Part shown: piece after piece, positions 1-64,000 of the stretch
Position numbering within the stretch: the first letter of the stretch is position 1
Layout of the letters: each line of letters starts with the position of its first letter
Origin: Tolypothrix sp. PCC 7910
GTDB taxonomy: Bacteria; Cyanobacteriota; Cyanobacteriia; Cyanobacteriales; Nostocaceae
Assembly (NCBI RefSeq): GCF_011769525.1
Contig: NZ_CP050440.1
Location: 1,861,501-1,925,500, forward strand
DNA: 64,000 bases
Direction of reading: 5' to 3'
The notes under the pieces: generated by a model
The model's input: only the letters and a program-made list of their open reading frames with translations
What the model was told of the DNA's origin: nothing
Database searches by the model: none
Program-made: the position numbers and the translations under genes

Positions 1-64
1 GGGTGAGTAAAATCTGCATTACTTCTTGTAAATTCTCTTGTTCATTAATAATTTTAATTTTCAT
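1..64 (-). CDS. Partial CDS leaving the left edge (hypothetical)
   Basis: An ATG at 62-64 on the minus strand opens a frame of 21 codons that runs off the window without a stop. It begins 6 bases after the end of the PIN toxin gene, on the same strand, so it may be the third gene of that operon. No recognisable motif is visible in so short a piece and no good ribosome site precedes it. It may not be a real gene. Confidence 0.3.
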   Translation of the reverse strand, partial: MKIKIINEQENLQEVMQILLT

Positions 65-69
65 AGTGT

Positions 70-665
<596 letters not shown>

Positions 666-818
666 TCAAATTCTTTGCTAGTTTTTGATGAATCGGGTTT
701 AGGCTTTGTTGATGATGAAGCACCCTATCAAAATTATTCCACCTCAGAATGATCAAACCCAACAACATTTTTCAAGTACCATGAAAAGGATAATACAAAA
801 TCGCTCTTAGCATAAGAT

Positions 819-1100
819 CATTCCACCTCAGAACAGGAGAATTCGAGCCAAAAGGTAGAGCGATCGCCTTCCGAACACCATCATTCCACCTGCGAACAGG
901 AAACTTCGAGTAAAAAGGTAGAGCGATCGCCTTCCGAACACCATCATTTCACCTCAGAACATGAAACTTAGAGCAAAAAGGTAGAGCGATCGCCCTCAAA
1001 ACACCATCATTCCACTTTAAAACAGGAAACTTCAAGTAAAAAGGTGGAGCGATCGGCTTCAGAACACCATCATTCCCCTTCAGAACAAGGAACATCGAGC
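819..1100 (+). repeat. 63-bp tandem repeat, about 4.5 copies
   Basis: Units begin at 819, 882, 945, 1008 and 1071, spaced exactly 63 bases, each with ATTCCAC, GAACAGGAAAC, AAAGGTAGAGCGATCG and GAACACCATCAT segments and a HIP1 site. The period equals 21 codons and splits into three 21-bp sub-repeats. One frame reads through most of it as a Ser/Glu/His-rich peptide but is broken by a TAG in the third unit (967-969), so it looks like decayed coding or expanding non-coding repeat DNA. Confidence 0.85.
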
Positions 1101-1238
1101 TTGAAACTAAAACGTTGTCACTTGAAACAAGAACATTCTTACTTGAAATGGAAATGTTCTCGTTTGAGACAGGAACATTTTCACTTAGAACATGAAACTT
1201 CTAGTTCAGAACACGAAAGTTCAAGATTGAAACGTTAA
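1100..1238 (+). repeat. Degenerate 21-bp (heptad) repeat tail
   Basis: Following the 63-bp array, 21-base units of the pattern xxLKQEHS / YLKWKCS / RLRQEHF / HLEHETS continue to a TAA at 1236-1238. The frame from about 970 to 1238 is open, giving a possible small heptad-repeat peptide with an ATG at 1044. There is no convincing ribosome site and composition is repeat-driven, so I treat it as repeat DNA rather than a gene. Confidence 0.5.
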
Positions 1239-1293
1239 GTTGAAATTTGGGCGTAGCTTTAGCCTACCTCAGGTATCGCGTATTTAAAATTTA

Positions 1294-3735
1294 TTATTGT
1301 GATTCTTGGTCTGAGTTTAAAATATCAAGCAAATACGCTAAATACTCCTCACCGTTATCCGAAAGTAGTTGTTGCTCTAAGTTTGAAAGCTCACGCAGAT
1401 GCGCTAAACTGTCACGACAAGCAACAGTAGTAGGATGATTCACCCCTAACTGTCGCTCAAAAATATCTAAAGCTTGAATGTACAAAGGTTCGGCTTTACT
1501 GAACCTCGCTACAGAACGGTAGACTTCTGCTAGGTTACTGAGGCATGTAGCAAAATTGGGATTTTCTTCTCCCAGTAGTTGTCGGTAGATTTCCAAAGCT
1601 TTAATGTACGCGCTTTCTGCTTCGATGTATCTGTCTTGAGATTTGTAAAGTCCTGCTAAGTTACTGAGGCATGTAGCAACATCGGGATGTTCTTCTCCCA
1701 GTAGTTTACGCAATATTGCCAAAGCTTTGATATACAAGGGTTCTGCCTCGCTGTATCTGCCTTGAGAACTGTAGAGTAATCCTAGATTGTTGAGGCTAGT
1801 GGCGAAATAGGGATGTTCTTCTCCTAGTAGTTGGCGGCAGATTGCCAAAGCTTTGATATATAAGGGTTCTGCTTCGCTGTATCTGCCTTGAGAACTGTAG
1901 AGTAATCCTAGATTGTTGAGGCTAGTGGCGAAATAGGGATGTTCTTCTCCTAGTAGTTTACGCCAGAGCGCCACAGCTTCCATCAAAAGGGATTCTGCTT
2001 CGTTGTATCTGTCTTGAGAAATGTATAATTTTGCCAGGCTATTGAGGATAGGGGCTACATCGGTATGTTCTCCCCCAATTTGGCGGCAGATTGCCAAAGC
2101 TTGCATTAAAAGGGATTCTGCTTCGCTGTATCTGCCTTGGGAGTCATAGAGTAACGCTAGATTGTTGAGGCTAGAGGCGACATCGAGATGTTCTTCTCCT
2201 TGGAGTTGGCGAGAAAGTGCCAAAACCTGGAGATACAAGGGTTCTGCTTCGTTATATCTGCCTTGTAAACGGTAGAGTTTTGCTAGATTGCTGAGGCTAG
2301 TTAGAACATAGGGATTTTCTTCTCCCAAGCACTCCTTCGTAGCTTCTAGACACTGCTTAGACCAAGGTATAGCTTGGTTATATAAGCCTTGATACTCATA
2401 AAAACAAGTTATGCCAATGAATACCGCCATGAAATCTTCGTTACTGAAATACTGAATGAAATAATTCGCTACTTCAGCTAAATGAGGGATCATGGGAGAA
2501 ACTGCGTTGACTTGCTCAAGTGTTTGCTTTTGAGGAATATCTTTAGCAATCTCTATCATTAACTCGTAAAAACTCTCCTTAAATTCCTCTATTTGATTGA
2601 ACTCAGCCTGCTTAAGTTGAAAAAATTCTCGAATGAGTTGATGTAGTTGGTAGCCGTCCTTATCTTGCAGGAGATGCAAACTCTCTAACTCAACTCTGCT
2701 ATCTTCCAACTGTTCAGCATCTTTCCCAGTTTCTACACTTTTTACTAGTGTCCAGGGAATCGGAGCTAAAGCAAATAAACTCAGTAAAATAGCTAACTCC
2801 CTAGCATTATGACTTAACTCGTCCCAACTTAATTCAAAAGCAGCAGCAACACCCCATGTAACATTGAGCGTCCAAGTTTTGTCTTTTTCATCCCGTGCTA
2901 AAGACTCATGAGCTAACTTTTTTGCTTCTAACCTCCGCAACATTTCTGTTAAAGAGATTTTCCGCTTTTTTACATATCTCCCTACTAAATTCAGTGCCAA
3001 AGGCAAATAACCTAAAAGCTGACAAATTGCTTTCGCATCTACTAATTCTTGTGCGACTTTTTCTCTTCCCACCCACTCTTGCAAAAGTTCCAATGCTGCG
3101 GACTCACTTAAAACATCTAGAGTGAATGACTGGGGAAAATCTAACTGTAACCTGGTGGTAATTAGGAGTTTAAACCTAGGTGATTGTGGTGGTAAATATG
3201 GTTCTACCTTGGCGTAATCAGTTACATCATCCAGCACTACTAACACATTCCCATCGTGCCAGCGTGACCAACAAAAATCAACTTGCTTTTGTACATCCCA
3301 ATCTTCTGGTGGTTTTAATCCTAACTTGGCTATGGCAAACTGCAATATCTGAAGCCCAATATCTTCATCTCTTGCGCGTAACCAACAGATACCACCAGGG
3401 TAATTGTTGAGTAACAGGTGAATTAGCGCATACTGAGTGGCTAACTCTGTTTTCCCAACTCCTGCCATACCTTCAATAGCTGCAACCACTACTTGATTAT
3501 TGTTTTGCAGCCTTTGATGAAGACTGACTAAAGTCTCATCATGTCCGACAAACTTGACTACGTTAGCACGAGGAATATTTTGCGGAGTTTCCTTCGGCTT
3601 AAAAATCTCTGGTTGTTGAATAATGACAAGTAAATTCAAGATTTGGGTAATATCGCCTGTGGTCAAATTACCGCCTACTTGTACATTCCGCAGAATGCTT
3701 TGGAGAATTTCTTCTGGGCTGCGATGTTCGCTCAT
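1294..3735 (-). CDS. STAND NTPase: NB-ARC with TPR repeats
   Basis: This 813-residue signalling ATPase has three parts. A short N-terminal segment (about 1-50) contains VGGNLTTGDITQ. An NB-ARC domain follows, with the P-loop GMAGVGKTE near residues 89-97 and Walker B VLVVLDDV near 164-171. About eight 42-residue kinesin-light-chain-type TPR units cover roughly 455-790 (pattern YSEAEPLYIKALAI...LGEEHP...LNNLGLLYSSQGR). STAND proteins oligomerise when the repeat sensor binds a trigger; many are defence or cell-fate switches. No enzymatic effector domain is fused, so output may go through the small protein encoded 3 bases upstream. Two adjacent TPR units are almost identical in DNA (about 1735-1950), a sign of recent duplication. 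Confidence 0.85.
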   Translation of the reverse strand: MSEHRSPEEILQSILRNVQVGGNLTTGDITQILNLLVIIQQPEIFKPKETPQNIPRANVVKFVGHDETLVSLHQRLQNNNQVVVAAIEGMAGVGKTELATQYALIHLLLNNYPGGICWLRARDEDIGLQILQFAIAKLGLKPPEDWDVQKQVDFCWSRWHDGNVLVVLDDVTDYAKVEPYLPPQSPRFKLLITTRLQLDFPQSFTLDVLSESAALELLQEWVGREKVAQELVDAKAICQLLGYLPLALNLVGRYVKKRKISLTEMLRRLEAKKLAHESLARDEKDKTWTLNVTWGVAAAFELSWDELSHNARELAILLSLFALAPIPWTLVKSVETGKDAEQLEDSRVELESLHLLQDKDGYQLHQLIREFFQLKQAEFNQIEEFKESFYELMIEIAKDIPQKQTLEQVNAVSPMIPHLAEVANYFIQYFSNEDFMAVFIGITCFYEYQGLYNQAIPWSKQCLEATKECLGEENPYVLTSLSNLAKLYRLQGRYNEAEPLYLQVLALSRQLQGEEHLDVASSLNNLALLYDSQGRYSEAESLLMQALAICRQIGGEHTDVAPILNSLAKLYISQDRYNEAESLLMEAVALWRKLLGEEHPYFATSLNNLGLLYSSQGRYSEAEPLYIKALAICRQLLGEEHPYFATSLNNLGLLYSSQGRYSEAEPLYIKALAILRKLLGEEHPDVATCLSNLAGLYKSQDRYIEAESAYIKALEIYRQLLGEENPNFATCLSNLAEVYRSVARFSKAEPLYIQALDIFERQLGVNHPTTVACRDSLAHLRELSNLEQQLLSDNGEEYLAYLLDILNSDQESQ

Positions 3736-3738
3736 ATT

Positions 3739-4200
3739 TTAAGCCTTAAGATTCACATTACCCAGGTTGAGATCGTCACCAAATTCAGAATCAACTACTG
3801 CTTCTTGATTTACTGTGCCTTCTCTTGTGGCTTCCAAGTTGATATCGCCTACTGTTGCTTTACCTTTTACCGTTACACCTTTAACCACGATTTGCTTAAC
3901 AGTTTCGTTTGCTTGCAACTGCGCCATCAGTGCTTGTAATTGCTTGGCAAAAGCTTCGTCTTCCTCCATTTGCGTTTCCAGTTCATCCTGGAACTTGGCT
4001 TGATTCTTCTCTGTAGGATTTTCTTCGGCTCTTTTAAGTATTCCTTCTGTTCCCGTTGCTTGGAATTTCTGCCGAATCGCATTCAGTAGTTGAGCAAGTT
4101 GTTGTGAAATCCCTTGTCCTAAAGTTTTTCCGCCTTCCTTCAAAGCTTCTGAGAAAATTAGAGTTGCGATCGCTGCAGCCGTCAATGTTACTGGTTCCAT
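3739..4200 (-). CDS. Small partner protein of the STAND NTPase (unknown function)
   Basis: This 153-residue protein is encoded 3 bases upstream of the NB-ARC-TPR gene on the same strand. It has a hydrophobic or amphipathic N-terminal helix (about 5-25), a charged, coiled-coil-prone middle (about 45-100) and a C-terminal part rich in short beta-like repeats (VKGVTVKGKATVGDINLEA). The GxLTTGDI motif in the STAND N-terminus and the KATVGDINL motif here look alike, which suggests a shared interaction module. I do not recognise a named family. Tight coupling suggests an effector, adaptor or inhibitor of the STAND protein. Confidence 0.7.
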   Translation of the reverse strand: MEPVTLTAAAIATLIFSEALKEGGKTLGQGISQQLAQLLNAIRQKFQATGTEGILKRAEENPTEKNQAKFQDELETQMEEDEAFAKQLQALMAQLQANETVKQIVVKGVTVKGKATVGDINLEATREGTVNQEAVVDSEFGDDLNLGNVNLKA

Positions 4201-4322
4201 AAGTTACAACAATATTCAGTCCTTATACTGGTACTCCCAAGTATAACAACTCCTCAGCTTATCCCCGCCTGCAGATTTAGAAAACTTGTTTGATGATCAA
4301 CAATGAAAGAAGAAGCAGATGA

Positions 4323-4580
4323 GTCAAGAAGGAAGCATTATGCGATCGTCGACCTACTGGGGAACTATATGCATTTAGCTTGCGACAGGCTATTCCCCCT
4401 GTAAATATTCCGTTGATGGCAGGTGAAGCCGAGCCAATTCTGAATTTACAATCTTTACTGGATTATGTTTATGAAAAAGGGCGGTATTATTTAGCAATTG
4501 ATTACACTCAACCACCACAACCGCCACTTTCTGAGGATGATAGACGGTGGATGGAAACTTTATTGGGTAATTTTCAGTAA
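4323..4580 (+). pseudogene. C-terminal remnant of a DUF4058 gene
   Basis: The frame from 4323 to the TAA at 4580 reads as the conserved end of DUF4058 proteins: DRRPTGELYAFSLRQAIPP, then IPLMAGEAEPILNLQSLL and PPLSEDDRRWMETLL. Family members are normally a few hundred residues; only about 85 remain, a stop codon (TGA, 4320-4322) lies directly upstream, and no start codon precedes the conserved part. The rest of the gene is absent. Confidence 0.7.
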
Positions 4581-4601
4581 AAAGATATTCCCGGAGTGAT
4601 T

Positions 4602-4635
4602 GTTGACTGTTCACAGTTAACCGTTAACAGTCAAC
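4602..4635. repeat. Perfect 10-bp inverted repeat (hairpin) downstream of pepP
   Basis: GTTGACTGTT (4602-4611) is the exact inverse of AACAGTCAAC (4626-4635), loop 14 bases. It lies 6 bases after the pepP stop and could end or stabilise that transcript, but no T-run follows on the minus strand. The same words recur near 8205-8230, so it may be a dispersed repeat. Confidence 0.45.
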
Positions 4636-4641
4636 TCCAAG

Positions 4642-5949
4642 CTATCTTTCGACTTCATCCACTTTTTTGGGAACTCCAGCCGTTAACACCTCATGTCCGG
4701 TGCTGGTAACTAACACATCATCTTCAATGCGAATGCCAATCCCCACCCAACGCGGATCAGTTGGGGGTTGCTCTTCTGCAAGTTTGGTATCTGGCACAAT
4801 ATATAATCCTGGTTCTACTGTGAGAACTTGTCCAGGTTGTAAAATCTGCGGGTTTTCGCCATGCTGATATACACCGACATCATGCACATCCAAGCCTAAC
4901 CAATGGCTAGTACGGTGCATATAGTATGGTTTATATTTTTCTTCTTCAATTAATTTGTCAACTTCACCCTTCAAGATTCCCACTTCTACTAAGCCTTCTG
5001 TGAGGACGCGCACGGCTGTATCGTGAACTAAGTTGAAGGGATTACCTGGTTGAACTTGAGCGATCGCTTTTTTCTGTGCTTCTAAAACTATTTCATATAA
5101 TATCTTTTGTTCTGGGGTAAACTTCCCACCTACCGGAAATGTCCGCGTAATATCTGAGTTGTAATAGCCATAGGCACAACCTGCATCAATTAGCAGTAAT
5201 TCCCCATCCTGCATTTGACGATCATTTTCGATGTAATGCAAGACGCAAGCGTTAACACCAGAGGCGACAATGGAAGGATAAGCAGGCCCCATTGCACCCT
5301 GCAAGCGGAAAATATGTTCTATTTCCGCCTGGATTTCATACTCATAACGTCCAGGTGTGGTAACTTTCAGTGCATGAGTGTGTGCTTCGGTGGCGATCGC
5401 AGCTGCTTTTCGCATCAAGTCTAATTCGGCTGCGCTTTTATGCAATCTCATAGCGCTAAGAATTGCGCCTGTATCTTCAATCGCAATTGGCCCTGTGCCG
5501 CGTTTGGGATAAGTGCGGAGTAAACTTTGATAATGTTTGAGGACTGTATCATTAAAAGTGCGATCGCGTCCTAAATGATAGTAAATGCGATCGGCTTTTT
5601 CTAAATATTGGGGCAATTTATCATCCAGTTCGTGGATGGGGTAAGCTTCATCAGCACCATACAACTCTTTAGCTGCATCAACTCCACAGAGATAACCAGT
5701 CCAAACTTCCTTTTCCCGATCCTTGGGTTGAACAAACAATACAAACTGATGTTCTGGGTGATGCGGTGCTAACACAGCTACCGCTTGCGGTTCGTTAAAC
5801 CCAGTCAGATAGAAGAAATCACTGTCTTGGCGATAAGTGTATTCAACATCGTTGTGCATCACAGCCATTGGCGCACTCCGAAAAATGGCAGTTCCATTGC
5901 CAAGTTTTGACATCAATTGCTGACGACGCTGCTGATATTCTGCTTGCAT
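4642..5949 (-). CDS. pepP: Xaa-Pro aminopeptidase (aminopeptidase P)
   Basis: This 435-residue M24B metallopeptidase removes N-terminal residues that precede proline. An AMP_N domain fills about 1-135 (YRQDSDFFYLTGFNEP) and the pita-bread catalytic domain follows. The dinuclear metal ligands are visible: Asp pair in LLIDAGCAYGYYNSDITR, His in HRTSHWLGLDVHD, Glu in TVEPGLY and Glu in IRIEDDVLV. Length is typical for bacterial PepP. It stands alone, with a long AT-rich gap upstream. Confidence 0.95.
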   Translation of the reverse strand: MQAEYQQRRQQLMSKLGNGTAIFRSAPMAVMHNDVEYTYRQDSDFFYLTGFNEPQAVAVLAPHHPEHQFVLFVQPKDREKEVWTGYLCGVDAAKELYGADEAYPIHELDDKLPQYLEKADRIYYHLGRDRTFNDTVLKHYQSLLRTYPKRGTGPIAIEDTGAILSAMRLHKSAAELDLMRKAAAIATEAHTHALKVTTPGRYEYEIQAEIEHIFRLQGAMGPAYPSIVASGVNACVLHYIENDRQMQDGELLLIDAGCAYGYYNSDITRTFPVGGKFTPEQKILYEIVLEAQKKAIAQVQPGNPFNLVHDTAVRVLTEGLVEVGILKGEVDKLIEEEKYKPYYMHRTSHWLGLDVHDVGVYQHGENPQILQPGQVLTVEPGLYIVPDTKLAEEQPPTDPRWVGIGIRIEDDVLVTSTGHEVLTAGVPKKVDEVER

Positions 5950-6764
5950 AGCTACTTTATATCTCCAATTATCTTGATATCTTAACCTTTAAACAATACA
6001 GATTGCATATATCACACTGATTATAAATAGTTAATATTTTATATTATGTTAGGAAATCTTTTTTCAAGTTTATGGCAGTAAATTATTGTGATTTTTTATG
6101 CTTGAGCTTTTTACTATGCTTGTTAAAGCATACATAGTTATTGGTTACTAATATTTGCATGAATTTATGAGTAGGGTATAAGTAGGTCGGCGAAATTAAA
6201 GATAACTGGCTGAGGCTGTCATTTGTCCTTAGTCATTGGTAAGGATTTCAAACCTATTTACGTTTCTAAACATAGTTTGGTTTATTCCCACTGGCTTACT
6301 TATAAGCTTGCTATTTTATCCTAATTTCAGCAAAATGCTCAGTTGATTACTAGAAAATATTTAGATATTTAGAATTTCAGTATTTCAATTTAAATTTTTA
6401 ATTTTAGATATTTCTGGTATTTTACAACATTTAGTTTAATGTATAGAATTCCTATTTGCTTTTTGCGTGACTATTGCCTAGTAGCTATGCAAGTAATTTC
6501 TCGAAATCAGATATTCTTGCTTTTCAATTGTCTATAAAGCATCACATAAACAAAAATTTTGTCTTAATTGTTTGCAATGAGCTTTTAAAAAACAATTGAA
6601 TCGATTATGACAAACAAGCAATAAAAATATTTGTAATCGCTGACATTAAGCAAAAATAAATGGTCATAAAAAATTATTTAACTCAGAGCAAATGTTATTT
6701 AAGAACAGAAATTCATCACCCAAAGAAGTTACAAGATTTATAACAACCAGTAATAAAAAACATC
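5950..6764. other. Gene-free AT-rich gap
   Basis: About 815 bases without a convincing gene on either strand. It separates the divergent pepP and FG-GAP genes and must hold both promoters. The only distinct element I see is a dispersed repeat at 6179-6242. Confidence 0.7.
6179..6242. repeat. Dispersed repeat, copy 1 (second copy at 42549)
   Basis: About 64 bases containing AAGTAGGT, GATAACTGGCTGAGG and GTCATTTGTCCTTAGTCATT are nearly identical to 42549-42618. Both copies are intergenic. No transposase or clear inverted ends were seen. Confidence 0.75.
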
Positions 6765-8144
6765 ATGCTTAACAGCAATAATTCTTCAGGATCGTCCTTA
6801 GATACATCCAATTTGGCACAACAATCTTTCCTAAAATCATATCAATTAACCACATATCTACAAAATTCAGATCCTTTAAGTACTGGTTCTTTCGTTGGAC
6901 GTAGCAGCTTACAAGCACAAGATACAACAACACCAACAATACCAACTATCAAGTTGCCACTAGCAGGATCGAATCCTAACCCCAATCCTTACTTAACTAG
7001 TGCAGCGATCGCGCCAGATTTCAACGGTGATGGCAAAACTGATAAAGTTTGGGTTGATCAAACAACTGGTGAACTGAAAGTCAGGCTGATGAATGGTTCA
7101 ACCACTCTGGCTGAAGCTTCTAACAAAGATAATGGTAATGTTAAGGGGACATTGGGCGCAATTCAACTAACCCCAACAACTATTTCCAAAATTGGTGATT
7201 TTAACGGTGATGGTAAAACCGACCTTTTGCTGCGTGACCAAGCAACTGGTATTAACCAAATTATGCTAATGAATGGTGTAGATGCACCCACTGTAGTTGC
7301 TCTAGATAAAGTCGATCCAGCATGGACTCCCTTAATTGGTGATTTTAATGGCGATCGCAAGACCGATATTTTCTGGCGTAATGCTAAAACTGGTGAAAAC
7401 GCCATTTGGACAGTTGATGCTACTAATAAAGAAAAACCAATTACAAGTGCAACTGTGATTGACACCGTTGATACTACTTGGACTCCTACTATGGTAGATT
7501 TTGACGGTAATGGTAAAACTGACATCTTCTGGCGAAATACAGCAGGACAAAACAGTGCTTGGTTCATGGATGGGACAACAGCCACTAAACAAGCTGTAGA
7601 CACAGTAGATCCAAACTGGACTTTTAGCGTTGCTGATTTCAATGGCGATTACAAGACAGATTTACTATGGCGCAATAATCAAACCGGTGAGAACGTTATT
7701 TGGGAAACTAATTCCGTTTTACCTAATAACGTATTCTTCTCTGGAAAAGCATTGAAAACGCTTGACTTAAACTGGCAATCTAGTATTGGCGATTTCAATG
7801 GCGATGGCAAGACTGATATCTTCTGGCACAATAATGCGACCGGTGAAAATACTTCTTGGCTAATGGATAGCACAACAGTTAGTAAAGAAACATTCTTAAC
7901 CGCCACTCCCACAACCTCGAAAGCATCGTTTGGTGATTTCAATGGTGATGGCAAAACTGATATCTACTGGCGCGATTATGCAGGTGGTGCAGACCAAGTT
8001 TGGACTACAAATGGTGATGGCACAACAGTAACAGCAACCCCCATAGCGGATCAAGATAAACTCTCACCAATCAAATTAGGTGCTGATGGTAATCCAATCT
8101 TAGGAGCAGATGGTAAGCCTATCTCACAATGGATTACTTTCTAG
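6765..8144 (+). CDS. FG-GAP/VCBS repeat protein, probably extracellular
   Basis: This 459-residue protein consists mostly of seven FG-GAP-like units with the calcium-binding loop DFNGDGKTDIFW (variants NGDRKTD, DGNGKTD and NGDYKTD), covering about 85-430. Such repeats form a beta-propeller in secreted or surface proteins. The first 60 residues are Ser/Asn/Gln-rich with no classical signal peptide, so type I or another non-Sec export is possible. A biological role cannot be read. The start ATG at 6765 is the only good one, although its ribosome site is weak. Confidence 0.8.
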   Translation: MLNSNNSSGSSLDTSNLAQQSFLKSYQLTTYLQNSDPLSTGSFVGRSSLQAQDTTTPTIPTIKLPLAGSNPNPNPYLTSAAIAPDFNGDGKTDKVWVDQTTGELKVRLMNGSTTLAEASNKDNGNVKGTLGAIQLTPTTISKIGDFNGDGKTDLLLRDQATGINQIMLMNGVDAPTVVALDKVDPAWTPLIGDFNGDRKTDIFWRNAKTGENAIWTVDATNKEKPITSATVIDTVDTTWTPTMVDFDGNGKTDIFWRNTAGQNSAWFMDGTTATKQAVDTVDPNWTFSVADFNGDYKTDLLWRNNQTGENVIWETNSVLPNNVFFSGKALKTLDLNWQSSIGDFNGDGKTDIFWHNNATGENTSWLMDSTTVSKETFLTATPTTSKASFGDFNGDGKTDIYWRDYAGGADQVWTTNGDGTTVTATPIADQDKLSPIKLGADGNPILGADGKPISQWITF

Positions 8145-8562
8145 TAGTTGCTGGCACGCAGCTATTAAACCTTAAAATCATATAATCCAGCATGAAGTGT
8201 TTGGCTGTTGATTGTTAAGAGTCAACAGTCAAAACTGAAAAATGTCCAGCAAAGCAGCAAGCTGATTATTTTCTCTAGTCCTGTTGAAGGCTTTTACCTA
8301 AGAGTTTCATTCTGAATGCGGAACACAGCAGAGAATCAAGGGAATTCTACCGTTATAGCAATTCGCAATTCGTAATTAAGAAAGCCAGATATGGTCTGAA
8401 TTTCGGAGTTTGAATGCGTCGCCGAATTGTAGGGAATTGCTATTAATAAATATTGATTAGTAGAATGCGTTACGCTAACGCATCGGCAATAAATCAAGAA
8501 GGTGCGTTACACTTTGTTAACGCACCCTACTTGTGTGATTTAAAAATTTACAGAGTCAAAAA
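8145..8562. other. Intergenic region with palindromic repeats
   Basis: Convergent gap between the FG-GAP gene and the metallo-beta-lactamase-like gene. It holds a weak hairpin near 8200-8230 and two strong palindromes at 8464-8526 (listed separately). No gene was seen. Confidence 0.6.
8464..8526. repeat. Pair of REP-like hairpins
   Basis: ATGCGTTA and TAACGCAT (8464-8482) form a stem around CGC; GGTGCGTTA and TAACGCACC (8501-8526) form a second 9-bp stem. GCGTTA/TAACGC palindromes of this type are common dispersed repeats in Nostocales. They could also stop transcription between the convergent genes. Confidence 0.6.
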
Positions 8563-9330
8563 TTAAAACTTGTAACTCAAGGTTTGAATAACGCTCTTAT
8601 CTGTTAAATTGCCAGGAGTAATAGTAATAGAATCGCTACTACTACGGCTTATAGTTGTACCTTGCATCAAGTTCATAAATTCATCTAGCCCAGCAATTTC
8701 GCACTTAGCAGCATCAGCCGCTTGTGTCCGGTAATGGGTAGGAATTACCAGCTTGGGATTTAAAATTTGTATTGCTTGCTTGGCTTCTTGAGCATTATAA
8801 GCTTTGGCACTACCGCCTACAGGCACAAATGCTACATCAGGTCGCCCCATGAGAATTTTTTGTTCAGCGGTAATGGGTGCAGCCGCCCCACCCAAGTGTA
8901 AGATATTAATTCCGCCTTGCTTCCAAGCCCAAGCAGTATTCACACCAAACTGCTTACCACCTTTGCGATCGTGATCAGTGGCAATCCCTTGGAATTTAAT
9001 GCCTTTAAACTCGTAAACTCCTGGTTCATAGATCAGCTTGGGTTTACCTGGGAGTCCATCTACTGCACCTTCATCCAGTAATTGACTGCTAATCATCACT
9101 AAATCGGCTGCAACTTTGGGTGCGCGATACCCAGCTGTACAGCCAACGGGGCGAAAAGGATTGACGAGAATTTTTACACCGCCACCCGTTAATAGAAAGC
9201 ACGTATGACCCAACCACTGAACTGATAAACCGCTAGATTGCGCGCCAGCTGGAAATTCAGAACTCAAGGTAGTCAGAAAAGCTGTTGCCAAACCCGCCCC
9301 AGCATAGCCCATCAACTGTCGTCGTTTCAT
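8563..9330 (-). CDS. Exported metallo-beta-lactamase-fold protein
   Basis: This 255-residue protein has a twin-arginine-type leader (MKRRQLMGYAGAG, cleavage probably after AGAQ near 31), then a metallo-beta-lactamase fold of the MBL/UlaG type: WLGHTCFLLTGG near 39-50, TDHDRKGG, NILHLGG and PTHYRTQ. The usual HxHxDH metal motif is missing; the matching position reads MISSQLLDEGAV. Either metal binding is altered or the protein is not catalytic. It lies 3 bases after trpG on the same strand and is probably co-transcribed. Confidence 0.8.
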   Translation of the reverse strand: MKRRQLMGYAGAGLATAFLTTLSSEFPAGAQSSGLSVQWLGHTCFLLTGGGVKILVNPFRPVGCTAGYRAPKVAADLVMISSQLLDEGAVDGLPGKPKLIYEPGVYEFKGIKFQGIATDHDRKGGKQFGVNTAWAWKQGGINILHLGGAAAPITAEQKILMGRPDVAFVPVGGSAKAYNAQEAKQAIQILNPKLVIPTHYRTQAADAAKCEIAGLDEFMNLMQGTTISRSSSDSITITPGNLTDKSVIQTLSYKF

Positions 9331-9333
9331 TAA

Positions 9334-9933
9334 TTACTCTCTCGACTGTAATTGTTCCAGAAAGTTTCGCAGCAATTGCTTGCCTGAAGATGTCAAAACA
9401 CTCTCTGGGTGAAACTGGACTCCTTGAATGTGAGGATAGTTCCGGTGTCGGACTCCCATGATAGTACCATCCTCAACCCAAGCGGTGATTTCCAAGACAT
9501 CGGGGCAAGTTTCGCGATCAATAACCAGACTGTGATATCTAGTCGCAGTGAGAGGATTTTCTAATCCCCGGAAAACTCCCACCCCGGTGTGAGTCACCTG
9601 AGAAGTTTTGCCATGCATCAATTCTGGAGCCGAAACGATTTTACCACCGAACACTTGACCAATACTTTGATGGCCTAAACATACGCCCAAAATGGGCAAA
9701 TTAGCGCCTAGTTCTGCAATTAACTTTAAGCTGATACCCGCATCTTCCGGACGGCCAGGGCCAGGAGAAATAACTACAAGCGCTGGATTTAAAGCCCGAA
9801 CTTCATCTACAGATATTTTGTCGTTACGAAACACTTTAATATCTGTGGCTACAGGGAACTCTGCTGCTAGTTCTCCTAAATATTGAACTATATTATAAGT
9901 AAAACTATCGTAATTATCGATGACTATAATCAC
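9334..9933 (-). CDS. trpG: Anthranilate/aminodeoxychorismate synthase glutaminase subunit
   Basis: This 199-residue class I glutamine amidotransferase supplies ammonia to the chorismate-using partner in tryptophan and/or folate (PabA) synthesis. Cys85 in GVCLGHQS is the nucleophile and HPES near 175 supplies the His-Glu pair; the N-terminus [14 protein letters not shown] is diagnostic. It starts with GTG. The catalytic partner (TrpE/PabB) is not in this window, so the enzyme may serve both pathways, as is common. Confidence 0.95.
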
Positions 9934-10033
9934 AGCTTATGACTCCTGGTCAGATTATTTATATGACTTTGTTTAATTGTCGCCAGATTAAATTGCTGCA
10001 AACGTCATCAATTATGGAATGAAAAGGTAACAC

Positions 10034-10489
10034 CTATAAAGAGGACATAATTAAAGTTACTAAACGTGGCAGCAACAGCATACCAGCTACTAAAACAGCT
10101 ACTAAGGCCGAAACCAGTACAGCGCCAGCAGCACAGTCTTTGGCGATTTTGGCTAGTTCATGATAAGTCTGCTTGACTGTTAAATCAACTAAAGACTCAA
10201 TAGCTGTATTTAATAATTCCAGAGCTAAAACCAAACCGCTAGTTATACCAATTACGGCTATTTCCACAGCGGATAGATGTAACATTACACTTAAAGCGAT
10301 CGCGATCGCACACACACCTACATGAATCCGAAAATTACGTTGAGTTTGAAAACTATAGCTGATTCCAGCCCAAGCATATTTAAAACTAATAAATAAATTA
10401 GTAGCTACTAGCCAAGATTGCCGCCGTTCTGGAGCCGCAAGTGTTGGTAGGCGGTTAGAATTTGAGGGAACCGAAAGTTTTTGGGACAT
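10034..10489 (-). CDS. dgkA: Diacylglycerol kinase (prokaryotic type)
   Basis: This membrane enzyme phosphorylates diacylglycerol or undecaprenol. A cytoplasmic N-terminal extension is followed by an amphipathic segment and three transmembrane helices. The family motif ELLNTAIESLVDL, with catalytic and metal-binding Glu/Asn, lies in the middle. I prefer the ATG at 10489, which has GAGG about ten bases upstream, over GTG 10507 or ATG 10501. It follows ybeY on the same strand, a common cyanobacterial order. Confidence 0.9.
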   Translation of the reverse strand: MSQKLSVPSNSNRLPTLAAPERRQSWLVATNLFISFKYAWAGISYSFQTQRNFRIHVGVCAIAIALSVMLHLSAVEIAVIGITSGLVLALELLNTAIESLVDLTVKQTYHELAKIAKDCAAGAVLVSALVAVLVAGMLLLPRLVTLIMSSL

Positions 10490-10608
10490 AGGCTGAAGCA
10501 TCCTCACATCAAGTTAGTAAAGTTGGATCTTGGCCGATTTTAATGGCGTAATTTGGTTTTCGCCAATTTTATTTAGAAGTTTTTGGGAACAGAGATAAAT
10601 AATAGTAG

Positions 10609-11133
10609 TTACTCAATGTCAATAGCAATACCTATTTGCCTCAGCAATATTACCTGCTGTTTTAACATTCTGACCAAACTCTCTTCATCAGGATGATCCC
10701 AGCCTAATAAATGCAGTAAGCCGTGAGCAACTAACCAAGCTAATTCGGTCTGCAAACTATGATCCTGTTGTTGAGATTGGCGTTTTGCTGTGTCTACGGA
10801 CACTACAATATCACCTAGATATAAAGGCATAGAGGCAAACATTTCCTCATTTTGGGGAATGTCTACCTCTAAGGCTGCAAACGATAAAACGTCTGTTGGT
10901 TTATCTTGTTGACGATACTGGGCATTTAGGGTCTGAATTTCCGCATCATCTGTCAATCGCAGACTGATTTCGTACCCTGATGCAGGCGGTAAATCTGATT
11001 GCAGTATTTCTAACCAACAAGCAAACCAGTTTTCCCATGTTTCACCAGCTATCCAATTGTCAGCCCCAAAATTGGCAATTTTTTCTGGGGATGATTCGTA
11101 AAAATAATCTTGTACATCTAGTTCAACTTGCAC
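10609..11133 (-). CDS. ybeY: Endoribonuclease YbeY (16S rRNA maturation)
   Basis: This 174-residue zinc-dependent RNase is involved in 16S 3'-end processing and ribosome quality control. The metal motif HGLLHLLGWDH (H-x3-H-x5-H) is intact near the C-terminus, and the family signature TDVLSFA is present. The start is GTG at 11133. It sits between a DUF3285 gene (42 bases upstream) and dgkA (about 120 bases downstream), all on the minus strand, so an operon is likely. Confidence 0.95.
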   Translation of the reverse strand: MQVELDVQDYFYESSPEKIANFGADNWIAGETWENWFACWLEILQSDLPPASGYEISLRLTDDAEIQTLNAQYRQQDKPTDVLSFAALEVDIPQNEEMFASMPLYLGDIVVSVDTAKRQSQQQDHSLQTELAWLVAHGLLHLLGWDHPDEESLVRMLKQQVILLRQIGIAIDIE

Positions 11134-11175
11134 TAGCTACAAATTCTCCAACTAACTCAGGGTTTTGGTTGATTT

Positions 11176-11331
11176 TTAGCGAGTCAAGTAAGCAAGACCT
11201 ACAAAGACAGCTAATAGCCCTATAGTGGTCAAGAAAAAATGTTTGAGAGAAGTACCGCCTTTCCGCACCATGTTTCGCATGGCGAGTTTGACGTAGCTAG
11301 GTTGAGTTTCCTTTGAAGGAGAGTTGCTCAT
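11176..11331 (-). CDS. Small single-pass membrane protein, DUF3285
   Basis: A 51-residue frame: a polar N-terminus, the conserved stretch PSYVKLAMRNMVRKGGTSL (11-29), then one transmembrane helix (about 33-48, FFLTTIGLLAVFVGLAYL) ending LTR. This matches the short cyanobacterial DUF3285 family as I remember it. Its function is unknown. It lies 42 bases upstream of ybeY, so it probably opens that operon. Confidence 0.8.
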   Translation of the reverse strand: MSNSPSKETQPSYVKLAMRNMVRKGGTSLKHFFLTTIGLLAVFVGLAYLTR

Positions 11332-11400
11332 GATGATTTAATCACAAACTCTTTTATATATAAATGTAACAGTTTACCGGATACAAAAATGGGATTTATT

Positions 11401-11590
11401 ATTGGGCATTGGGCATTGGGCATTGGGCATTGGGCATTGGGCATTGGGCATTGGGCATGGGTAATGGTAATGGGTAATGGGTAATGGTAATTACCATTGT
11501 CCCCTTTTCCTCCTCATCCCCCTCATCTACCTCATCTTTCTTATCCCCAGTCCCCAGTCCCCAGTCCCCAGTCCCCAATCCCTAATCCCC
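11401..11590. repeat. 7-bp tandem repeats (STRR)
   Basis: About eight copies of ATTGGGC (11403-11458) run into GGTAATGG repeats, then Ts/CCs and CCCAGTC/CCCCAGT heptamers up to the shc stop. Short tandemly repeated heptamers are a hallmark of heterocystous cyanobacteria. Similar tracts occur near 13590, 26985, 39500 and 47430. Confidence 0.85.
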
Positions 11591-13501
11591 AGTCCCTAAC
11601 ACTGACCGATAACGACCAAGGGCAATTAAGGGAAAGTATTGTTGATAGAGGTGGTATTTGAGGTAAAAGTGGCAGGGGAAGCCTGTACCTGTGAAATATG
11701 ACTCGTACCATGTACCATCTGGTTTTTGGCTAGTTAACAGGTAGTTAATCCCTTGCTCAATGGCGTTATAAGCAAATTTACCAGTGGCTTCGCCTGCAGC
11801 GATGAGTCCAATTAAAGCCCAGGCTGTTTGGGATGCGGTACTGGTTCCTTGTCCTTTGAGGCTGGGGTCGTTATAGGTTCGGCAGGTTTCACCCCAGCCT
11901 CCATCAGGGTTTTGACAGCCTACTAACCAAGCTGCGCCTCGTTCGATGCTTTGTTGCTGAGTTTTTGGTGCAACTAAAGCTAGGGCTGAGAGAACGCCAC
12001 TTGTACCGTATATGTAATTTACTCCCCAACGACCAAACCAACAGCCTTCTTGTTCCTGTTCTTCCAGAAGATAGGCGATCGCTCTGTCAAAATTGTGCTG
12101 ATTTATTGATAAGTTAGAAGCACCGAGCATTTCTAATACCCTAGCTGTGACATCAGCTGTGTTGGGGTCAATCATGGCTTTAAGGTCGCCATAGGGTATG
12201 GAGTTGAGCCAATCTTGATCGTTGTCGATGTCAAAAGCCGCCCAACCGCCTGGCTTACACTGCATAGAAGCAATCCAATTTAAAGCACGGGCGATCGCAG
12301 CTTGTTTTAATTTTTCGTTGGGGAGTTTTGCTTGGTGTAGCGCCATGACTACAACAGCAGAATCATCGACATCTGGGTAAAAGCGATTGTCAAATTCAAA
12401 CGCCCAAGCGCCTGGTTTTCCTTGACGGTTTTTAACAGTCCAATCCCCGTAGTCAAGAATTTGCTTCTCGATTAACCATTCTCCCGCTTTGACAATAGCG
12501 GAATCATTGGGGGCGTAACCAGAATCTATTAAAGCTCTAATTGCCCAGGCTGTATCCCAAACCGGGGAAACACAAGGCTGAACGCAGTAGCTATCTGCAG
12601 TTTCAATAGCAAAGTTATCAACTGCTTTCAGTCCCCGTTCAACAATGGGGTCGGCTGGGTCGTAATCTAAACAGCGTAAAGCTAACAGTGAATTCAGCAT
12701 GGCGGGAATAATTCCACCCCAATCACCTGTAGCTTCTTGGCGTTCTAAAACCCATTTTTCGGCGGCTTTGATGCCTTCTTTGCGGAAAGGAACCAAATTC
12801 AAGCTTTCTGCGAATTTGAATCCTTGATCCAGGGTGATAAATATATCAGTCCAATCACCACTTCTAGGTAATTCCCACTGAACGCGATCGCGTCCTTCTA
12901 CATAGAGTTCATCGACGCTGATTGCTGGGTCAATTTGAAAAATCGGTTTGCGATCGCAGACAATCAACAACGGTACAGTACTGGATCTCGCCCAACTCGA
13001 CATTTCGTAGATATTGACGGGGAAGCTATTGGGCAAAAGCATAATCCAGGGCGGTAGGGAAGGAATACCGCGCCAGTCGTAACAGCCAATTAGGGCTAGG
13101 TGTAGTTTAGTAAAGATTCGAGTTTTACTGATGCCACCCCGTTGCAGAATAAAAGCTTTAGCCTTGAGCATAGCGGGGTCGGTAGCTGAGACACCCAGAA
13201 GTTTCAAAGCCATGTAGGCTTCCACTGTTGTACTCAGTTCTCCCCCATCCCCAAAATAAAGTTCCCAACCGCCATGTTCTCGTTGTTGAGAACGGAGGTA
13301 ATTTTCTACTTTGTGCAAGGGTCTGGTGCTATCTGTTCCCCAAATTTTATGCAGCAGAACAGCTTCAGCAGTAATTGTGACATTAGATTCTAACTCTGCC
13401 CACCAATACCCTGCCGGATTTTGAATTGACAGCAGATATTGTTGGCTTTTAGCGATCGCCTCTGCAACTTGATTGGTCGTTGCTCTCTCTTGAGTTTGCA
13501 T
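11582..13501 (-). CDS. shc: Squalene-hopene cyclase
   Basis: This 639-residue class II triterpene cyclase converts squalene to hopene, the base of hopanoids, at the membrane surface. The protonating DxDD motif is present as DVDDSAV near residue 376. Multiple QW motifs are seen (for example QNPDGGWGE, QEQEGCWFGRWG and QKPDGTWYE). Length is typical. The start is the ATG at 13501; TTG 13504 is just the frame extension. The gene diverges from hpnB across about 270 bases that contain heptamer repeats. Confidence 0.96.
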   Translation of the reverse strand: MQTQERATTNQVAEAIAKSQQYLLSIQNPAGYWWAELESNVTITAEAVLLHKIWGTDSTRPLHKVENYLRSQQREHGGWELYFGDGGELSTTVEAYMALKLLGVSATDPAMLKAKAFILQRGGISKTRIFTKLHLALIGCYDWRGIPSLPPWIMLLPNSFPVNIYEMSSWARSSTVPLLIVCDRKPIFQIDPAISVDELYVEGRDRVQWELPRSGDWTDIFITLDQGFKFAESLNLVPFRKEGIKAAEKWVLERQEATGDWGGIIPAMLNSLLALRCLDYDPADPIVERGLKAVDNFAIETADSYCVQPCVSPVWDTAWAIRALIDSGYAPNDSAIVKAGEWLIEKQILDYGDWTVKNRQGKPGAWAFEFDNRFYPDVDDSAVVVMALHQAKLPNEKLKQAAIARALNWIASMQCKPGGWAAFDIDNDQDWLNSIPYGDLKAMIDPNTADVTARVLEMLGASNLSINQHNFDRAIAYLLEEQEQEGCWFGRWGVNYIYGTSGVLSALALVAPKTQQQSIERGAAWLVGCQNPDGGWGETCRTYNDPSLKGQGTSTASQTAWALIGLIAAGEATGKFAYNAIEQGINYLLTSQKPDGTWYESYFTGTGFPCHFYLKYHLYQQYFPLIALGRYRSVLGTGD

Positions 13502-13773
13502 CAAATACTCTTGAACCTCTACACCACAACAAAGTTAATATCGCAATCCGGTGAGAAATATTCTCCCACAATCCCAAGACATACAGCAGTGGGCATGGGG
13601 CATTGGGCATTGGGCATTGGACAATAGTTATTTATCTCCCTCATCTCCCTCTGCTCCTTTCCCCCTGCTCCCTGCTCCCCTGCTTCTCCCAGTACGGGTT
13701 TTCGCCACATACTTCATGTACCTGAAATATGCTGTAGTATTCTGTCTGAGACATTGAGAAGGGGCAACAGGTC

Positions 13774-14946
13774 ATGGCGGCATTTGTATTATTGCTAACA
13801 GGTTTATCTTTATTGATTTGGATAGGATTACTGAGCTTTCGTGGACAGTTTTGGCGTTGCGACCAGCAATTAGAAGCAAAAGAAATCCCTTTGCCATCTT
13901 TACCGAGAATTTGTACAGTTATACCTGCTCGTAACGAAGCAGATTTACTGCCTATGACTTTGCGATCGCTGCTACTTCAAGACTACCCAGGTGATTTTAA
14001 CGTTTTTTTGGTAGATGATCGCAGCACAGATGGCACAGCTGACTTTGCCCAAGGGGTTGCTTATGCCTTAAATAAAGCCGATAAATTTCATATTATTGCT
14101 GGCAAATCCCTGGCTCCCGGTTGGAGTGGTAAACTTTGGGCAGTCGAACAAGGGATTCAAATTGCGACTGAGTTTGCACCAGACTATTTTTTGCTCACAG
14201 ATGCAGATATTGAGCATGACTCAGCAAGTCTCCGCCGATTAGTAGCGAAAGCGGAACAGGAAGATTTAGATTTAGTTTCGGTGATGGTGCGCCTCAGGTG
14301 TGAAAGCTTTTGGGAGCAGATTTTAATCCCGGCTTTTGTGTTTTTCTTTCAAAAACTTTATCCTTTTCGCTGGGTGAATAACCCTAAAAATTCCACAGCT
14401 GCGGCGGCTGGAGGGTCGATTTTGATTCGCAAAACAGCTTTAGAGAAGATTGGCGGAATTGCCACAATTCGTCAAGCTTTAATTGACGATTGCGCTTTAG
14501 CAAAAGCTGTTAAGGGGAATCAGCAATGGAGACAAGGACGGATTTGGTTAGGATTAAGTGCTTTAACTCAGAGTTTGCGTCCCTATCCTGATTTGGATAC
14601 AGTGTGGCAGATGGTGGCGCGTACTGCTTACACACAACTCAATTATTCCCCCCTGTTGTTAACTGGAACAGTTCTGGCTATGACCTTAATTTATTTAATT
14701 CCACCTTTAGCAACCATCTTAGGAGCAGTAACGCTGAATTGGTCAATCGCATTTCTTGGTTTAGCAGCCTGGTTCTTGATGAGTTTCGCTTACTACCCAA
14801 CGATCCGCTTTTATAAATGTCCAGCTTGGTTAGCCTGTTGTTTACCTGCGATCGCTTTTCTCTATACTCTGATGACTATAGATTCTGCTATCCGTCACTG
14901 GCAAGGGCGCGGAGGTGCTTGGAAAGGACGCGTTTACCCTAGTTGA
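13774..14946 (+). CDS. hpnB: Hopene-associated glycosyltransferase HpnB
   Basis: This 390-residue membrane GT2 has one N-terminal helix (about 3-22), a GT-A catalytic domain with VIPARNEADLLP, the acidic DDRSTDGT near 82-89 and DADIEHD near 148, then IDDCALAKAVKG, and about three C-terminal helices. The family is named for its linkage to hopanoid genes, and here it diverges from shc. The sugar and acceptor are not established from sequence. Confidence 0.9.
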   Translation: MAAFVLLLTGLSLLIWIGLLSFRGQFWRCDQQLEAKEIPLPSLPRICTVIPARNEADLLPMTLRSLLLQDYPGDFNVFLVDDRSTDGTADFAQGVAYALNKADKFHIIAGKSLAPGWSGKLWAVEQGIQIATEFAPDYFLLTDADIEHDSASLRRLVAKAEQEDLDLVSVMVRLRCESFWEQILIPAFVFFFQKLYPFRWVNNPKNSTAAAAGGSILIRKTALEKIGGIATIRQALIDDCALAKAVKGNQQWRQGRIWLGLSALTQSLRPYPDLDTVWQMVARTAYTQLNYSPLLLTGTVLAMTLIYLIPPLATILGAVTLNWSIAFLGLAAWFLMSFAYYPTIRFYKCPAWLACCLPAIAFLYTLMTIDSAIRHWQGRGGAWKGRVYPS

Positions 14947-15281
14947 CCAGAAGAAGCAAGGGGGCAGGGAGAACGGGAGAAACGAGGATTATTTGGTATT
15001 GATGGAGACCTCTGCCCGATTGCAATTTGGTTCCAAACCCCGAATTTATTCGTGGAAGATGCCAAGCTAAGTCATGTATAAATGTCAAGTAAAAATTTCC
15101 GGACTGCTACACATTTAATTTGTAGCTAGATGTGTCAAGAAAAAAGAATTTGATTGACCAAATAACTTAATGATTACTAAGTAAGTGCATAAAACTAAAT
15201 AACCAGACGTAGAAATTAATAGGCATAAAAACCTAAATGAAAAACTAAAAGTTGCAATTCTAAATTATCAGGAGAATTATT
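14947..15281. other. Gap upstream of the nitrogenase-C-terminal-domain gene
   Basis: About 335 AT-rich bases without a gene, presumably the promoter region of the next gene. No clear terminator or operator was recognised. Confidence 0.5.
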
Positions 15282-15569
15282 ATGACATCCTTTACACAAA
15301 TTTTGTTACATCGTGACCTACTCTACCCAATTCGCCAATGGTTAGAAAGCATAGAAATTCATAATCGTGAACTAGCTCATTTCTTGTGCAAAGCCATTCC
15401 TAGCCAATGTCCTTTTGAAAGAGATATTAAACTATTTGGTCGCAAACTATTTCACATCCCACCAATGTGTAAGTTAAATCCTCTTTATGAGCAAGTCGTG
15501 ACATTACGATTTAAAGCTTTGTGTTACCTTGCTGATGAATGTAAAGAAGATGTAGCTGCTTACTGCTAA
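15282..15569 (+). CDS. Mo-dependent nitrogenase C-terminal domain protein
   Basis: This 95-residue stand-alone protein matches the domain that cyanobacterial annotation calls Mo-dependent nitrogenase C-terminal. It carries paired Cys at CPFERDIKLFGRKLFHIPPMC, plus FLCKAIPSQC and CYLADEC. The family is short, cyanobacterial and of unproven function; the name reflects domain homology rather than nitrogenase activity. AGGAGA sits about 8 bases before the ATG. No nif genes are in the window. Confidence 0.75.
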   Translation: MTSFTQILLHRDLLYPIRQWLESIEIHNRELAHFLCKAIPSQCPFERDIKLFGRKLFHIPPMCKLNPLYEQVVTLRFKALCYLADECKEDVAAYC

Positions 15570-15756
15570 GTATTGATTTTCTGGTAATCAAGCAGTCATA
15601 GCTAACCGCAGATTTACGGTTGTTACGTAATCAGAACTATACTAAGCTGACGTAGTACTGATTAGATGGCTAACTATTTAGTAGTTAATACCTATTAAAA
15701 TTTTTCCAATCTGTATCTCTGCTAACTATATCCTGCTGTAATTATTAACATCCTCT

Positions 15757-16431
15757 ATGAGGCACATCTTACTGGTCGAAGATGAAGTCAAACTAGCTCA
15801 ATTTATCGAATTAGAACTAAATTATGAAGGCTATCAAGTGAGTATTGCTTACGATGGCTTAACTGCAATTACCGCATTACAAAAGTTGCATCTAGATTTA
15901 GTAATTTTAGACTTAATTTTACCAGGTGTATCGGGATGGGAAATTTGCCGTCGGTTGCGAAGTACTGATGAGCAAGTACCGATAATTGTATTAACGCCCA
16001 AAGAAGAAGCAAGCGATCGCATAGAAGTTTTAGATGCTGGCGCAAATGATTATGTAGTTAAGCCATTTAGCCGCGAAGAATTATTATTTAAAGTTAATAC
16101 ACAACTGTGCAAAATCAAGAAGCCAGAAGTCACAGAAATTTTAAAATTTGAAGACATTAGTTTAAATCGCCGCACGCGGGAAGTTTATCGCGGTCAACGT
16201 TTGCTTGATTTAACAGATCCAGAATTTAATTTACTAGAGTATTTACTTGTCCACCCCCGGCAGATTATTACACGCGATCGCATTATTGAAGATGTTTGGG
16301 GCAAATATTTTAGCGGTGATGCTAATATCATTGAACTTTATATTCGCTATTTACGCCTGAAGCTAGAAGCCAATAACGAAAAGCGGGTTCTACAAACTGT
16401 GCATGGTATTGGCTACGTATTACATGATTAA
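15757..16431 (+). CDS. OmpR-family response regulator (orphan)
   Basis: This 224-residue regulator has a receiver domain (1-118) with the acidic pair in LLVEDEVKL, the phospho-acceptor Asp in LVILDLILPG, Thr in IVLTPKE and Lys in YVVKPFS. A winged-helix DNA-binding domain follows (about 130-224, RTREVYRG... RDRIIEDVWG... RYLRLKLE... VHGIGYVL). It resembles the RppA/ManR group. No histidine kinase gene is adjacent. The arsenosugar genes start 150 bases downstream beyond a terminator, so a regulatory link is only a possibility. Confidence 0.9.
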   Translation: MRHILLVEDEVKLAQFIELELNYEGYQVSIAYDGLTAITALQKLHLDLVILDLILPGVSGWEICRRLRSTDEQVPIIVLTPKEEASDRIEVLDAGANDYVVKPFSREELLFKVNTQLCKIKKPEVTEILKFEDISLNRRTREVYRGQRLLDLTDPEFNLLEYLLVHPRQIITRDRIIEDVWGKYFSGDANIIELYIRYLRLKLEANNEKRVLQTVHGIGYVLHD

Positions 16432-16447
16432 AATCCAACTAACCCTG

Positions 16448-16486
16448 AAACCCTAAACCCCCATAAAATAAAGGAGTTTAGGGTTT
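16448..16486 (+). terminator. Rho-independent terminator after the response regulator
   Basis: AAACCCTAAAC (16448-16458) pairs perfectly with GTTTAGGGTTT (16476-16486), 11 bp with a 17-base loop, followed by CTCGTTTTC. It lies 17 bases after the regulator stop and separates it from arsM. Confidence 0.75.
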
Positions 16487-16582
16487 CTCGTTTTCTCACC
16501 TAAAACTCATGCAATTCTGAGTCACTTGTATTACGATGCAGAAAGTTGACTCTACAGAACAGCCTACAATATTGAGTTCGCA

Positions 16583-17551
16583 ATGACCTATTTAGAAACA
16601 GCGGCGCAATTCTACCGCGAAGTTGCAGAAACACCACAAGTCGGACTTTGCTGTGTTCAAAGTACACCCTTGCAACTACCAGGACTGAAAATTCCCTTAC
16701 AAATGCAGGAAATGAACTATGGTTGTGGTACTACCGTTCATCCTACGGAACTAGCTAATCAACCCACCGTGCTGTATGTTGGCGTTGGTGGCGGCTTAGA
16801 AGCTTTACAATTCGCTTATTTTTCTCGTCGTGTGGGTGCAGTAATTGCAGTTGAACCCGTTGCAGCTATGCGAGAAGCCGCTACACGCAATTTAGAAATT
16901 GCTGCTCAAGAAAATCCTTGGTTTGATACCAGCTTTGTAGAAATCCGCGAAGGTGATGCCTTTAACTTACCAGTTGCCGATGCTGCTGTAGATGTAGTAG
17001 CACAAAACTGTCTATTCAATATCTTTGAACCAGAAGATTTAACCCGGGCGTTAAAAGAAGCCTTTCGCGTTTTAAAATCAGGCGGACGCTTGCAAATGAG
17101 CGATCCCATTGCTACTCGTCCCATCCCCGCACATTTACAACAAGATGAACGACTACGCGCCATGTGCTTATCAGGCGCACTCACATATCAAGAGTATACT
17201 CAACTAATTATTAATGCTGGCTTTGGTCAAGTAGAAATTCGTGCCCGTCGTCCTTATCGCCTCTTAGATTCACTAACCTATAACTTAGAAGAAAATTTAC
17301 TTTTAGAAAGTCTCGATTCTGTATCTTTTAAAGTTACCATTCCCGAAGATGGAGCCTGTATTTTTACAGGCAAAACCGCAATTTATGCTGGTGCGGAACC
17401 ATTTTTTGATGACTCCGCCGGACATTTATTGCAACGTGGTATTCCTGCAGCCGTGTGTGATAAAACTGCTGCCAAACTTGCAGCTTTAAAGCCCACAGAA
17501 ATAATTGTGACTGATTCTACTTGGCACTATGATGGCGGTGGTTGCTGTTAA
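16583..17551 (+). CDS. arsM: Arsenite S-adenosylmethionine methyltransferase ArsM
   Basis: This 322-residue SAM-dependent methylase makes mono- and dimethyl arsenic from As(III). The SAM-binding motif VLYVGVGGGLEAL lies near 70-82. Candidate arsenic-binding cysteines are Cys23/24 (GLCCVQ), the NYGCGTT cysteine and a terminal GGGCC. The next gene is arsS, which marks this as the methylase of arsenosugar synthesis. A DUF-like C-terminal extension ends in WHYDGGGCC. Confidence 0.9.
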   Translation: MTYLETAAQFYREVAETPQVGLCCVQSTPLQLPGLKIPLQMQEMNYGCGTTVHPTELANQPTVLYVGVGGGLEALQFAYFSRRVGAVIAVEPVAAMREAATRNLEIAAQENPWFDTSFVEIREGDAFNLPVADAAVDVVAQNCLFNIFEPEDLTRALKEAFRVLKSGGRLQMSDPIATRPIPAHLQQDERLRAMCLSGALTYQEYTQLIINAGFGQVEIRARRPYRLLDSLTYNLEENLLLESLDSVSFKVTIPEDGACIFTGKTAIYAGAEPFFDDSAGHLLQRGIPAAVCDKTAAKLAALKPTEIIVTDSTWHYDGGGCC

Positions 17552-17598
17552 GGTTTGAATATACAGCAGATTACAAGTTGAGGTACAGATAATTGTAA

Positions 17599-17619
17599 GG
17601 GCATGGCACTGCCATGCCC
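17599..17619. repeat. Hairpin between arsM and arsS
   Basis: GGGCATGG and CCATGCCC flank a 5-base loop. Palindromes of this GGGCATGGC type are common dispersed repeats in cyanobacteria; here it could also modulate read-through from arsM to arsS. Confidence 0.55.
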
Positions 17620-17685
17620 CTACCTGCGTACACTTGTCCGCCTTAATTATCAGTTTTTATTTTCATTTTCTAGGAAAACTAAACA

Positions 17686-18693
17686 ATGCAAACTCAAACA
17701 ATAAATTCAGTAGATATCAAATTAACACCATTTACACAAAAACTCAGTCAACCTCTAACAAAAAAGACTATATCTGTTTTACAAATCAATCTCGGTAAAC
17801 GCTGCAACCTGGCCTGTACACACTGTCATGTGGAAGCTGGGCCAAAACGCACAGAAGAACTATCCAAAGAAATCTGCGAACAGCTAATAGAGTTAATTCA
17901 TAAATTCCCGGAAATTAAAATTGTGGATTTAACTGGCGGCGCACCAGAAATGAATTATGGTTTTAAACCATTGGTGGAAGCAGCAAGACAAGCAGGAAAA
18001 CAGGTAATTGTTCGTTCTAACTTAACTATTTATTTTGTAGATGACTTTGGTGATTTACCAGAATACTTTGCTAAACATCAAGTGAGAGTAGTTGCTTCTC
18101 TGCCATGTTACTTAGCAGATAATGTTGATAAAATGCGCGGTAGTGGTGTTTTTGATAGTTCAATTAAAGCTTTGCAATTGCTTAATGAAGTCGGCTATGG
18201 CAAAAACCCAGATTTAATTTTGGACTTAGTCTATAATCCTCAGTTACCTCAAGGTGAGAAATTTTCTTTAGCGCCTGAACAAACAAAGTTAGAAAAAGAT
18301 TACAAAATGTTCTTACAAGAACATTTTAACATTGTCTTTAACAACCTTTTCACTATCACTAATCTGCCAGTTGGTAGAACTAAAATGCATTTAGAGCGTA
18401 AAAAGCTTTATAGCAGCTATCTACAATTTTTAGAATCAAACTTTAATGCCAGTACAGTTGAACATTTAATGTGTCGTGATGAATTATCAATTGATTACCT
18501 TGGCAACGTTTATGATTGCGATTTTAATCAAATGATGAATTTACCAGCGAAAACTTCTAATGGTGAAGCCTTAACAATAGGTAAATTACTAGAGGCTGGT
18601 AGTTTAGATTTAATTAATGAAATCCAAACCGCCGCCTATTGCTATGGTTGTACCGCTGGGTGTGGTTCGAGTTGCGGCGGTGCTTTAGTTTAA
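17686..18693 (+). CDS. arsS: Arsenosugar radical SAM protein ArsS
   Basis: This 335-residue radical SAM enzyme has the 4Fe-4S motif CNLACTHC (Cys40, 44, 47), the SAM-binding GGAPE near 86 and a cysteine-rich C-terminal part (CYGCTAGCGSSCGG) typical of the DUF3641 half. ArsS is proposed to transfer the 5'-deoxyadenosyl group to dimethylarsenite, the step that commits methylated arsenic to arsenosugars. It follows arsM by 134 bases. The remaining sugar-modifying genes are not here. Confidence 0.9.
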   Translation: MQTQTINSVDIKLTPFTQKLSQPLTKKTISVLQINLGKRCNLACTHCHVEAGPKRTEELSKEICEQLIELIHKFPEIKIVDLTGGAPEMNYGFKPLVEAARQAGKQVIVRSNLTIYFVDDFGDLPEYFAKHQVRVVASLPCYLADNVDKMRGSGVFDSSIKALQLLNEVGYGKNPDLILDLVYNPQLPQGEKFSLAPEQTKLEKDYKMFLQEHFNIVFNNLFTITNLPVGRTKMHLERKKLYSSYLQFLESNFNASTVEHLMCRDELSIDYLGNVYDCDFNQMMNLPAKTSNGEALTIGKLLEAGSLDLINEIQTAAYCYGCTAGCGSSCGGALV

Positions 18694-18780
18694 AATTGAG
18701 TGCGATCGCACCAGATGTCATCAAAAGACTATTTTGTAAAAAAACCTGTTACCCCTGGATCGCTAAGGCTGAAATCGGTT

Positions 18781-18786
18781 TATGAT
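18781..18786 (+). promoter_or_regulatory. Candidate -10 box for the Yfr1-like RNA
   Basis: TATGAT lies about 7 bases before the predicted RNA start. No good -35 is seen at the usual spacing. Confidence 0.4.
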
Positions 18787-18791
18787 GGCAT

Positions 18792-18855
18792 TAGTTAAGT
18801 CTCCTCACACCACACCAAAAAGCCGTGGAGTTTGATAAGTCTCCACGGTTTTTAT
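18792..18855 (+). ncRNA. yfr1: Yfr1-like small RNA candidate
   Basis: A short unit of about 62 nt contains CTCCTCACAC (18801-18810), matching 10 of the 11 bases of the highly conserved single-stranded Yfr1 core (ACUCCUCACAC). A strong terminator hairpin follows immediately (CCGTGGAG/CTCCACGG) and a TATGAT box precedes it. Yfr1 is a cyanobacterial sRNA that base-pairs with mRNAs for outer-membrane proteins. No clear 5' hairpin is seen, and its usual neighbour (trxA) is absent, which lowers confidence. Confidence 0.6.
18823..18855 (+). terminator. Rho-independent terminator
   Basis: CCGTGGAG (18823-18830) pairs with CTCCACGG (18841-18848) around a 10-base loop and is followed by TTTTTATTT. This is the strongest terminator seen in the window. 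It ends the Yfr1-like RNA and could also stop read-through from arsS. Confidence 0.85.
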
Positions 18856-19009
18856 TTGTACGTGACATATTATTTGTCGTCGGTGACGGATTAGCGATCG
18901 CAGTAGGCATAGCCATAATATCATTTGCGTAGGCGTAGCCAGCCGCAAGCATCGCTCTGTTACAGTCGCGATTTTTAATTGCAATAGCTCTACCTTAAAT
19001 GTAATTTAC

Positions 19010-19152
19010 TACATTAACAATGTATCGCTTTGCATTAATAATGTATTTACCTACATTCACAATGTATCGCCTTGCATTAATAATGTATTGCCCTACATTC
19101 ACAATGTATCATTTTACATTAATAATGTTTGCCCCTACATAACAATAATGTA
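19010..19152. repeat. 42-bp tandem repeat of small hairpins
   Basis: TACATT starts recur at 19010, 19052, 19094 and 19136, exactly 42 bases apart: three full units plus a partial one. Each unit contains two inverted ACATT...AATGT pairs (for example ACATTAACAATGT), so the array could form six or seven consecutive hairpins. It does not code for an open repeat peptide and there are no unique spacers. Confidence 0.85.
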
Positions 19153-19260
19153 GGTTGAGTTAAGCACAGCGCCACCCAACATAAATTTCGTCAACTCAAC
19201 ATATATATTTGTGTTGGTTACGAAAAGCCTATTTCATAAGCTTTTTGACTTTTGACTTTT

Positions 19261-19312
19261 GAGAAAAGTTGCGTGGGCGGGTTTCCCGACTTGAGCAAAC
19301 TTTTCAAGACGA
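19261..19312. repeat. Dispersed inverted repeat, copy 1 (second copy at 63812)
   Basis: GAAAAGTTGC and GCAAACTTTTC bracket a CGGG-TTT-CCCG inner hairpin, followed by AAGACG. The copy at 63812-63861 keeps the same frame but with altered, still paired, inner bases (CGGGGG-TT-CCCCCG), so the fold seems conserved. Confidence 0.7.
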
Positions 19313-19471
19313 CTTTTGACTTCCACGCAGAGGTAGTGGCTGCTTTGCGTTTTAGCAAGGCGTGTCAAAAATTAAGTTGCATATCGCGTTAATTACGTGT
19401 ATTTTCTCAAGCGATTTGAAGTTTAAATTGACACGCTAAATATATAGTCCACTACGGATATATTCATAGCC

Positions 19472-19840
19472 ATGCAAAACACAAATCGTCGTCTCACGCT
19501 TCCTATCATTGATCAAGATATTAATTCATTCCACGGTTTGCAAACCATCACTGATTATCAAACCAGCCGAGATGATGCTTCCACGAGCAAGTTAGAGGAA
19601 TCTTATCAAGCAATGTTAAATGCTCAAAAAGCCGAAGTTGAGAAACAAACTTTATACCGTGCTGCGTCTGATGCGGCGCGATTAGCTGAGTGGGAATTTC
19701 ACAATACGGTGTTAGCGATGAAAGAAGTTGTACGGGGACAGTATGGCTCAGATAGTGATCAGGCTCAAGCTGTGGGATTGAAGAAAAAATCAGAACGTAA
19801 GCGCCCTAGCCGCAAAAAGTTGGTTGAGGTTACAAGTTAA
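19472..19840 (+). CDS. Hypothetical protein (helical, charged tail)
   Basis: This 122-residue protein has a polar N-terminal 35 residues, a long helical, coiled-coil-prone stretch (about 38-80, SKLEESYQAMLNAQKAEVEK) and a basic tail (KKKSERKRPSRKKLVEV) that could bind nucleic acid. I do not recognise a family. It precedes the TPR-CHAT gene by 122 bases on the same strand. The first ATG in frame was used. Confidence 0.6.
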   Translation: MQNTNRRLTLPIIDQDINSFHGLQTITDYQTSRDDASTSKLEESYQAMLNAQKAEVEKQTLYRAASDAARLAEWEFHNTVLAMKEVVRGQYGSDSDQAQAVGLKKKSERKRPSRKKLVEVTS

Positions 19841-19962
19841 TTAAATAGACACAATAAATTACACAACGTCATTGCGAACGCTCCATTTGCAATGACTGTA
19901 AATACGTTTGTCCGATTACTTAAGTAATCTTTTCTGGAATTGATTGAATTATTTTCATCATT

Positions 19963-22900
19963 ATGTTGCGCCTCATACCCTTACCTATGAACGAACAGCG
20001 TCAGCAAGCCTATCTCAATCTTATTCGCAGTTTATTAGATTCCCCCAATGGTGAAGAACCAGAGATTTTAGCAGCAAACCAAGAATTACTTGATGCTGGC
20101 TTTGTGCAGATGGTAGAAGAAGTAGCACAGATGTTTTCACAGCAGGGGGATGAGAATACAGCGAATTGGTTGCAAAGTTTGGCAATGCAACTAAGGGAAG
20201 TATTAAATCTAGATACTAAAGTAGATTTGCAATCTCTCAGTGAGGAGGAGATACAGACATATTACCAATTCTTGATGGAGGTGCTACAAGTAATCTTAGA
20301 AAGTAGAGGTAATTCCCAGGTAGTTTACCCCTTGCTGGCAAAGAATATAGACAAACTCGACGGAGTGTTACCAGAAATATTGCGCCATTGGGGGACAATT
20401 ACACTTGGGGAAGCGAAAACAGATGAAGCGGAATATTTAGCAGCAGTTATTGTTAAATTTAGCAATCTAATTCAGGAATTCCCCTTGGGTAGCAAAGCCA
20501 GCAATATGGAAATTGCCATCACTGGCTATGAAGTCGCGTTAAATGTCTACACTCCTGAAGCTTTGCCTATTGATTGGGCAATGACACAAAATAATCTCGC
20601 TGCTGCCTACAGCGATAGAATCAAAGGAGACAGGGCTGAGAACATCGAAATGGCGATCGCTGCTTATACTGCGGCGTTAACTGTCTACACTCCTGAAGCT
20701 TTGCCGATTGATTGGGCAATGACGCAAAATAATCTCTCAAATACCTACAGCAATAGAATTAAAGGAGACAGGGCAGATAACATTGAAAAAGCGATCACTG
20801 CTTATACTGCGGCGTTAACTGTCTACACTCCTGAAGCTTTGCCGATTGATTGGGCAATGACGCAAAATAATCTCTCAAATGCCTACAGGGAGAGAATTAA
20901 AGGAGACAGGGCAGATAACATCGAAAAAGCGATCGCTGCTTCTACTGCTGCCTTAACTGTCTGCACTAGAGAAGCTTTGCCGATTGATTGGGCAATGACG
21001 CAAAATAATCTCGCTGCTGCCTACAGCGATAGAATCAAAGGAGACAGGGCAGATAACATCGAAATGGCGATCGCGGCTTATACTGCTGCCTTAACTGTCA
21101 GAACCAGAGAAGCTTTGCCTATTGATTGGGCAATGACACAAAATAATCTCGGACTTGCCTACAGCGATAGAATTAAAGGAGGCAAGGCAGATAACATCGA
21201 AAAAGCGATCGCTGCTTATACTGCTGCTTTAACTGTCTACACCAGAGAAGCTTTGCCTATTAATTGGGCAATAACACAAAATAATCTCGCAATTGCCTAC
21301 AGCAATAGAATTAAAGGAGGCAGGGCAGATAACATCGAAAAAGCGATCGCTGCTTCTACTGCAGCTTTAACTGTCAGAACCAGAGAAGCTTTGCCTATTG
21401 GTTGGGCAATGACGCAAAATAATCTCGCTGCTGCCTACAGCGATAGAATCAAAGGAGACAGGGCAGATAACATCGAAAAAGTGATCGCTGCTTACACTGC
21501 TGCGTTAACTGTCTACACCAGAGAAGCTTTGCCTGTTGATTGGGCAATGACGCAAAATAATCTCGCAATTGCATACAGCAATAGAATTAAAGGAGACAGG
21601 GCAGATAACATCGAAAAAGCGATCGCTGCTTATACTGCTGCTTTAACTGTCTACACCAAAGAGGCTTTGCCTGTTGATTGGGCAGAAACTTTGTTCGCAC
21701 TGGGAAGAACTTACCAAGATGTAAATCGGTTTGATTTAGCATACAGTGCTTTTAAGTCTGCCATTGACACAGTAGAATCTTTACGAGAGGAAATAATATC
21801 TGGCGAAGAAAGCAAACGCAAACAAGCGGAGAATTTTAACAAAGTCTATAGCCGCGTGTTAGAAGTTTGCTTGCAATTAAATAAGATTACCGAAGCACTA
21901 GAATATGCTGAACGTAGTAAAACCCGCAATTTAGTTGAGCAAATTCTTGAACGTGACGCTAAAACCATCTTCCCCGCAGATGTTGTGACTCAACTAGAAA
22001 CCTACAGAGATGAAATAGCCACAGGACAATATCAAATCCAAAATGGTAAAGCGGAAAATCCCCAAGACTTAGCAAAACATCTCCAAGAATTGCGACGACA
22101 GCGTAACGAATTACAAAACCGCTATTTACCCGTTGGTTACAGTTTTGATTTTCATTCATTCCAAGCTACGTTGAATGTGAATACAGTTATCATTGAGTGG
22201 TATATTCTGAATGATAAAATCCTGGCGTTTATTTTCACCAAAACAGGAGAAGTAACTGTTTGGCAATCCCAACCAGAAGATAGAGAAGCTTTGTATATTT
22301 GGGGAAATCAATATTTACAAAATTACTACCTTCAAAAAGACCAATGGCTGAATAGCTTAGAGTCAGAACTAAAGCAATTAGCCGCAATTCTGCACATTGA
22401 AGAAATAATTGCCATCATCAATCAGCTATCAAAGCACTGTAATCAACTCATTTTAATTCCCCATCGGTTCTTGCATCTATTCCCCCTTCATGCCCTCCCA
22501 GTAAATCAAAATGCTGCAAGTTATTCTAATCTTCTAGATTTATTTCCTCATGGTGTGAGTTACGCACCCAGTTGTCAACTACTGCAACAGCTACAACAAC
22601 GCAAACGTCCTGATTTTCAATCTTTGTTTGCGGTTCAAAATCCCACAGGCGATTTAAACTATACAGATTTAGAAGTACAAGTTATTCAAAGTTATTTTTA
22701 TCCTGCCAAAGTTTTGGAAAAAACAGCCGCGACACTCACAGCAATTAATCAATCTGAGTTAAATACTTACCACTGCGCCCATTTTAGTTGTCACGGTTAT
22801 TTTAACTTGACCAATGCTAGTCAATCTGGTTTAGTTCTAGCCAACGCAGCAGTCGAAGATACAGCAACAAAATCTAACTCTGAACGTTATCTAAACGTGC

Positions 22901-23397
22901 GCGCTGGGGAAACTCACGATTTAGAAAAATGTCTGACGTTAGCTAAAATATTTGCTCTACATTTAGAAAACTGTCGCCTCGTCACCCTTTCCGCTTGCGA
23001 AACTGGATTGATTGATTTTGAAAATTCCAGCGACGAATATATTGGTTTACCTAGCGGTTTTCTGTTAGCTGGTAGTAAAGCTGTAGTTAGTAGTTTGTGG
23101 ACTGTCAGCGATTTATCTACAGCGTTTTTGATGATAAAATTTTATGAAAACTTGCAAACAATAAATACTGTCTCCCTAGCACTCAATCAAGCACAGCAGT
23201 GGTTGCGAAATTTAACAACAGAAGAATTTGAAGCACTGTTAGTTAAATATGATCCACAAATTGAAGAAATTTTTGCTCAACTCCCTAAAGAAAAACGTCC
23301 AGTTGCAAGAGCAATCTTAAAAAGAACCAGCAAGCGTAAACCCCATCCTTTTGCAGCCCCATTTTACTGGGCGGGATTTACAGCTACAGGGCTTTAA
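19963..23397 (+). CDS. TPR-CHAT protein (caspase-like protease)
   Basis: This 1,144-residue protein has an N-terminal helical region (about 1-180), eight near-identical 46-residue units plus a degenerate ninth (pattern NNLAAAYSDRIKGDRADNIE... YTAALTVYTPEALPIDWAMTQ), ordinary TPRs (about 590-680), and a C-terminal CHAT domain. The catalytic dyad looks intact: His in CAHFSCHGYF near 944 and Cys in VTLSACETG near 1010. CHAT proteins are caspase-like proteases, some of which act in regulated cell death or antiphage systems. The 138-bp DNA repeats are over 85 percent alike by eye and carry HIP1 sites, pointing to recent expansion. Alternative start: ATG 19987. Confidence 0.9.
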   Translation: MLRLIPLPMNEQRQQAYLNLIRSLLDSPNGEEPEILAANQELLDAGFVQMVEEVAQMFSQQGDENTANWLQSLAMQLREVLNLDTKVDLQSLSEEEIQTYYQFLMEVLQVILESRGNSQVVYPLLAKNIDKLDGVLPEILRHWGTITLGEAKTDEAEYLAAVIVKFSNLIQEFPLGSKASNMEIAITGYEVALNVYTPEALPIDWAMTQNNLAAAYSDRIKGDRAENIEMAIAAYTAALTVYTPEALPIDWAMTQNNLSNTYSNRIKGDRADNIEKAITAYTAALTVYTPEALPIDWAMTQNNLSNAYRERIKGDRADNIEKAIAASTAALTVCTREALPIDWAMTQNNLAAAYSDRIKGDRADNIEMAIAAYTAALTVRTREALPIDWAMTQNNLGLAYSDRIKGGKADNIEKAIAAYTAALTVYTREALPINWAITQNNLAIAYSNRIKGGRADNIEKAIAASTAALTVRTREALPIGWAMTQNNLAAAYSDRIKGDRADNIEKVIAAYTAALTVYTREALPVDWAMTQNNLAIAYSNRIKGDRADNIEKAIAAYTAALTVYTKEALPVDWAETLFALGRTYQDVNRFDLAYSAFKSAIDTVESLREEIISGEESKRKQAENFNKVYSRVLEVCLQLNKITEALEYAERSKTRNLVEQILERDAKTIFPADVVTQLETYRDEIATGQYQIQNGKAENPQDLAKHLQELRRQRNELQNRYLPVGYSFDFHSFQATLNVNTVIIEWYILNDKILAFIFTKTGEVTVWQSQPEDREALYIWGNQYLQNYYLQKDQWLNSLESELKQLAAILHIEEIIAIINQLSKHCNQLILIPHRFLHLFPLHALPVNQNAASYSNLLDLFPHGVSYAPSCQLLQQLQQRKRPDFQSLFAVQNPTGDLNYTDLEVQVIQSYFYPAKVLEKTAATLTAINQSELNTYHCAHFSCHGYFNLTNASQSGLVLANAAVEDTATKSNSERYLNVRAGETHDLEKCLTLAKIFALHLENCRLVTLSACETGLIDFENSSDEYIGLPSGFLLAGSKAVVSSLWTVSDLSTAFLMIKFYENLQTINTVSLALNQAQQWLRNLTTEEFEALLVKYDPQIEEIFAQLPKEKRPVARAILKRTSKRKPHPFAAPFYWAGFTATGL
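20590..21690 (+). repeat. 138-bp intragenic repeats (eight copies)
   Basis: AATAATCTC recurs every 138 bases inside the TPR-CHAT gene, with GCGATCGC in most units. Period 46 codons keeps the frame. Confidence 0.85.
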
Positions 23398-23774
23398 GAT
23401 TCAGATTTGACAGTTTTACAAAACTGCTTTTTCCCGATTCTGGCAACATAAATGACTACGGGGGTTGCCAAGGCTATAGGAATATTACCACTGGCTGCTA
23501 GAGTTGCGATCGCAGTTGTCAATACTCCCGTCATCAACTCGTCAAATTCTTCCTGACAAATGATATTGCTGAGTTTTTCGGCTAATTTCTCTAAAAAATT
23601 GGAATCTCCCCTCAAGCTGACTTCTGCTTCGGTTGTCTCCACAGCAATTAACTGTGTAGCTGCTTCGAGATTTCCCTCGCACTCTTCTATAGCATCTAAA
23701 GCCGCTAAAGCCTCTGGGCTATCTGCCAACTGACTGCGAAACTGACTAATTTCCTCTGGTGTAAGGGTAAGCAT
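23394..23774 (-). CDS. Small membrane-associated protein convergent with TPR-CHAT
   Basis: A 126-residue protein whose stop overlaps the TPR-CHAT stop by four bases on the opposite strand. The N-terminal half is acidic and helical (PEEISQFRSQLADSPEALAALDAIEEC). The C-terminal part holds one or two hydrophobic helices (about 83-115, GVLTTAIATLAASGNIPIALATPVVIYVARIG) and a basic end. I recognise no family. A small membrane protein next to a CHAT protease could be its substrate or partner, but that is inference from position only. Confidence 0.65.
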   Translation of the reverse strand: MLTLTPEEISQFRSQLADSPEALAALDAIEECEGNLEAATQLIAVETTEAEVSLRGDSNFLEKLAEKLSNIICQEEFDELMTGVLTTAIATLAASGNIPIALATPVVIYVARIGKKQFCKTVKSES

Positions 23775-24056
23775 TTATATAGTTTTAACCAGTAAATACA
23801 CGAATAACTAGATAATTATACATTTCATGCTTAATTTAGAAATATGGAAATTGCGCTAACACAACATCAACAGTAGAAACAATATTGCTTGTATTGCTTC
23901 TAGCTCTTTTCGGCTATGACGTGGTTTAAAATCAAACCTTTCCCACCTTGCTACCACTGCACCAAATCCTGTTGAACAACAAAAAAATGGAGGTGGTAAA
24001 AAACCACCTCCTTGGCAAATTACAGCTTGGATAATTAGAAATGCTCTGCGAACAGG

Positions 24057-26051
24057 CTAACTGTTGCTGACAAATATCGTCAAGGCTACTCCTAAAATAA
24101 TTACCCCGCCACCCAGTATAAATGACCAGAAGCGATGGTAACTATTAACAACCGTGCCATTCTCACTTTGGAGTTGAATCAAATCCATCCAAGGCGCAAC
24201 GCCTCGACGGAACCAACCCACAGCCTCAACTTGTTCGCCTAGTAAGCTTTGGACTCGCTTCATCCCAAACAAAAAATTACCAATAGGGCCGAAGCGTGAG
24301 GCGTAGTGCAGATATAACATTCCACTACGGTCTTGAATTTTTAAATCAGAACCAAATTTATAACCTGCGTCACCACGCCCAATCAGTTGTCCTTCCAGTT
24401 TTGCAGGTTGTCCGCGCAAAGGACTAGCGTAGGGGTCTGACATGAGAGTGAGAATATCGGTATCTGCGGCTTGTTTGTAGTCGGGGAACATCACCAAGGC
24501 TTTGATTAAAATTCCTACGCCTAAGCCGATGAGTGGTGCGCCAAAAATTAAACCTGTATGGGAAGAACTAGACAACACAATCACGCCTAAAACTAAGCCA
24601 GCTAAAAAGCCGATGGTTTCCGCACCATACAACACCACATCTAAGAAGAAATTACCGTAAAGCCTACTTCTATTGAGACTCTTACCTTCCCCAATAACTC
24701 GCCCCATATCAAACTCAGTGGGTAAACCCAACTGTTCTGCATAGGTGCTAAGGGCGCGGACTCGTTTACCAGTTAGCGGGTGAGTAGAATTTAACTCCAT
24801 CCACCAACCCCAAGGGTTAAACATATCCCACAAAAAGACGCGACCAATTTTTTGCGGGTCGGAAGCAATGCGGTAAGCGGTGCCAGTGGAAGCTGCAGCT
24901 TTGGGGTCATAAATACCCAAGGCGCGGGTTCCTTCAATCAAACGGCTCGGTTCTTTTGTCCTTTGACCTTCTTCTAGTATCCCGTAAGCAATTTTGACCA
25001 AAGCACGAGATAATCCATTGGGGTTACCCGTGGTTTCCGCTGCAAAGTGGTCAGCAAAGTATTCTCTAGTACGGGAGAGATACAGTAGCAAGTATGTACC
25101 AACAATATAGAAAATATAGGCAACAAGGGCAGCAGTCTGCATCGCGTCTTTGATTTTACTATCACCGCCGCCACGACCAAACCTACTGGCTGTGCTGTAA
25201 ATTAAGTAGCAAATTTGCACTAAGGTAGAAGCTACTGTCATCACTGCAAAGTCCCAGTGAACAATATGCCCTAATTCATGGGCGTAAACAGTAGCAACTT
25301 CATCATCATCTAAATATGTGAACAGCCCCTGACTGACAACTAACCGGGCGCTGTTAGGCAATGAGCCATAAGTAAAAGCCGTAGGGTTTTGGTCGTTGAT
25401 AATACCCAGTCGTGGGGTTTTGAGGTTCTTCTGTTGACAGACTTGCTGAATCACTCTTGCTGTTTCTGGGCTGAGGCTTTCTACTTCCGCCAACTCTACC
25501 CAGCGAGTTTGGTAAAGCCAACTTTGGGTTAAGTCCATCAAATAAGGCGACAGGAAAAAAGCAGCCAGATTAAAAACTAAAGTGATAGTAATAGCGATCG
25601 CTAATCCTTGGACTGGATTGTCGCTACCTAAAATAAATACTAAGCTCAAGCCTAAAGCGAATACCATCCCAAACAACAAGGTGATGGTGACACCAGAAGC
25701 TAAAGCCAGACTTCCACCCACACCACCCATTGCTAATTTGACTCCAGCCGCCGCACGTCCATCTGGGGGTACAGTTCTGGGTTGTGTAACTGGTGCTTGC
25801 GGGAGGGTTTGACGCGCTTGTTCAGCCCAACTCCGCACTTGAGGATTATCACTCATCATTAGCCGTTGACACAGGATTGATGCTTTTTCAATCTGTCCTG
25901 TGCCTTGATAGGCTTTCATCAGCCACATCTGTGCTGAAAGATAATCTGAAGAATTTTGGTCTACAGCATTCCGACTGACTTGTTCCAGTATTTCAACAGC
26001 TTCGGAATAACGTCCTTGGTTAAAGGCATCTAATCCTGATTGCAATGACAT
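24057..26051 (-). CDS. M48 family metalloprotease with TPR N-terminus
   Basis: A 664-residue integral membrane zinc protease of the HtpX/Ste24 type. TPR-like helices occupy about 1-85, followed by two or three transmembrane helices (about 95-165), the zinc motif HELGH near 257 and the third ligand in TREYFAD near 328. Further helices near 430-480 and at the C-terminus follow. I moved the start to ATG 26051, where AAGGAG lies 6 bases upstream; the longer frame adds 13 residues without support. The likely job is membrane protein quality control. Confidence 0.88.
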   Translation of the reverse strand: MSLQSGLDAFNQGRYSEAVEILEQVSRNAVDQNSSDYLSAQMWLMKAYQGTGQIEKASILCQRLMMSDNPQVRSWAEQARQTLPQAPVTQPRTVPPDGRAAAGVKLAMGGVGGSLALASGVTITLLFGMVFALGLSLVFILGSDNPVQGLAIAITITLVFNLAAFFLSPYLMDLTQSWLYQTRWVELAEVESLSPETARVIQQVCQQKNLKTPRLGIINDQNPTAFTYGSLPNSARLVVSQGLFTYLDDDEVATVYAHELGHIVHWDFAVMTVASTLVQICYLIYSTASRFGRGGGDSKIKDAMQTAALVAYIFYIVGTYLLLYLSRTREYFADHFAAETTGNPNGLSRALVKIAYGILEEGQRTKEPSRLIEGTRALGIYDPKAAASTGTAYRIASDPQKIGRVFLWDMFNPWGWWMELNSTHPLTGKRVRALSTYAEQLGLPTEFDMGRVIGEGKSLNRSRLYGNFFLDVVLYGAETIGFLAGLVLGVIVLSSSSHTGLIFGAPLIGLGVGILIKALVMFPDYKQAADTDILTLMSDPYASPLRGQPAKLEGQLIGRGDAGYKFGSDLKIQDRSGMLYLHYASRFGPIGNFLFGMKRVQSLLGEQVEAVGWFRRGVAPWMDLIQLQSENGTVVNSYHRFWSFILGGGVIILGVALTIFVSNS

Positions 26052-26225
26052 AGTATCTCCTTTGTAAAGGAGTAGTAATTGATCGATCAATACTCATAGA
26101 TCCAGGATTCGTCATTGCCATTTCGTAAAACTTAAAAAGGGGATTGGGGACTGGGGATTGGGGACTGGGAATTAAATATAGTTGTGAGTATTGCTGGTTG
26201 TTGGTTGGTGATGTGATGCGATCGC

Positions 26226-26765
26226 CTAATGTGCAGGACAAGTAATAATGCATCCTTGGGGCCATATCGATAGCAAGTCTTCTCTTACCCAACCACTCGC
26301 ATTATTTGGGAACTTGACGCGATACCAACGATATTCACCTGCATTTTGGTAGGAATCTTCAACTGTCACCAAATCACCTGACAGGGCACTGTGCAGCACT
26401 TTGCTGTTTAAGTTATGAGAGGAACGCACGTTAATTTTATATCCACGCTCCCCAACTATAGTTGCATAACGCTTCTTGCTTGGCTGAAACTTAACTAAAT
26501 CTCCTCGTATCCAACCGTTTGCTGTCCCTTCCACACTTGGTTGCACATAGTACCAATAATCGCCATCATCGCCATAGGTAATATTTAAAACCTCTACATT
26601 ACTGCCCAATGGTAAGACTTCCTCTACAGATGCTGTTAAAGATGCACTAGTTCGCAAATTGCTGTCAGTCGTCAAGGTTGCCGGACGAGCCATTGCAGGC
26701 AATACTGTATTCATCAATGCGCCAACAGTTAAAAATCCCACCGTCAGCTTTTTTATTAGACTCAT
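26226..26765 (-). CDS. Secreted protein with two bacterial SH3 domains
   Basis: This 179-residue protein has a Sec signal peptide (about 1-26, KKLTVGFLTVGALMNTVLPAMA). Two SH3b modules follow: about 30-93 (LRTSASLTASVEEVLPLGSNVEVL... GWIRGDLV) and about 105-165 (INVRSSHNLNSKVLHSALSGDLVTV... GWVREDLL). SH3b domains often bind cell-wall peptides. No hydrolase domain is attached. It ends with CIITCPAH. Confidence 0.8.
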   Translation of the reverse strand: MSLIKKLTVGFLTVGALMNTVLPAMARPATLTTDSNLRTSASLTASVEEVLPLGSNVEVLNITYGDDGDYWYYVQPSVEGTANGWIRGDLVKFQPSKKRYATIVGERGYKINVRSSHNLNSKVLHSALSGDLVTVEDSYQNAGEYRWYRVKFPNNASGWVREDLLSIWPQGCIITCPAH

Positions 26766-27070
26766 AAATTCCCCACAAGATATTCAATAACCAAAGAATA
26801 AAATCGAACTCGCAAGCCTAGTTCACTAAATATAAATACAGAGAAAATCAGAACTTTTCCGAAAAAGCGAGTCTTCTTGAAGAGGCATTTATTCTGGTTA
26901 ATCAAAAATCTTGTTGAGAGAATTATGAGTTTCTCATATTCCTTTGATAGGGAAAAAGGGAAAAGATTTTTCAACCCCTCCCCTTCCCCATTCCCCATTC
27001 CCCATTCCCCATTCCCCATTCCCCATTCCCCAGTCCCCAGTCCCCATTCCCTAGTCCCCAGTCCCCAACC
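26766..27070. repeat. Intergenic heptamer repeats
   Basis: The 26980-27065 part is a run of CCCCATT units changing to CCCCAGT, the STRR type seen elsewhere in the window. The rest is AT-rich without a gene. Confidence 0.8.
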
Positions 27071-28933
27071 CTATCCAGGCCGCTGCTCAGTCAACACTTG
27101 ATAAGCATAATTAAAATCATCAGTAGTGATTCTGATATCTGCGGGTACTGTCTGCCCTTGGGAACGGAAACGGCGAATTGCTTCCACAGCCGCTTGATTA
27201 CACAGCAATGTTAAGTCTGCACCATTCCAGCCTTTGGTCATCTCTGCCCAATATTGCAAATCCACATCTTGCAGAGGTCTTCCTTGGCTATGAACTTTCA
27301 AGATTGACAGACGGCTGCTGAGATCTGGTAGATCTACTTTCATTTGTAAATCTAAGCGTCCAGCACGTAATAAGGCTGGATCTAGAGCATCAGGTCTATT
27401 GGTGGCACCAATTACTAAGATAGTAGTTCCCACTTGTAAACCATCTAATTCGGTGAGTAATTGACCAACTACGCGATCGCTTACTCCAGAATCACCATTG
27501 TAACTTCCTCTAGCTGGGGCTAAGGTATCAATTTCATCAATAAATACTACGCAGGGATCTGCTTGTCTAGCTTTGGCAAACAGTTCTCGTACTGCTTGTT
27601 CACTGGCTCCCACCCAACGACTCAGTAATTCTGGGCCGTTGACACCAATAAAGTTGGCTCTGGCTTGGGAAGCTACAGCTTTGGCTAATAAGGTTTTACC
27701 AGTTCCCGGAGGCCCCCACAGTAATATGCCTTTGGGCGCTAGGGCTTTGGTTTGCAGATACAGTTCTGGATACAGTAACGCCCCTTCTACTGATTCACGC
27801 AGGGTTTGTTTAATTGATTCCAAACCACCGATATCTTCCCAAGCTATATGAGGAACTTCAACTTCGACACTCCGCAGTACCGCTGGTTTGATTTCTTTGA
27901 GGGCTTGTAAAAAGTCTGACTGGTTAACAGTCATATTGTCTGGAACTTTTTCCTCAATCGAAGGAACATGACGACGTAATGCAGTATAAGCAGCTTTTTG
28001 ACAAACAGCTTTCAAGTCAGCCCCCACAAATCCCACTGCTCTTTCAGCAATGAAATCCAGGTCAACTGTCCCATCTAAAGGCATTGCGCGGGTGAGAATT
28101 TGCAAAATCTCTTTGCGGCCGTTGCAGTCGGGAATACGGAACTGAACTTCCCTATCAAATCTTCCTGGGCGGCGTAAAGCTGGGTCAAGATGGTCGGGGC
28201 GATTTGTCGCTGCTAGGACAATTACACCTTGGCTTTGGGAGAAACCATCCATTAAACTCAATAGTTGCGCTACCAGGCGTTTTTCTACTTCGCCTTCTAC
28301 AGCGCTGCGGTCTGGAGCCAAACTATCGATTTCATCAATAAAGATAATACAGGGAGCATTTTTAGCAGCTTTCTCAAAAATTCCCCGTAGTCTTTGCTCG
28401 GCTTCACCGTAATATTTACTGATGACTTCCGGCCCAACAAGGGCGATATAGTTAACACCGAGTTCTTCAGCTAAAGCGCGGGCGGTGAGAGTTTTACCTG
28501 TTCCAGGAGGCCCAACTAACAATACACCCCTTGTAGGTTCTAGCCCCAGCTTTGCTAATAAATCGGGACGTTTTAAAGGAATAGCAATCAGTTCCTTCAG
28601 TTCTTTGAGAACTTCACCCAATCCACCCACATCTTTGAGGCTATAACCCGAAGGCGCATCAGGTGGAATCACAGATTCAGAACCTCCTCCATTACCGCCA
28701 CCGCCATTGCTACCACCACCACCAGAATTAGCCGGAGGTTGAGTGCGGAAGCGACTAGTACCAACATCATTCGCCATATTATTGGGGCGTGGCACATTCC
28801 CATAACGAGGAATACTACTCATTGGGCGAGAGTTAATTTGCACATCTGTTTTAATCTCGCCTTTTTCTACTTTTTCTTCTAGAGTTTTCACTAACTCTAA
28901 GAATTGCTCAAATCCCTTAAATAACTCACTCAT
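27071..28933 (-). CDS. CDC48/VCP-like double AAA ATPase of the gas-vesicle locus
   Basis: This 620-residue protein has two AAA modules. Module 1 has Walker A GPPGTGKT near 144 and Walker B CIIFIDEIDSLAP; module 2 has GPPGTGKT near 411 and CVVFIDEIDTLAP. Both have arginine-finger SRH regions (ATNRPDHLDPALRRPGR, ATNRPDALDPALLRAGR). The N-terminus is a short coiled coil plus a Gly-rich linker in place of the CDC48 N domain. Start ATG 28933 has GAGG upstream; TTG 28945 was rejected. It closes the minus-strand gvp run 48 bases after the ArsA-like gene. An unfolding or remodelling role in vesicle assembly is inferred. Confidence 0.85.
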   Translation of the reverse strand: MSELFKGFEQFLELVKTLEEKVEKGEIKTDVQINSRPMSSIPRYGNVPRPNNMANDVGTSRFRTQPPANSGGGGSNGGGGNGGGSESVIPPDAPSGYSLKDVGGLGEVLKELKELIAIPLKRPDLLAKLGLEPTRGVLLVGPPGTGKTLTARALAEELGVNYIALVGPEVISKYYGEAEQRLRGIFEKAAKNAPCIIFIDEIDSLAPDRSAVEGEVEKRLVAQLLSLMDGFSQSQGVIVLAATNRPDHLDPALRRPGRFDREVQFRIPDCNGRKEILQILTRAMPLDGTVDLDFIAERAVGFVGADLKAVCQKAAYTALRRHVPSIEEKVPDNMTVNQSDFLQALKEIKPAVLRSVEVEVPHIAWEDIGGLESIKQTLRESVEGALLYPELYLQTKALAPKGILLWGPPGTGKTLLAKAVASQARANFIGVNGPELLSRWVGASEQAVRELFAKARQADPCVVFIDEIDTLAPARGSYNGDSGVSDRVVGQLLTELDGLQVGTTILVIGATNRPDALDPALLRAGRLDLQMKVDLPDLSSRLSILKVHSQGRPLQDVDLQYWAEMTKGWNGADLTLLCNQAAVEAIRRFRSQGQTVPADIRITTDDFNYAYQVLTEQRPG

Positions 28934-28981
28934 AAAATACCTCAAATAGTTGACTTAAAAAATCCCAATTTTTTCTGGCAT

Positions 28982-30889
28982 TTAGCTGTTATTGGCAATT
29001 AATTCTTCAAATTCAAATAACAGATGTGCTGCACATTGAACTCTCACCACCGGCTCTACAGAACGTGGTAAATTCGGTAAGCGGATAATTGTTTGTTCGG
29101 GAAACAAACTGCCATCAATTTCCGCTTGTGAACTGTAGCGATTTTGCACCACATAAGGTTGATTAACTCCCATCTTTTTCAAAGATTCTGTTAATCTAAT
29201 ATGTTCAGCAATAATTGCCGCTTCCGCCTGGATTACACCAATAAATTGCGTATCTCGGGGATTTTTTAACTTCTTTTGTGCCTGCACAACTTGTTGCCGT
29301 AAACCCCGCAACCGCCCAATTACATCTACATGACCCAAAACATTTTGATATTTCATCCACAGCTTAAATATCCAGGTTAACCAATCTCCTAATGCTGATG
29401 GCATTTCCAAAAAGCGCAGGAGATGGCCTGTAGGTGCTGTATCTAAAATAATTAAATCTGCTTGGTTACTATCTAATAGATCCATCACAGTGACCAGAGA
29501 TAATATCTCATCAATTCCAGGTAAAGCTTGAGACATAATTTGCCGCCAAGCTTCTGGTAAGTAAGCCACATTCACTGTGGAATCTGTTTGCGAGCCTTCC
29601 CCACTAATCATATCTGCTAATTCCCACAGATAATCGGAACGGAATTTGTCGATTACTTTAGTTTCATCAACTTCCTGTCCGCTCAAATTCGCAGTTAGCA
29701 TTACAGGCTCATGTCCTAAAGTTTGCCCAAAAGCATCTCCTAAAGAATGAGCCGGATCTATGGAAATTACTCGAATTTTTTTATGGGGATAATGCTGGGC
29801 GCAAGCCCAACCTATAGCGGCTGCTACTGTGGTTTTACCTACACCTCCTTTACCACCCACAATAATTAGTTGACATCCTTGAGCTAAAAAATCACCAAAA
29901 CTAGGCAAGATTTTATTTGGCCATTGAATTATTGGTGGTGGTGCAATCTCAACATGGTCAATTGTTTGAATTTGGGCAGCTAAACTATCTAACAACTTGC
30001 TACCTAAGGGAGGCGCTTGTTGTTGGGGTACGATGAATACAGGTTTTTCAGGTGCTATCTGTAAGTATTTTGTGAGCAAATTTTGCTGTTCAGCATAACG
30101 GTCTGTTTCTAGTTCATCATCTGTCAAACAGCGATTGACAAATAATCCGGCATAGGGAACTTCTAAATCTTTTAAACTAGCTAAAAAGCGCTCAGTTTCT
30201 AACAAACACATCGGTTCTGAAACTGCTACTACTAAACAGCCAGTAAATTTCTCATCTTGCAGTAAGCGTCTGCCTTCTGCTAATTGAAATTTCATGTCAA
30301 TCAAGAAGCGATCAACATCATCTTCTGTATAGTTACCCGTAAAACTTTTGGTAATTACCCGATGCTTTTCTTGGAATAATTCAAAGGAATTTAAAATAAC
30401 ATCTAAAAAATCTTTTAATCGTAATAAATTTAATGTATGCCCAGAGGGAGCCATATCGAGAACCACTCGATCCACCTGCTTTTCTGAAAGCAGACGTTGA
30501 ATTTCTAGCAAACCCATGAGTTCATTTAAACCCGGCCAATTTAAATCCCAAACTGGTGCTAGGTCTTCGCCGTCTGCTAAACTACCTCGTTCAACTAGTA
30601 ATTCTAAAAAACGGCTATACTTTGCTTTAAATTCTAATAGTAGTTTTTGGGCATCCAATGCCTGCACGCTCAAGTTAGGCAAATCAGCTAAGGGTAAAGC
30701 TGTGTCGTTCACTTCTGAAAGTAAGACATCGCCTAAAGAATGTGCAGGATCGGTAGAAAGTAACAAAATTCTTTCTTGAGGAAACTTTTTAGCCCAATAA
30801 CGCGCAAAACTGCAAGAGATGGTGGTTTTACCAACCCCACCTTTGCCGCTGAACATGACTAAATTAAGTAAGTCGTAATGGTTCATCAT
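28982..30889 (-). CDS. ArsA/Get3-like tandem ATPase of the gas-vesicle locus
   Basis: This 635-residue protein consists of two fused ArsA-type ATPase halves, each with the deviant P-loop GKGGVGKTT (near 15-23 and 344-352), a DPAHSLGD switch (STDPAHSLGDVL, SIDPAHSLGDAF) and a DTAPTGHLLR/DMAPSGHTLNLLR signature. No arsenic transporter or ArsR gene is adjacent. It is flanked by gvpF/L and the CDC48-like gene, so a Get3-like chaperone role for the very hydrophobic GvpA is more plausible than arsenite export. Confidence 0.85.
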   Translation of the reverse strand: MMNHYDLLNLVMFSGKGGVGKTTISCSFARYWAKKFPQERILLLSTDPAHSLGDVLLSEVNDTALPLADLPNLSVQALDAQKLLLEFKAKYSRFLELLVERGSLADGEDLAPVWDLNWPGLNELMGLLEIQRLLSEKQVDRVVLDMAPSGHTLNLLRLKDFLDVILNSFELFQEKHRVITKSFTGNYTEDDVDRFLIDMKFQLAEGRRLLQDEKFTGCLVVAVSEPMCLLETERFLASLKDLEVPYAGLFVNRCLTDDELETDRYAEQQNLLTKYLQIAPEKPVFIVPQQQAPPLGSKLLDSLAAQIQTIDHVEIAPPPIIQWPNKILPSFGDFLAQGCQLIIVGGKGGVGKTTVAAAIGWACAQHYPHKKIRVISIDPAHSLGDAFGQTLGHEPVMLTANLSGQEVDETKVIDKFRSDYLWELADMISGEGSQTDSTVNVAYLPEAWRQIMSQALPGIDEILSLVTVMDLLDSNQADLIILDTAPTGHLLRFLEMPSALGDWLTWIFKLWMKYQNVLGHVDVIGRLRGLRQQVVQAQKKLKNPRDTQFIGVIQAEAAIIAEHIRLTESLKKMGVNQPYVVQNRYSSQAEIDGSLFPEQTIIRLPNLPRSVEPVVRVQCAAHLLFEFEELIANNS

Positions 30890-30926
30890 AAACCTAAAAA
30901 TTTATAGCACAGCTGGTAAATAATAG

Positions 30927-31664
30927 TTAAACAAAGTGATAAGGGGGTAATCCTTCTCCTAAGCAAAAATCCCAACGAGGGCAAGCTTCTTGCCAAGTTA
31001 AAAACTGTTCTAAAAATAAAGGTTTATCTTCATGGTTGACTAAAAAGTAAACCCGAATTTCTTCGGCTTTCTCTTGGACAATAACGGCAGATTGATAAAT
31101 TTCTGTGATGAGGTTAATCAGACTAGATTTTTCATCAGCCTGGGCAATCATGTAAGCTTTTTGATTTTCAAAATGCTGTTTTTTTGCTAAAAAATAATCT
31201 CTACCTCCGCCCACGGGGGATTTTACAGGTTCTTGAAAAATTCGAGGCACGAGTTTTAAATTATATTCAGTTTTCCCTTGAATATAATCTAATTTCTCAC
31301 GATACTCTGCACCGTGAGATTCTATATGCTTGAGTAATGTAGCTGGAGAAGCAAAAGAAGTACCAAAACGCAAAGGTAAAATTGTGGTTTGTTGAAATAG
31401 CTCACGAATAATGCGATCGTGAGCTAAAACCATTTTGATAACTTGTTCATCATTATTTTGTACTGATTCTAAAGATATTCCTGGTTCGACAACGGCGGAA
31501 ATACCAGAGCCATGAATTAAGAATAATTGACCAGCATTACCCTCTGGTAAATTTAAGGGAATATCTGGAGTATTAAAAAAAGCATAAGTGTAGATATTTA
31601 ATGATTCCATGCTGGCAACCAAATCGAAATGAGTGAGTTTTTTGTTTATTTTTAGTGCATCCAT
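30927..31664 (-). CDS. Gas vesicle protein GvpF/GvpL family, second copy (GvpW-like)
   Basis: A GvpF/L-fold accessory protein with the family opening SLNIYTYAFF, the central ILPLRFGTSF and the C-terminal GPLPPYHF-like end (EGLPPYHFV). The longest frame starts at 31736; I favour ATG 31664 (about 245 residues), though ATG 31610 gives the more typical GvpF start. It is divergent from the gvpV-like gene, sharing a short promoter region. Anabaena clusters carry such a second F/L protein under the name GvpW; that match is from memory. Confidence 0.75.
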   Translation of the reverse strand: MDALKINKKLTHFDLVASMESLNIYTYAFFNTPDIPLNLPEGNAGQLFLIHGSGISAVVEPGISLESVQNNDEQVIKMVLAHDRIIRELFQQTTILPLRFGTSFASPATLLKHIESHGAEYREKLDYIQGKTEYNLKLVPRIFQEPVKSPVGGGRDYFLAKKQHFENQKAYMIAQADEKSSLINLITEIYQSAVIVQEKAEEIRVYFLVNHEDKPLFLEQFLTWQEACPRWDFCLGEGLPPYHFV

Positions 31665-31757
31665 ACTGACACAAAATAAAAAAATATTAAATATCTTTTT
31701 AGCCTTTACAATCCGATTTTCTTGGTTATAATACAATCAATTGTTCAGGTAAATTAA

Positions 31758-32075
31758 ATGAAAATTCTTCGTAATCGCGGCACAATTAGACCTAAAGTAA
31801 CTACTATGCCTCGTAGTAAATCTGAAGCTTCTAGTCAATTAGAACTCTATAAATTAGTAACAGAACAGCAAAGGATTAAGCAGGAGTTACACTTTATAGA
31901 ACAGCGCACAGTAATTTTAAAACAGCGTTTGAATTCTCTAAAAGACCAGATAGCAGACACCGAACAAAATATTAATAAATTACGCCAATCTGACCACAGA
32001 CATCCTAATTTACCTAAGCGTCCTAATATCTTTTTTGAAGCTAACAATTACCAAGCTTTTGAAATTGAATATTAA
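31758..32075 (+). CDS. gvpV: Coiled-coil gas-vesicle protein, GvpV-like candidate
   Basis: A 105-residue protein with a basic N-terminus (RNRGTIRPKVTTMPRSKSEA) followed by a long coiled coil (about 27-77, QLELYKLVTEQQRIKQELHFIEQ). It is the only gene of the island on the plus strand and points into gvpG across a bidirectional terminator. Anabaena gas-vesicle clusters list a short GvpV at this place, and this protein fits in size and context. I could not compare sequences. An alternative start at ATG 31806 would remove 16 residues. Confidence 0.6.
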   Translation: MKILRNRGTIRPKVTTMPRSKSEASSQLELYKLVTEQQRIKQELHFIEQRTVILKQRLNSLKDQIADTEQNINKLRQSDHRHPNLPKRPNIFFEANNYQAFEIEY

Positions 32076-32130
32076 GTTTTAAATTTCTCAGTAATTAGCT
32101 AATATTAGAATAAGTAACATTAAATTATTA

Positions 32131-32151
32131 ACCCGCATATGCGGGTTTTTA
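32131..32151. terminator. Bidirectional terminator between gvpV-like gene and gvpG
   Basis: ACCCGCAT/ATGCGGGT is a perfect palindromic stem (32131-32146) followed by TTTTTAATTT on the plus strand and preceded by an A-rich tract, so it can stop both convergent genes. Confidence 0.8.
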
Positions 32152-32186
32152 ATTTAATATACTATGAAAGTAATTAGCAGAGTAAT

Positions 32187-32561
32187 TTAGGGAGATAAAA
32201 CTAAATTTTCATTATCTTCATATTTTTTAGCGCCTCGAAATGCCTCTGCAAGTATTTTATCTTCTTCAACTTCAGCTATGAAATAAGTCTCCTCTACTTC
32301 ATCCTCTGCGGATTCAGCTTCTAAACGGGCTTTCTCTTCTTCCAAAGCTTGAATTTTTAGCAGGAGTTCTTCTTCTTGCTCCTCAAAATCCTCTTCAGAA
32401 ATTTCGCCAATATCAAAAGAAAGTTGCAGACTGAGTAATTGTTTATGCAAATTTTCTTGCGCGTCAAATTCTGTATCAGTACGCTCTTGAATTTGTTCTC
32501 CAATCCACATCAGCCCACTAATGGGCCCCATAACTGGAAATAGTAAAATCTTGCCAAGCAT
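32187..32561 (-). CDS. gvpG: Gas vesicle protein GvpG
   Basis: A 124-residue acidic accessory protein. The N-terminus MLGKILLFPVMGPISGLMWIGEQI is the GvpG signature; a helical stretch rich in Glu follows (SFDIGEISEEDFEEQEEEL). AGGTG precedes the ATG. It starts 14 bases after gvpF, so the two are probably translated together. In other systems GvpG contacts GvpF/L during nucleation of the vesicle shell. Confidence 0.93.
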   Translation of the reverse strand: MLGKILLFPVMGPISGLMWIGEQIQERTDTEFDAQENLHKQLLSLQLSFDIGEISEEDFEEQEEELLLKIQALEEEKARLEAESAEDEVEETYFIAEVEEDKILAEAFRGAKKYEDNENLVLSP

Positions 32562-32575
32562 ATAATCACCTCCAA

Positions 32576-33310
32576 CTAAGAAATCTGAGCAAATGTATAA
32601 GGTGCAGTAAAATTGTTGTATCGAATACGTAAGCGATCGCCAAATTGTTTGTCTATAGCTTCTACACGTTGGCTAAATAAAGCTTCCTGATCCCAAGGAA
32701 TAAGAAAAGCAGCGTTGTAGATCATTTCTTCCATCATCGGTTCGCTTTCTACAACTTCTTCTGCCAAGGGTTTGAGTTCATCAAAGAAAGTTTTAATTAC
32801 AGCTTCTTTGCGCTGCTGTAAATTACTTTCAATCAACTGCCCAATTTCAATCACTTCCTCCATACTTAAATTTTTGCCTTCCATCTGGTCGCGCTTTTGC
32901 TTCAAGTCGGGATTAGACTGCATCATTGCTTGTAATTCCGCCTTGGTATCCCACAAAATTTTGACGCTGACTTCTCGTTTACCCGCCAATTTTTGAAACA
33001 GATCTCGCAGCTGTCGCTCACATGGTTGGATTAGTTGTGAAATTACTGTTTCCCAATTTTTCACAACTAATCCAAACCGCAGAGGTAGCAGAGTCCTAAA
33101 TCCCTCTTGCATTGCTTGTTCTAAAACTTTTTCATGGCTGATTAAATTCCGCCGCGAAGCTAAATATTTTTCTTGTTTAGCATCTGAGTATAGAAAGGTA
33201 AAACCTTCAATTACTTGGCTATAAACAGGTTGGGAATCCAATCCTTTTAGGCTATCTGTTGAGGGAATCGGATCGGAAAAAATACCATACAAATAAAGAC
33301 CAGCATCCAT
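32576..33310 (-). CDS. gvpF: Gas vesicle protein GvpF/GvpL
   Basis: A 244-residue accessory protein with the family opening GLYLYGIFSDP, then LLPLRFGLVV near 95-104 and the end SFAPPYTFAQI-like (NFTAPYTFAQIS). GvpF binds GvpA monomers and starts vesicle assembly. It sits between gvpK (7 bases upstream) and gvpG (14 bases downstream), all on the minus strand. Confidence 0.93.
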   Translation of the reverse strand: MDAGLYLYGIFSDPIPSTDSLKGLDSQPVYSQVIEGFTFLYSDAKQEKYLASRRNLISHEKVLEQAMQEGFRTLLPLRFGLVVKNWETVISQLIQPCERQLRDLFQKLAGKREVSVKILWDTKAELQAMMQSNPDLKQKRDQMEGKNLSMEEVIEIGQLIESNLQQRKEAVIKTFFDELKPLAEEVVESEPMMEEMIYNAAFLIPWDQEALFSQRVEAIDKQFGDRLRIRYNNFTAPYTFAQIS

Positions 33311-33317
33311 AACAAAA

Positions 33318-33800
33318 TTACTTTGTATTTAAAGGTTTTGAGGTTAAAACTAACCGCAATTTAGCGTGAATTAAATTGAGTTGAGCAACGCCTAAATCTA
33401 GTTCTCCGTCTACAACAACTCCAGTGTTCAACAGACGGTCTAACAGTTCTAGTACAGACGGAGTATTTCCAGTTTCACCAGGATAATAAGATCCAGCAGC
33501 TGGTAAAAGGCTACCAAGCTCTCCTAAATGGATATTTAAGTCTGCTGGATCAATCTCAAAAATCTGACATAAATTTAAAATTTGTTCCTCTAACTTTTGC
33601 AAACTTTCTGCAGCTCGCTCTAAGTCAGATTCACTAAGGCACTCCTCTTCCATACGTCGGATTACTTGAGCTTCCATCAGCTGACGGATTAGTTCCACTA
33701 CAGTTAAGAGTAAAGGAACTAAGCCAGCTTGGTTATTAGCTTTAGAATTGGTAGCTAGCAAATCGTTGGAATTTTCAGATGGAGTGCAAACCATTGCCAT
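33318..33800 (-). CDS. gvpK: Gas vesicle protein GvpK
   Basis: A 160-residue protein whose core LVPLLLTVVELIRQLMEAQVIRRME and LERAAESLQKLEEQIL matches GvpK (called GvpX in older Anabaena work). The N-terminal 25 residues are a low-complexity extension. It is needed for shell growth in other organisms. Confidence 0.92.
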   Translation of the reverse strand: MAMVCTPSENSNDLLATNSKANNQAGLVPLLLTVVELIRQLMEAQVIRRMEEECLSESDLERAAESLQKLEEQILNLCQIFEIDPADLNIHLGELGSLLPAAGSYYPGETGNTPSVLELLDRLLNTGVVVDGELDLGVAQLNLIHAKLRLVLTSKPLNTK

Positions 33801-33862
33801 GATGCCACCTTTTGTTAATTGTTTTGCAGCGCTTAAATTGTTGGGATGTCAGTAAAATTAGC

Positions 33863-34309
33863 CTACTCATTAGGCTGATAATTTATTGGCAATGGAACAT
33901 TTTCTGCATCGCTTTGGCCATTATCTTCAGCAGTGACTGGAAATAGTTCTGGATTGTTGATTTTAGCAGCAGCCAACGAACGTAACTGTGCTTCTAAACT
34001 TTCCAATCGCTGCTGAAGTTGTTGGTTTTCCTCAACTAAACGTTGAGATTTGCTACTGAGGTAAGGGTCATTTTCCCACCAATTAATGCCCAACTCTTTA
34101 GCTTTATCAACGGAGGAAATTAATAAGCGGATACGGATATGCAGAAGTTCGGTGGAGGCGATAGATACAGAAATATCACCAGCAATCACAATCCCTTTAT
34201 CTAAAACTCGCTCGAGAATATCTGCCAAGGTAGAACCTTGAGTAGATGTAGTAATAGCTCGGCTGGAATTAGATTGAGGACGTGTTGGCAGGATGGGTGT
34301 AGTAGTCAC
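33863..34309 (-). CDS. gvpJ: Gas vesicle protein GvpJ
   Basis: This 148-residue minor shell protein has a GvpA-like core at about 24-70 (TLADILERVLDKGIVIAGDISVSIASTELLHIRIR) and a 75-residue coiled-coil tail absent from GvpA. It starts with GTG. J proteins are thought to cap or nucleate the vesicle. It lies between gvpN and gvpK. Confidence 0.92.
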   Translation of the reverse strand: MTTTPILPTRPQSNSSRAITTSTQGSTLADILERVLDKGIVIAGDISVSIASTELLHIRIRLLISSVDKAKELGINWWENDPYLSSKSQRLVEENQQLQQRLESLEAQLRSLAAAKINNPELFPVTAEDNGQSDAENVPLPINYQPNE

Positions 34310-34378
34310 GATGAATTAGACTCTTGAATGAAATAACCACAGTCTTTTTTGATTGCTAAGCTTTATGTCTGGAAAGCA

Positions 34379-35425
34379 TTAATTGGGATGGTCGCTTAAT
34401 AAGCTTTCGTCTAGTGTCACTGGTTCTGCGATCGCATCTGTTTGTGGTTCTGCTTCACCAACGATTTCGGCCTCTGCCACATCATAGGGATCGCTATCAT
34501 CAACTGGCTCTACTGGTTTTACTTGTACGTGGTTGAGCAATTGCAGAAACAGCGTTGTAGCATCACTTCCAGATAAATTGGTGCGATTAAATAAAACATC
34601 TGCACAAATTTCTCTAAAATCGGAATTTTCAGGTGTGACTAAAATTTCGTGTTCTGCACATACTTTGGCAACCATCAAACAAGACCGTAAACCAGAAGTT
34701 TTCTCGGCACCAGTTGCTGCACGGAATGCTTTTACTAAGCGTGTAATTAACTGTGCATCTTCGCGATGGATACCTGTTTTATGAGTTAAGATTTCAATCT
34801 GAGTTTGCTCATCCGGTTCTGGCATATTAATCGTTACCAACCGATCCATCAAAGCATCTTGAGTGGAGTGAACCCCACAGTATTCTTCTGGATTGGAGGT
34901 AAAAATAGCTCGGAATTTGGGGTGAACATGTAAATATTCGGGCTGATTGCTGCTAGGCGGAAGGGTGAGAATTTTTTCTTCTAAGGCAGACAGTAAAACG
35001 TTATTTACTTCTGGTCGTGAACGGTTAAACTCGTCGTAGACTAAGGTTAAACCTTCCCGACAAGCTAAAGTTAAGCGAGAATCAACCCAATTTTGTTTAA
35101 GTTCGTCTTCAACTTTAAGAACGTTATGAATGTAATTGTCTAATAATTTTTTATGTGTATAGCCAGATTCGCTGCCGATTAAATCAGAACTTTTAAATTC
35201 GTCATCTCCGAAAATCAACATTATTGGTCTATCTAGACAATTAGCTAAATGCATAGCTAAGGTCGTTTTACCTGTACCAGCCGGCCCACGTAAATGAATA
35301 GCAAATCCTGAGGTGAGATAACGCAACGCTCGAATTGCTACTTTTTCAATAGCTGGTGTGACCACAAACTGACCAGGACGGACACGGAGAACAGCTCTTT
35401 TTTTATGATTTTCGGTATTAGTCAT
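34379..35425 (-). CDS. gvpN: Gas vesicle AAA+ ATPase GvpN
   Basis: A 348-residue MoxR-type AAA+ protein: Walker [13 protein letters not shown] near 44-55, Walker [15 protein letters not shown], sensor region [12 protein letters not shown]. The C-terminal 50 residues are an acidic low-complexity tail. GvpN is required for vesicles to grow to full size. It is separated from gvpC by 364 bases that hold a hairpin. Confidence 0.94.
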
Positions 35426-35789
35426 AAGTTAATGATGGTGGGAAGAGAACTTTACAAAAAAAACACAGCATTCGATGCGTAAATGGCATCAATGTGGTAC
35501 GATGGGAATAGAAACTATAAATAAAGCTCTATCGATTGTTGTTATCATCAATATTCGTTAGAGTTATTTGTTGTTCACTGATGGAAACGAGATACAGGTT
35601 GTTAGTTTTTTTTACTGAAGCCTTGTAATCAGTGGCGATATATGTTATTTAAGTTTCGTGCTAAAACTCATTGTTGAATTTGACTACCCCCTGGTCTTAC
35701 TAGTTTTTACCTGTAAGATTAGGGGGTTTTACTATTTAGCCCCGTTCTTCAACAGATAAAATCTATTCGTTGGGAGCATTAATGAACGA
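35426..35789. other. Gap between gvpC and gvpN
   Basis: This region holds a long imperfect hairpin at 35687-35726 and probably a separate promoter for gvpN-J-K-F-G. No gene was seen. Confidence 0.6.
35687..35726. terminator. Hairpin downstream of gvpC
   Basis: CCCCCTGGTCTTAC (35687-35700) pairs with GTAAGATTAGGGGG (35713-35726), nearly perfect over 14 positions. The T-run is only on the plus strand, so for the minus-strand gvp transcript it may act as a processing or attenuation signal rather than a classical terminator. Confidence 0.5.
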
Positions 35790-36278
35790 CTAAAATGTAC
35801 CAAAAATGCTAGCAAACAAATCCTGACGGAATTGATGCAGCTGTTGTCTTTGTTCTTGAGCTTGCGCCATTCTTTCTTTAGCTGTGTCGGCTAAAAATTC
35901 ATTGGTGGTTTGCTCAAGGTTTTGATGGAACTCGTGCAGTTGTCGCGCTTGCTCTTGAGCTTGCGCCATTCTTTCTTTAGCAGTCTCTGACAAAAACTCT
36001 TGGGTGTTTTCTGCCATTTCCTTATGGAATTGGTACAGATTTTCAGCCTGTTGTTTTGCTTGTTCCATTCTTTCTTTAGCAGTTTGTGCTAAAAATTCCT
36101 CGGTGTTTTGCTCAAGGTTTTGATGGAACTCATGCAGATTTTCTGCTTGTTCTTTAGCTTGCGCTGCTCTTTGCGCTGTAGTCACGGACAAGAATTCTTG
36201 AGTATCTTTAAATAGTTGAGTTACTTCCTCAGCTATTCCTCGATGTTCTTGCCGGATTCTGATCATTAAAGGAGTCAT
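35790..36278 (-). CDS. gvpC: Gas vesicle outer-shell protein GvpC
   Basis: A 162-residue amphipathic helical protein that wraps and stiffens the GvpA shell. Four 33-residue repeats are visible, with borders at [32 protein letters not shown] and [12 protein letters not shown] and [10 protein letters not shown]-type middles. I chose ATG 36278, preceded by GGAG, and rejected the longer start at 36323, because known GvpC proteins begin with a short MxxLMxxIRQEHR-like leader. Four repeats is toward the short end for cyanobacteria, which often have about five. Confidence 0.93.
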
Positions 36279-36439
36279 GATTTTCTCCGCAATAATACTA
36301 AAATCATTGTAAATCGACCACATTTCTTGGAGGGTTTATATCCAGCAAATGTGGCTCAAGCAATATCTGCCTTTTTCTTTTTATCTTCAGATAAATCTTG
36401 CTTGAAGAATATCTAGATAATCAGAGAAAAGCAGTATAA

Positions 36440-36472
36440 ATATCAGAATTGCTGAGTTAGCAATTCTGATAT
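36440..36472 (-). terminator. Intercistronic hairpin between gvpA1 and gvpC
   Basis: ATATCAGAATTGC and GCAATTCTGATAT form a perfect 13-bp stem with a 7-base loop. Lying just after gvpA1, it probably halts most transcripts or protects their 3' ends, giving far more GvpA than GvpC mRNA, as known in other cyanobacteria. Confidence 0.8.
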
Positions 36473-36491
36473 GATGGACTCTGCCTAATGA

Positions 36492-36707
36492 TTAAGCAGG
36501 TACTGCGGCTGACTGAGTTAGACCAACAGCTTCTGCATACTTCAAGTATGTTTCAACGGAAGCGATCACGATCCGAGCTTCAATAGCAAGTAGTTCAATA
36601 CCAACTAAGGAAACACGTACCCAAGCATCTACAACGATACCTTTGTCTAAAATACGGTCGATAACTTCTGCCAAGCTAGAGGAGGAATTAGTCTTTTCAA
36701 CTGCCAT
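36492..36707 (-). CDS. gvpA1: Major gas vesicle protein GvpA, copy 1
   Basis: A 71-residue rib-forming shell protein with the canonical sequence [25 protein letters not shown] and [29 protein letters not shown]. The protein is identical to copy 2 although the DNA differs at many third positions. It lies 107 bases downstream of copy 2 and precedes the hairpin and gvpC. Confidence 0.98.
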
Positions 36708-36814
36708 ATGATTGCACCTTAACCTATTGTTGTTTGAGATTATTTGGACGAGGAGTTAACATTAAAATTAGATCAGCGCTAATTCTAATGTCTTTATTTC
36801 TTTCTACTTAATAA

Positions 36815-37030
36815 TTAAGCAGGTACTGCGGCTGACTGAGTTAGACCAACAGCTTCTGCATATTTCAAATATGTTTCAACAGAAGCGATAACGATCCGAG
36901 CTTCAATAGCAAGTAATTCAATACCAACGAGAGAAACACGTACCCAAGCATCTACAACGATACCTTTGTCTAAGATACGATCAATAACTTCTGCCAAGCT
37001 TGAAGAGGAATTAGTTTTTTCGACTGCCAT
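36815..37030 (-). CDS. gvpA2: Major gas vesicle protein GvpA, copy 2
   Basis: Same 71-residue protein as copy 1. As the upstream copy it should be the first gene of the gvpAAC transcript. TTAAGG lies about 10 bases before the ATG. Silent differences between the copies show old duplication under strong purifying selection. Confidence 0.98.
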
Positions 37031-37426
37031 ATATTTGAACCTTAACTCATTGTTGTTGTTTTTCGGATTGATTTCTCAATCACTAAAACAATACTATTAA
37101 CACCCGATTGAAATGTAAATAGAAATACAACCCAAATACTGTAAACAAATATAACAACGTTTAAGAAGATACAACATAAATACTTACAGATGTTTAACTT
37201 GTATACCGTCAAAACGTTTGTGATATTTGAGTTGTATGCCTTAAAATCTATATTGTTTGTTTTGTATTAGTTAGTCTTGTTACAAAACTCAGAATGAAAA
37301 TTTCAGGTTAAAAATGAATCCTTATTATAGGGTGCGATCGCAGGGTAATTTCAGTAAAATTACGGATACAAAATAGTCAGTTACATGAAATAGGATGATT
37401 GCAACAAATATCGTTGTCTAGAAACC
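37031..37426. promoter_or_regulatory. Divergent promoter region of gvpA
   Basis: About 395 AT-rich bases between gvpA2 and a divergent small gene. It must carry the main gas-vesicle promoter. ATACAAC occurs near 37126 and 37165 and its inverse GTTGTAT near 37233, which may be operator sites. A HIP1-like site lies at 37335. I could not assign a sigma box firmly. Confidence 0.5.
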
Positions 37427-37693
37427 ATGTATAAGGAAGCAAATACAGATCCAGTCCGGCAAGAAGCTTTAGCAGGTTTAATCGCTCATTTGGTGCAACA
37501 AGGGCATCAACCTCAATATGCTCAATTGATGGCGACTTCAATTATTTTTCAGACAGATCTAGATTTAAGAAATGCTCAGATTGCTAGCCTTTTGACTTGG
37601 CTGCAGCAAGAACATAATGATATCTATTCTGCTGCTGTTGACGTAGTGGAAACAACTCGTGAACAATTTGAACAGCGTGTTCAACGTGGTTAA
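37427..37693 (+). CDS. Small hypothetical protein divergent from gvpA
   Basis: An 88-residue, mostly helical acidic protein (EALAGLIAHLVQQGHQPQYAQLMATSIIFQTDLD...) with no membrane segment or known domain. It shares the gvpA promoter region. It might belong to the gas-vesicle function or simply lie next to it. I do not recognise a family. Confidence 0.65.
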   Translation: MYKEANTDPVRQEALAGLIAHLVQQGHQPQYAQLMATSIIFQTDLDLRNAQIASLLTWLQQEHNDIYSAAVDVVETTREQFEQRVQRG

Positions 37694-38116
37694 ATTGTTC
37701 AATTTGAGATTCTGGATTTTAAATTTTGGATTGATATTCAGGGTTAATAAACGGAAGGTTTTATTTTTAGAATATTCAATTCAAAATTATAATCTATGTC
37801 AATATAGTCAATTTATGTATTGGGATCAAAGTTGAGGTGATTTCTCCACGGATTTTTCATAATTGAAGATGAAACTAAGAAGTTTATAGTCATTTTCCAT
37901 TGTGTGGAACATATATCATTTGTAGGGTGACAATATTATTGTCACCCTATAATTTTTTACAGGATTAAACTTAAAACATCTCTGCTCTAGCCTCAAGTCT
38001 CTATAGATAAAAATTGCAAATCATAATTCAAAATTGTGGGCTCAAAACATGAACTAAGGTTGGTAGGATAAGAAAAAGACAAAGATTGTGGCCGTACTGG
38101 AAAGTAGTTGTTTGCT
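37694..38116. other. Gap before proA
   Basis: No gene seen. It contains a strong palindrome at 37923-37949, listed separately, and presumably the proA promoter. Confidence 0.6.
37923..37956. terminator. Strong palindromic terminator
   Basis: TAGGGTGACAATA and TATTGTCACCCTA form a 13-bp stem around a single T (37923-37949), followed by TAATTTTTT on the plus strand. It probably ends the small gene at 37427. Confidence 0.7.
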
Positions 38117-39424
38117 ATGACTATTCTTGACATTGCTTCTCCCCTGATGGGAATTGCTCAAAAAACCCGCTCCGCTGCCAGTAAATTGGCTGTTCTTTCC
38201 ACTGAGGCGAAGAATCAAGCCATTGAAGCGATCGCTCTAGCTTTAGAATCAGCACAAGGCGAAATCTTGCAAGCGAATACCGCTGATTGTGAAGCCGCCA
38301 CTGCTGATGGGATTGCCAAACCCCTTTATAAACGCTTGCAGTTGGATGAGCATAAATTGAGAGATGCGATCGCAGGAGTCAGAGATGTTGGTAAACTAGC
38401 CGATCCAGTTGGGAAAGTGCAAATTCACCGCGAAATCGATACAGGCTTAATTCTCAAGCGCATTACTTGTCCTTTAGGAGTTTTGGGCATTATTTTTGAA
38501 GCACGTCCCGAAGCTGCAATTCAAATTGTCTCTTTAGCAATCAAATCAGGTAATGGCGTAATCCTCAAAGGTGGTAAAGAAGCAATCCGTTCTTGCGAAG
38601 CGATAGTCAAAGCGATTAAGCAAGGCTTATCTCACACTGCTGTCAACCCCGATGTAGTGCAGTTGTTGACCACTAGAGAACAAACTATTGAACTTTTGCA
38701 GTTAGATAAATATGTGGATTTAATTATTCCCAGAGGTTCTAATTCCTTTGTGCGGTTTGTGCAGGACAATACTCGCATTCCGGTACTTGGTCATGCAGAT
38801 GGTATTTGTCATCTATATATAGATCAAGCCGCTGATATTACTAAAGCAGTTACCATTGCTGTTGATGCCAAAACCCAATATCCCGCCGCTTGTAATGCGA
38901 TTGAAACCTTGCTAGTTCATGCCAGCATCGCCGCAGATTATCTACCACAGCTAGCCACAGCTATGCAAGCCAATCACGTGGAATTAAGAGGTGATGAACG
39001 CACCGCCAAAATTTTGCATCATATCACCACGGCCACAACACAAGATTGGGAAACAGAATACAGCGATTTGATTTTGGCAATTAAAATTGTTGATTCAATA
39101 GAAGATGCGATCGCCCATATTAATGAATATGGTTCTCGCCATACAGAAGCGATCGTTACAGAAGATTTAGCAGCAGCGGAAACTTTCTTAGGATTAGTGA
39201 ATGCGGCTGGAGTGTACCACAACTGTTCAACCCGCTTTGCCGATGGTTTCCGCTACGGCTTTGGTGCTGAAGTAGGCATTAGTACTCAACAAATGCCCCC
39301 ACGAGGCCCTGTTGGTTTAGAAGGATTAGTCACCTACAAATATCAAATGATAGGCAATGGTCATATTGTAGCGAGCTACACTGGAGCAAACGCCAAGTCA
39401 TTTACCCATCGGGATTTAATTTAA
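38117..39424 (+). CDS. proA: Gamma-glutamyl phosphate reductase
   Basis: A 435-residue NADPH-dependent enzyme of proline synthesis that reduces glutamyl-5-phosphate to the semialdehyde. The family motifs are intact: [13 protein letters not shown], the substrate-binding VDLIIPRGS, catalytic Cys in [12 protein letters not shown] and the C-terminal [11 protein letters not shown] use ATG 38117; the frame can extend to TTG 38108. No proB lies in the window. Confidence 0.96.
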
Positions 39425-39534
39425 GTCAAGAGTCAAGGGTCAAAGGTCAAAGGTCAAGGGGAATAGGACTATTGTTATTATTTTTTTACCGATTACCATT
39501 ACCCCTTCCCCCTTCCCCATTCCCCATTCCCCAA
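39425..39534. repeat. Heptamer tandem repeats
   Basis: GTCAAAG-type units (39424-39460) and CCCCATT/CCCCTTC units (39500-39535) fill the gap between convergent proA and the YdcF-like gene. Confidence 0.7.
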
Positions 39535-40104
39535 TCACTTCTTATGCAATGTATCTTCAGCACCAGTGTAACCAGTTGCTACCCAAAGAATAGCTCTAGC
39601 TCCATCGCGGAGAGATTTTTCTAGTGGTTCAGGTGATGTTTTGGAAGGAACTGGTATTGTTTTAAACTCAATACCGCGACTACCTAAAACAATCTCACCA
39701 ATGACGCTAGCCCGACGCATATGGAAATCAGAGGTAATCACATAAACGCTCTTGATTCCGTGTGCTTGCAAATCATCAACCAGCGTAGTAAAATTAGTAA
39801 CTGTATCTACTGCCTCGTAATCCAAGTGTAAGCGTTCAGGATCTACTCCTGCCTTGGAAAATACCTTTTGTGTCGTTCTAGGTGGACTGCCACCAGTGAT
39901 CCAAATTGGTAAATTTGGATGCTTCTTAGCAAAATCTGCTGTAAACTTTTCTCGCTCTAAATTTTTTGTTGAACCGCCTAACACTATGACTGCTTGCGGT
40001 TCCACCATTTGGCTTTTGACTTCTTTGTATCCCAACCACATTAATAGCGGGAGGGTGAACGCCATAAACCGAAAAGATTTACCTGTAAACAATAGCTTAT
40101 TCAA
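39535..40104 (-). CDS. YdcF-like (DUF218) membrane protein
   Basis: A 189-residue protein with one N-terminal transmembrane helix (about 12-27) and a DUF218/YdcF fold: AVIVLGGSTKNLERE, ITGGSPPRT, VYVITSDFHMRRASVIGE. Relatives act in envelope or vancomycin-resistance-like contexts, but the substrate is unknown. The frame begins at TTG 40104; ATG 40065 would remove the first 13 residues and is a fair alternative. Confidence 0.75.
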   Translation of the reverse strand: MNKLLFTGKSFRFMAFTLPLLMWLGYKEVKSQMVEPQAVIVLGGSTKNLEREKFTADFAKKHPNLPIWITGGSPPRTTQKVFSKAGVDPERLHLDYEAVDTVTNFTTLVDDLQAHGIKSVYVITSDFHMRRASVIGEIVLGSRGIEFKTIPVPSKTSPEPLEKSLRDGARAILWVATGYTGAEDTLHKK

Positions 40105-40768
40105 GGCTCTATTACTTCGTTTACTGATTCCAAGTTTTCTTTAAATAAAAGAAAAACAATAATTATCTAAGTTAGTAGAGTTACAAAAAAATCTTTCCAA
40201 ATAAAAATTTGGGGATTTTTCCCTGAAAACTCATGGAATGCAAGTTAGATAAATGTGATTTAACCTCTTTACCGTAAAAGTAAAAGCTAAAAACCCTGAT
40301 TTCTACCTTACTCCTCTCTCGGCTCCTAGTCTAGAGAGACTAAGGGAGAAAGTTTACTAAACTTATTTCTTTATAAAGGGGTTTTAACACTTTCATTTTT
40401 AATTGTCGATGTATTATCTTACCCAGTATCGGCAGTTTCTCTATTAACTTCCGATACTTTTATACCTTCTAATTTTGTGCCAGCACATAAAATTTGCTGG
40501 CTGAGCATAACCAAAACTAGTGTACATTTTAACGTAGAAATTCGCACTAATAACTAGTGATTTATGTTGCCAGTCATGATAGGCGAATAAGTTCGTAGTC
40601 AAGACTGTAGCCTGGATTTTCAAGCACTAGAATGCTCAAAATTGCGGTTTTCATTCTTTCCAGGTTAACCCTTAAGACTGCGCTAACTCACTACGAACTT
40701 ATCAAAATTTTTGCAATAGACCACTATGTTATGTAAGGTCTAATTTTAGACTTACTTTGGTGCAAAGT
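40105..40768. other. Gene-free gap with a large inverted repeat
   Basis: About 660 bases without a credible gene. A weak hairpin (TAGTCT/AGACTA) lies near 40327-40342 and an interspersed element at 40587-40702. Confidence 0.6.
40587..40702. repeat. Dispersed element with 13-bp inverted ends
   Basis: ATAAGTTCGTAGT (40587-40599) is the exact inverse of ACTACGAACTTAT (40690-40702). Inside, AAGACTGTAG...CCTGG and CCAGG...AAGACTGCG give a partial second level of pairing. GTTCGTAGT/ACTACGAAC-ended elements are widespread in Nostocales, as I remember, which favours a MITE-like repeat over a dedicated RNA gene. Confidence 0.6.
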
Positions 40769-41302
40769 TTATTTATCTTTCAATCTTAAATCGATGACAG
40801 TGGCATTAAAGTTGTAGTTGAAACCTTCTAATTCAAAGGGCATTCCAATTTTTACTTTGCTGTTACCTAGAACTGGGCCATTTTGAGTGATTTGTGCTTT
40901 ACCTTCTAAAGTCAGCAGCATATCTGTACTAAAATTGTTGCTTTTTGGATCTGGTAACTCTTTAATAGAACCATCAGGTTGAGGAACATTGATTGTTCTT
41001 GGTAGTGGTTGCATAGATTTAATTGCAATCTCACCATGAGGTTGATTGCGGATAATCACGTTAGTTTTACCACCTGCTTTCAGCCCTTTGTCATATAGCT
41101 GCTGAGGGTTACGGACATTTAAGCCACGAACTATCAAATCTACTTCTATAGGTACTGTTTGAGCACCTACTTGGGCTACAGAACCGGAAGTACCCGGAAA
41201 GACAAATATGCCAAAGATAACTAGCACAATAACTAGTAAAGCACCTAAATCTAGGAGGTTAATTTTGCCGAATAAGCGGCCTTTGGTATCTAAAATAGCC
41301 AT
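40769..41302 (-). CDS. DUF4330 family membrane-anchored protein
   Basis: A 177-residue protein. After MAILDTKGRLFGKINLLDLG comes one transmembrane helix (about 20-37, ALLVIVLVIFGIFVFPG), then a beta-rich extracytoplasmic domain (VEVDLIVRGLNV, VKIGMPFELEGFNYNFNATVIDL). This matches DUF4330, a family of unknown function. No operon partner is evident. Confidence 0.8.
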   Translation of the reverse strand: MAILDTKGRLFGKINLLDLGALLVIVLVIFGIFVFPGTSGSVAQVGAQTVPIEVDLIVRGLNVRNPQQLYDKGLKAGGKTNVIIRNQPHGEIAIKSMQPLPRTINVPQPDGSIKELPDPKSNNFSTDMLLTLEGKAQITQNGPVLGNSKVKIGMPFELEGFNYNFNATVIDLRLKDK

Positions 41303-41698
41303 AACAAGTTTTCCAGATGTGAGCGGAGTAATTGAGTTGAGTAGCAGGCTTGACTAGAGCAATGGCAATCTTCCCTACTTGGTAAGCACTAAAAGCGGCT
41401 AGGCGCTATAGTCATGCGACAGTGTATCATGACTTCTGAAATTACGGGACTAGTCAATCAAGTTCCGGAATTATTGTTGTTTTGATCTGTGGCTGAAACA
41501 ACCTGTACTCGGGTGGTATAGGGGAAGGAAAATGTAGGAAGCTAGGAATCATTCTCTATATTTCCAAGAGAATTATCAAAATCGATGGGAGTGATATGGG
41601 TAATTGCAATTTCGTCTTTAAGTTGAAAATGCAACATAGAAAGCCATAAATGCGTCCCATATTTTGTGTTCTTCCATGATTATCCAAAACACCGGAAT
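41303..41698. other. Divergent promoter gap
   Basis: About 395 bases between the divergent DUF4330 and M48 genes. Only short AT-rich and HIP-free sequence is seen; no gene or strong hairpin. Confidence 0.5.
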
Positions 41699-42550
41699 AT
41701 GTTTGCTTGGAAAGCCTTTTTGACAAATTACCGTTTGTGGCGGCGGCGCTGGTTTTATCCGTTAATTTCTGTGGTAGTCGCCCTGAGTGTGTGTCTGACT
41801 ACACCCCTTCCCGGAAGGGCATTTGATTTACTGCCGCTTCTATTCCAGGGAGTCCAGATACTTCAGCTATCAAATATATCCGATCGCCAAGAAGTTGATC
41901 TGGGCAAGCAGATGAATCAGGAATTGCAGGGTGAAGTTAAGCTTTACCGTAATGCAGCAATTACTCGCTATGTGGAACAAGTTGGTCAGCGTTTAGTAGC
42001 AAATAGCGATCGCCCTAACCTTTCCTATACCTTCCAAGTAGTTGAAGATAAAAGTATTAATGCTTTTGCTACTGCAGGCGGCTATGTTTACGTCCACACG
42101 GGGTTACTGCAAGCCGCAGATAATGAAGCGGAATTAGCCAGTGTCCTCGCCCATGAAATGGGTCACATTGGTGGTAAACATTTAATCAAGCAGATGAGAC
42201 AACAGGCGCTGGCTAGTGGTGTAGCCACAGCGGCGGGTTTAGATCGCAATACGGCGGTAGGACTTGGTGTACAACTAGCACTTAATCTTCCCCGCAGTCG
42301 TCAAGATGAGTTTGATGCCGATAAACGCGGGTTAAGAACCTTAACCCGTAGCGGTTATGCTCAGTCTGGGATGGTTTCTTTTATGCAAAAGCTGCTAGGA
42401 AAAGGTTCTACACCCACCTTCTTGAGTACTCACCCAGCAACTAGCGATCGCATTAATGCTCTCAAAAAAGCTATTAATGCTCAACCTAGCAATGGGCGTT
42501 ATGGATTAGATAATGCCGCTTATAAAGCTAATATTCGCGCATTATTGTAA
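41699..42550 (+). CDS. M48 family periplasmic metalloprotease
   Basis: A 283-residue zinc protease with one N-terminal signal/anchor helix (about 20-40, ISVVVALSVCLTTPL). The active site HEMGHIGGKH lies near 156-165 and the third ligand is in RQDEFDADKRG. It resembles the BepA/LoiP-type lipoprotein or outer-membrane quality-control proteases without the TPR tail. I use ATG 41699; GTG 41666 adds 11 residues. Confidence 0.88.
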   Translation: MFAWKAFLTNYRLWRRRWFYPLISVVVALSVCLTTPLPGRAFDLLPLLFQGVQILQLSNISDRQEVDLGKQMNQELQGEVKLYRNAAITRYVEQVGQRLVANSDRPNLSYTFQVVEDKSINAFATAGGYVYVHTGLLQAADNEAELASVLAHEMGHIGGKHLIKQMRQQALASGVATAAGLDRNTAVGLGVQLALNLPRSRQDEFDADKRGLRTLTRSGYAQSGMVSFMQKLLGKGSTPTFLSTHPATSDRINALKKAINAQPSNGRYGLDNAAYKANIRALL

Positions 42551-42618
42551 GTAGGTTGGGGAAATTCAAGATAACTGGCTGAGGGTGTCATTTGTCCTTA
42601 GTCATTTGTCATTGGTAA
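42549..42618. repeat. Dispersed repeat, copy 2 (first copy at 6179)
   Basis: AAGTAGGT, AAGATAACTGGCTGAGGG and GTCATTTGTCCTTAGTCATT match the element at 6179. It begins at the stop codon of the M48 gene. Confidence 0.75.
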
Positions 42619-42680
42619 TCAGAATCCTGTGCAGACAGACTCACTTGCCATTGTTAAATCCAGCTATTACTCATATCCCT

Positions 42681-43445
42681 TTAAGCTCGCTGCTTGTTGT
42701 GGCGAGCGCCTTTAATTTCTGCTGGATCAATGGTAACGGCTGCTTCTGCTAAAGGTAGAGTGCGGACACGCTTTCTAAACACGTTAGCTTGATAAACTAA
42801 GTTATTTGTTACATCTAACGCTGTCAACCAACCGCTGCGGGGATGATACGCGCCTGTATCTATATCCAGCCAACCTCGTCCTTGTGCTAGTTGACCGGGA
42901 TTAACCCCTGGCAAGGTAAAGGTAATTGTGTGACCAATAATAACTAACTTATCAGGGAAGTAGGGTTTTTCTATGCTGTGAAATTCTTCTCTGATCCAAC
43001 AAAATTGCTCGGCAGTTTGTTTGGCTAAAGGCATCAAAGGATCTAGACCAGCATGGGTTAGCCAAACATCGCCTAAGTCAATATATGTCGGTAATGCTTG
43101 AAACCAATCGATATGTTCTTGGGGAATTGTCGCTTCTTGGTAACTGGCTATAGTTGCTTGTCCTCCACTATATAACCATGCTTGCATCGCTGGAGTGGAA
43201 TTGGCTCCACCCTTGGTCAACACATTTAATAACATTTGCTCATGATTTCCCAACAGGCAAGGATAGTTATTGTCTTTAACAAAATTAACTACTTGTGCGC
43301 TCTGAGGGCCACGATCGATTAAATCTCCCAAAAAATATAGTTGATCGTTGGATGATGGAGCAATTGCTTTCAACAAAGTCATTAATCCTTCGTAATGACC
43401 ATGTACATCCCCAATTACAATTCGACGTTGGTTATTTTGGCTCAT
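42681..43445 (-). CDS. PPP-type serine/threonine phosphatase-like metallophosphoesterase
   Basis: A 254-residue calcineurin-like phosphoesterase with GDVHGHYEGL (12-21), GDLIDRGPQS, GNHEQ and LTHAGLDP, plus a later His in IIGHTITF. These are the five PPP signature blocks with all metal ligands. It may act on phosphoproteins or dinucleoside polyphosphates (ApaH group); sequence alone does not decide. Confidence 0.88.
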   Translation of the reverse strand: MSQNNQRRIVIGDVHGHYEGLMTLLKAIAPSSNDQLYFLGDLIDRGPQSAQVVNFVKDNNYPCLLGNHEQMLLNVLTKGGANSTPAMQAWLYSGGQATIASYQEATIPQEHIDWFQALPTYIDLGDVWLTHAGLDPLMPLAKQTAEQFCWIREEFHSIEKPYFPDKLVIIGHTITFTLPGVNPGQLAQGRGWLDIDTGAYHPRSGWLTALDVTNNLVYQANVFRKRVRTLPLAEAAVTIDPAEIKGARHNKQRA

Positions 43446-43685
43446 TTGCTCTTAAGTTGAATAATATTAGTTATTACTTCTACTACAGTTTCATCTGTGG
43501 AAATTTTACATAAGAAAATTAAAAAAACTAAAAAAATTTATTTGATTATATCTTAAATTTTTGGTATAAAAATAGCTTTTATTAAGGGGATTAGGTAATG
43601 GGTAATTGGTAATTGGTAATTGAGAAAAAACTAAACACCTAATGCCAAAAACCCCATTCATTCTAATATAGACAATTAATGCTGC

Positions 43686-44507
43686 TTACATATAACTAAT
43701 CCAATCGCTCCAGCTGCCAGCATAAAGTTTTCCTTGAGAAATACCTGCTATTTCTAAAGAAAGTAGATTCACACAAGCAGTTACACCAGAACCACAATAA
43801 ACCAATATCTCGTTGGCTGTTTCTAGCTTTTGCCAACGACGGCGTTGTTCTGCTGGGGAAAGCAGATAACCTGATGAATCTGTAACTTCTTGCCAAGGAT
43901 AGTTCACAGCACCAGGAATATGACCAGCAATTTTATCAATTGGCTCTCGTTCACCTCTATAGCGATCGCTTTCTCGGGAATCTACTAATACGACATCTGG
44001 TAAATCTTTTTTATTTTTGACGCTTTCAATATCTACTACTTTATCTATTTTTACTTGGGGGATAAAGGTAGTTGTTTGAGATTGAGGAATAATATTTGTG
44101 ACGGGATAACCAGCTTTTTGCCACGCAGCAAATCCCCCATCTAATACGGCTACTCGTTCATGCCCTAAATAACGCAATAGCCACCATAAACGAGACGCAA
44201 AGGCAAAACGAGAATCATCATAGGCAATAACTAAACTTTTTTGGTAATTTACGCCTATTTGTGCTAGCTTTTGCCCTAAATCAGTAGGGTTAGGTAAAGG
44301 ATGTCTTCCACCATGCTCTCCGACAGGACTAGATAGATCCTCATTTAAATCTAGATAGTATGACCCCTGGATATGGCTAACTTGGTACTGCTGTCGGCCT
44401 AGTTGTGGATCTGCTAAAGAAAAGCGACAATCTACAATCACCACTTGCGGATCGTCGAGATGTGCAAACAACCATGCTGGTGAAACAACTAAGTGGTCAT
44501 TGGTCAT
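43686..44507 (-). CDS. Thiosulfate/3-mercaptopyruvate sulfurtransferase
   Basis: A 273-residue tandem rhodanese. The N-terminal domain is inactive (no Cys loop). The C-terminal domain has the active loop CGSGVTA near 236-242, the sequence usual for mercaptopyruvate sulfurtransferases. Motifs VIVDCRFSLADP and GHIPGAVNYPW flank the two halves. It diverges from the mnmD-like gene by 52 bases. Confidence 0.92.
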   Translation of the reverse strand: MTNDHLVVSPAWLFAHLDDPQVVIVDCRFSLADPQLGRQQYQVSHIQGSYYLDLNEDLSSPVGEHGGRHPLPNPTDLGQKLAQIGVNYQKSLVIAYDDSRFAFASRLWWLLRYLGHERVAVLDGGFAAWQKAGYPVTNIIPQSQTTTFIPQVKIDKVVDIESVKNKKDLPDVVLVDSRESDRYRGEREPIDKIAGHIPGAVNYPWQEVTDSSGYLLSPAEQRRRWQKLETANEILVYCGSGVTACVNLLSLEIAGISQGKLYAGSWSDWISYM

Positions 44508-44559
44508 TAGTCATTATTAAATTAATTAGCAAATATTTATTATCAGTTTTCTAGAGAAA

Positions 44560-45468
44560 ATGCCAGACTTTGAGCAATTTGTCCCACAACTAACAGCAGA
44601 TGGTTCCTTTACTTTTACCTCCCAAGAATTTGGCGAAGACTTTCACAGTCATTATGGAGCAAAGCAAGAGAGTTTTCTCAAGTTTGCTGTACCTACCCAA
44701 CTAGCTGCACGTGCCCAAAAACCAGCCTTGCGACTATTAGACATTTGTTATGGTCTAGGATACAACACAGCAGCAGCTTTGCAGACTATTTGGGAGGCAA
44801 ATCCCAATTGTTATGTGGAAGTTATGGCTTTAGAACTGAATCCATCTGTACCCCAAGCGGCGATCGCTCATCACCTCTTTGGTAACTGGGAATATCAGTA
44901 TAACGAAATTCTGACGCAGCTAGCCTATAAGTATCAGGTGCAACAAGATAACTTACAGGCTGAACTGTTAATTGGTGATGCGAGGAACTCGATTAAATTA
45001 ATACAACAGTCAGGGTTTCAGGCTGATGCGATTTTTCTAGATCCTTTTTCACCACCTCAGTGTCCTCAGTTATGGACTGTCGAGTTTATTCAGCAAATAT
45101 CATTGTGTTTAGATACTGAGGGAATTGTCGCGACTTATTCCTGTGCGGCTGCTGTCCGCGCAGCATTTTTAAGTGCTGGCTTAAAAATAGGTTCGACTCC
45201 ACCAGTAGGTAGGCGATCGCCTGGTACAGTAGCAATTCATTCTGACAGTGCAAACGCCAACAACCACTGCATACTTCCGCCTCTGTCCCAGGAAGAACAA
45301 GAACATTTGCTAACTCGTGCGGCGATTCCTTATCGCGATCCGCAATTGCATGACTCTGCTGATACGATCATCATGCGCCGACAGCAAGAGCAACAAACTT
45401 GCACACTGGAACCTACTTCTCGTTGGCGAAAAAGATGGCTGTTAAAAAATGCAGGTACAGACTCATAA
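44560..45468 (+). CDS. mnmD: tRNA (5-methylaminomethyl-2-thiouridine)-methyltransferase-like, MnmD
   Basis: A 302-residue stand-alone MnmC N-terminal-type methyltransferase. LTADGSFTFTSQEFGEDFHSHYGAKQES is the family opening; LLDICYGLGYNTAAAL (about 62-77) binds SAM; FLDPFSPPQCPQLW is the catalytic DPFxP block. It should complete the mnm5 group on wobble U34 of tRNAs. The oxidase half of MnmC is absent, as is common in cyanobacteria. Confidence 0.85.
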   Translation: MPDFEQFVPQLTADGSFTFTSQEFGEDFHSHYGAKQESFLKFAVPTQLAARAQKPALRLLDICYGLGYNTAAALQTIWEANPNCYVEVMALELNPSVPQAAIAHHLFGNWEYQYNEILTQLAYKYQVQQDNLQAELLIGDARNSIKLIQQSGFQADAIFLDPFSPPQCPQLWTVEFIQQISLCLDTEGIVATYSCAAAVRAAFLSAGLKIGSTPPVGRRSPGTVAIHSDSANANNHCILPPLSQEEQEHLLTRAAIPYRDPQLHDSADTIIMRRQQEQQTCTLEPTSRWRKRWLLKNAGTDS

Positions 45469-45969
45469 TTAGAAGTGCGATCGCAACTCTAAATGTAGTC
45501 ATCCTCATTCATAACTCTGCGATTTAGCTTGATTTTAGGTAATGAGGATCATTAATGTTTGTGTTTCAAATCACTCAATCTGCATCTATATTTAGTAGAT
45601 AATGCACTACAGGAAGCGGGCAGAAATACTTAATAATAGTATATAAAAATTAAAGTTTTTCACTTCAAGACTAAGCTGCTCAATGAATATTTAGAAAAGC
45701 CAAACTTTTCTGCGCTGCGCTCTCAGCCAATCTTCAGTAAAATACCTGATTTAATATTTGTGTAGAATCCTCATAATCTAACGAGAGAATTGAGCGAGAT
45801 TTGAACATTATTTAAGTGTTTTAGCAAAATAAATCAGAAAATATATTATAAATGATGCAGCTATATTTTAAAAATTTGAGGTATGTGGAATGTAATCATC
45901 AAAAATGAAAGTTACATTTTTGAACGCTGAACCCTTAAATTTTATTTAACAAACTGGAGTATCTTTGTG
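45469..45969. other. Gap before the HD-GYP regulator
   Basis: About 500 bases with no gene. ATCCTCATT (45501-45509) and AATGAGGAT (45541-45549) form a long-loop hairpin after mnmD. The rest is AT-rich. Confidence 0.5.
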
Positions 45970-47193
45970 ATGCAATGGGAACTTAAACAGACCAGCCCTA
46001 GAGAAAAGCTGGGTAGTGGGTCTAACCCCCTCAACAAATTGACCAATGGCAGTGCAAAAGATTCATTAAAATTACAAAATGTAGAAGGTAATTCCATGAT
46101 TTTATCTCAAGGAGAGTTGATGCTTGATAAACCCGCATCATTAACTTCTTTGAAGGAAGAACAAAATTGTAATTCGGATGAACTATCAGACTCAAAAACT
46201 CTCAAAACTCAAGCTTCCCAAGGAAATAGCCCAGTTTTAGATCTGCCAAAAATTTTAGTAGTTGATGACCATGCTGCTAGTCGCATGACGGCTGTAGCGC
46301 TGTTAGCAATGGAAGGTTACGAAGTAATTGAAGCTGACAGTGGTGCGATGGCAGTGGACATAGTTAAAGAAAAGCAACCAGATCTGATTTTGCTGGATGT
46401 AATGATGCCAGGAATGGATGGGTTTGAAGTATGTCAGATCCTCAAACAAAATGAACATACCAGGCTGATTCCAGTCATTTTTATTACAGCTTTAAATGAT
46501 AGGCGATCGCGGATTCGCGGGATTGAAGTTGGTGCAGATGATTTTCTCACCAAACCCTTTGACCGTGTAGAACTAATAGCGCGTGTTAAGTCCTTAGTAC
46601 GGCAAAAGCGTCTCAACGAAGACTTAGATCATGCCGAACAAGTGCTATTTTCTGTAGCTATGGCGATTGAAAGTCGCGATCCGAATACTGGCGATCACTG
46701 TGAACGATTACAAAAACTAGGACAAGCTTTTGGTGAATACCTGAATCTTACACGCAACCAAATTAAAGATTTAATGTGGGGTGGCTACCTCCACGATATT
46801 GGCAAGGTAGGCATTCCTGATGCCGTGTTACTGAAAAAAGGCAAACTCACTGCCGAAGAGTGGGAAATTATGAGACAACACGTTGTGATTGGCGAGAAAA
46901 TCTGCCAGCCGCTACGCAGTATGCGAGGTGTAATTCCAATTATTCGCCATCACCATGAACGTTGGGATGGTTCAGGCTACCCCGATGGACTCAAAGGAGA
47001 AGAAATTCCCTACCTTGCACAAGTATTTCAAATTATCGATATTTATGATGCGCTGACGAGCGAAAGACCTTATAAAAGGAGTTTTACCTCAGAGGAAGCA
47101 CTGACAGTCATGCTAGAGGAAACTGATTTAGGCTGGCGCAATCCTCACCTAATGGAAAAGTTTGCAGAGTTTATCAATGCACAAGCTAGCTAG
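45970..47193 (+). CDS. Response regulator with HD-GYP phosphodiesterase domain
   Basis: A 407-residue protein with a disordered 90-residue leader, a receiver domain (about 95-215, ILVVDDHAASR, phospho-Asp in LILLDVMMPG, Lys in LTKPF) and an HD-GYP domain (about 225-400) with HDIGKVGIPDAVL and HHERWDGSGYPDGLKG, all key residues present. HD-GYP enzymes hydrolyse cyclic-di-GMP. No kinase is adjacent. The start is ATG 45970; GTG 45967 is in frame. Confidence 0.9.
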   Translation: MQWELKQTSPREKLGSGSNPLNKLTNGSAKDSLKLQNVEGNSMILSQGELMLDKPASLTSLKEEQNCNSDELSDSKTLKTQASQGNSPVLDLPKILVVDDHAASRMTAVALLAMEGYEVIEADSGAMAVDIVKEKQPDLILLDVMMPGMDGFEVCQILKQNEHTRLIPVIFITALNDRRSRIRGIEVGADDFLTKPFDRVELIARVKSLVRQKRLNEDLDHAEQVLFSVAMAIESRDPNTGDHCERLQKLGQAFGEYLNLTRNQIKDLMWGGYLHDIGKVGIPDAVLLKKGKLTAEEWEIMRQHVVIGEKICQPLRSMRGVIPIIRHHHERWDGSGYPDGLKGEEIPYLAQVFQIIDIYDALTSERPYKRSFTSEEALTVMLEETDLGWRNPHLMEKFAEFINAQAS

Positions 47194-47688
47194 TACCGCT
47201 GTGCGAAAGTCAAGAGAATTATAAACTTCATACCCATGAGAAACGCTTCTTCATCAGCGAAAATCTAATTCCTAAAACACAAGCAATTCTTTGAGGGTAG
47301 GCACTGCGAGTTCTTTTGTTCAAACCTAGATGATGACGAGTGCCCACCCTACTGTTTCCACTGAGTATAAATCCGATTCTATTCACGCCAGGTTTTGGCA
47401 CAAATCTTGCCATAAAAATCTGTCTTTCCCATGCCTCATGCCCAATGCCCCATGCCCAATTTTAGATTTTTCTACCCTCAAGGGATGAACGATGAAGCAA
47501 AAAAATCTAAAATCGGCATGGTTCAATTATTGATGTCAACTGACAAAAGGCTTTTTGGTCAAGGTATTGTAAATTACCCACAAGATTTGATATTTCAGTC
47601 TGTGATAATTAGCTGGTATTATTTGAAGCCTAAATCTCAAAAGACCAAGCGCAAATAGCGCAATTCATTTATAGCTGATAGCTAAATT
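47194..47688. other. Gap before glmU
   Basis: About 495 bases containing TGCCCAATGCCCCATGCCCAAT heptamer-like repeats cut short near 47430-47460, with no convincing gene. A 75-codon frame (47431-47658) starts inside the repeat and looks accidental. Confidence 0.5.
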
Positions 47689-49053
47689 ATGGTAGTTGTA
47701 GCAATTCTAGCGGCGGGACGCGGCACACGAATGAAATCACAGCTGCCCAAAGTTTTACATTCTTTGGGTGGGCGATCGCTAATTGAGAGAGTATTGGAAA
47801 GTGTAGAGCCACTTTCACCATCACGGCGGTTAGTGATTGTGGGATATCAGGCTGAGGAAGTGAAAGCAGCCATGCAGTCTGTGCCTAATTTGGAGTTTGT
47901 CGAACAGACTGTACAACAGGGAACAGGTCATGCCATCCAGCAATTACTTCCGCACCTGGAGGGTTACAGTGGAGATTTACTGGTATTAAACGGTGATGTG
48001 CCATTGTTAAGCGCTCAAACTCTGCAAAATCTGTGGCAAACTCACCAAGAACATCAAAACGCCGCAACTATCCTCACAGCATATTTGCCCGATCCGCGAG
48101 GTTACGGGCGGGTGTTTTGTGATAGTGAAAATATTCTGCAACATATCATTGAAGACAAAGATTGCACTACTGCCCAAAAACATAATCGCCGCATTAACGC
48201 TGGGGTTTATTGCTTCCGATGGCCAAATTTAGCTCAAGTGTTACCGCATCTCGAAGCAAATAATAATCAAAAAGAATACTATCTCACTGATGCTGTGACT
48301 CAGGTGGGGAAAGTGATGACCGTAGATGTAGAAGACTATCAAGAAATTCTCGGCATCAACGATCGCCTACAGCTAGCTAAGGCATACGAGATTTTACAAA
48401 AGCAAATTAAGGAAAAATGGATGTTAGCGGGCGTGACCCTCATCGACCCTAACAGTATTACCATTGATGACACTGTAGAATTAGAGCCAGATGTAGTTAT
48501 TGAACCGCAAACTCACCTGCGGGGTAATACAGTCATTAAAGCTGGAAGCCATATCGGCCCAGGAAGTTTAATTGAAAATAGCGTGATATGTGAAAATGTC
48601 ACGGTGCTATATTCTGTAGTCAAGGGTAGCACTGTGCAAACTGGTAGCCAACTAGGCCCCTATACTCATTTACGCGGTCAAGTGCAAATCGGTGCTGGCT
48701 GTCGTGTAGGCAATTTTGTGGAATTAAAAAATACCCAATTAGGCGATCGCACCAATGTGGCGCATTTATCATATTTGGGCGATACAACAGCAGGTACCAA
48801 GGTTAATATCGGTGCGGGTACAATTACAGCCAATTACGATGGCGTGAAAAAGCACCGTACCAAAATTGGCGATCGCACTAAAACTGGTTCCAATAGCGTC
48901 TTAGTTGCACCAGTTACCTTAGGCAATGATGTCTATGTCGCCGCCGGTTCCACTGTCACAGAAGATGTCCCTGATGATTCTTTAGTGATTGCCCGTGCAC
49001 GCCAGGTAGTTAAACCTGGTTGGCGCAATAAGAGTGCTGAGAGTCAGCTATAA
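47689..49053 (+). CDS. glmU: Bifunctional N-acetylglucosamine-1-phosphate uridyltransferase / acetyltransferase
   Basis: A 454-residue enzyme that makes UDP-GlcNAc for peptidoglycan. The N-terminal pyrophosphorylase domain opens [15 protein letters not shown] and has LNGDVPLL. The C-terminal left-handed beta-helix (about 250-450) shows hexapeptide turns and the acetyltransferase motif [13 protein letters not shown]. Length is standard. Confidence 0.97.
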
Positions 49054-49084
49054 AAAATGTAGAGACTTTATTAGGGAAAAGGTG

Positions 49085-49119
49085 AAAGGGTAAGGGTTAA
49101 AGGTTTTTTCTTACCCCTT
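49085..49119. terminator. Hairpin between convergent glmU and WD40-CHAT
   Basis: AAAGGGTAAG (from 49085) can pair with CTTACCCCTTT (49110-49120) with TTTTTT in the loop. It is a plausible but not clean bidirectional terminator. Confidence 0.4.
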
Positions 49120-49197
49120 TTCCCTTTCTCCTTTTGCCCTTAACCAACAGTATTGGCATGGTTTCTACATTCCCTTTGCTGTGTTGAATTTTAAAAT

Positions 49198-52100
49198 TTA
49201 ATTGACTTCGCCAATTAGAGTAAACGCTGCCCAGTTTATAGGGTCAGGGTGGGCCTTCATAGTAGTCAGCATCGCTTGCCTTAAGGCAGCAGCTTTATCA
49301 GGATTTTTACTGCTATGTTGATAAAACTCAGTCATTAACGATGCTGTTGGTGTATCTGGTACTTGCCACAGAGAAACCACTATGCTGGGTACACCTGCGC
49401 TGATAAAAGACCGAGATAAACCAATCACTCCATCCCCTGTGATTTTTCCGCGGCCAGTATCACAGGCGCTAAGAACTACGAGTTCAGCTTGTAGTTTCAA
49501 ATTCAAAATTTCTTCCGCAGTTAATAAACCATCATCTTTGCCTGCGGGTGCAAGGGCTATAGCACTTCCCAAACCACGTAAATCATCAAATAAGCCATGT
49601 GTGGCTAAATGAATGATGCGTGATTGAGTCATTTTTTGCGCGATCGCTGTTTCTGTTGCTTGACTACCTATGATCGCTTTGGTTTTGAGTAGAGGTGCGA
49701 TCGCTTTTGCTTCCTTTTCTGCACCCTCTAAAGCTGGTAGTTGTTGCGCTTTTCCTCCTGGTACAAGAGATACAAAAGGCATCGTAGGGTTACCTACTAC
49801 TAAATTTGGCAGAGAAGCTGATTTACCTTGGTGTGCTAGCTTTTGCTGGCGAGTTAAATCTAAAAGTTGAATCGATGGCGCAGTGAGAATTGTGTGTTTT
49901 TCTACCAAATATTTATTTTGGTCAGCTTGCAATGCGGGGAAGGGAACCAAGAACAGGGAACCTTGAGGGATGAAAATAATGCGATCGCTGGGGTTGCTGG
50001 GTAATTGGTTTGCGATCGGTTTAATTAACAAATCATGCAGTTGTTGTAAGCGTTTGGGTTGATTTGCACCATCAGCTGCGGCGGCGATAATTCCACCTGC
50101 GCGACTTCTTACCCCTATAGATAGTCGAGAGATATCAACTAATTGGGCTAGGGTTTTATTCTCTTTTTGCAATAACGGCTTGATATCTTGGCGATGAAAT
50201 GCAACTTCACCTGTAGGTTTAACTACCCAAATATAAATTTCTGATTCTTTGGTTTTTTGTTTATCTTCTTGATTAACAATTGAATATTGCACCAAAGTGG
50301 CATTTTGTAATTTGGCTATTTGTTTAATCTGCTCAATATTGGGCGGGGTAATGCTTGATTGTTGTGTTTGATTTGGAGATAAGCGCCTTGCGAGTAATTC
50401 TACAAAAGCACGAGAACGACCGCGTTCAGAAATTTCTAACGCCTCATCAATTTTATTTTGAGCAATTAAAACTTCTTGTAGTAGGCGATAGGTGCGAGAT
50501 TGTTTTTCAAAGATAAAAACCTTGTTAGCATCATTTAATCCGGCGCGCAGGGATTCCCAAATTTTTATAGCTTCAAACAGGTTTTTCTCTGCTTCTGGGA
50601 GATTGTTTGCTTTAATCAAAGCATAAGCTAAATTATTCAGCGCGTTACCTTCTGCTTCCTTGTCTTCAATTTGTCGTGCTTTCGCCAAGCTTTGATTGTG
50701 GAGTTCAATTGCTTTAGTGGTGTCACCTAGAGCAAGAAAAGTATTTCCTAAACCTGCTAAAGATTCGCTGGGGGTTAAATCTAGAGTTTCTTTGTAATAT
50801 TGAATAGCTTTTGAGTAGTCACCCAAGACATAATAAACATTTGCCAAATTGACTTTATCTTTGGCTATATCAGAGGTATTTTTCAACTTCTCATCAATGT
50901 CTAATGCTTGCGAGTAATCCTTAATAGCTTCGTTATATTTACCTTGTAAATTGTAAATTTCACCTCGCCCTCGGAGAATTTCTGCTTTGAGTTGAATATC
51001 TTGTTGTTGGATAATTTTTAATGCTTCCGCATAATAATTAAGTGCTTGGTCATAATCAGCTAAGGAATTATAAATACCGCCGAGATTTGAGAGATTCCTA
51101 GCTTGGATTTCTGGGTAATTGTGTTTTTGGGCAATTGTTGATGCTTGGGTGTAAGAATTAATAGCGTTAGTGTAATCGCTGAGACAATAATAAGCATTTC
51201 CCAGTTGTTCGAGGATGACAGCTTGGTTTTTGTTATCAGAGATTTCTTGATAGATTTTTAGGGCTTTTTGCCAAGGTTCAAATGCTTGGGCACAATTGGG
51301 GGCATAATATTGTAAATCGCGCAGTCTATCTGCTTGGACTCTGGGCGAAAACACAGGAGCAGGTAATTCTAAGATAGCTAATTGTTTGCTAGAGGTATCC
51401 CATACACGGACAGTTCCGTCATCGGATGCGGTGACAATCAACTTACCATCTCGACTTAAATGTGCAGTGTTGACCTTGTCCTGATGTCCTCTAATTTCCG
51501 CTATTAACTTACCAGAATTATTTAATATACGGACATTTCTGTTATCATTATTGTTCTGAGATTCAGCAACAATTAATTCTTCATCAGCATGAAAAATTTC
51601 TAAATTTTCATTGGTTTGGTTGATTAATTTTCCAGCAGTATCCCAAATATATGATGTATTGTTATTTGTGCTGGCAATTATTCTTTTTCCATCTGAGCTA
51701 AAATTCGCATTAGTTAGCGAACCTTCATGTCCCTGAAGTACAGCTACTTGTTTGCCTAAAGTATTCCAAATACGCGCTGTACCATCATCAGATGTGGTGA
51801 CAATTAATTTGCTATCTGGGCTAAAAGCCGCACTTCTAACCCAAAACTCATGTCCTTGTAGTTCTGCTCGGAATTTACCTGATACATCCCATAAACGAGG
51901 AGTATTATTTTCCATAACAGCAACAACAATCTGTCCATCTGGGCTAAAACTTGCATTATTGACTCGAACTTGATTTCCTTGTTGCAGTACGGCGGTTAAT
52001 TTTCCCGATAAATCCCAAACACGAGCAGTTGTATCTTGTGATATGGTGACAATTTTTTTACCATCGGGAGTAAAGCTGGCGTTGTTGTTCAATCCGCCTT

Positions 52101-55100
52101 TGAGTTCAGCAACTAGTTTGCCAGAGGAGTTCCATACACGCACAGTATTACCATTATATGGAACGAGAATTAGCTTACCATCTGGACTAAAACTGGCACT
52201 TTTGACAAAAGCTTTACCATTACTATTAACATAACCCTTAACATCAACACTTGTGAGGTCTACTAGCTTTTTACCTGATAAATCCCATAGATGCACTGTG
52301 TCATCATGAGATACAGTCAATATTTTCTGCCCATCGGGACTGAAACTGGCACTATCTCCCGCCCCCCAAACCTCTTGAAGCTGTTTAAATTCTTTTCGTA
52401 ACTTGCCATCTAGATTCCATAAAATAGCTGTTTTCGTGGTTCCATTAACAGAGTCATAGTTGCCATCAGCAGCTATGGTGATGATTTGCTTACCATTTGG
52501 ACTAAAACTAGCACTGGTTACTTTACCTTGATGTCCTTTTAATAATACTAACTGCTTCCCAAAAATGTTCCATAAACGAGCAGTTTTATCCTTAGATGTT
52601 GTGACTATTTGTTGTCCATCTGGACTGAAACTTGCGCTTGTAACTATATCCTCATGCCCTTTTAATTTTGCTATTAACTTGCCGTTTATATCCCACACAC
52701 GGAGGATACCATCACTAGAATTGGTGACAATTAGTTTACCATCAGCGCTAAATTTTGCCTCTCCGCCTTTTAGTTCTGCTACTAACTTACCAGATGTATC
52801 CGATATACGAGCGAAACCATTCCAAGAACTGGTGATAATTCGCTTTCCATCAGCACTAAATTTTGCTTTGTCACCACCCTCAAATTCAGCTAACAAATTG
52901 CCATAAATATCCCATACACGAACTATCCTGTTAGCAGTAGTAACTATCTTCTGTCCATCAGGACTAAAATTCGCTTCATCCGTTACACCTTTTAATTCTG
53001 CTAACAGCTTACCTGAGATATCCCAAACATGGGCAATGCCATAACCAGAGTAGACAATCACATACTTTGCATCAGGACTAAAGCTAGTATAAGCCTCTGT
53101 AATGCCGATTTTAGATTTAGGTTCAACATAATCGCTAAAAGGTGTTTCAGGTAATTTTTGTTGTGCTTGCTGTTTATCAGTGAGATACCATATACGAGCA
53201 GTATAGTCTTCAGATGCAGTTATTACCTGTTGTCCATCAGGACTAAAATTAGTACTTGTAATATTACTCTGATTTTCTCCTTTGAGTTCTGCTAATAATG
53301 CTCCAGACAAATCCCACACACGAATAATGTTGTTAGTCTCGGTAAGAATGCTTTTTCCATTAGGGCTAAAGCTGGCAAAACTTGCAGTAAGGGGCATTTC
53401 CATCAGTAGATTGCCAGATAAATCCCATAAACTAACTTTGTCAGCAACAGTCAGAATACTTTTTCCATCTAGACTAAACACAGCACTATTAACATAGCGC
53501 TGATTTAATTGAATTTTTAGTAACAGTTTTCCGGAAGTATTCCACACAGAAACCTCAGGATCTCCAGAAGCGACGACAATTTTTTGTCCATCTGGACTAA
53601 AATCGGTAATAACATTAGATCCTGGACTTTTAGGGCCTTTCAGTTCAGCGAGGAGATTGCCTGCTAAATCCCACAACCAAGCGGTTTTATCCGAATCTGA
53701 TACCGTAATAATTTGCTTGCCATCGGGACTGAAGCTAGGAAAACGCTGAGTTAAATTCCTATTCAAACTACCTTTAATTTTTGCGATCAACTTGCCGGAA
53801 ATATCCCAAATAAAAGAGCTACCATATTGTCCATTAGCAATAATTAACCTTCCATCTGGGCTAAAACTGGCTTGCTGAATAAAGTTTTCATAATCTACAA
53901 TTTCAGTTATCAGCTTGCCCGATATATCCCATACATGAATAGAACCTGCAGAACAAGAAAGAATTAGCTTGCCATCTGGACTGAAGCTAGCAGATGTGAC
54001 ACTGTAATTATTCTCTTTGAGCACAAGTAATAATTTCTGTGTTGAGATATCCCAAAGACGCGCTGTACCATCCTCGCCTGCTGTTAAGACTAGCTTTCCA
54101 TCTGGGCTGAAATTTGCTTCCCAAAGTTTCGCTTGATGTCCTTGTAACTGAGTCAAAATTTTACTTTGGGTATCCCAAATTCTTGCTGTACCGTCATTTG
54201 ATGATGTAACAATAAACTTACCATCAGCACTAAACCTGGCACTATTAACCCCACCAGTATGCTGTTGCAACTTCCCTACTAATTTTCCTGATGAATCCCA
54301 CAACAAGCTAGTAAAATCAACAGACGCGGTAACTATCTTCTGCCCATCGGGACTAAAACTTGCACTGTATACACTATCACTATGCCCTTTTAATTCTGCT
54401 AACACCTTACCCGACAAATCCCAAACACGAGCCGTTTTATCATCGGATGCTGTAACTATTCGCTGACCATCAGGGCTAAAATTGGCACTCCATACCGTAT
54501 CCGTATGCCCTTGCAACTGCGCCAAAATCTTACCCGATAAATCCCAAACACGCGCCGTTTTATCAGCTGCAGCAGTTACAATTCTCTGCCCATCAGGACT
54601 AAAACTGGCACTATAAACACTCCCCTCATGCCCTTTAAATTCTGCCAACTGCTTTCCTGAAACATCCCAAATCCGCACAGTTTTATCAGCACCCGCAGTT
54701 ACAACCCGCTTCCCATCAGGGCTAAAATTGGCGCTGTTAACATTACCCTGATGTCCTTTAAGTTCAGCTAACTGTTGCCCGGAATTATTCCACACACGAG
54801 CAGTACCATCAAAAGATGCGGTGACAATTAACTGGGCATCAGAGCTAAAATTGGCACTCCGCACACTTCCCTGATGCCCTTGTAATACCAGTAATTCCTT
54901 ACCTGCAAAATCCCATATCCGGGCTGTTCCGTCACTACCTGCGGTGACTATGCGCTTACCATCTTGGCTAAAACTGGCACTGTTAACACTACCCTCATGT
55001 CCTTTAAATTGCCTTTCTTCCGCAAAGTAATCAACAAAGTTCCCTGATACAGCAGCATTTGCTTTCTGATTCGGCGTTTGGGCTAACACCTGGGTTGCAG

Positions 55101-55191
55101 GGAACAATATTGATAAATTTTGCCCAAAAGTTGGTGAAATGACTACCAGGAAAGTAATAAAAGCAATTAAAAGGATTCGGCGATAACGCAT
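49198..55191 (-). CDS. Giant WD40-TPR-CHAT protein
   Basis: A 1,997-residue protein. A signal-like helix (1-20, with A-x-A-like VLAQ near 38) is followed by about 29 WD40 repeats (about 55-1275, pattern SASFSPDGQKIVTAS... ARVWDLSGK), enough for four propellers. TPRs cover about 1300-1590. A CHAT domain (about 1690-1997) has His in IIHLATHGLF near 1863 and Cys in LVVLSACDTG near 1908. The dyad looks intact. The signal-like start suggests membrane anchoring or export, unusual for a caspase-like switch. The propeller array is the probable sensor. Confidence 0.9.
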   Translation of the reverse strand: MRYRRILLIAFITFLVVISPTFGQNLSILFPATQVLAQTPNQKANAAVSGNFVDYFAEERQFKGHEGSVNSASFSQDGKRIVTAGSDGTARIWDFAGKELLVLQGHQGSVRSANFSSDAQLIVTASFDGTARVWNNSGQQLAELKGHQGNVNSANFSPDGKRVVTAGADKTVRIWDVSGKQLAEFKGHEGSVYSASFSPDGQRIVTAAADKTARVWDLSGKILAQLQGHTDTVWSANFSPDGQRIVTASDDKTARVWDLSGKVLAELKGHSDSVYSASFSPDGQKIVTASVDFTSLLWDSSGKLVGKLQQHTGGVNSARFSADGKFIVTSSNDGTARIWDTQSKILTQLQGHQAKLWEANFSPDGKLVLTAGEDGTARLWDISTQKLLLVLKENNYSVTSASFSPDGKLILSCSAGSIHVWDISGKLITEIVDYENFIQQASFSPDGRLIIANGQYGSSFIWDISGKLIAKIKGSLNRNLTQRFPSFSPDGKQIITVSDSDKTAWLWDLAGNLLAELKGPKSPGSNVITDFSPDGQKIVVASGDPEVSVWNTSGKLLLKIQLNQRYVNSAVFSLDGKSILTVADKVSLWDLSGNLLMEMPLTASFASFSPNGKSILTETNNIIRVWDLSGALLAELKGENQSNITSTNFSPDGQQVITASEDYTARIWYLTDKQQAQQKLPETPFSDYVEPKSKIGITEAYTSFSPDAKYVIVYSGYGIAHVWDISGKLLAELKGVTDEANFSPDGQKIVTTANRIVRVWDIYGNLLAEFEGGDKAKFSADGKRIITSSWNGFARISDTSGKLVAELKGGEAKFSADGKLIVTNSSDGILRVWDINGKLIAKLKGHEDIVTSASFSPDGQQIVTTSKDKTARLWNIFGKQLVLLKGHQGKVTSASFSPNGKQIITIAADGNYDSVNGTTKTAILWNLDGKLRKEFKQLQEVWGAGDSASFSPDGQKILTVSHDDTVHLWDLSGKKLVDLTSVDVKGYVNSNGKAFVKSASFSPDGKLILVPYNGNTVRVWNSSGKLVAELKGGLNNNASFTPDGKKIVTISQDTTARVWDLSGKLTAVLQQGNQVRVNNASFSPDGQIVVAVMENNTPRLWDVSGKFRAELQGHEFWVRSAAFSPDSKLIVTTSDDGTARIWNTLGKQVAVLQGHEGSLTNANFSSDGKRIIASTNNNTSYIWDTAGKLINQTNENLEIFHADEELIVAESQNNNDNRNVRILNNSGKLIAEIRGHQDKVNTAHLSRDGKLIVTASDDGTVRVWDTSSKQLAILELPAPVFSPRVQADRLRDLQYYAPNCAQAFEPWQKALKIYQEISDNKNQAVILEQLGNAYYCLSDYTNAINSYTQASTIAQKHNYPEIQARNLSNLGGIYNSLADYDQALNYYAEALKIIQQQDIQLKAEILRGRGEIYNLQGKYNEAIKDYSQALDIDEKLKNTSDIAKDKVNLANVYYVLGDYSKAIQYYKETLDLTPSESLAGLGNTFLALGDTTKAIELHNQSLAKARQIEDKEAEGNALNNLAYALIKANNLPEAEKNLFEAIKIWESLRAGLNDANKVFIFEKQSRTYRLLQEVLIAQNKIDEALEISERGRSRAFVELLARRLSPNQTQQSSITPPNIEQIKQIAKLQNATLVQYSIVNQEDKQKTKESEIYIWVVKPTGEVAFHRQDIKPLLQKENKTLAQLVDISRLSIGVRSRAGGIIAAAADGANQPKRLQQLHDLLIKPIANQLPSNPSDRIIFIPQGSLFLVPFPALQADQNKYLVEKHTILTAPSIQLLDLTRQQKLAHQGKSASLPNLVVGNPTMPFVSLVPGGKAQQLPALEGAEKEAKAIAPLLKTKAIIGSQATETAIAQKMTQSRIIHLATHGLFDDLRGLGSAIALAPAGKDDGLLTAEEILNLKLQAELVVLSACDTGRGKITGDGVIGLSRSFISAGVPSIVVSLWQVPDTPTASLMTEFYQHSSKNPDKAAALRQAMLTTMKAHPDPINWAAFTLIGEVN

Positions 55192-55291
55192 AACTTCTGT
55201 TGTGGATAGGTCAAATTATGACTAGCAGAGCTTCACAAGTTACATATCTCCCACACCCCAGGGGTTATGCAATTTTTGTGCCAAATTTTAA

Positions 55292-56257
55292 TTACTCCGG
55301 ACTAACAATACAACCCACATTAGTAGCTATGGGAAGTTCTAAGGTATCGCCAATTCTGTGACCGTCGTGGTAGGCAGCAAGTAAGACTTGGCTGGTTTTA
55401 CCCCAAGCGATCGCACCTGTGGCATCAAGTGCGATCGCACCCAAATCCCGCTGATTATTATGTGCTTCTGCAAATGAGCGTTGCATTGCTTCTTTGAGCG
55501 ACATCCCGTCAGTTACACGTACTACAATCTTGGCGGCTAGACACTCATCAATAATGTCTTCCCCAATTCCAGTGCAACTTACACCTGCTGTTGCCGTAGC
55601 ATAATTACCCGCAGGCATCGCAGAATCACTGACTCTGCCAATCCGCTCAAAGCCCTTACCGCCTGTAGATGTGCCAGCAGCTATTCTGCCATAGGTATCT
55701 AAAGCAACAACGCCAATCGTACCGCGTCCAGCATTGCTGGTTTCCACCAGTTCGGGTTCTGCTACCACCCCAGCCATTGTACTTTTGAAATTATCCTGAC
55801 GCTCCTGTATCCATTCTTGCAAGCGCAAATCCGTTAAAGCGTTATAGCTAGGAATCTGCAACTCCCGCGCCAGTTCTGCGGAACCGTAATCTGAAAGTAC
55901 TCTATCGGGTGAGGTTTGTAAAAATTGTGCCAACTGAATTGGGTTCTTCACCCGTGAAATATTAATAACACCACTAAAGCGTCCTGATGTCCCATCCATC
56001 AGAGAAGCACTCATGCGGATTTGACCATCAGATTGCAGCACCGAACCAGTACCAGCATTAAAGCGGGGGTTATCTTCCAATAATTGGCATCCTTGCACTA
56101 CCGCTTCAGAAGCACTGGCTCCAGAAATTAGGAGAGAATAGACTTCCTCCACCACTGTATACAGCGCTTGGCGCACCGCCTCCACTCCACCTTTCCCGTG
56201 TAGTGAACTTCCAGCCCCTCCATGAATAATTAATTTTGGCTGCACCTGTAACTTCAT
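55292..56257 (-). CDS. iaaA: Isoaspartyl peptidase / L-asparaginase (plant type)
   Basis: A 321-residue Ntn hydrolase precursor. IIHGGAGSS opens the fold; autocleavage should occur before the Thr of GRGTIGVVALD near 181, making it the nucleophile. The substrate region GGKGFERIGRVSDSAMPAG is conserved. It degrades isoaspartyl dipeptides and, in cyanobacteria, takes part in cyanophycin breakdown. Confidence 0.93.
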   Translation of the reverse strand: MKLQVQPKLIIHGGAGSSLHGKGGVEAVRQALYTVVEEVYSLLISGASASEAVVQGCQLLEDNPRFNAGTGSVLQSDGQIRMSASLMDGTSGRFSGVINISRVKNPIQLAQFLQTSPDRVLSDYGSAELARELQIPSYNALTDLRLQEWIQERQDNFKSTMAGVVAEPELVETSNAGRGTIGVVALDTYGRIAAGTSTGGKGFERIGRVSDSAMPAGNYATATAGVSCTGIGEDIIDECLAAKIVVRVTDGMSLKEAMQRSFAEAHNNQRDLGAIALDATGAIAWGKTSQVLLAAYHDGHRIGDTLELPIATNVGCIVSPE

Positions 56258-56289
56258 ATATTGTTTGCGCTATTTGCGTCTGGGTGGTT

Positions 56290-56460
56290 TTAGTTTGAGT
56301 CAGTTTGATTTTTAACGTTAGAACGCCGACGACGGCAACGTTCTGAACAGTATTTCACTTCGTCCCAGCAATCTTGCCATTTCTTACGCCAGGTAAAGGG
56401 ACGTTCGCATACAGGACAGATTTTAGTAGGCAGGTCAGATTTAGAACTTGTACGCCCCAT
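56290..56460 (-). CDS. DUF2256 zinc-ribbon-like small protein
   Basis: A 56-residue frame with the DUF2256 pattern: KICPVCERPFTWRKKWQDCWDEVKYCSERCRRRR, i.e. CPxC ... YCSxRC metal-ligand pairs, followed by a polar tail. The ATG at 56460 has no strong ribosome site. It lies 30 bases upstream of the iaaA start on the same strand. Function is unknown. Confidence 0.8.
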   Translation of the reverse strand: MGRTSSKSDLPTKICPVCERPFTWRKKWQDCWDEVKYCSERCRRRRSNVKNQTDSN

Positions 56461-56907
56461 ATTAATACTGTGCAGATGAGAGAGAAAAATTGCGATCGCG
56501 ATGGAAAATTATTATAACCAAATTGTTACAACGGGGGGATACTTTTGGCGAACAAATGTGGGGTTAATCCCCCTATAGGGTTATTTATAGTCATCCAACG
56601 GGGAGATTGCAGACGATTGGCAGATTTTGCGGCCCTTAATCAGTCGTTAATGTCCCTCTAGAGTAAGATTTTGGCTACATGAGCAACTATACAGACAAAG
56701 TAAAATCTCAGTGGGTGTAGGGATTTGCGATTAGCAAAAAGGCAATAATTTTGTGGGTCTAACCCCTCATAAATGCAGTAAAAATTTTTTGTAATTATAA
56801 AAACTTCTTTATCAAGAATAATTACTGAGAAGTAAAAACATCTATAGTGCTGACAGAGTAAATTACCAATTCACGAAAAACCTAATACATCTACGCAATA
56901 GCTGTTT
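56461..56907. other. Gap between DUF2256 gene and the 21-bp array
   Basis: No gene seen; AT-rich with one HIP1-related site near 56495. Confidence 0.5.
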
Positions 56908-56910
56908 TTG

Positions 56911-57180
56911 AGACTACAATTGCTGCTTTTAATACTACAATTGCTACTTTCGAGACTACAATTGCTGCTTTTGAGACTACAATTGCTGCTTTTAATACTA
57001 CAATTGCTGCTTTTAATACTACAATTGCTACTTTTGAGACTACAATTGCTGCTTTCGAGACTACAATTGCTGCTTTCGAGACTACAATTGCTGCTTTCGA
57101 GACTACAATTGCTGCTTTCGAGACTACAATTGCTGCTTTCGAGACTACAATTGCTGCTTTTAATACTACAATTGCTATTT
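56911..57180. repeat. 21-bp tandem repeat, 13 copies
   Basis: ACTACAATTGCT recurs at 56913 and every 21 bases to 57165 (13 units). Units are of two kinds, GAGACTACAATTGCTGCTTTC and AATACTACAATTGCTGCTTTT. Both strands read as heptapeptide repeats (plus LQLLLSR, minus KAAIVVS), but the minus frame has no start codon and the plus frame is only Leu/Gln/Arg, so neither is taken as a gene. Confidence 0.9.
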
Positions 57181-57402
57181 CAGCGACTTGAATTCATAAT
57201 TGCATGTCATGAATGGTTGCTATAGGTGGGCGAGATTTCCCCACCTCTAAAAATTTCCAACGCCCCATTTTAAAGTTAGCCCCTCACGGGCGATCGCATA
57301 GGCCATTCAGATACCCGACTTCTTGAACTCCATTTTCTTGACATTTTGTTTCTTTACTCTTTCCTCTCTACCCTAATGGCTAAAGTCGAGTCCAATCCCC
57401 AC

Positions 57403-60285
57403 TCAATGAACCACTAAAGGTAACAATAACCGGCTGACTACTCGGCGATCGGGTAATTGATAAATGTGCAACTCTCCTTGGATTTGCTGCATGATATTTT
57501 GGCAGATGAGTAGATGCAAACCAGGTGCTTGACCTAAAGCTGAAATAGCCAGCAAATCCTTGGGTATATCTTGATTAAGTTCTGCTAATAGTTGTGCCTC
57601 AATTTCACCGTTATCTGTAATCGAAATGTCTAAAGTACGTTGATCGACGCGGCGACACCAAATATCAATTCTGCCGCCAGATGCAGTACGATTACAGGCT
57701 GTAACCAACAATTCATGCAGCACCATTTCTATTTTGGCAATATCACCAGCGATCGCCATTGTGGATAAATTTGCAGAATTTTGAGTACTGTTAAATTCGC
57801 CAGTACTTTTAGTTGCATCCTGGGTTGTCTCTGATTGTCCCAAACCATGTACGCCTATCCATAGCTTGTGTTGTTGGCGTAAATTCTCTACTCTTTCCAT
57901 TGCGCGCTTGAGTAAAGTAGCTATAGGCATGGTTTCCCATTTAATCTGCAATTGCCATTGCTCAAGTTTTAGCAGTTCTGTAATTGAGGCTGTTGTCTGC
58001 TCAAAATGCCGGACTGTTGGCTTAGAGCGAATTTGCGTCATTTCCTGAGCCGGAATGCCCAAATCATGTAGTTGAGAAATTAATTGCGTTGCAGCTCTTT
58101 GAATTTCCTCTAAACGGCGATGCTTATACCAATTGAGTTGGTTTAAGTCTTGGTTTTTAGAATCTAAAAGTTGGCTGATGCGTTTTTGCCGATGGAACCA
58201 AGCTAATTGATAAACAAGAGTTTCCGCTGCACTTAGGCTTTGCTGTGACCAATAACGCTCGTGATGGTCTGCTAATAACACTACACTTGTAGGTTGATAA
58301 GCATCTGCAGTCCGCAAAACCATCACTAAGATTTGTCCAATATCAGGGCCGTTTAACCATTTTCTCGTTTGTGCAGGTAAATCATCTATGGTAACGCTGA
58401 GGTGAGCTGCTTGCGCCAAAGCCCACTGAATCACAGCTTCACTTTGAAGGAATACAGGTGCATCAACAACAATCTCAAATCCTTCATTAATTACCCCAGG
58501 AATAATTTCTACTCGCTCCTTGCCAGCAGACCAAGATAGCATGATTGCCAGAGGACAACCGAGAACAGAAGCAATGTGTTGCAGTGCTGTACGTTCTAAA
58601 TGATTTTCTTCTACTTCAGAGATGTGACTTTGAGTTTGTGCCAGAATCAGCAAGGATTGCTGAAAGCTTTGTAAAATTGTTTTTTGCTGCTCGTTATTAT
58701 CTTGTAGCTGCCACTGGCGGATAATTACACCTATTTGTTGGCTGATGCTCCAGAGCAGTTCTTTTTCTAAAGTTGTCCACGTGCGATGGCTTTCATGAGC
58801 AATCACTACAATTGCTGTAGGTGAATTACCTTGAGCACAGTTGCAAACTAACAGAGAATGTACATCATTCTCGCTTAAGAAGGGTCGCCAATTAAAAAAG
58901 CGCAAATCTTCGTCTAGATTCTCAATTTCTACTGCTTCCGTTGCCCGTTGCAATAGTTGTCTATCTAAGTCTTTGAGGGCTTGCAGGGTAAATTTTAAAG
59001 GTCGGCGATTTTGCTGTTGGCTTTGGTGAACAATTTGATAATGATTTTGATCCGGGTCGTAGCGCAACAATAAAAAGCGGCTAGTAGCGAGCCTATCTAA
59101 AACTCTTTGAGCGCAAATGCGTAAAGTTTCATGAAGGTCATGTTCGCTATAGATAGCTTGGGCAATTTGGCTAGTTAACTGAGCATCCTCTTGAATTTGT
59201 TTGATGGTGGTTTCCATGCTTTCAGTAGGAGCCAGTAGCGAAATTAATCCCGCCGCACCTTGGACAAAATTCTTGTCCGCATCTGTCCAAATCCGAGCTT
59301 GATTACCTTCTACTGCCAGAAAACCTAGCAAATCTTTATAGCAAATAATGGGAGCTGCCAAAAGCGATCGCACTCGCAGGCGTTGCAGTAACTTGCCAGT
59401 AAAATGCGTATTTAGGGAACTCCGGGATTCACCAATCCAGACAATTTGGTTGACCGATAAAGCATAATAAAATTCGCTCAAGTCTTGAATGGGAATTTTT
59501 ACTGCTGGTTGCTGGGGAGTAAAATTGCGACTGCTGGGGGAAACCTGATTGCTCATGCGACACCAAAAGTAGCGTCCTTCTCTCTCAAACCAGTAAATAC
59601 TTGTACGGGATGGGGCGACGAATTCTTGGGTGGCTTCTACTACTGCTTCTAGCCTTTGTTCTAGGTTACTGAGGAGGCGTAAACTTTCCAGCAATTGCAA
59701 TAACGGCTTTTCAGCGTGTTTGGTTTGCTGTTGCTGTAAATCCATCTCATATTGATAAAGTACTGCCCCTAATTCGGCTAAAACAACTAATAGTCTGGCT
59801 TTGGCTTCTCCAGATAGTAAGTAACCCCATTTTTTAGAACCTAGCAATACCACACCCATGCAGCGATCGCGATAGCGTAGCGGTAAAATCACTGTGCCTT
59901 GAATGTGGAATTTTTTAGCTATTTCTTGCAATGTTTCTGAGCGGTTTTCACCTTGTAAATCAGCTATACCTAAGGGACGCTGTTCAATTACTACTTGCTC
60001 TAATAAATCTCCTGGGCTAAGAGCTAGCTTTTGATATAAAAAATTACCGTCTCTAGTAGGTAAAATGCCACCTTTACCAAACAATTTATGATTTAGGCGA
60101 TCGTAAAGTGCAATCCACACTACTTCGTAAGCAAACTGCTCTTTAATATAAGAAATAGTAATTTCAATCAGATTTTCAAGATTATTTTCTTCCCGGAGTT
60201 GTTGCAGGACTCGCCCCAAGGAAAAAATCTGTTTTTCAGCAGCTGTAGGTTTTTCTGGCGGCCCCATCTGATTATTGGTCAACAT
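57403..60285 (-). CDS. Multi-GAF sensor with histidine-kinase-like ATPase domain
   Basis: A 960-residue cytosolic sensor with no membrane helix. There are at least three and probably four GAF domains (about 30-190, 210-365, 375-545, 555-710), then a helical stretch with NWYKHRRLEEIQR as a possible phospho-acceptor His. A HATPase_c domain follows (about 850-955): N box reading ELLVTACNRT, G1 SITDNGE, G2 QAPGLHLLICQ. The N and G boxes are weak, so it may be a poor or regulatory kinase. No chromophore-binding Cys is obvious in the GAF cores. The partner regulator is not local. Confidence 0.8.
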   Translation of the reverse strand: MLTNNQMGPPEKPTAAEKQIFSLGRVLQQLREENNLENLIEITISYIKEQFAYEVVWIALYDRLNHKLFGKGGILPTRDGNFLYQKLALSPGDLLEQVVIEQRPLGIADLQGENRSETLQEIAKKFHIQGTVILPLRYRDRCMGVVLLGSKKWGYLLSGEAKARLLVVLAELGAVLYQYEMDLQQQQTKHAEKPLLQLLESLRLLSNLEQRLEAVVEATQEFVAPSRTSIYWFEREGRYFWCRMSNQVSPSSRNFTPQQPAVKIPIQDLSEFYYALSVNQIVWIGESRSSLNTHFTGKLLQRLRVRSLLAAPIICYKDLLGFLAVEGNQARIWTDADKNFVQGAAGLISLLAPTESMETTIKQIQEDAQLTSQIAQAIYSEHDLHETLRICAQRVLDRLATSRFLLLRYDPDQNHYQIVHQSQQQNRRPLKFTLQALKDLDRQLLQRATEAVEIENLDEDLRFFNWRPFLSENDVHSLLVCNCAQGNSPTAIVVIAHESHRTWTTLEKELLWSISQQIGVIIRQWQLQDNNEQQKTILQSFQQSLLILAQTQSHISEVEENHLERTALQHIASVLGCPLAIMLSWSAGKERVEIIPGVINEGFEIVVDAPVFLQSEAVIQWALAQAAHLSVTIDDLPAQTRKWLNGPDIGQILVMVLRTADAYQPTSVVLLADHHERYWSQQSLSAAETLVYQLAWFHRQKRISQLLDSKNQDLNQLNWYKHRRLEEIQRAATQLISQLHDLGIPAQEMTQIRSKPTVRHFEQTTASITELLKLEQWQLQIKWETMPIATLLKRAMERVENLRQQHKLWIGVHGLGQSETTQDATKSTGEFNSTQNSANLSTMAIAGDIAKIEMVLHELLVTACNRTASGGRIDIWCRRVDQRTLDISITDNGEIEAQLLAELNQDIPKDLLAISALGQAPGLHLLICQNIMQQIQGELHIYQLPDRRVVSRLLLPLVVH

Positions 60286-60428
60286 TGCTTTAATATATAA
60301 AATGCCCAGAAAAGCACCCTGAAACTCAGTTGCGTTTAAAAATAGCAGCTAACAATAGATAGGAGAATGCGGAAAGTTATTTTCTGTTGAAATCTCAAAT
60401 CCTATTTTTCCTCGCAACCCTGAATGGA

Positions 60429-61571
60429 ATGGATATTTATCAACTAGCACTTCGTCCACTCTTGTTTAATCTGCTGAAAACAGATCCGGAGTGGTTACAT
60501 GAACAGGCTGTTCACACTCTCGATTGGCTCTCTCAAACCAACGATCGCCAACCTGCTAAATTGCTGAATAACGTTCTGACGCAGTCATTGTGCTTACAAG
60601 ACTCACGTCTAGAACAAACTCTGTTTGGCCTCCACTTTCCCAACCCTCTGGGTTTAGCAGCAGGGTTTGATAAGAATGGCATAGCTGCCAATATTTGGTC
60701 AAGTTTTGGCTTTGGTTTTGCAGAATTGGGAACTGTAACATTTGTTCCTCAACCCGGAAATCCTCGTCCCCGCTTGTTTCGCTTACCCTCAGACAAAGCT
60801 GTTCTTAACCGGATGGGCTTTAATAATGATGGTGCAGCAGCAATGGCAGCAAGGCTAAAACAAGGGCAACAAGAACTTAACTTGCATATCCCCATCGGTA
60901 TTAATTTAGGCAAGTCCAAGGTAACACCCTTAGAAGCATCTGCCAACGATTACCTCAATAGTTTTCGTTTACTCAAAGACTTAGGAGACTATTTTGTAGT
61001 CAACGTATCTTCTCCAAATACCCCTGGTTTGCGATCGCTCCAAGATGCAACCATGCTTGGCGCAATCTTAGATTTATTACAACAAGAGAATAAAACACAA
61101 AAGCCGCTATTTGTCAAGATAGCACCTGATTTAGAATGGGAAGCGATCGCCGATATTATTGCCTTAGCCAATACCTACCAATTGGCGGGGTTAATTGCCA
61201 CTAACACCACTATCCGCCGAGATATCCTGAAAACTCAGATCATTGAAAAAACTGGCAACCCTGTAACTGAAGAAGCAGGTGGAATTAGTGGCGCACCATT
61301 ATGCGATCGCTCCACTGAAGTCATTCGTTTTATTTGGCAGCACACCCAAGGACAATTACCCATAATCGGCGTTGGTGGCATCTTTACCCCTGAAGATGCT
61401 TGGGAAAAAATTACTGCTGGTGCAAGCCTGATTCAAGTTTATACAGGCTGGATTTATGAAGGGCCATTGATGGTACGCCGCATTCTCAAAGGATTACTTT
61501 CCAAGTTAGAACAAAGTGGATTAACTTCCATCAATGCAGCTATCGGTTTAGAAGCAAAAGTGAAAAATTAA
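60429..61571 (+). CDS. pyrD: Dihydroorotate dehydrogenase (quinone), class 2
   Basis: A 380-residue membrane-associated flavoenzyme of pyrimidine synthesis. The amphipathic N-terminus ([15 protein letters not shown]) is the class 2 membrane contact. FMN and substrate motifs: [38 protein letters not shown] with the catalytic Ser, ATNTT and [11 protein letters not shown] use ATG 60429; TTG 60387 only adds a non-conserved lead. Confidence 0.95.
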
Positions 61572-61598
61572 CAACAGTTATTTTTGAATCAGTTCTCA

Positions 61599-61634
61599 AA
61601 GTTTGAGTTGGGATTAAGACCTCAACTCAAACTT
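61599..61634. terminator. Hairpin between convergent pyrD and membrane-HTH gene
   Basis: AAGTTTGAGTTG (61599-61610) and CAACTCAAACTT (61623-61634) form a perfect 12-bp stem with a 12-base loop. No T-run follows, so it may work as a bidirectional stop or an RNA stabiliser. Confidence 0.55.
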
Positions 61635-61757
61635 AAGATTGGGAGAAATGAGGGTATTTGACTAACAAATGCAAAAATCCTCAATGTTCACTGTTGACTG
61701 ATTGTTGATTATTTTGTCTTGGCAAAAGCCTGGCAAAATAGGAGAGATTTTTTAGCT

Positions 61758-62498
61758 TTAAGCCTTATCTTCCAAGGGGAAAAACTCTTTGGTTTTTCGG
61801 GAAAATGACCAGGCAATACCATCAGGATCGCGGCTACGGCTCCATTCTGGAAAATCAGGATCATTTCTCCGTTTATATACTGTACTGGAATAAACATTGA
61901 GACGTTTAGCTAGTTCTGATTGAATCAGAGAACCAAACACTAATTGTTTTTCCAATGGTATTGTTGGCTCTTCATGGGTTGCTGGTGGCAATAATTCATC
62001 CTCTGTCTCTTCCTCCTGCTGTTCCTGTGCTGGTGGTGGTTCCAGTAACATTTGAGCAGTTTGGACAATTGGTTGTGGAGGAAGTTCTTTTACAGGCGGT
62101 TCACTACTTTCGAGTATGCTTCCCAAGATGGTGGCATTAATAAAGTAATAAACCGGACTTTCATCTTCAGAATTCAGAATACTGGCACCAAATTCATTGG
62201 CTTTAGTATCAAGGTAGCGTTTGGCTTGGGAGCCAGAAAAATTACCCTTGATTGCCAAGTCCATTGGTGTGACTTTACCCTGAGTTTCCAGAACCAGGCG
62301 ATTGAAAATAGGATTAACTTGCTGGCACCATTTTTGCCATTGAATACGCTGCCAAGTATTGAAAGCAAAAATCACTAGCATAAAAGCCAGCAAAATTTTC
62401 CAGGTGGAAACCAGGAAAATAATCAGAAACGAAATCGGCAAAAGCAGAACGAGAAAAGCCTTCCCGTTGCCTTCTAATGTGTTTTCACTCATGCTCAT
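61758..62498 (-). CDS. Membrane protein with HTH-like C-terminus (unknown)
   Basis: A 246-residue protein (from ATG 62498; ATG 62492 is also possible, TTG 62507 rejected). Two close transmembrane helices lie at about 14-46. A cytosolic part follows with FSGSQAKRYLDTKANEFGA, then an acidic Pro/Gln/Glu-rich linker (about 135-180). The C-terminal 70 residues read like a small DNA-binding domain (IQSELAKRLNVYSSTVYKRRN then WSRSRDPDGIAW). A membrane-tethered regulator is possible. No named family is recognised. Confidence 0.6.
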   Translation of the reverse strand: MSMSENTLEGNGKAFLVLLLPISFLIIFLVSTWKILLAFMLVIFAFNTWQRIQWQKWCQQVNPIFNRLVLETQGKVTPMDLAIKGNFSGSQAKRYLDTKANEFGASILNSEDESPVYYFINATILGSILESSEPPVKELPPQPIVQTAQMLLEPPPAQEQQEEETEDELLPPATHEEPTIPLEKQLVFGSLIQSELAKRLNVYSSTVYKRRNDPDFPEWSRSRDPDGIAWSFSRKTKEFFPLEDKA

Positions 62499-62507
62499 GG
62501 CCGCCAA

Positions 62508-62856
62508 GTGAATTGTTAGGAAAGAAATAATTATTATCTTGGCAAAAATTGTGACATTTTTTTGTATCTTTTGGCAAATTTGTTGGAAAAATATAACATC
62601 AGTGATTCTTATACACTGTACATAGCCTCAAGATTCTGCAAAAATTTGAGCTTGAATTGCCCGTATTGCAAAGCTTTTGTCAGGAAAATCTATTTTTGCC
62701 AAACTCTTTTCACAGGCAAAACCTATAAATTTAAGTATTAAATAATACTTTTATTCGGCAAACACCCAATTCTCAAAATAAACACTTGACATTTTGTATT
62801 ACGCGTACTACATTAAGAATACAAGGCGATGTTCCAAAAGGAGTAAGCTTTCAACC
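62508..62856. other. Leader region of the tRNA-like array
   Basis: About 350 AT-rich bases without a gene. The right half carries the promoter listed at 62786. Confidence 0.6.
62786..62814 (+). promoter_or_regulatory. Sigma70-type promoter of the tRNA-like array
   Basis: TTGACA (62786-62791), 17-base spacer, TACATT (62809-62814), with the expected start near 62821, about 36 bases before the first tRNA-like unit. The -35 is a perfect consensus and the -10 matches 4 of 6. Confidence 0.65.
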
Positions 62857-62991
62857 GTAGCGGATAGCTCAAATACCAGAGCGCCCACCTTGCCCGCAAG
62901 GGCCGACATATCAAGGGTTACCGCAAATAACAGAAAACATCCTTGATGCTAATTCTGGAGGTGCAGGTGAAAATCCTGCTCCGCTACACCA
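62857..62991 (+). tRNA. tRNA-like gene 1 with rearranged anticodon region
   Basis: GTAGCGGA/TCCGCTAC makes an 8-bp acceptor stem followed by A and CCA. D arm GCTC/GAGC and T stem GCAGG/CCTGC are present. The D loop (AAATACCA) lacks the usual GG and the T loop (TGAAAAT) lacks the TTC motif, so tertiary contacts would be abnormal. CAGAA/TTCTG could form an anticodon stem ending in GCTAA, i.e. a Ser(GCU)-type loop. The shared insert hairpin and its GGGTTA strand precede this stem, and the insert's 5' strand (ATCCTTGAT) sits inside the loop, the reverse of the other units. It may be a tRNA pseudogene or a structured RNA. Confidence 0.6.
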
Positions 62992-63045
62992 AATAAATTT
63001 GAGATTTAATCAAAAATCTCAAATCCAAAATCTAAAATTCTTCAT

Positions 63046-63170
63046 GTGGCGGGTAGCTCAGTGGTAGAGCGCTAAACATCCTTTTTCACCCCTTGCCTGC
63101 AAAGGCCGACGAATGAGGGTTATCGATTGGGTTCGAGAGGTCGCAGGTTCAATTCCTGCCCCGCCACCCA
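63046..63170 (+). tRNA. tRNA-like gene 2, Pro-type anticodon, with insert
   Basis: The acceptor TGGCGGG/CCCGCCA can be extended by G63046 and C63167; CCA is encoded. D arm GCTC-GAGC with GTGGT, T arm GCAGG-TTCAATT-CCTGC: all normal. Removing 63074-63123 leaves stem CTCGA/TCGAG and a loop containing TTGGGT (UGG or GGG, both Pro); the loop is one base short of seven, so boundaries may be off by one. Confidence 0.75.
63074..63123 (+). other. Structured insert in tRNA-like gene 2
   Basis: 50 nt between tRNA positions 28 and 29. It has the outer strand ATCCTT, inner hairpin TTGCC-TGCAAA-GGC, CGA, and outer strand GAGGGT. Confidence 0.75.
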
Positions 63171-63266
63171 AAATCTCATACTAATTTGAAAAAATAATTC
63201 AACAGATATTCGTAGGGGTGGGGTCTATCCGCCTTGACGACAATCCATATAGTTTTAAATTTTCAT

Positions 63267-63393
63267 GTGGTGGGTAGCCAAGTGGTAAGGCGCTTAACAC
63301 CCTTGTTCATCTCTTGCCTGCAAAGGCCGAAGAATTGAGGGTTATCGTTTGCAAAACGAGCATCGCGGGTTCGAGTCCCGCCCCACTACACCA
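63267..63393 (+). tRNA. tRNA-like gene 3, Cys (GCA), with insert
   Basis: The 8-bp acceptor GTGGTGGG/CCCACTAC (one G-T pair) is followed by A and CCA. D arm GCC-GGC, T arm GCGGG-TTCGAGT-CCCGC. Taking out 63295-63345 joins G-CT to CGT and gives a perfect anticodon stem CTCGT/ACGAG with a 7-base loop TTGCAAA: anticodon GCA, Cys. This unit gives the clearest evidence for the insert boundaries. Confidence 0.8.
63295..63345 (+). other. Structured insert in tRNA-like gene 3
   Basis: 51 nt between positions 28 and 29. Outer strand ACCCTT pairs with GAGGGT; compared with units 2 and 6 the U-G pair is replaced by C-G, a compensatory change. Confidence 0.78.
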
Positions 63394-63439
63394 AATTACA
63401 GTTATGTGGCGGATGGCGAAATTGGAAAACGCACTTGAC

Positions 63440-63492
63440 AAAAAACCTTAATTTATCACCTTGCCCGAAAGGGCCGAAGAGTTGAGGGTTAT
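63440..63492 (+). other. Structured insert in tRNA-like gene 4
   Basis: About 53 nt, left border uncertain by 1-2 bases in an A-run. Inner hairpin TTGCCC-GAAA-GGGC, outer strands AACCTT and GAGGGTT. Confidence 0.65.
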
Positions 63493-63523
63493 CGTAATCT
63501 AGCAACCGCAAGGTTTTGCAGGT

Positions 63524-63595
63524 ACCCTACCCTTTGGGAACGGCTTCGCCGAACGGGAAGCCGCTTCTCTACGAGACGCTACGCGAATGCGTCTA
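63524..63595. repeat. Palindromic repeat inserted in the T loop of gene 4
   Basis: About 72 bases with GGCTTCGCCGAACGGG, AAGCCGCTTC and GAGACGCTACGCGAATGCG, nested palindromes typical of Nostoc interspersed repeats. It sits exactly between the two T-stem arms. Confidence 0.75.
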
Positions 63596-63648
63596 CAAGT
63601 CCTGCTCCGCCACACCTAAACTTAATTTTGAATTTTGAATTGTGACGT

Positions 63649-63790
63649 GGGTGTGTAGCTCAACTGGATAGAGCAATGAACGGGTTAATCACCCATAGTC
63701 CTTGGTTCACAAACTTGCCTGAAAAGGCCGACGAGTCGAGGGTTATCGTCAATTCATCGGTTGTAGGTTCAAATCCTACCTCACCCGCCA
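63649..63790 (+). tRNA. tRNA-like gene 5, Asp-type (GUC), with longer insert
   Basis: GGGTGTG/CTCACCC acceptor (one T-T mismatch), G73 and encoded CCA, D arm GCTC-GAGC with TGG, T arm GTAGG-TTCAAAT-CCTAC. The anticodon stem ATGAA/TTCAT is complete on both sides. Removing 63682-63746 leaves a 7-base loop CCGTCAA, reading GUC (Asp) but with C instead of U at position 33. Unlike units 2, 3 and 6 the insert is in the loop (between 32 and 33). Confidence 0.72.
63682..63746 (+). other. Structured insert in tRNA-like gene 5
   Basis: 65 nt. It has an extra 5' hairpin (GGGT-TAATC-ACCC), then the shared core; outer helix GTCCTTGG/TCGAGGGT is longer than in the other units. Confidence 0.72.
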
Positions 63791-63811
63791 AAATCTAATT
63801 TTGAATTTTGC

Positions 63812-63861
63812 GGAAAGTTGCGTGCGGGGGTTCCCCCCGTTGAGCAAACTTTCCAAGACGA
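63812..63861. repeat. Dispersed inverted repeat, copy 2 (first copy at 19261)
   Basis: GGAAAGTTGCGTG, inner CGGGGG-TT-CCCCCG, then GAGCAAACTTTCC and AAGACG. It lies between tRNA-like genes 5 and 6. Confidence 0.7.
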
Positions 63862-63876
63862 ATTTTGAATTGTTAT

Positions 63877-64000
63877 GTGGCAGGTAGCTCAGTGGTAGAG
63901 CGCCTAAAACATCCTTGTTCACTCCTTGCCTGCAAAGGCCGAAGAATGAGGGTTATCGCCTTCCAAGCGGGATGTCGCAGGTTCAAATCCTGCCCTGCCA
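63877..64000 (+). tRNA. tRNA-like gene 6, Gly (UCC), with insert, cut by window end
   Basis: TGGCAGG/CCTGCCA acceptor, D arm GCTC-GAGC with GTGGT, T arm GCAGG-TTCAAAT-CCTGC. Removing 63905-63956 joins G-CC to CGC and gives a perfect stem CCCGC/GCGGG with a 7-base loop CTTCCAA: anticodon UCC, Gly. The discriminator and CCA lie beyond the window, and the array probably continues. Confidence 0.8.
63905..63956 (+). other. Structured insert in tRNA-like gene 6
   Basis: 52 nt between positions 28 and 29; outer strands ATCCTT/GAGGGT, inner hairpin TTGCC-TGCAAA-GGC then CGAAGAA. Confidence 0.78.

Follow-up and report, generated by a model that had tools for sequence, protein, structure and literature searches.

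The window that we analysed, a 64-kb stretch of the 8.76 Mb, 7-contig genome of Tolypothrix sp. PCC 7910 (G000:C1:1861501-1925500), ends in an array of six tRNA-like units, all on the + strand. A preliminary description of this DNA had reported six tRNA genes sharing a small structured insert in the anticodon arm, and six such odd units are indeed present where it placed them. The architecture is clearest in units 2, 3 and 6, which read as a normal tRNA up to position 28, continue through a junction into an inserted module, and then resume from position 29 onward. The module comprises a stem with an internal loop (CUUG opposite CGAAG or CGACG), a 4-bp hairpin and a GNRA-like loop as its cap, and its return strand ends in GGGUUAU in these three units. 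The consensus of 52 aligned copies is CUUGCC...GGCCGAAGAAU...GGGUUAUCG, with CGACG in many copies. We take the CGAAG-type internal loop to be the published motif of the Ro-binding stem, and used the likeness as a lead; presumably, the stem that bears this loop also resembles the Ro-binding site of human Y1.

Our re-reading agreed with the insert lengths of 50, 51 and 52 nt given earlier for units 2, 3 and 6. Unit 2 (63047..63166), with its module at 63074-63123 between positions 28 and 29, carries a Pro-like anticodon and scored 47.6 bits with the Rfam tRNA model; its body has no single nearest tRNA in its own genome (Val and Arg 27.8; Pro 26.0). The body of unit 3 (63268..63388; module 63295-63345) is tRNA(Cys)-like, aligning best with a tRNA-Cys of the same genome (score 36.2) and next best with another tRNA-Cys (25.6). 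Unit 6 (63878..64000; module 63905-63956) carries a Gly(UCC) anticodon, lies nearest to the downstream Ro60 gene, and ends its 3' acceptor strand on the last base of the window. Most relatives have a unit in a similar place, ~100 nt ahead of Ro60. Its body aligned best with tRNA-Pro (36.5) and tRNA-Val (36.0), and scored 30.4 with tRNA-Gly. A single parent tRNA for every unit was considered and dropped, a parent being clear only for unit 3. Once the insert is taken out, the Cys(GCA) and Gly(UCC) units regain a 5-bp anticodon stem with a loop of 7 nt, in line with the earlier description. The Pro arm of unit 2, previously called near-normal, keeps an anticodon loop of only 6 nt after removal; the 6-nt loop recurs in loci L068-L070, and the loop has 7 nt in L071-L073.

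Unit 1 (62858..62986; module at ~62888-62947) has a fully paired acceptor (7/7) and T stem (5/5) and contains the same parts as the other units, but in another strand order, so that the arm layout described as common to the array does not extend to it. Its type recurs in 13 related copies, in which 13 pairs are 95.2% paired, compared with at most 68.9% when the strands are slid, and 3 pairs change on both sides. Unit 4 (63417..63612; module ~63444-63492) is Leu-like by eye, and its T loop is split by ~70-75 nt (~63524-63596); good acceptor and T stems, previously attributed to every unit, are thus not found in this one. The T arm is intact in the unit 4 relatives of L068, L070 and L071. Unit 5 (63649..63786; module ~63697-63746) scored 48 bits with the Rfam tRNA model and has an extra hairpin (63682-63694) ahead of its module, which accounts for the 65-nt insert reported there; a like arrangement, in which another hairpin precedes the module, occurs in 11 units from 10 loci. 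CCA lies no more than 5 bases past the 7-bp acceptor in units 1, 2, 3 and 5. Upstream of the array, a sequence block common to relatives (TTGACA, a 17-nt spacer and TACATT; 62786..62814, + strand) likely serves as the promoter of the array and probably of Ro60 too. Ten of the 20 loci compared, the window's own among them, have the TTGAC...TACATT block 5' of their first extracted unit, and L082 has a looser TTGAC...TACAAT block.

Clustered tRNA genes are familiar from the Nostocales, as in the trn operon of Anabaena PCC 7120 (PMC10272220), and the present array resembles them in this respect. By contrast, ARAGORN read the two ordinary tRNA arrays of the same genome (24 and 16 tRNAs) and found no tRNA gene in the whole 64-kb window. 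With the Rfam tRNA model, applied to positions 60000-64000, units 2 and 5 exceeded the threshold with 62 and 71 nt of their mid-part unaligned, and unit 6 matched in part, below threshold. The Rfam YrlA model (RF02553) had no match in that interval. Units of this kind are therefore easily mislabelled: ARAGORN recognised 0 of 75 module-bearing units, Rfam YrlA none of the six in the window, and Rfam tRNA two of them, as oversized tRNAs.

A Ro60 gene encoding 534 amino acids starts 38 bases beyond the end of the array, which is also the window edge. Its ATG would be position 64039 in window numbering (L031:3540-5144, + strand), and a hairpin lies ahead of it in the 5' UTR. Pfam identified both TROVE (1.8e-18) and vWA_Ro60 (3.7e-39) domains, and alignments with D. 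radiodurans Rsr (2nvo, 7.7e-82) and Xenopus Ro60 (1yvp, 1.1e-72) cover the greater part of the protein. Residues K170, R174 and H187 of Xenopus Ro60, which we take to be Y RNA contacts, are identical in this alignment. The gene starts just beyond the window, out of sight of the preliminary description, and its discovery changes how the array is read.

We asked how widely the module and Ro60 occur together. The wider module pattern has 76 copies; a covariance model, R1, was built from 52, these being the 53 distinct copies of the common layout minus that of L087, whose 5' strand is broken. Using tblastn, we found Ro60 in 22 of 58 genomes, counting the Tolypothrix genome itself. The module adjoins Ro60 in 21 of the 22 loci scanned, among them L087, with a truncated Ro60, and L086, with an interrupted one; at the exception, L088, Ro60 is decayed. 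A covariance search for the insert among cyanobacteria had been proposed in the preliminary description; under the stricter filters applied to large sets, R1 matched 58 of 243 genomes of the order, and a search of the same genomes for Ro60 matched 59. Both were present in 56 genomes and neither in 182. The three genomes with Ro60 only all hold Ro60 fragments, and two (G033 and G117) have the module only. Fisher's test gives p = 9e-49, a value that is nominal because the genomes are related. In the Tolypothrix genome, R1 had five matches, all inside the array and none elsewhere. The module thus goes with Ro60 rather than with tRNA genes as such.

The preliminary description had noted that the outer helix of the insert varies while its pairing is kept, and the same was borne out in the copies of relatives and over whole units. 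In the alignment of the 52 copies of the module, 4 of the 12 pairs vary on both strands, and pairing holds in 96.8% of cells, compared with at most 66.9% in slid controls. We then considered 25 whole native units (alignment A5), which we chose out of 33 extracted. Here both partners vary in 20 of the 34 pairs, with 77 such cells against 21.2 in shuffled and at most 12 in slid alignments, and 95.9% of cells are paired, compared with at most 52.2% when slid. Acceptor and T stems are 100% paired here by selection, since only rows with both of these stems intact were taken. Pairs 27-28 with 42-43, which span the insert, were under no such selection and are kept in 97.9% of cells; one of them is C-G in 14 and U-A in 9 of the 25 rows. 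Folding of single sequences gave z-scores of -4.3, -1.7, -2.1, -3.0, -1.3 and -2.5 for units 1 to 6. This is weaker support than the conserved pairing: units 2 and 5 beat their shuffles modestly, and their best folds pair the long module stem differently. The same data bear on the idea that these are decaying tRNA genes struck by a small mobile element, to which we give next to no credence. Unit 4, damaged by an insertion, would suit it; the single insertion site and covarying pairs over many copies, the linkage to Ro60 and the absence of R1 matches elsewhere in the Tolypothrix genome do not.

Two marks of bacterial Y RNAs are found here. The genes lie beside Ro60 (56 of the 58 module-bearing genomes also have it), and a conserved stem with a CGAAG-type internal loop, which we take to be the published motif, is present, with covariation, in the 52 copies. 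We consider it highly probable (roughly 0.87) that the units are genes for Y RNAs that serve the ring protein Ro60 specified downstream, probably in one transcript, a reading drawn from comparison of sequences. Each RNA would have the shape of a tRNA whose acceptor end is free and whose anticodon stem is interrupted, at positions 28/29, by a hairpin with a putative Ro60-binding site. Enzymes of tRNA processing would excise the units, Ro60 would grip the module, and the tRNA body would serve as a gate or tether on the ring, as known Y RNAs do; in Deinococcus, according to PMC8394870 and PMC8058203, a Y RNA tethers PNPase.

The preliminary description had offered two readings of the insert: a new class of tiny tRNA intron, or a permanent enlargement of the anticodon arm. 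The second was right in form, and resistance to anticodon nucleases, suggested there as its purpose, is conceivable. For the first, in which removal of the inserts would yield working tRNAs, we see very little chance: introns are a very improbable reading of the inserts. The pairs kept across the insert are in keeping with splicing, and a full-length RtcB ligase encoded elsewhere in the genome makes enzymatic splicing conceivable. ARAGORN also accepted all 36 of the units tried as tRNA-like once the insert was removed; for most units, however, any of five cut points passes, so that the test hardly discriminates, and in-silico splicing was dropped as proof either way. Three units (L078 -147, L079 -748 and L081 +1690) have no anticodon arm at all, with 6-9 nt from module to T stem, and splicing is disfavoured because there is no arm to restore. 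The anticodon next to Ro60 also drifts (TCC in 9 of the 13 loci tried; otherwise CTT, TTT, AAA or unreadable), and the module is tied to Ro60 rather than to tRNAs at large. Furthermore, the same joint in YrlA-like RNAs, whose stem the module matches, has the tRNA halves in permuted order, from which simple splicing could not give a tRNA. The anticodon arm is also a frequent site of the group I, group II and archaeal introns found in tRNA genes. The module differs from all of these in its size (~50 nt), its position at 28/29 and its Ro60 partner. The match to a group I or group II intron that the preliminary description had named as a possible outcome was not found with Rfam at E up to 1 in positions 60000-64000, and no other known intron family or Rfam element matched. 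A twister-sister ribozyme was considered on account of GCAAGGCCGA, which we believe resembles one; it was dropped, there being no Rfam match and Ro60 explaining the motif.

Even as unspliced molecules, the RNAs could have two jobs, serving Ro60 and also acting as chargeable tRNA-like molecules through the free acceptor. The 7-bp acceptors and T arms intact in most extracted units (a set whose extraction favoured them), the CCA near the acceptor of units 1, 2, 3 and 5, and the recognisable tRNA-Cys body of unit 3 all speak for such a role, which we nonetheless hold to be improbable. The anticodon stem is the binding region of the ribosome and of many synthetases, and it is the stem that the module occupies; in addition, anticodon loops drift, and some related bodies have no D or anticodon arm. 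Nine relatives have a further unit, 3' of Ro60, without a D arm. We also thought it rather unlikely that the RNAs are decoys held by Ro60, whose blocked anticodon arm soaks up anticodon nucleases or tRNA fragments under stress. PMC7790460 suggests that the tRNA-like domain of Salmonella YrlA may be a competitive inhibitor, and states that fragments of this RNA went undetected under nuclease-inducing conditions. The array offers no specific sequence sign of such a function. As Y RNAs, the units would open Ro60 biology in cyanobacteria, a subject absent from the papers listed in our literature search, and the free acceptor raises the question of whether a Ro60 partner is processed or charged like a tRNA.

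Bacterial Y RNAs mimic tRNA in a circularly permuted strand order, and we know of no settled account of how the permutation arose. In animal and Deinococcus Y RNAs the two ends lie at the Y stem, and a complete tRNA body with an open acceptor is not known from them; the array units share the Ro60 partner, as their linkage indicates, and differ in ends and body. The closest known relative is YrlA (RF02553; Salmonella structure 6CU1), which likewise has D, T and acceptor arms, with a Ro60-binding stem at the anticodon stem, and lies beside Ro60. According to PMC11472068, 6CU1 superposes on tRNAs with a circular permutation, which the array forms do not need; according to PMC8394870, the basal stem of YrlA binds Rsr. 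In YrlA, however, the acceptor stem is closed and the Y stem open; the array units have an open acceptor, and a GNRA-like loop closes their Y stem. They possess the D, T and acceptor arms of the tRNA-like domain that typifies YrlA, but where YrlA forms its Ro-binding stem from the 5' and 3' ends and has a closed acceptor, their order is the reverse. Topologically, the array RNAs look like YrlA without circular permutation, with a free acceptor end and a closed Y stem.

If the RNAs of the window are unpermuted YrlA, then rotated copies of them should yield YrlA. On this premise, we cut the 25 cyanobacterial units in the hairpin loop and joined their ends at the acceptor to build a rotated model, R2, and built R3 from the same 25 units in native order. 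Units 2, 3 and 6, all training rows, scored 137.4, 124.5 and 150.6 bits with R3; unit 5, outside the training rows, scored 64 bits, and units 1 and 4 (48.3 and 41.7 bits) fell within the range of ordinary tRNAs. That background, from 22 ordinary-tRNA loci of the Tolypothrix genome, reached at most 33.2 bits for R2 and 55.3 bits for R3. The test set comprised 78 non-cyanobacterial Ro60 loci, of which 5 were from phages or plasmids and 73 from the named-genome scan, which covered the best 80 of 172 relatives (the remaining 7 of the 80 being cyanobacterial). R2 detected YrlA-like RNAs beside Ro60 in other phyla, its best match in these 78 loci scoring 85.5 bits (E 1.9e-18); the best R3 match scored 96.1 bits (E 2.7e-20). 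We called a locus permuted on an R2 score of 48 bits or more that exceeded R3 by no less than 3 bits, and native on an R3 score of 57 bits or more that exceeded R2 by no less than 10. Best matches were permuted at 39 loci and native at 14; 22 were left without a call. In 12 of the 14 native loci the R3 match spans at most 150 nt (58-96 bits), and L104 and L106 are native on matches of 185 and 206 nt. One weaker native locus, L161, rests on a 47-bit match, below the tRNA background, and two tandem loci, L120 and L127, are ambiguous, both readings fitting. R3 exceeded R2 in all 12 cyanobacterial loci tried with both (e.g. 141.3 against 73.3 bits at L168), a comparison in which training and test overlap through three window units and the units of L078 and L085.

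We also considered the Rfam YrlA model itself as a label for these loci. At the gathering score it had no match in 19 loci, and this use was dropped in favour of weaker matches; below the cut-off, YrlA matches overlap the R2 matches in 9 of the 9 loci checked. In the Tolypothrix genome, the model had no match at the array, and its best score, at other places, was 26.5 bits. The gathering score of 69 bits is reached neither by the array nor by YrlA-like loci of other phyla, and the Rfam cut-off is thus narrow. Because the Rfam model has no match at the array, membership in YrlA rests on our own rotated model.

Unpermuted units occur well beyond the cyanobacteria. R3 identified the native form in Chloroflexota, myxobacteria, Desulfonema and Parabeggiatoa. 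By eye, the Chloroflexota locus L103 has two native units beside a Y-like hairpin in canonical order, Desulfonema magnum (L109) has several and Parabeggiatoa (L129) has one; L112 (Chloroflexota) and L116 (Polyangium) are further examples. The 7 cyanobacterial loci of the named-genome scan are all native (R3 above R2 in 7 of 7), and Picosynechococcus PCC 7002 has three native units 5' of Ro60 on pAQ7. Among the matches listed in our literature search, there was none that dealt with Y RNAs of cyanobacteria or with tRNA-Y chimeras in unpermuted order. Work by Chen in 2014 reportedly described probable Y RNAs close to Ro60 in >250 species of bacteria and phages, and some of the loci in our set may be mentioned there.

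We compared these forms with a Ro60 tree of 71 loci, labelled by hand as 29 native, 37 permuted and 5 without a call. The tree was made by a quick method, with SH-aLRT support only, some long branches and a midpoint root for drawing. Native and permuted forms are separated by 3 changes on this tree; set against all other rows, the native form requires 5 changes and the permuted form 6, compared with 22.6 and 24.0 for shuffled labels. All 14 cyanobacterial rows are native, as are the myxobacteria and two groups with Chloroflexota, Armatimonadota, Desulfonema and Parabeggiatoa. Permuted rows form one mostly actinobacterial and proteobacterial group and one group of Chloroflexota, Eremiobacterota and WPS-2, together with L158. 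The form of the RNA thus follows the Ro60 tree.

RNAs in plain order whose Ro60 site sits at the joint used in YrlA would link tRNA and YrlA and make the origin of the permutation testable. We tentatively suggest, at somewhat less than even odds, that bacterial Y RNAs began as tRNA-Y chimeras in this unpermuted order. A Ro60-binding hairpin would have entered the anticodon stem of tRNA genes and spread to several tRNA bodies, one of them clearly Cys-like. Tandem arrays cut at the hairpins instead of the acceptors would then have given circular permutation without DNA rearrangement, and YrlA would have arisen at least twice by such changed cutting. The Ro60 tree, drawn with its midpoint root, is compatible with this order of events, and the direction of change is one that we infer. 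At the Minicystis locus (L127), neighbouring matches are 4 nt apart, and either reading fits. Among viral contigs, we found one relative, L175, with six matches of the permuted type.

We identified a hairpin, TTTTTGCCCGYAAGGGCCGGGAG, in the 5' UTR of the Ro60 gene, just past the end of the window (L031:3509-3532). Its tail runs into the probable ribosome-binding site, and the hairpin is similar to one half of the module that binds Ro60. Reading by eye 22 stretches from the window's own locus and its relatives, we observed a similar hairpin ahead of Ro60 in 20. No such hairpin was seen by eye in the other two, L086 and L088, where the start is wrongly set or the gene has decayed. Judged from the sequence, it is possible that Ro60 regulates itself through the 5' UTR hairpin.

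Nine relatives (L068, L069, L070, L071, L074, L076, L078, L081 and L084) have an extra module-bearing unit 3' of Ro60, ~1.65-1.73 kb past the Ro60 start, that lacks a D arm. A module pattern search of the window's genome found no unit at the corresponding place downstream of Ro60.

Within the array, the T loop of unit 4 is split by an insertion of ~70-75 nt (window ~63524-63596), and a similar interruption occurs in the relative L069. Read from the sequence, units 1-4 and 6 can form an eighth acceptor pair, with a G 5' of the 7-bp stem and a C 3' of it; including this pair, units 1-4 span 62857-62987, 63046-63167, 63267-63389 and 63416-63613, and unit 6 is alike. An eighth acceptor pair is unusual for most bacterial tRNAs. 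The window's genome also carries two ordinary tRNA arrays, for which ARAGORN reported 24 tRNAs (L032, C1:7300.6-7303.2 kb) and 16 tRNAs (L033, C2:21.8-23.2 kb).

Two genomes from different families, G001 (L086:6640-7507) and G124 (C10:74006-74768), have Ro60 interrupted at almost the same position, at about residue 253. The insert in the G001 gene is ~0.87 kb long and had no match in Rfam; its opposite strand carries an ORF recognised by eye as HNH-nuclease-like. Lastly, a viral contig encoding a Ro60 relative (L175) contains six consecutive YrlA-like matches of the permuted type, scoring 28-55 bits (4781-5991).
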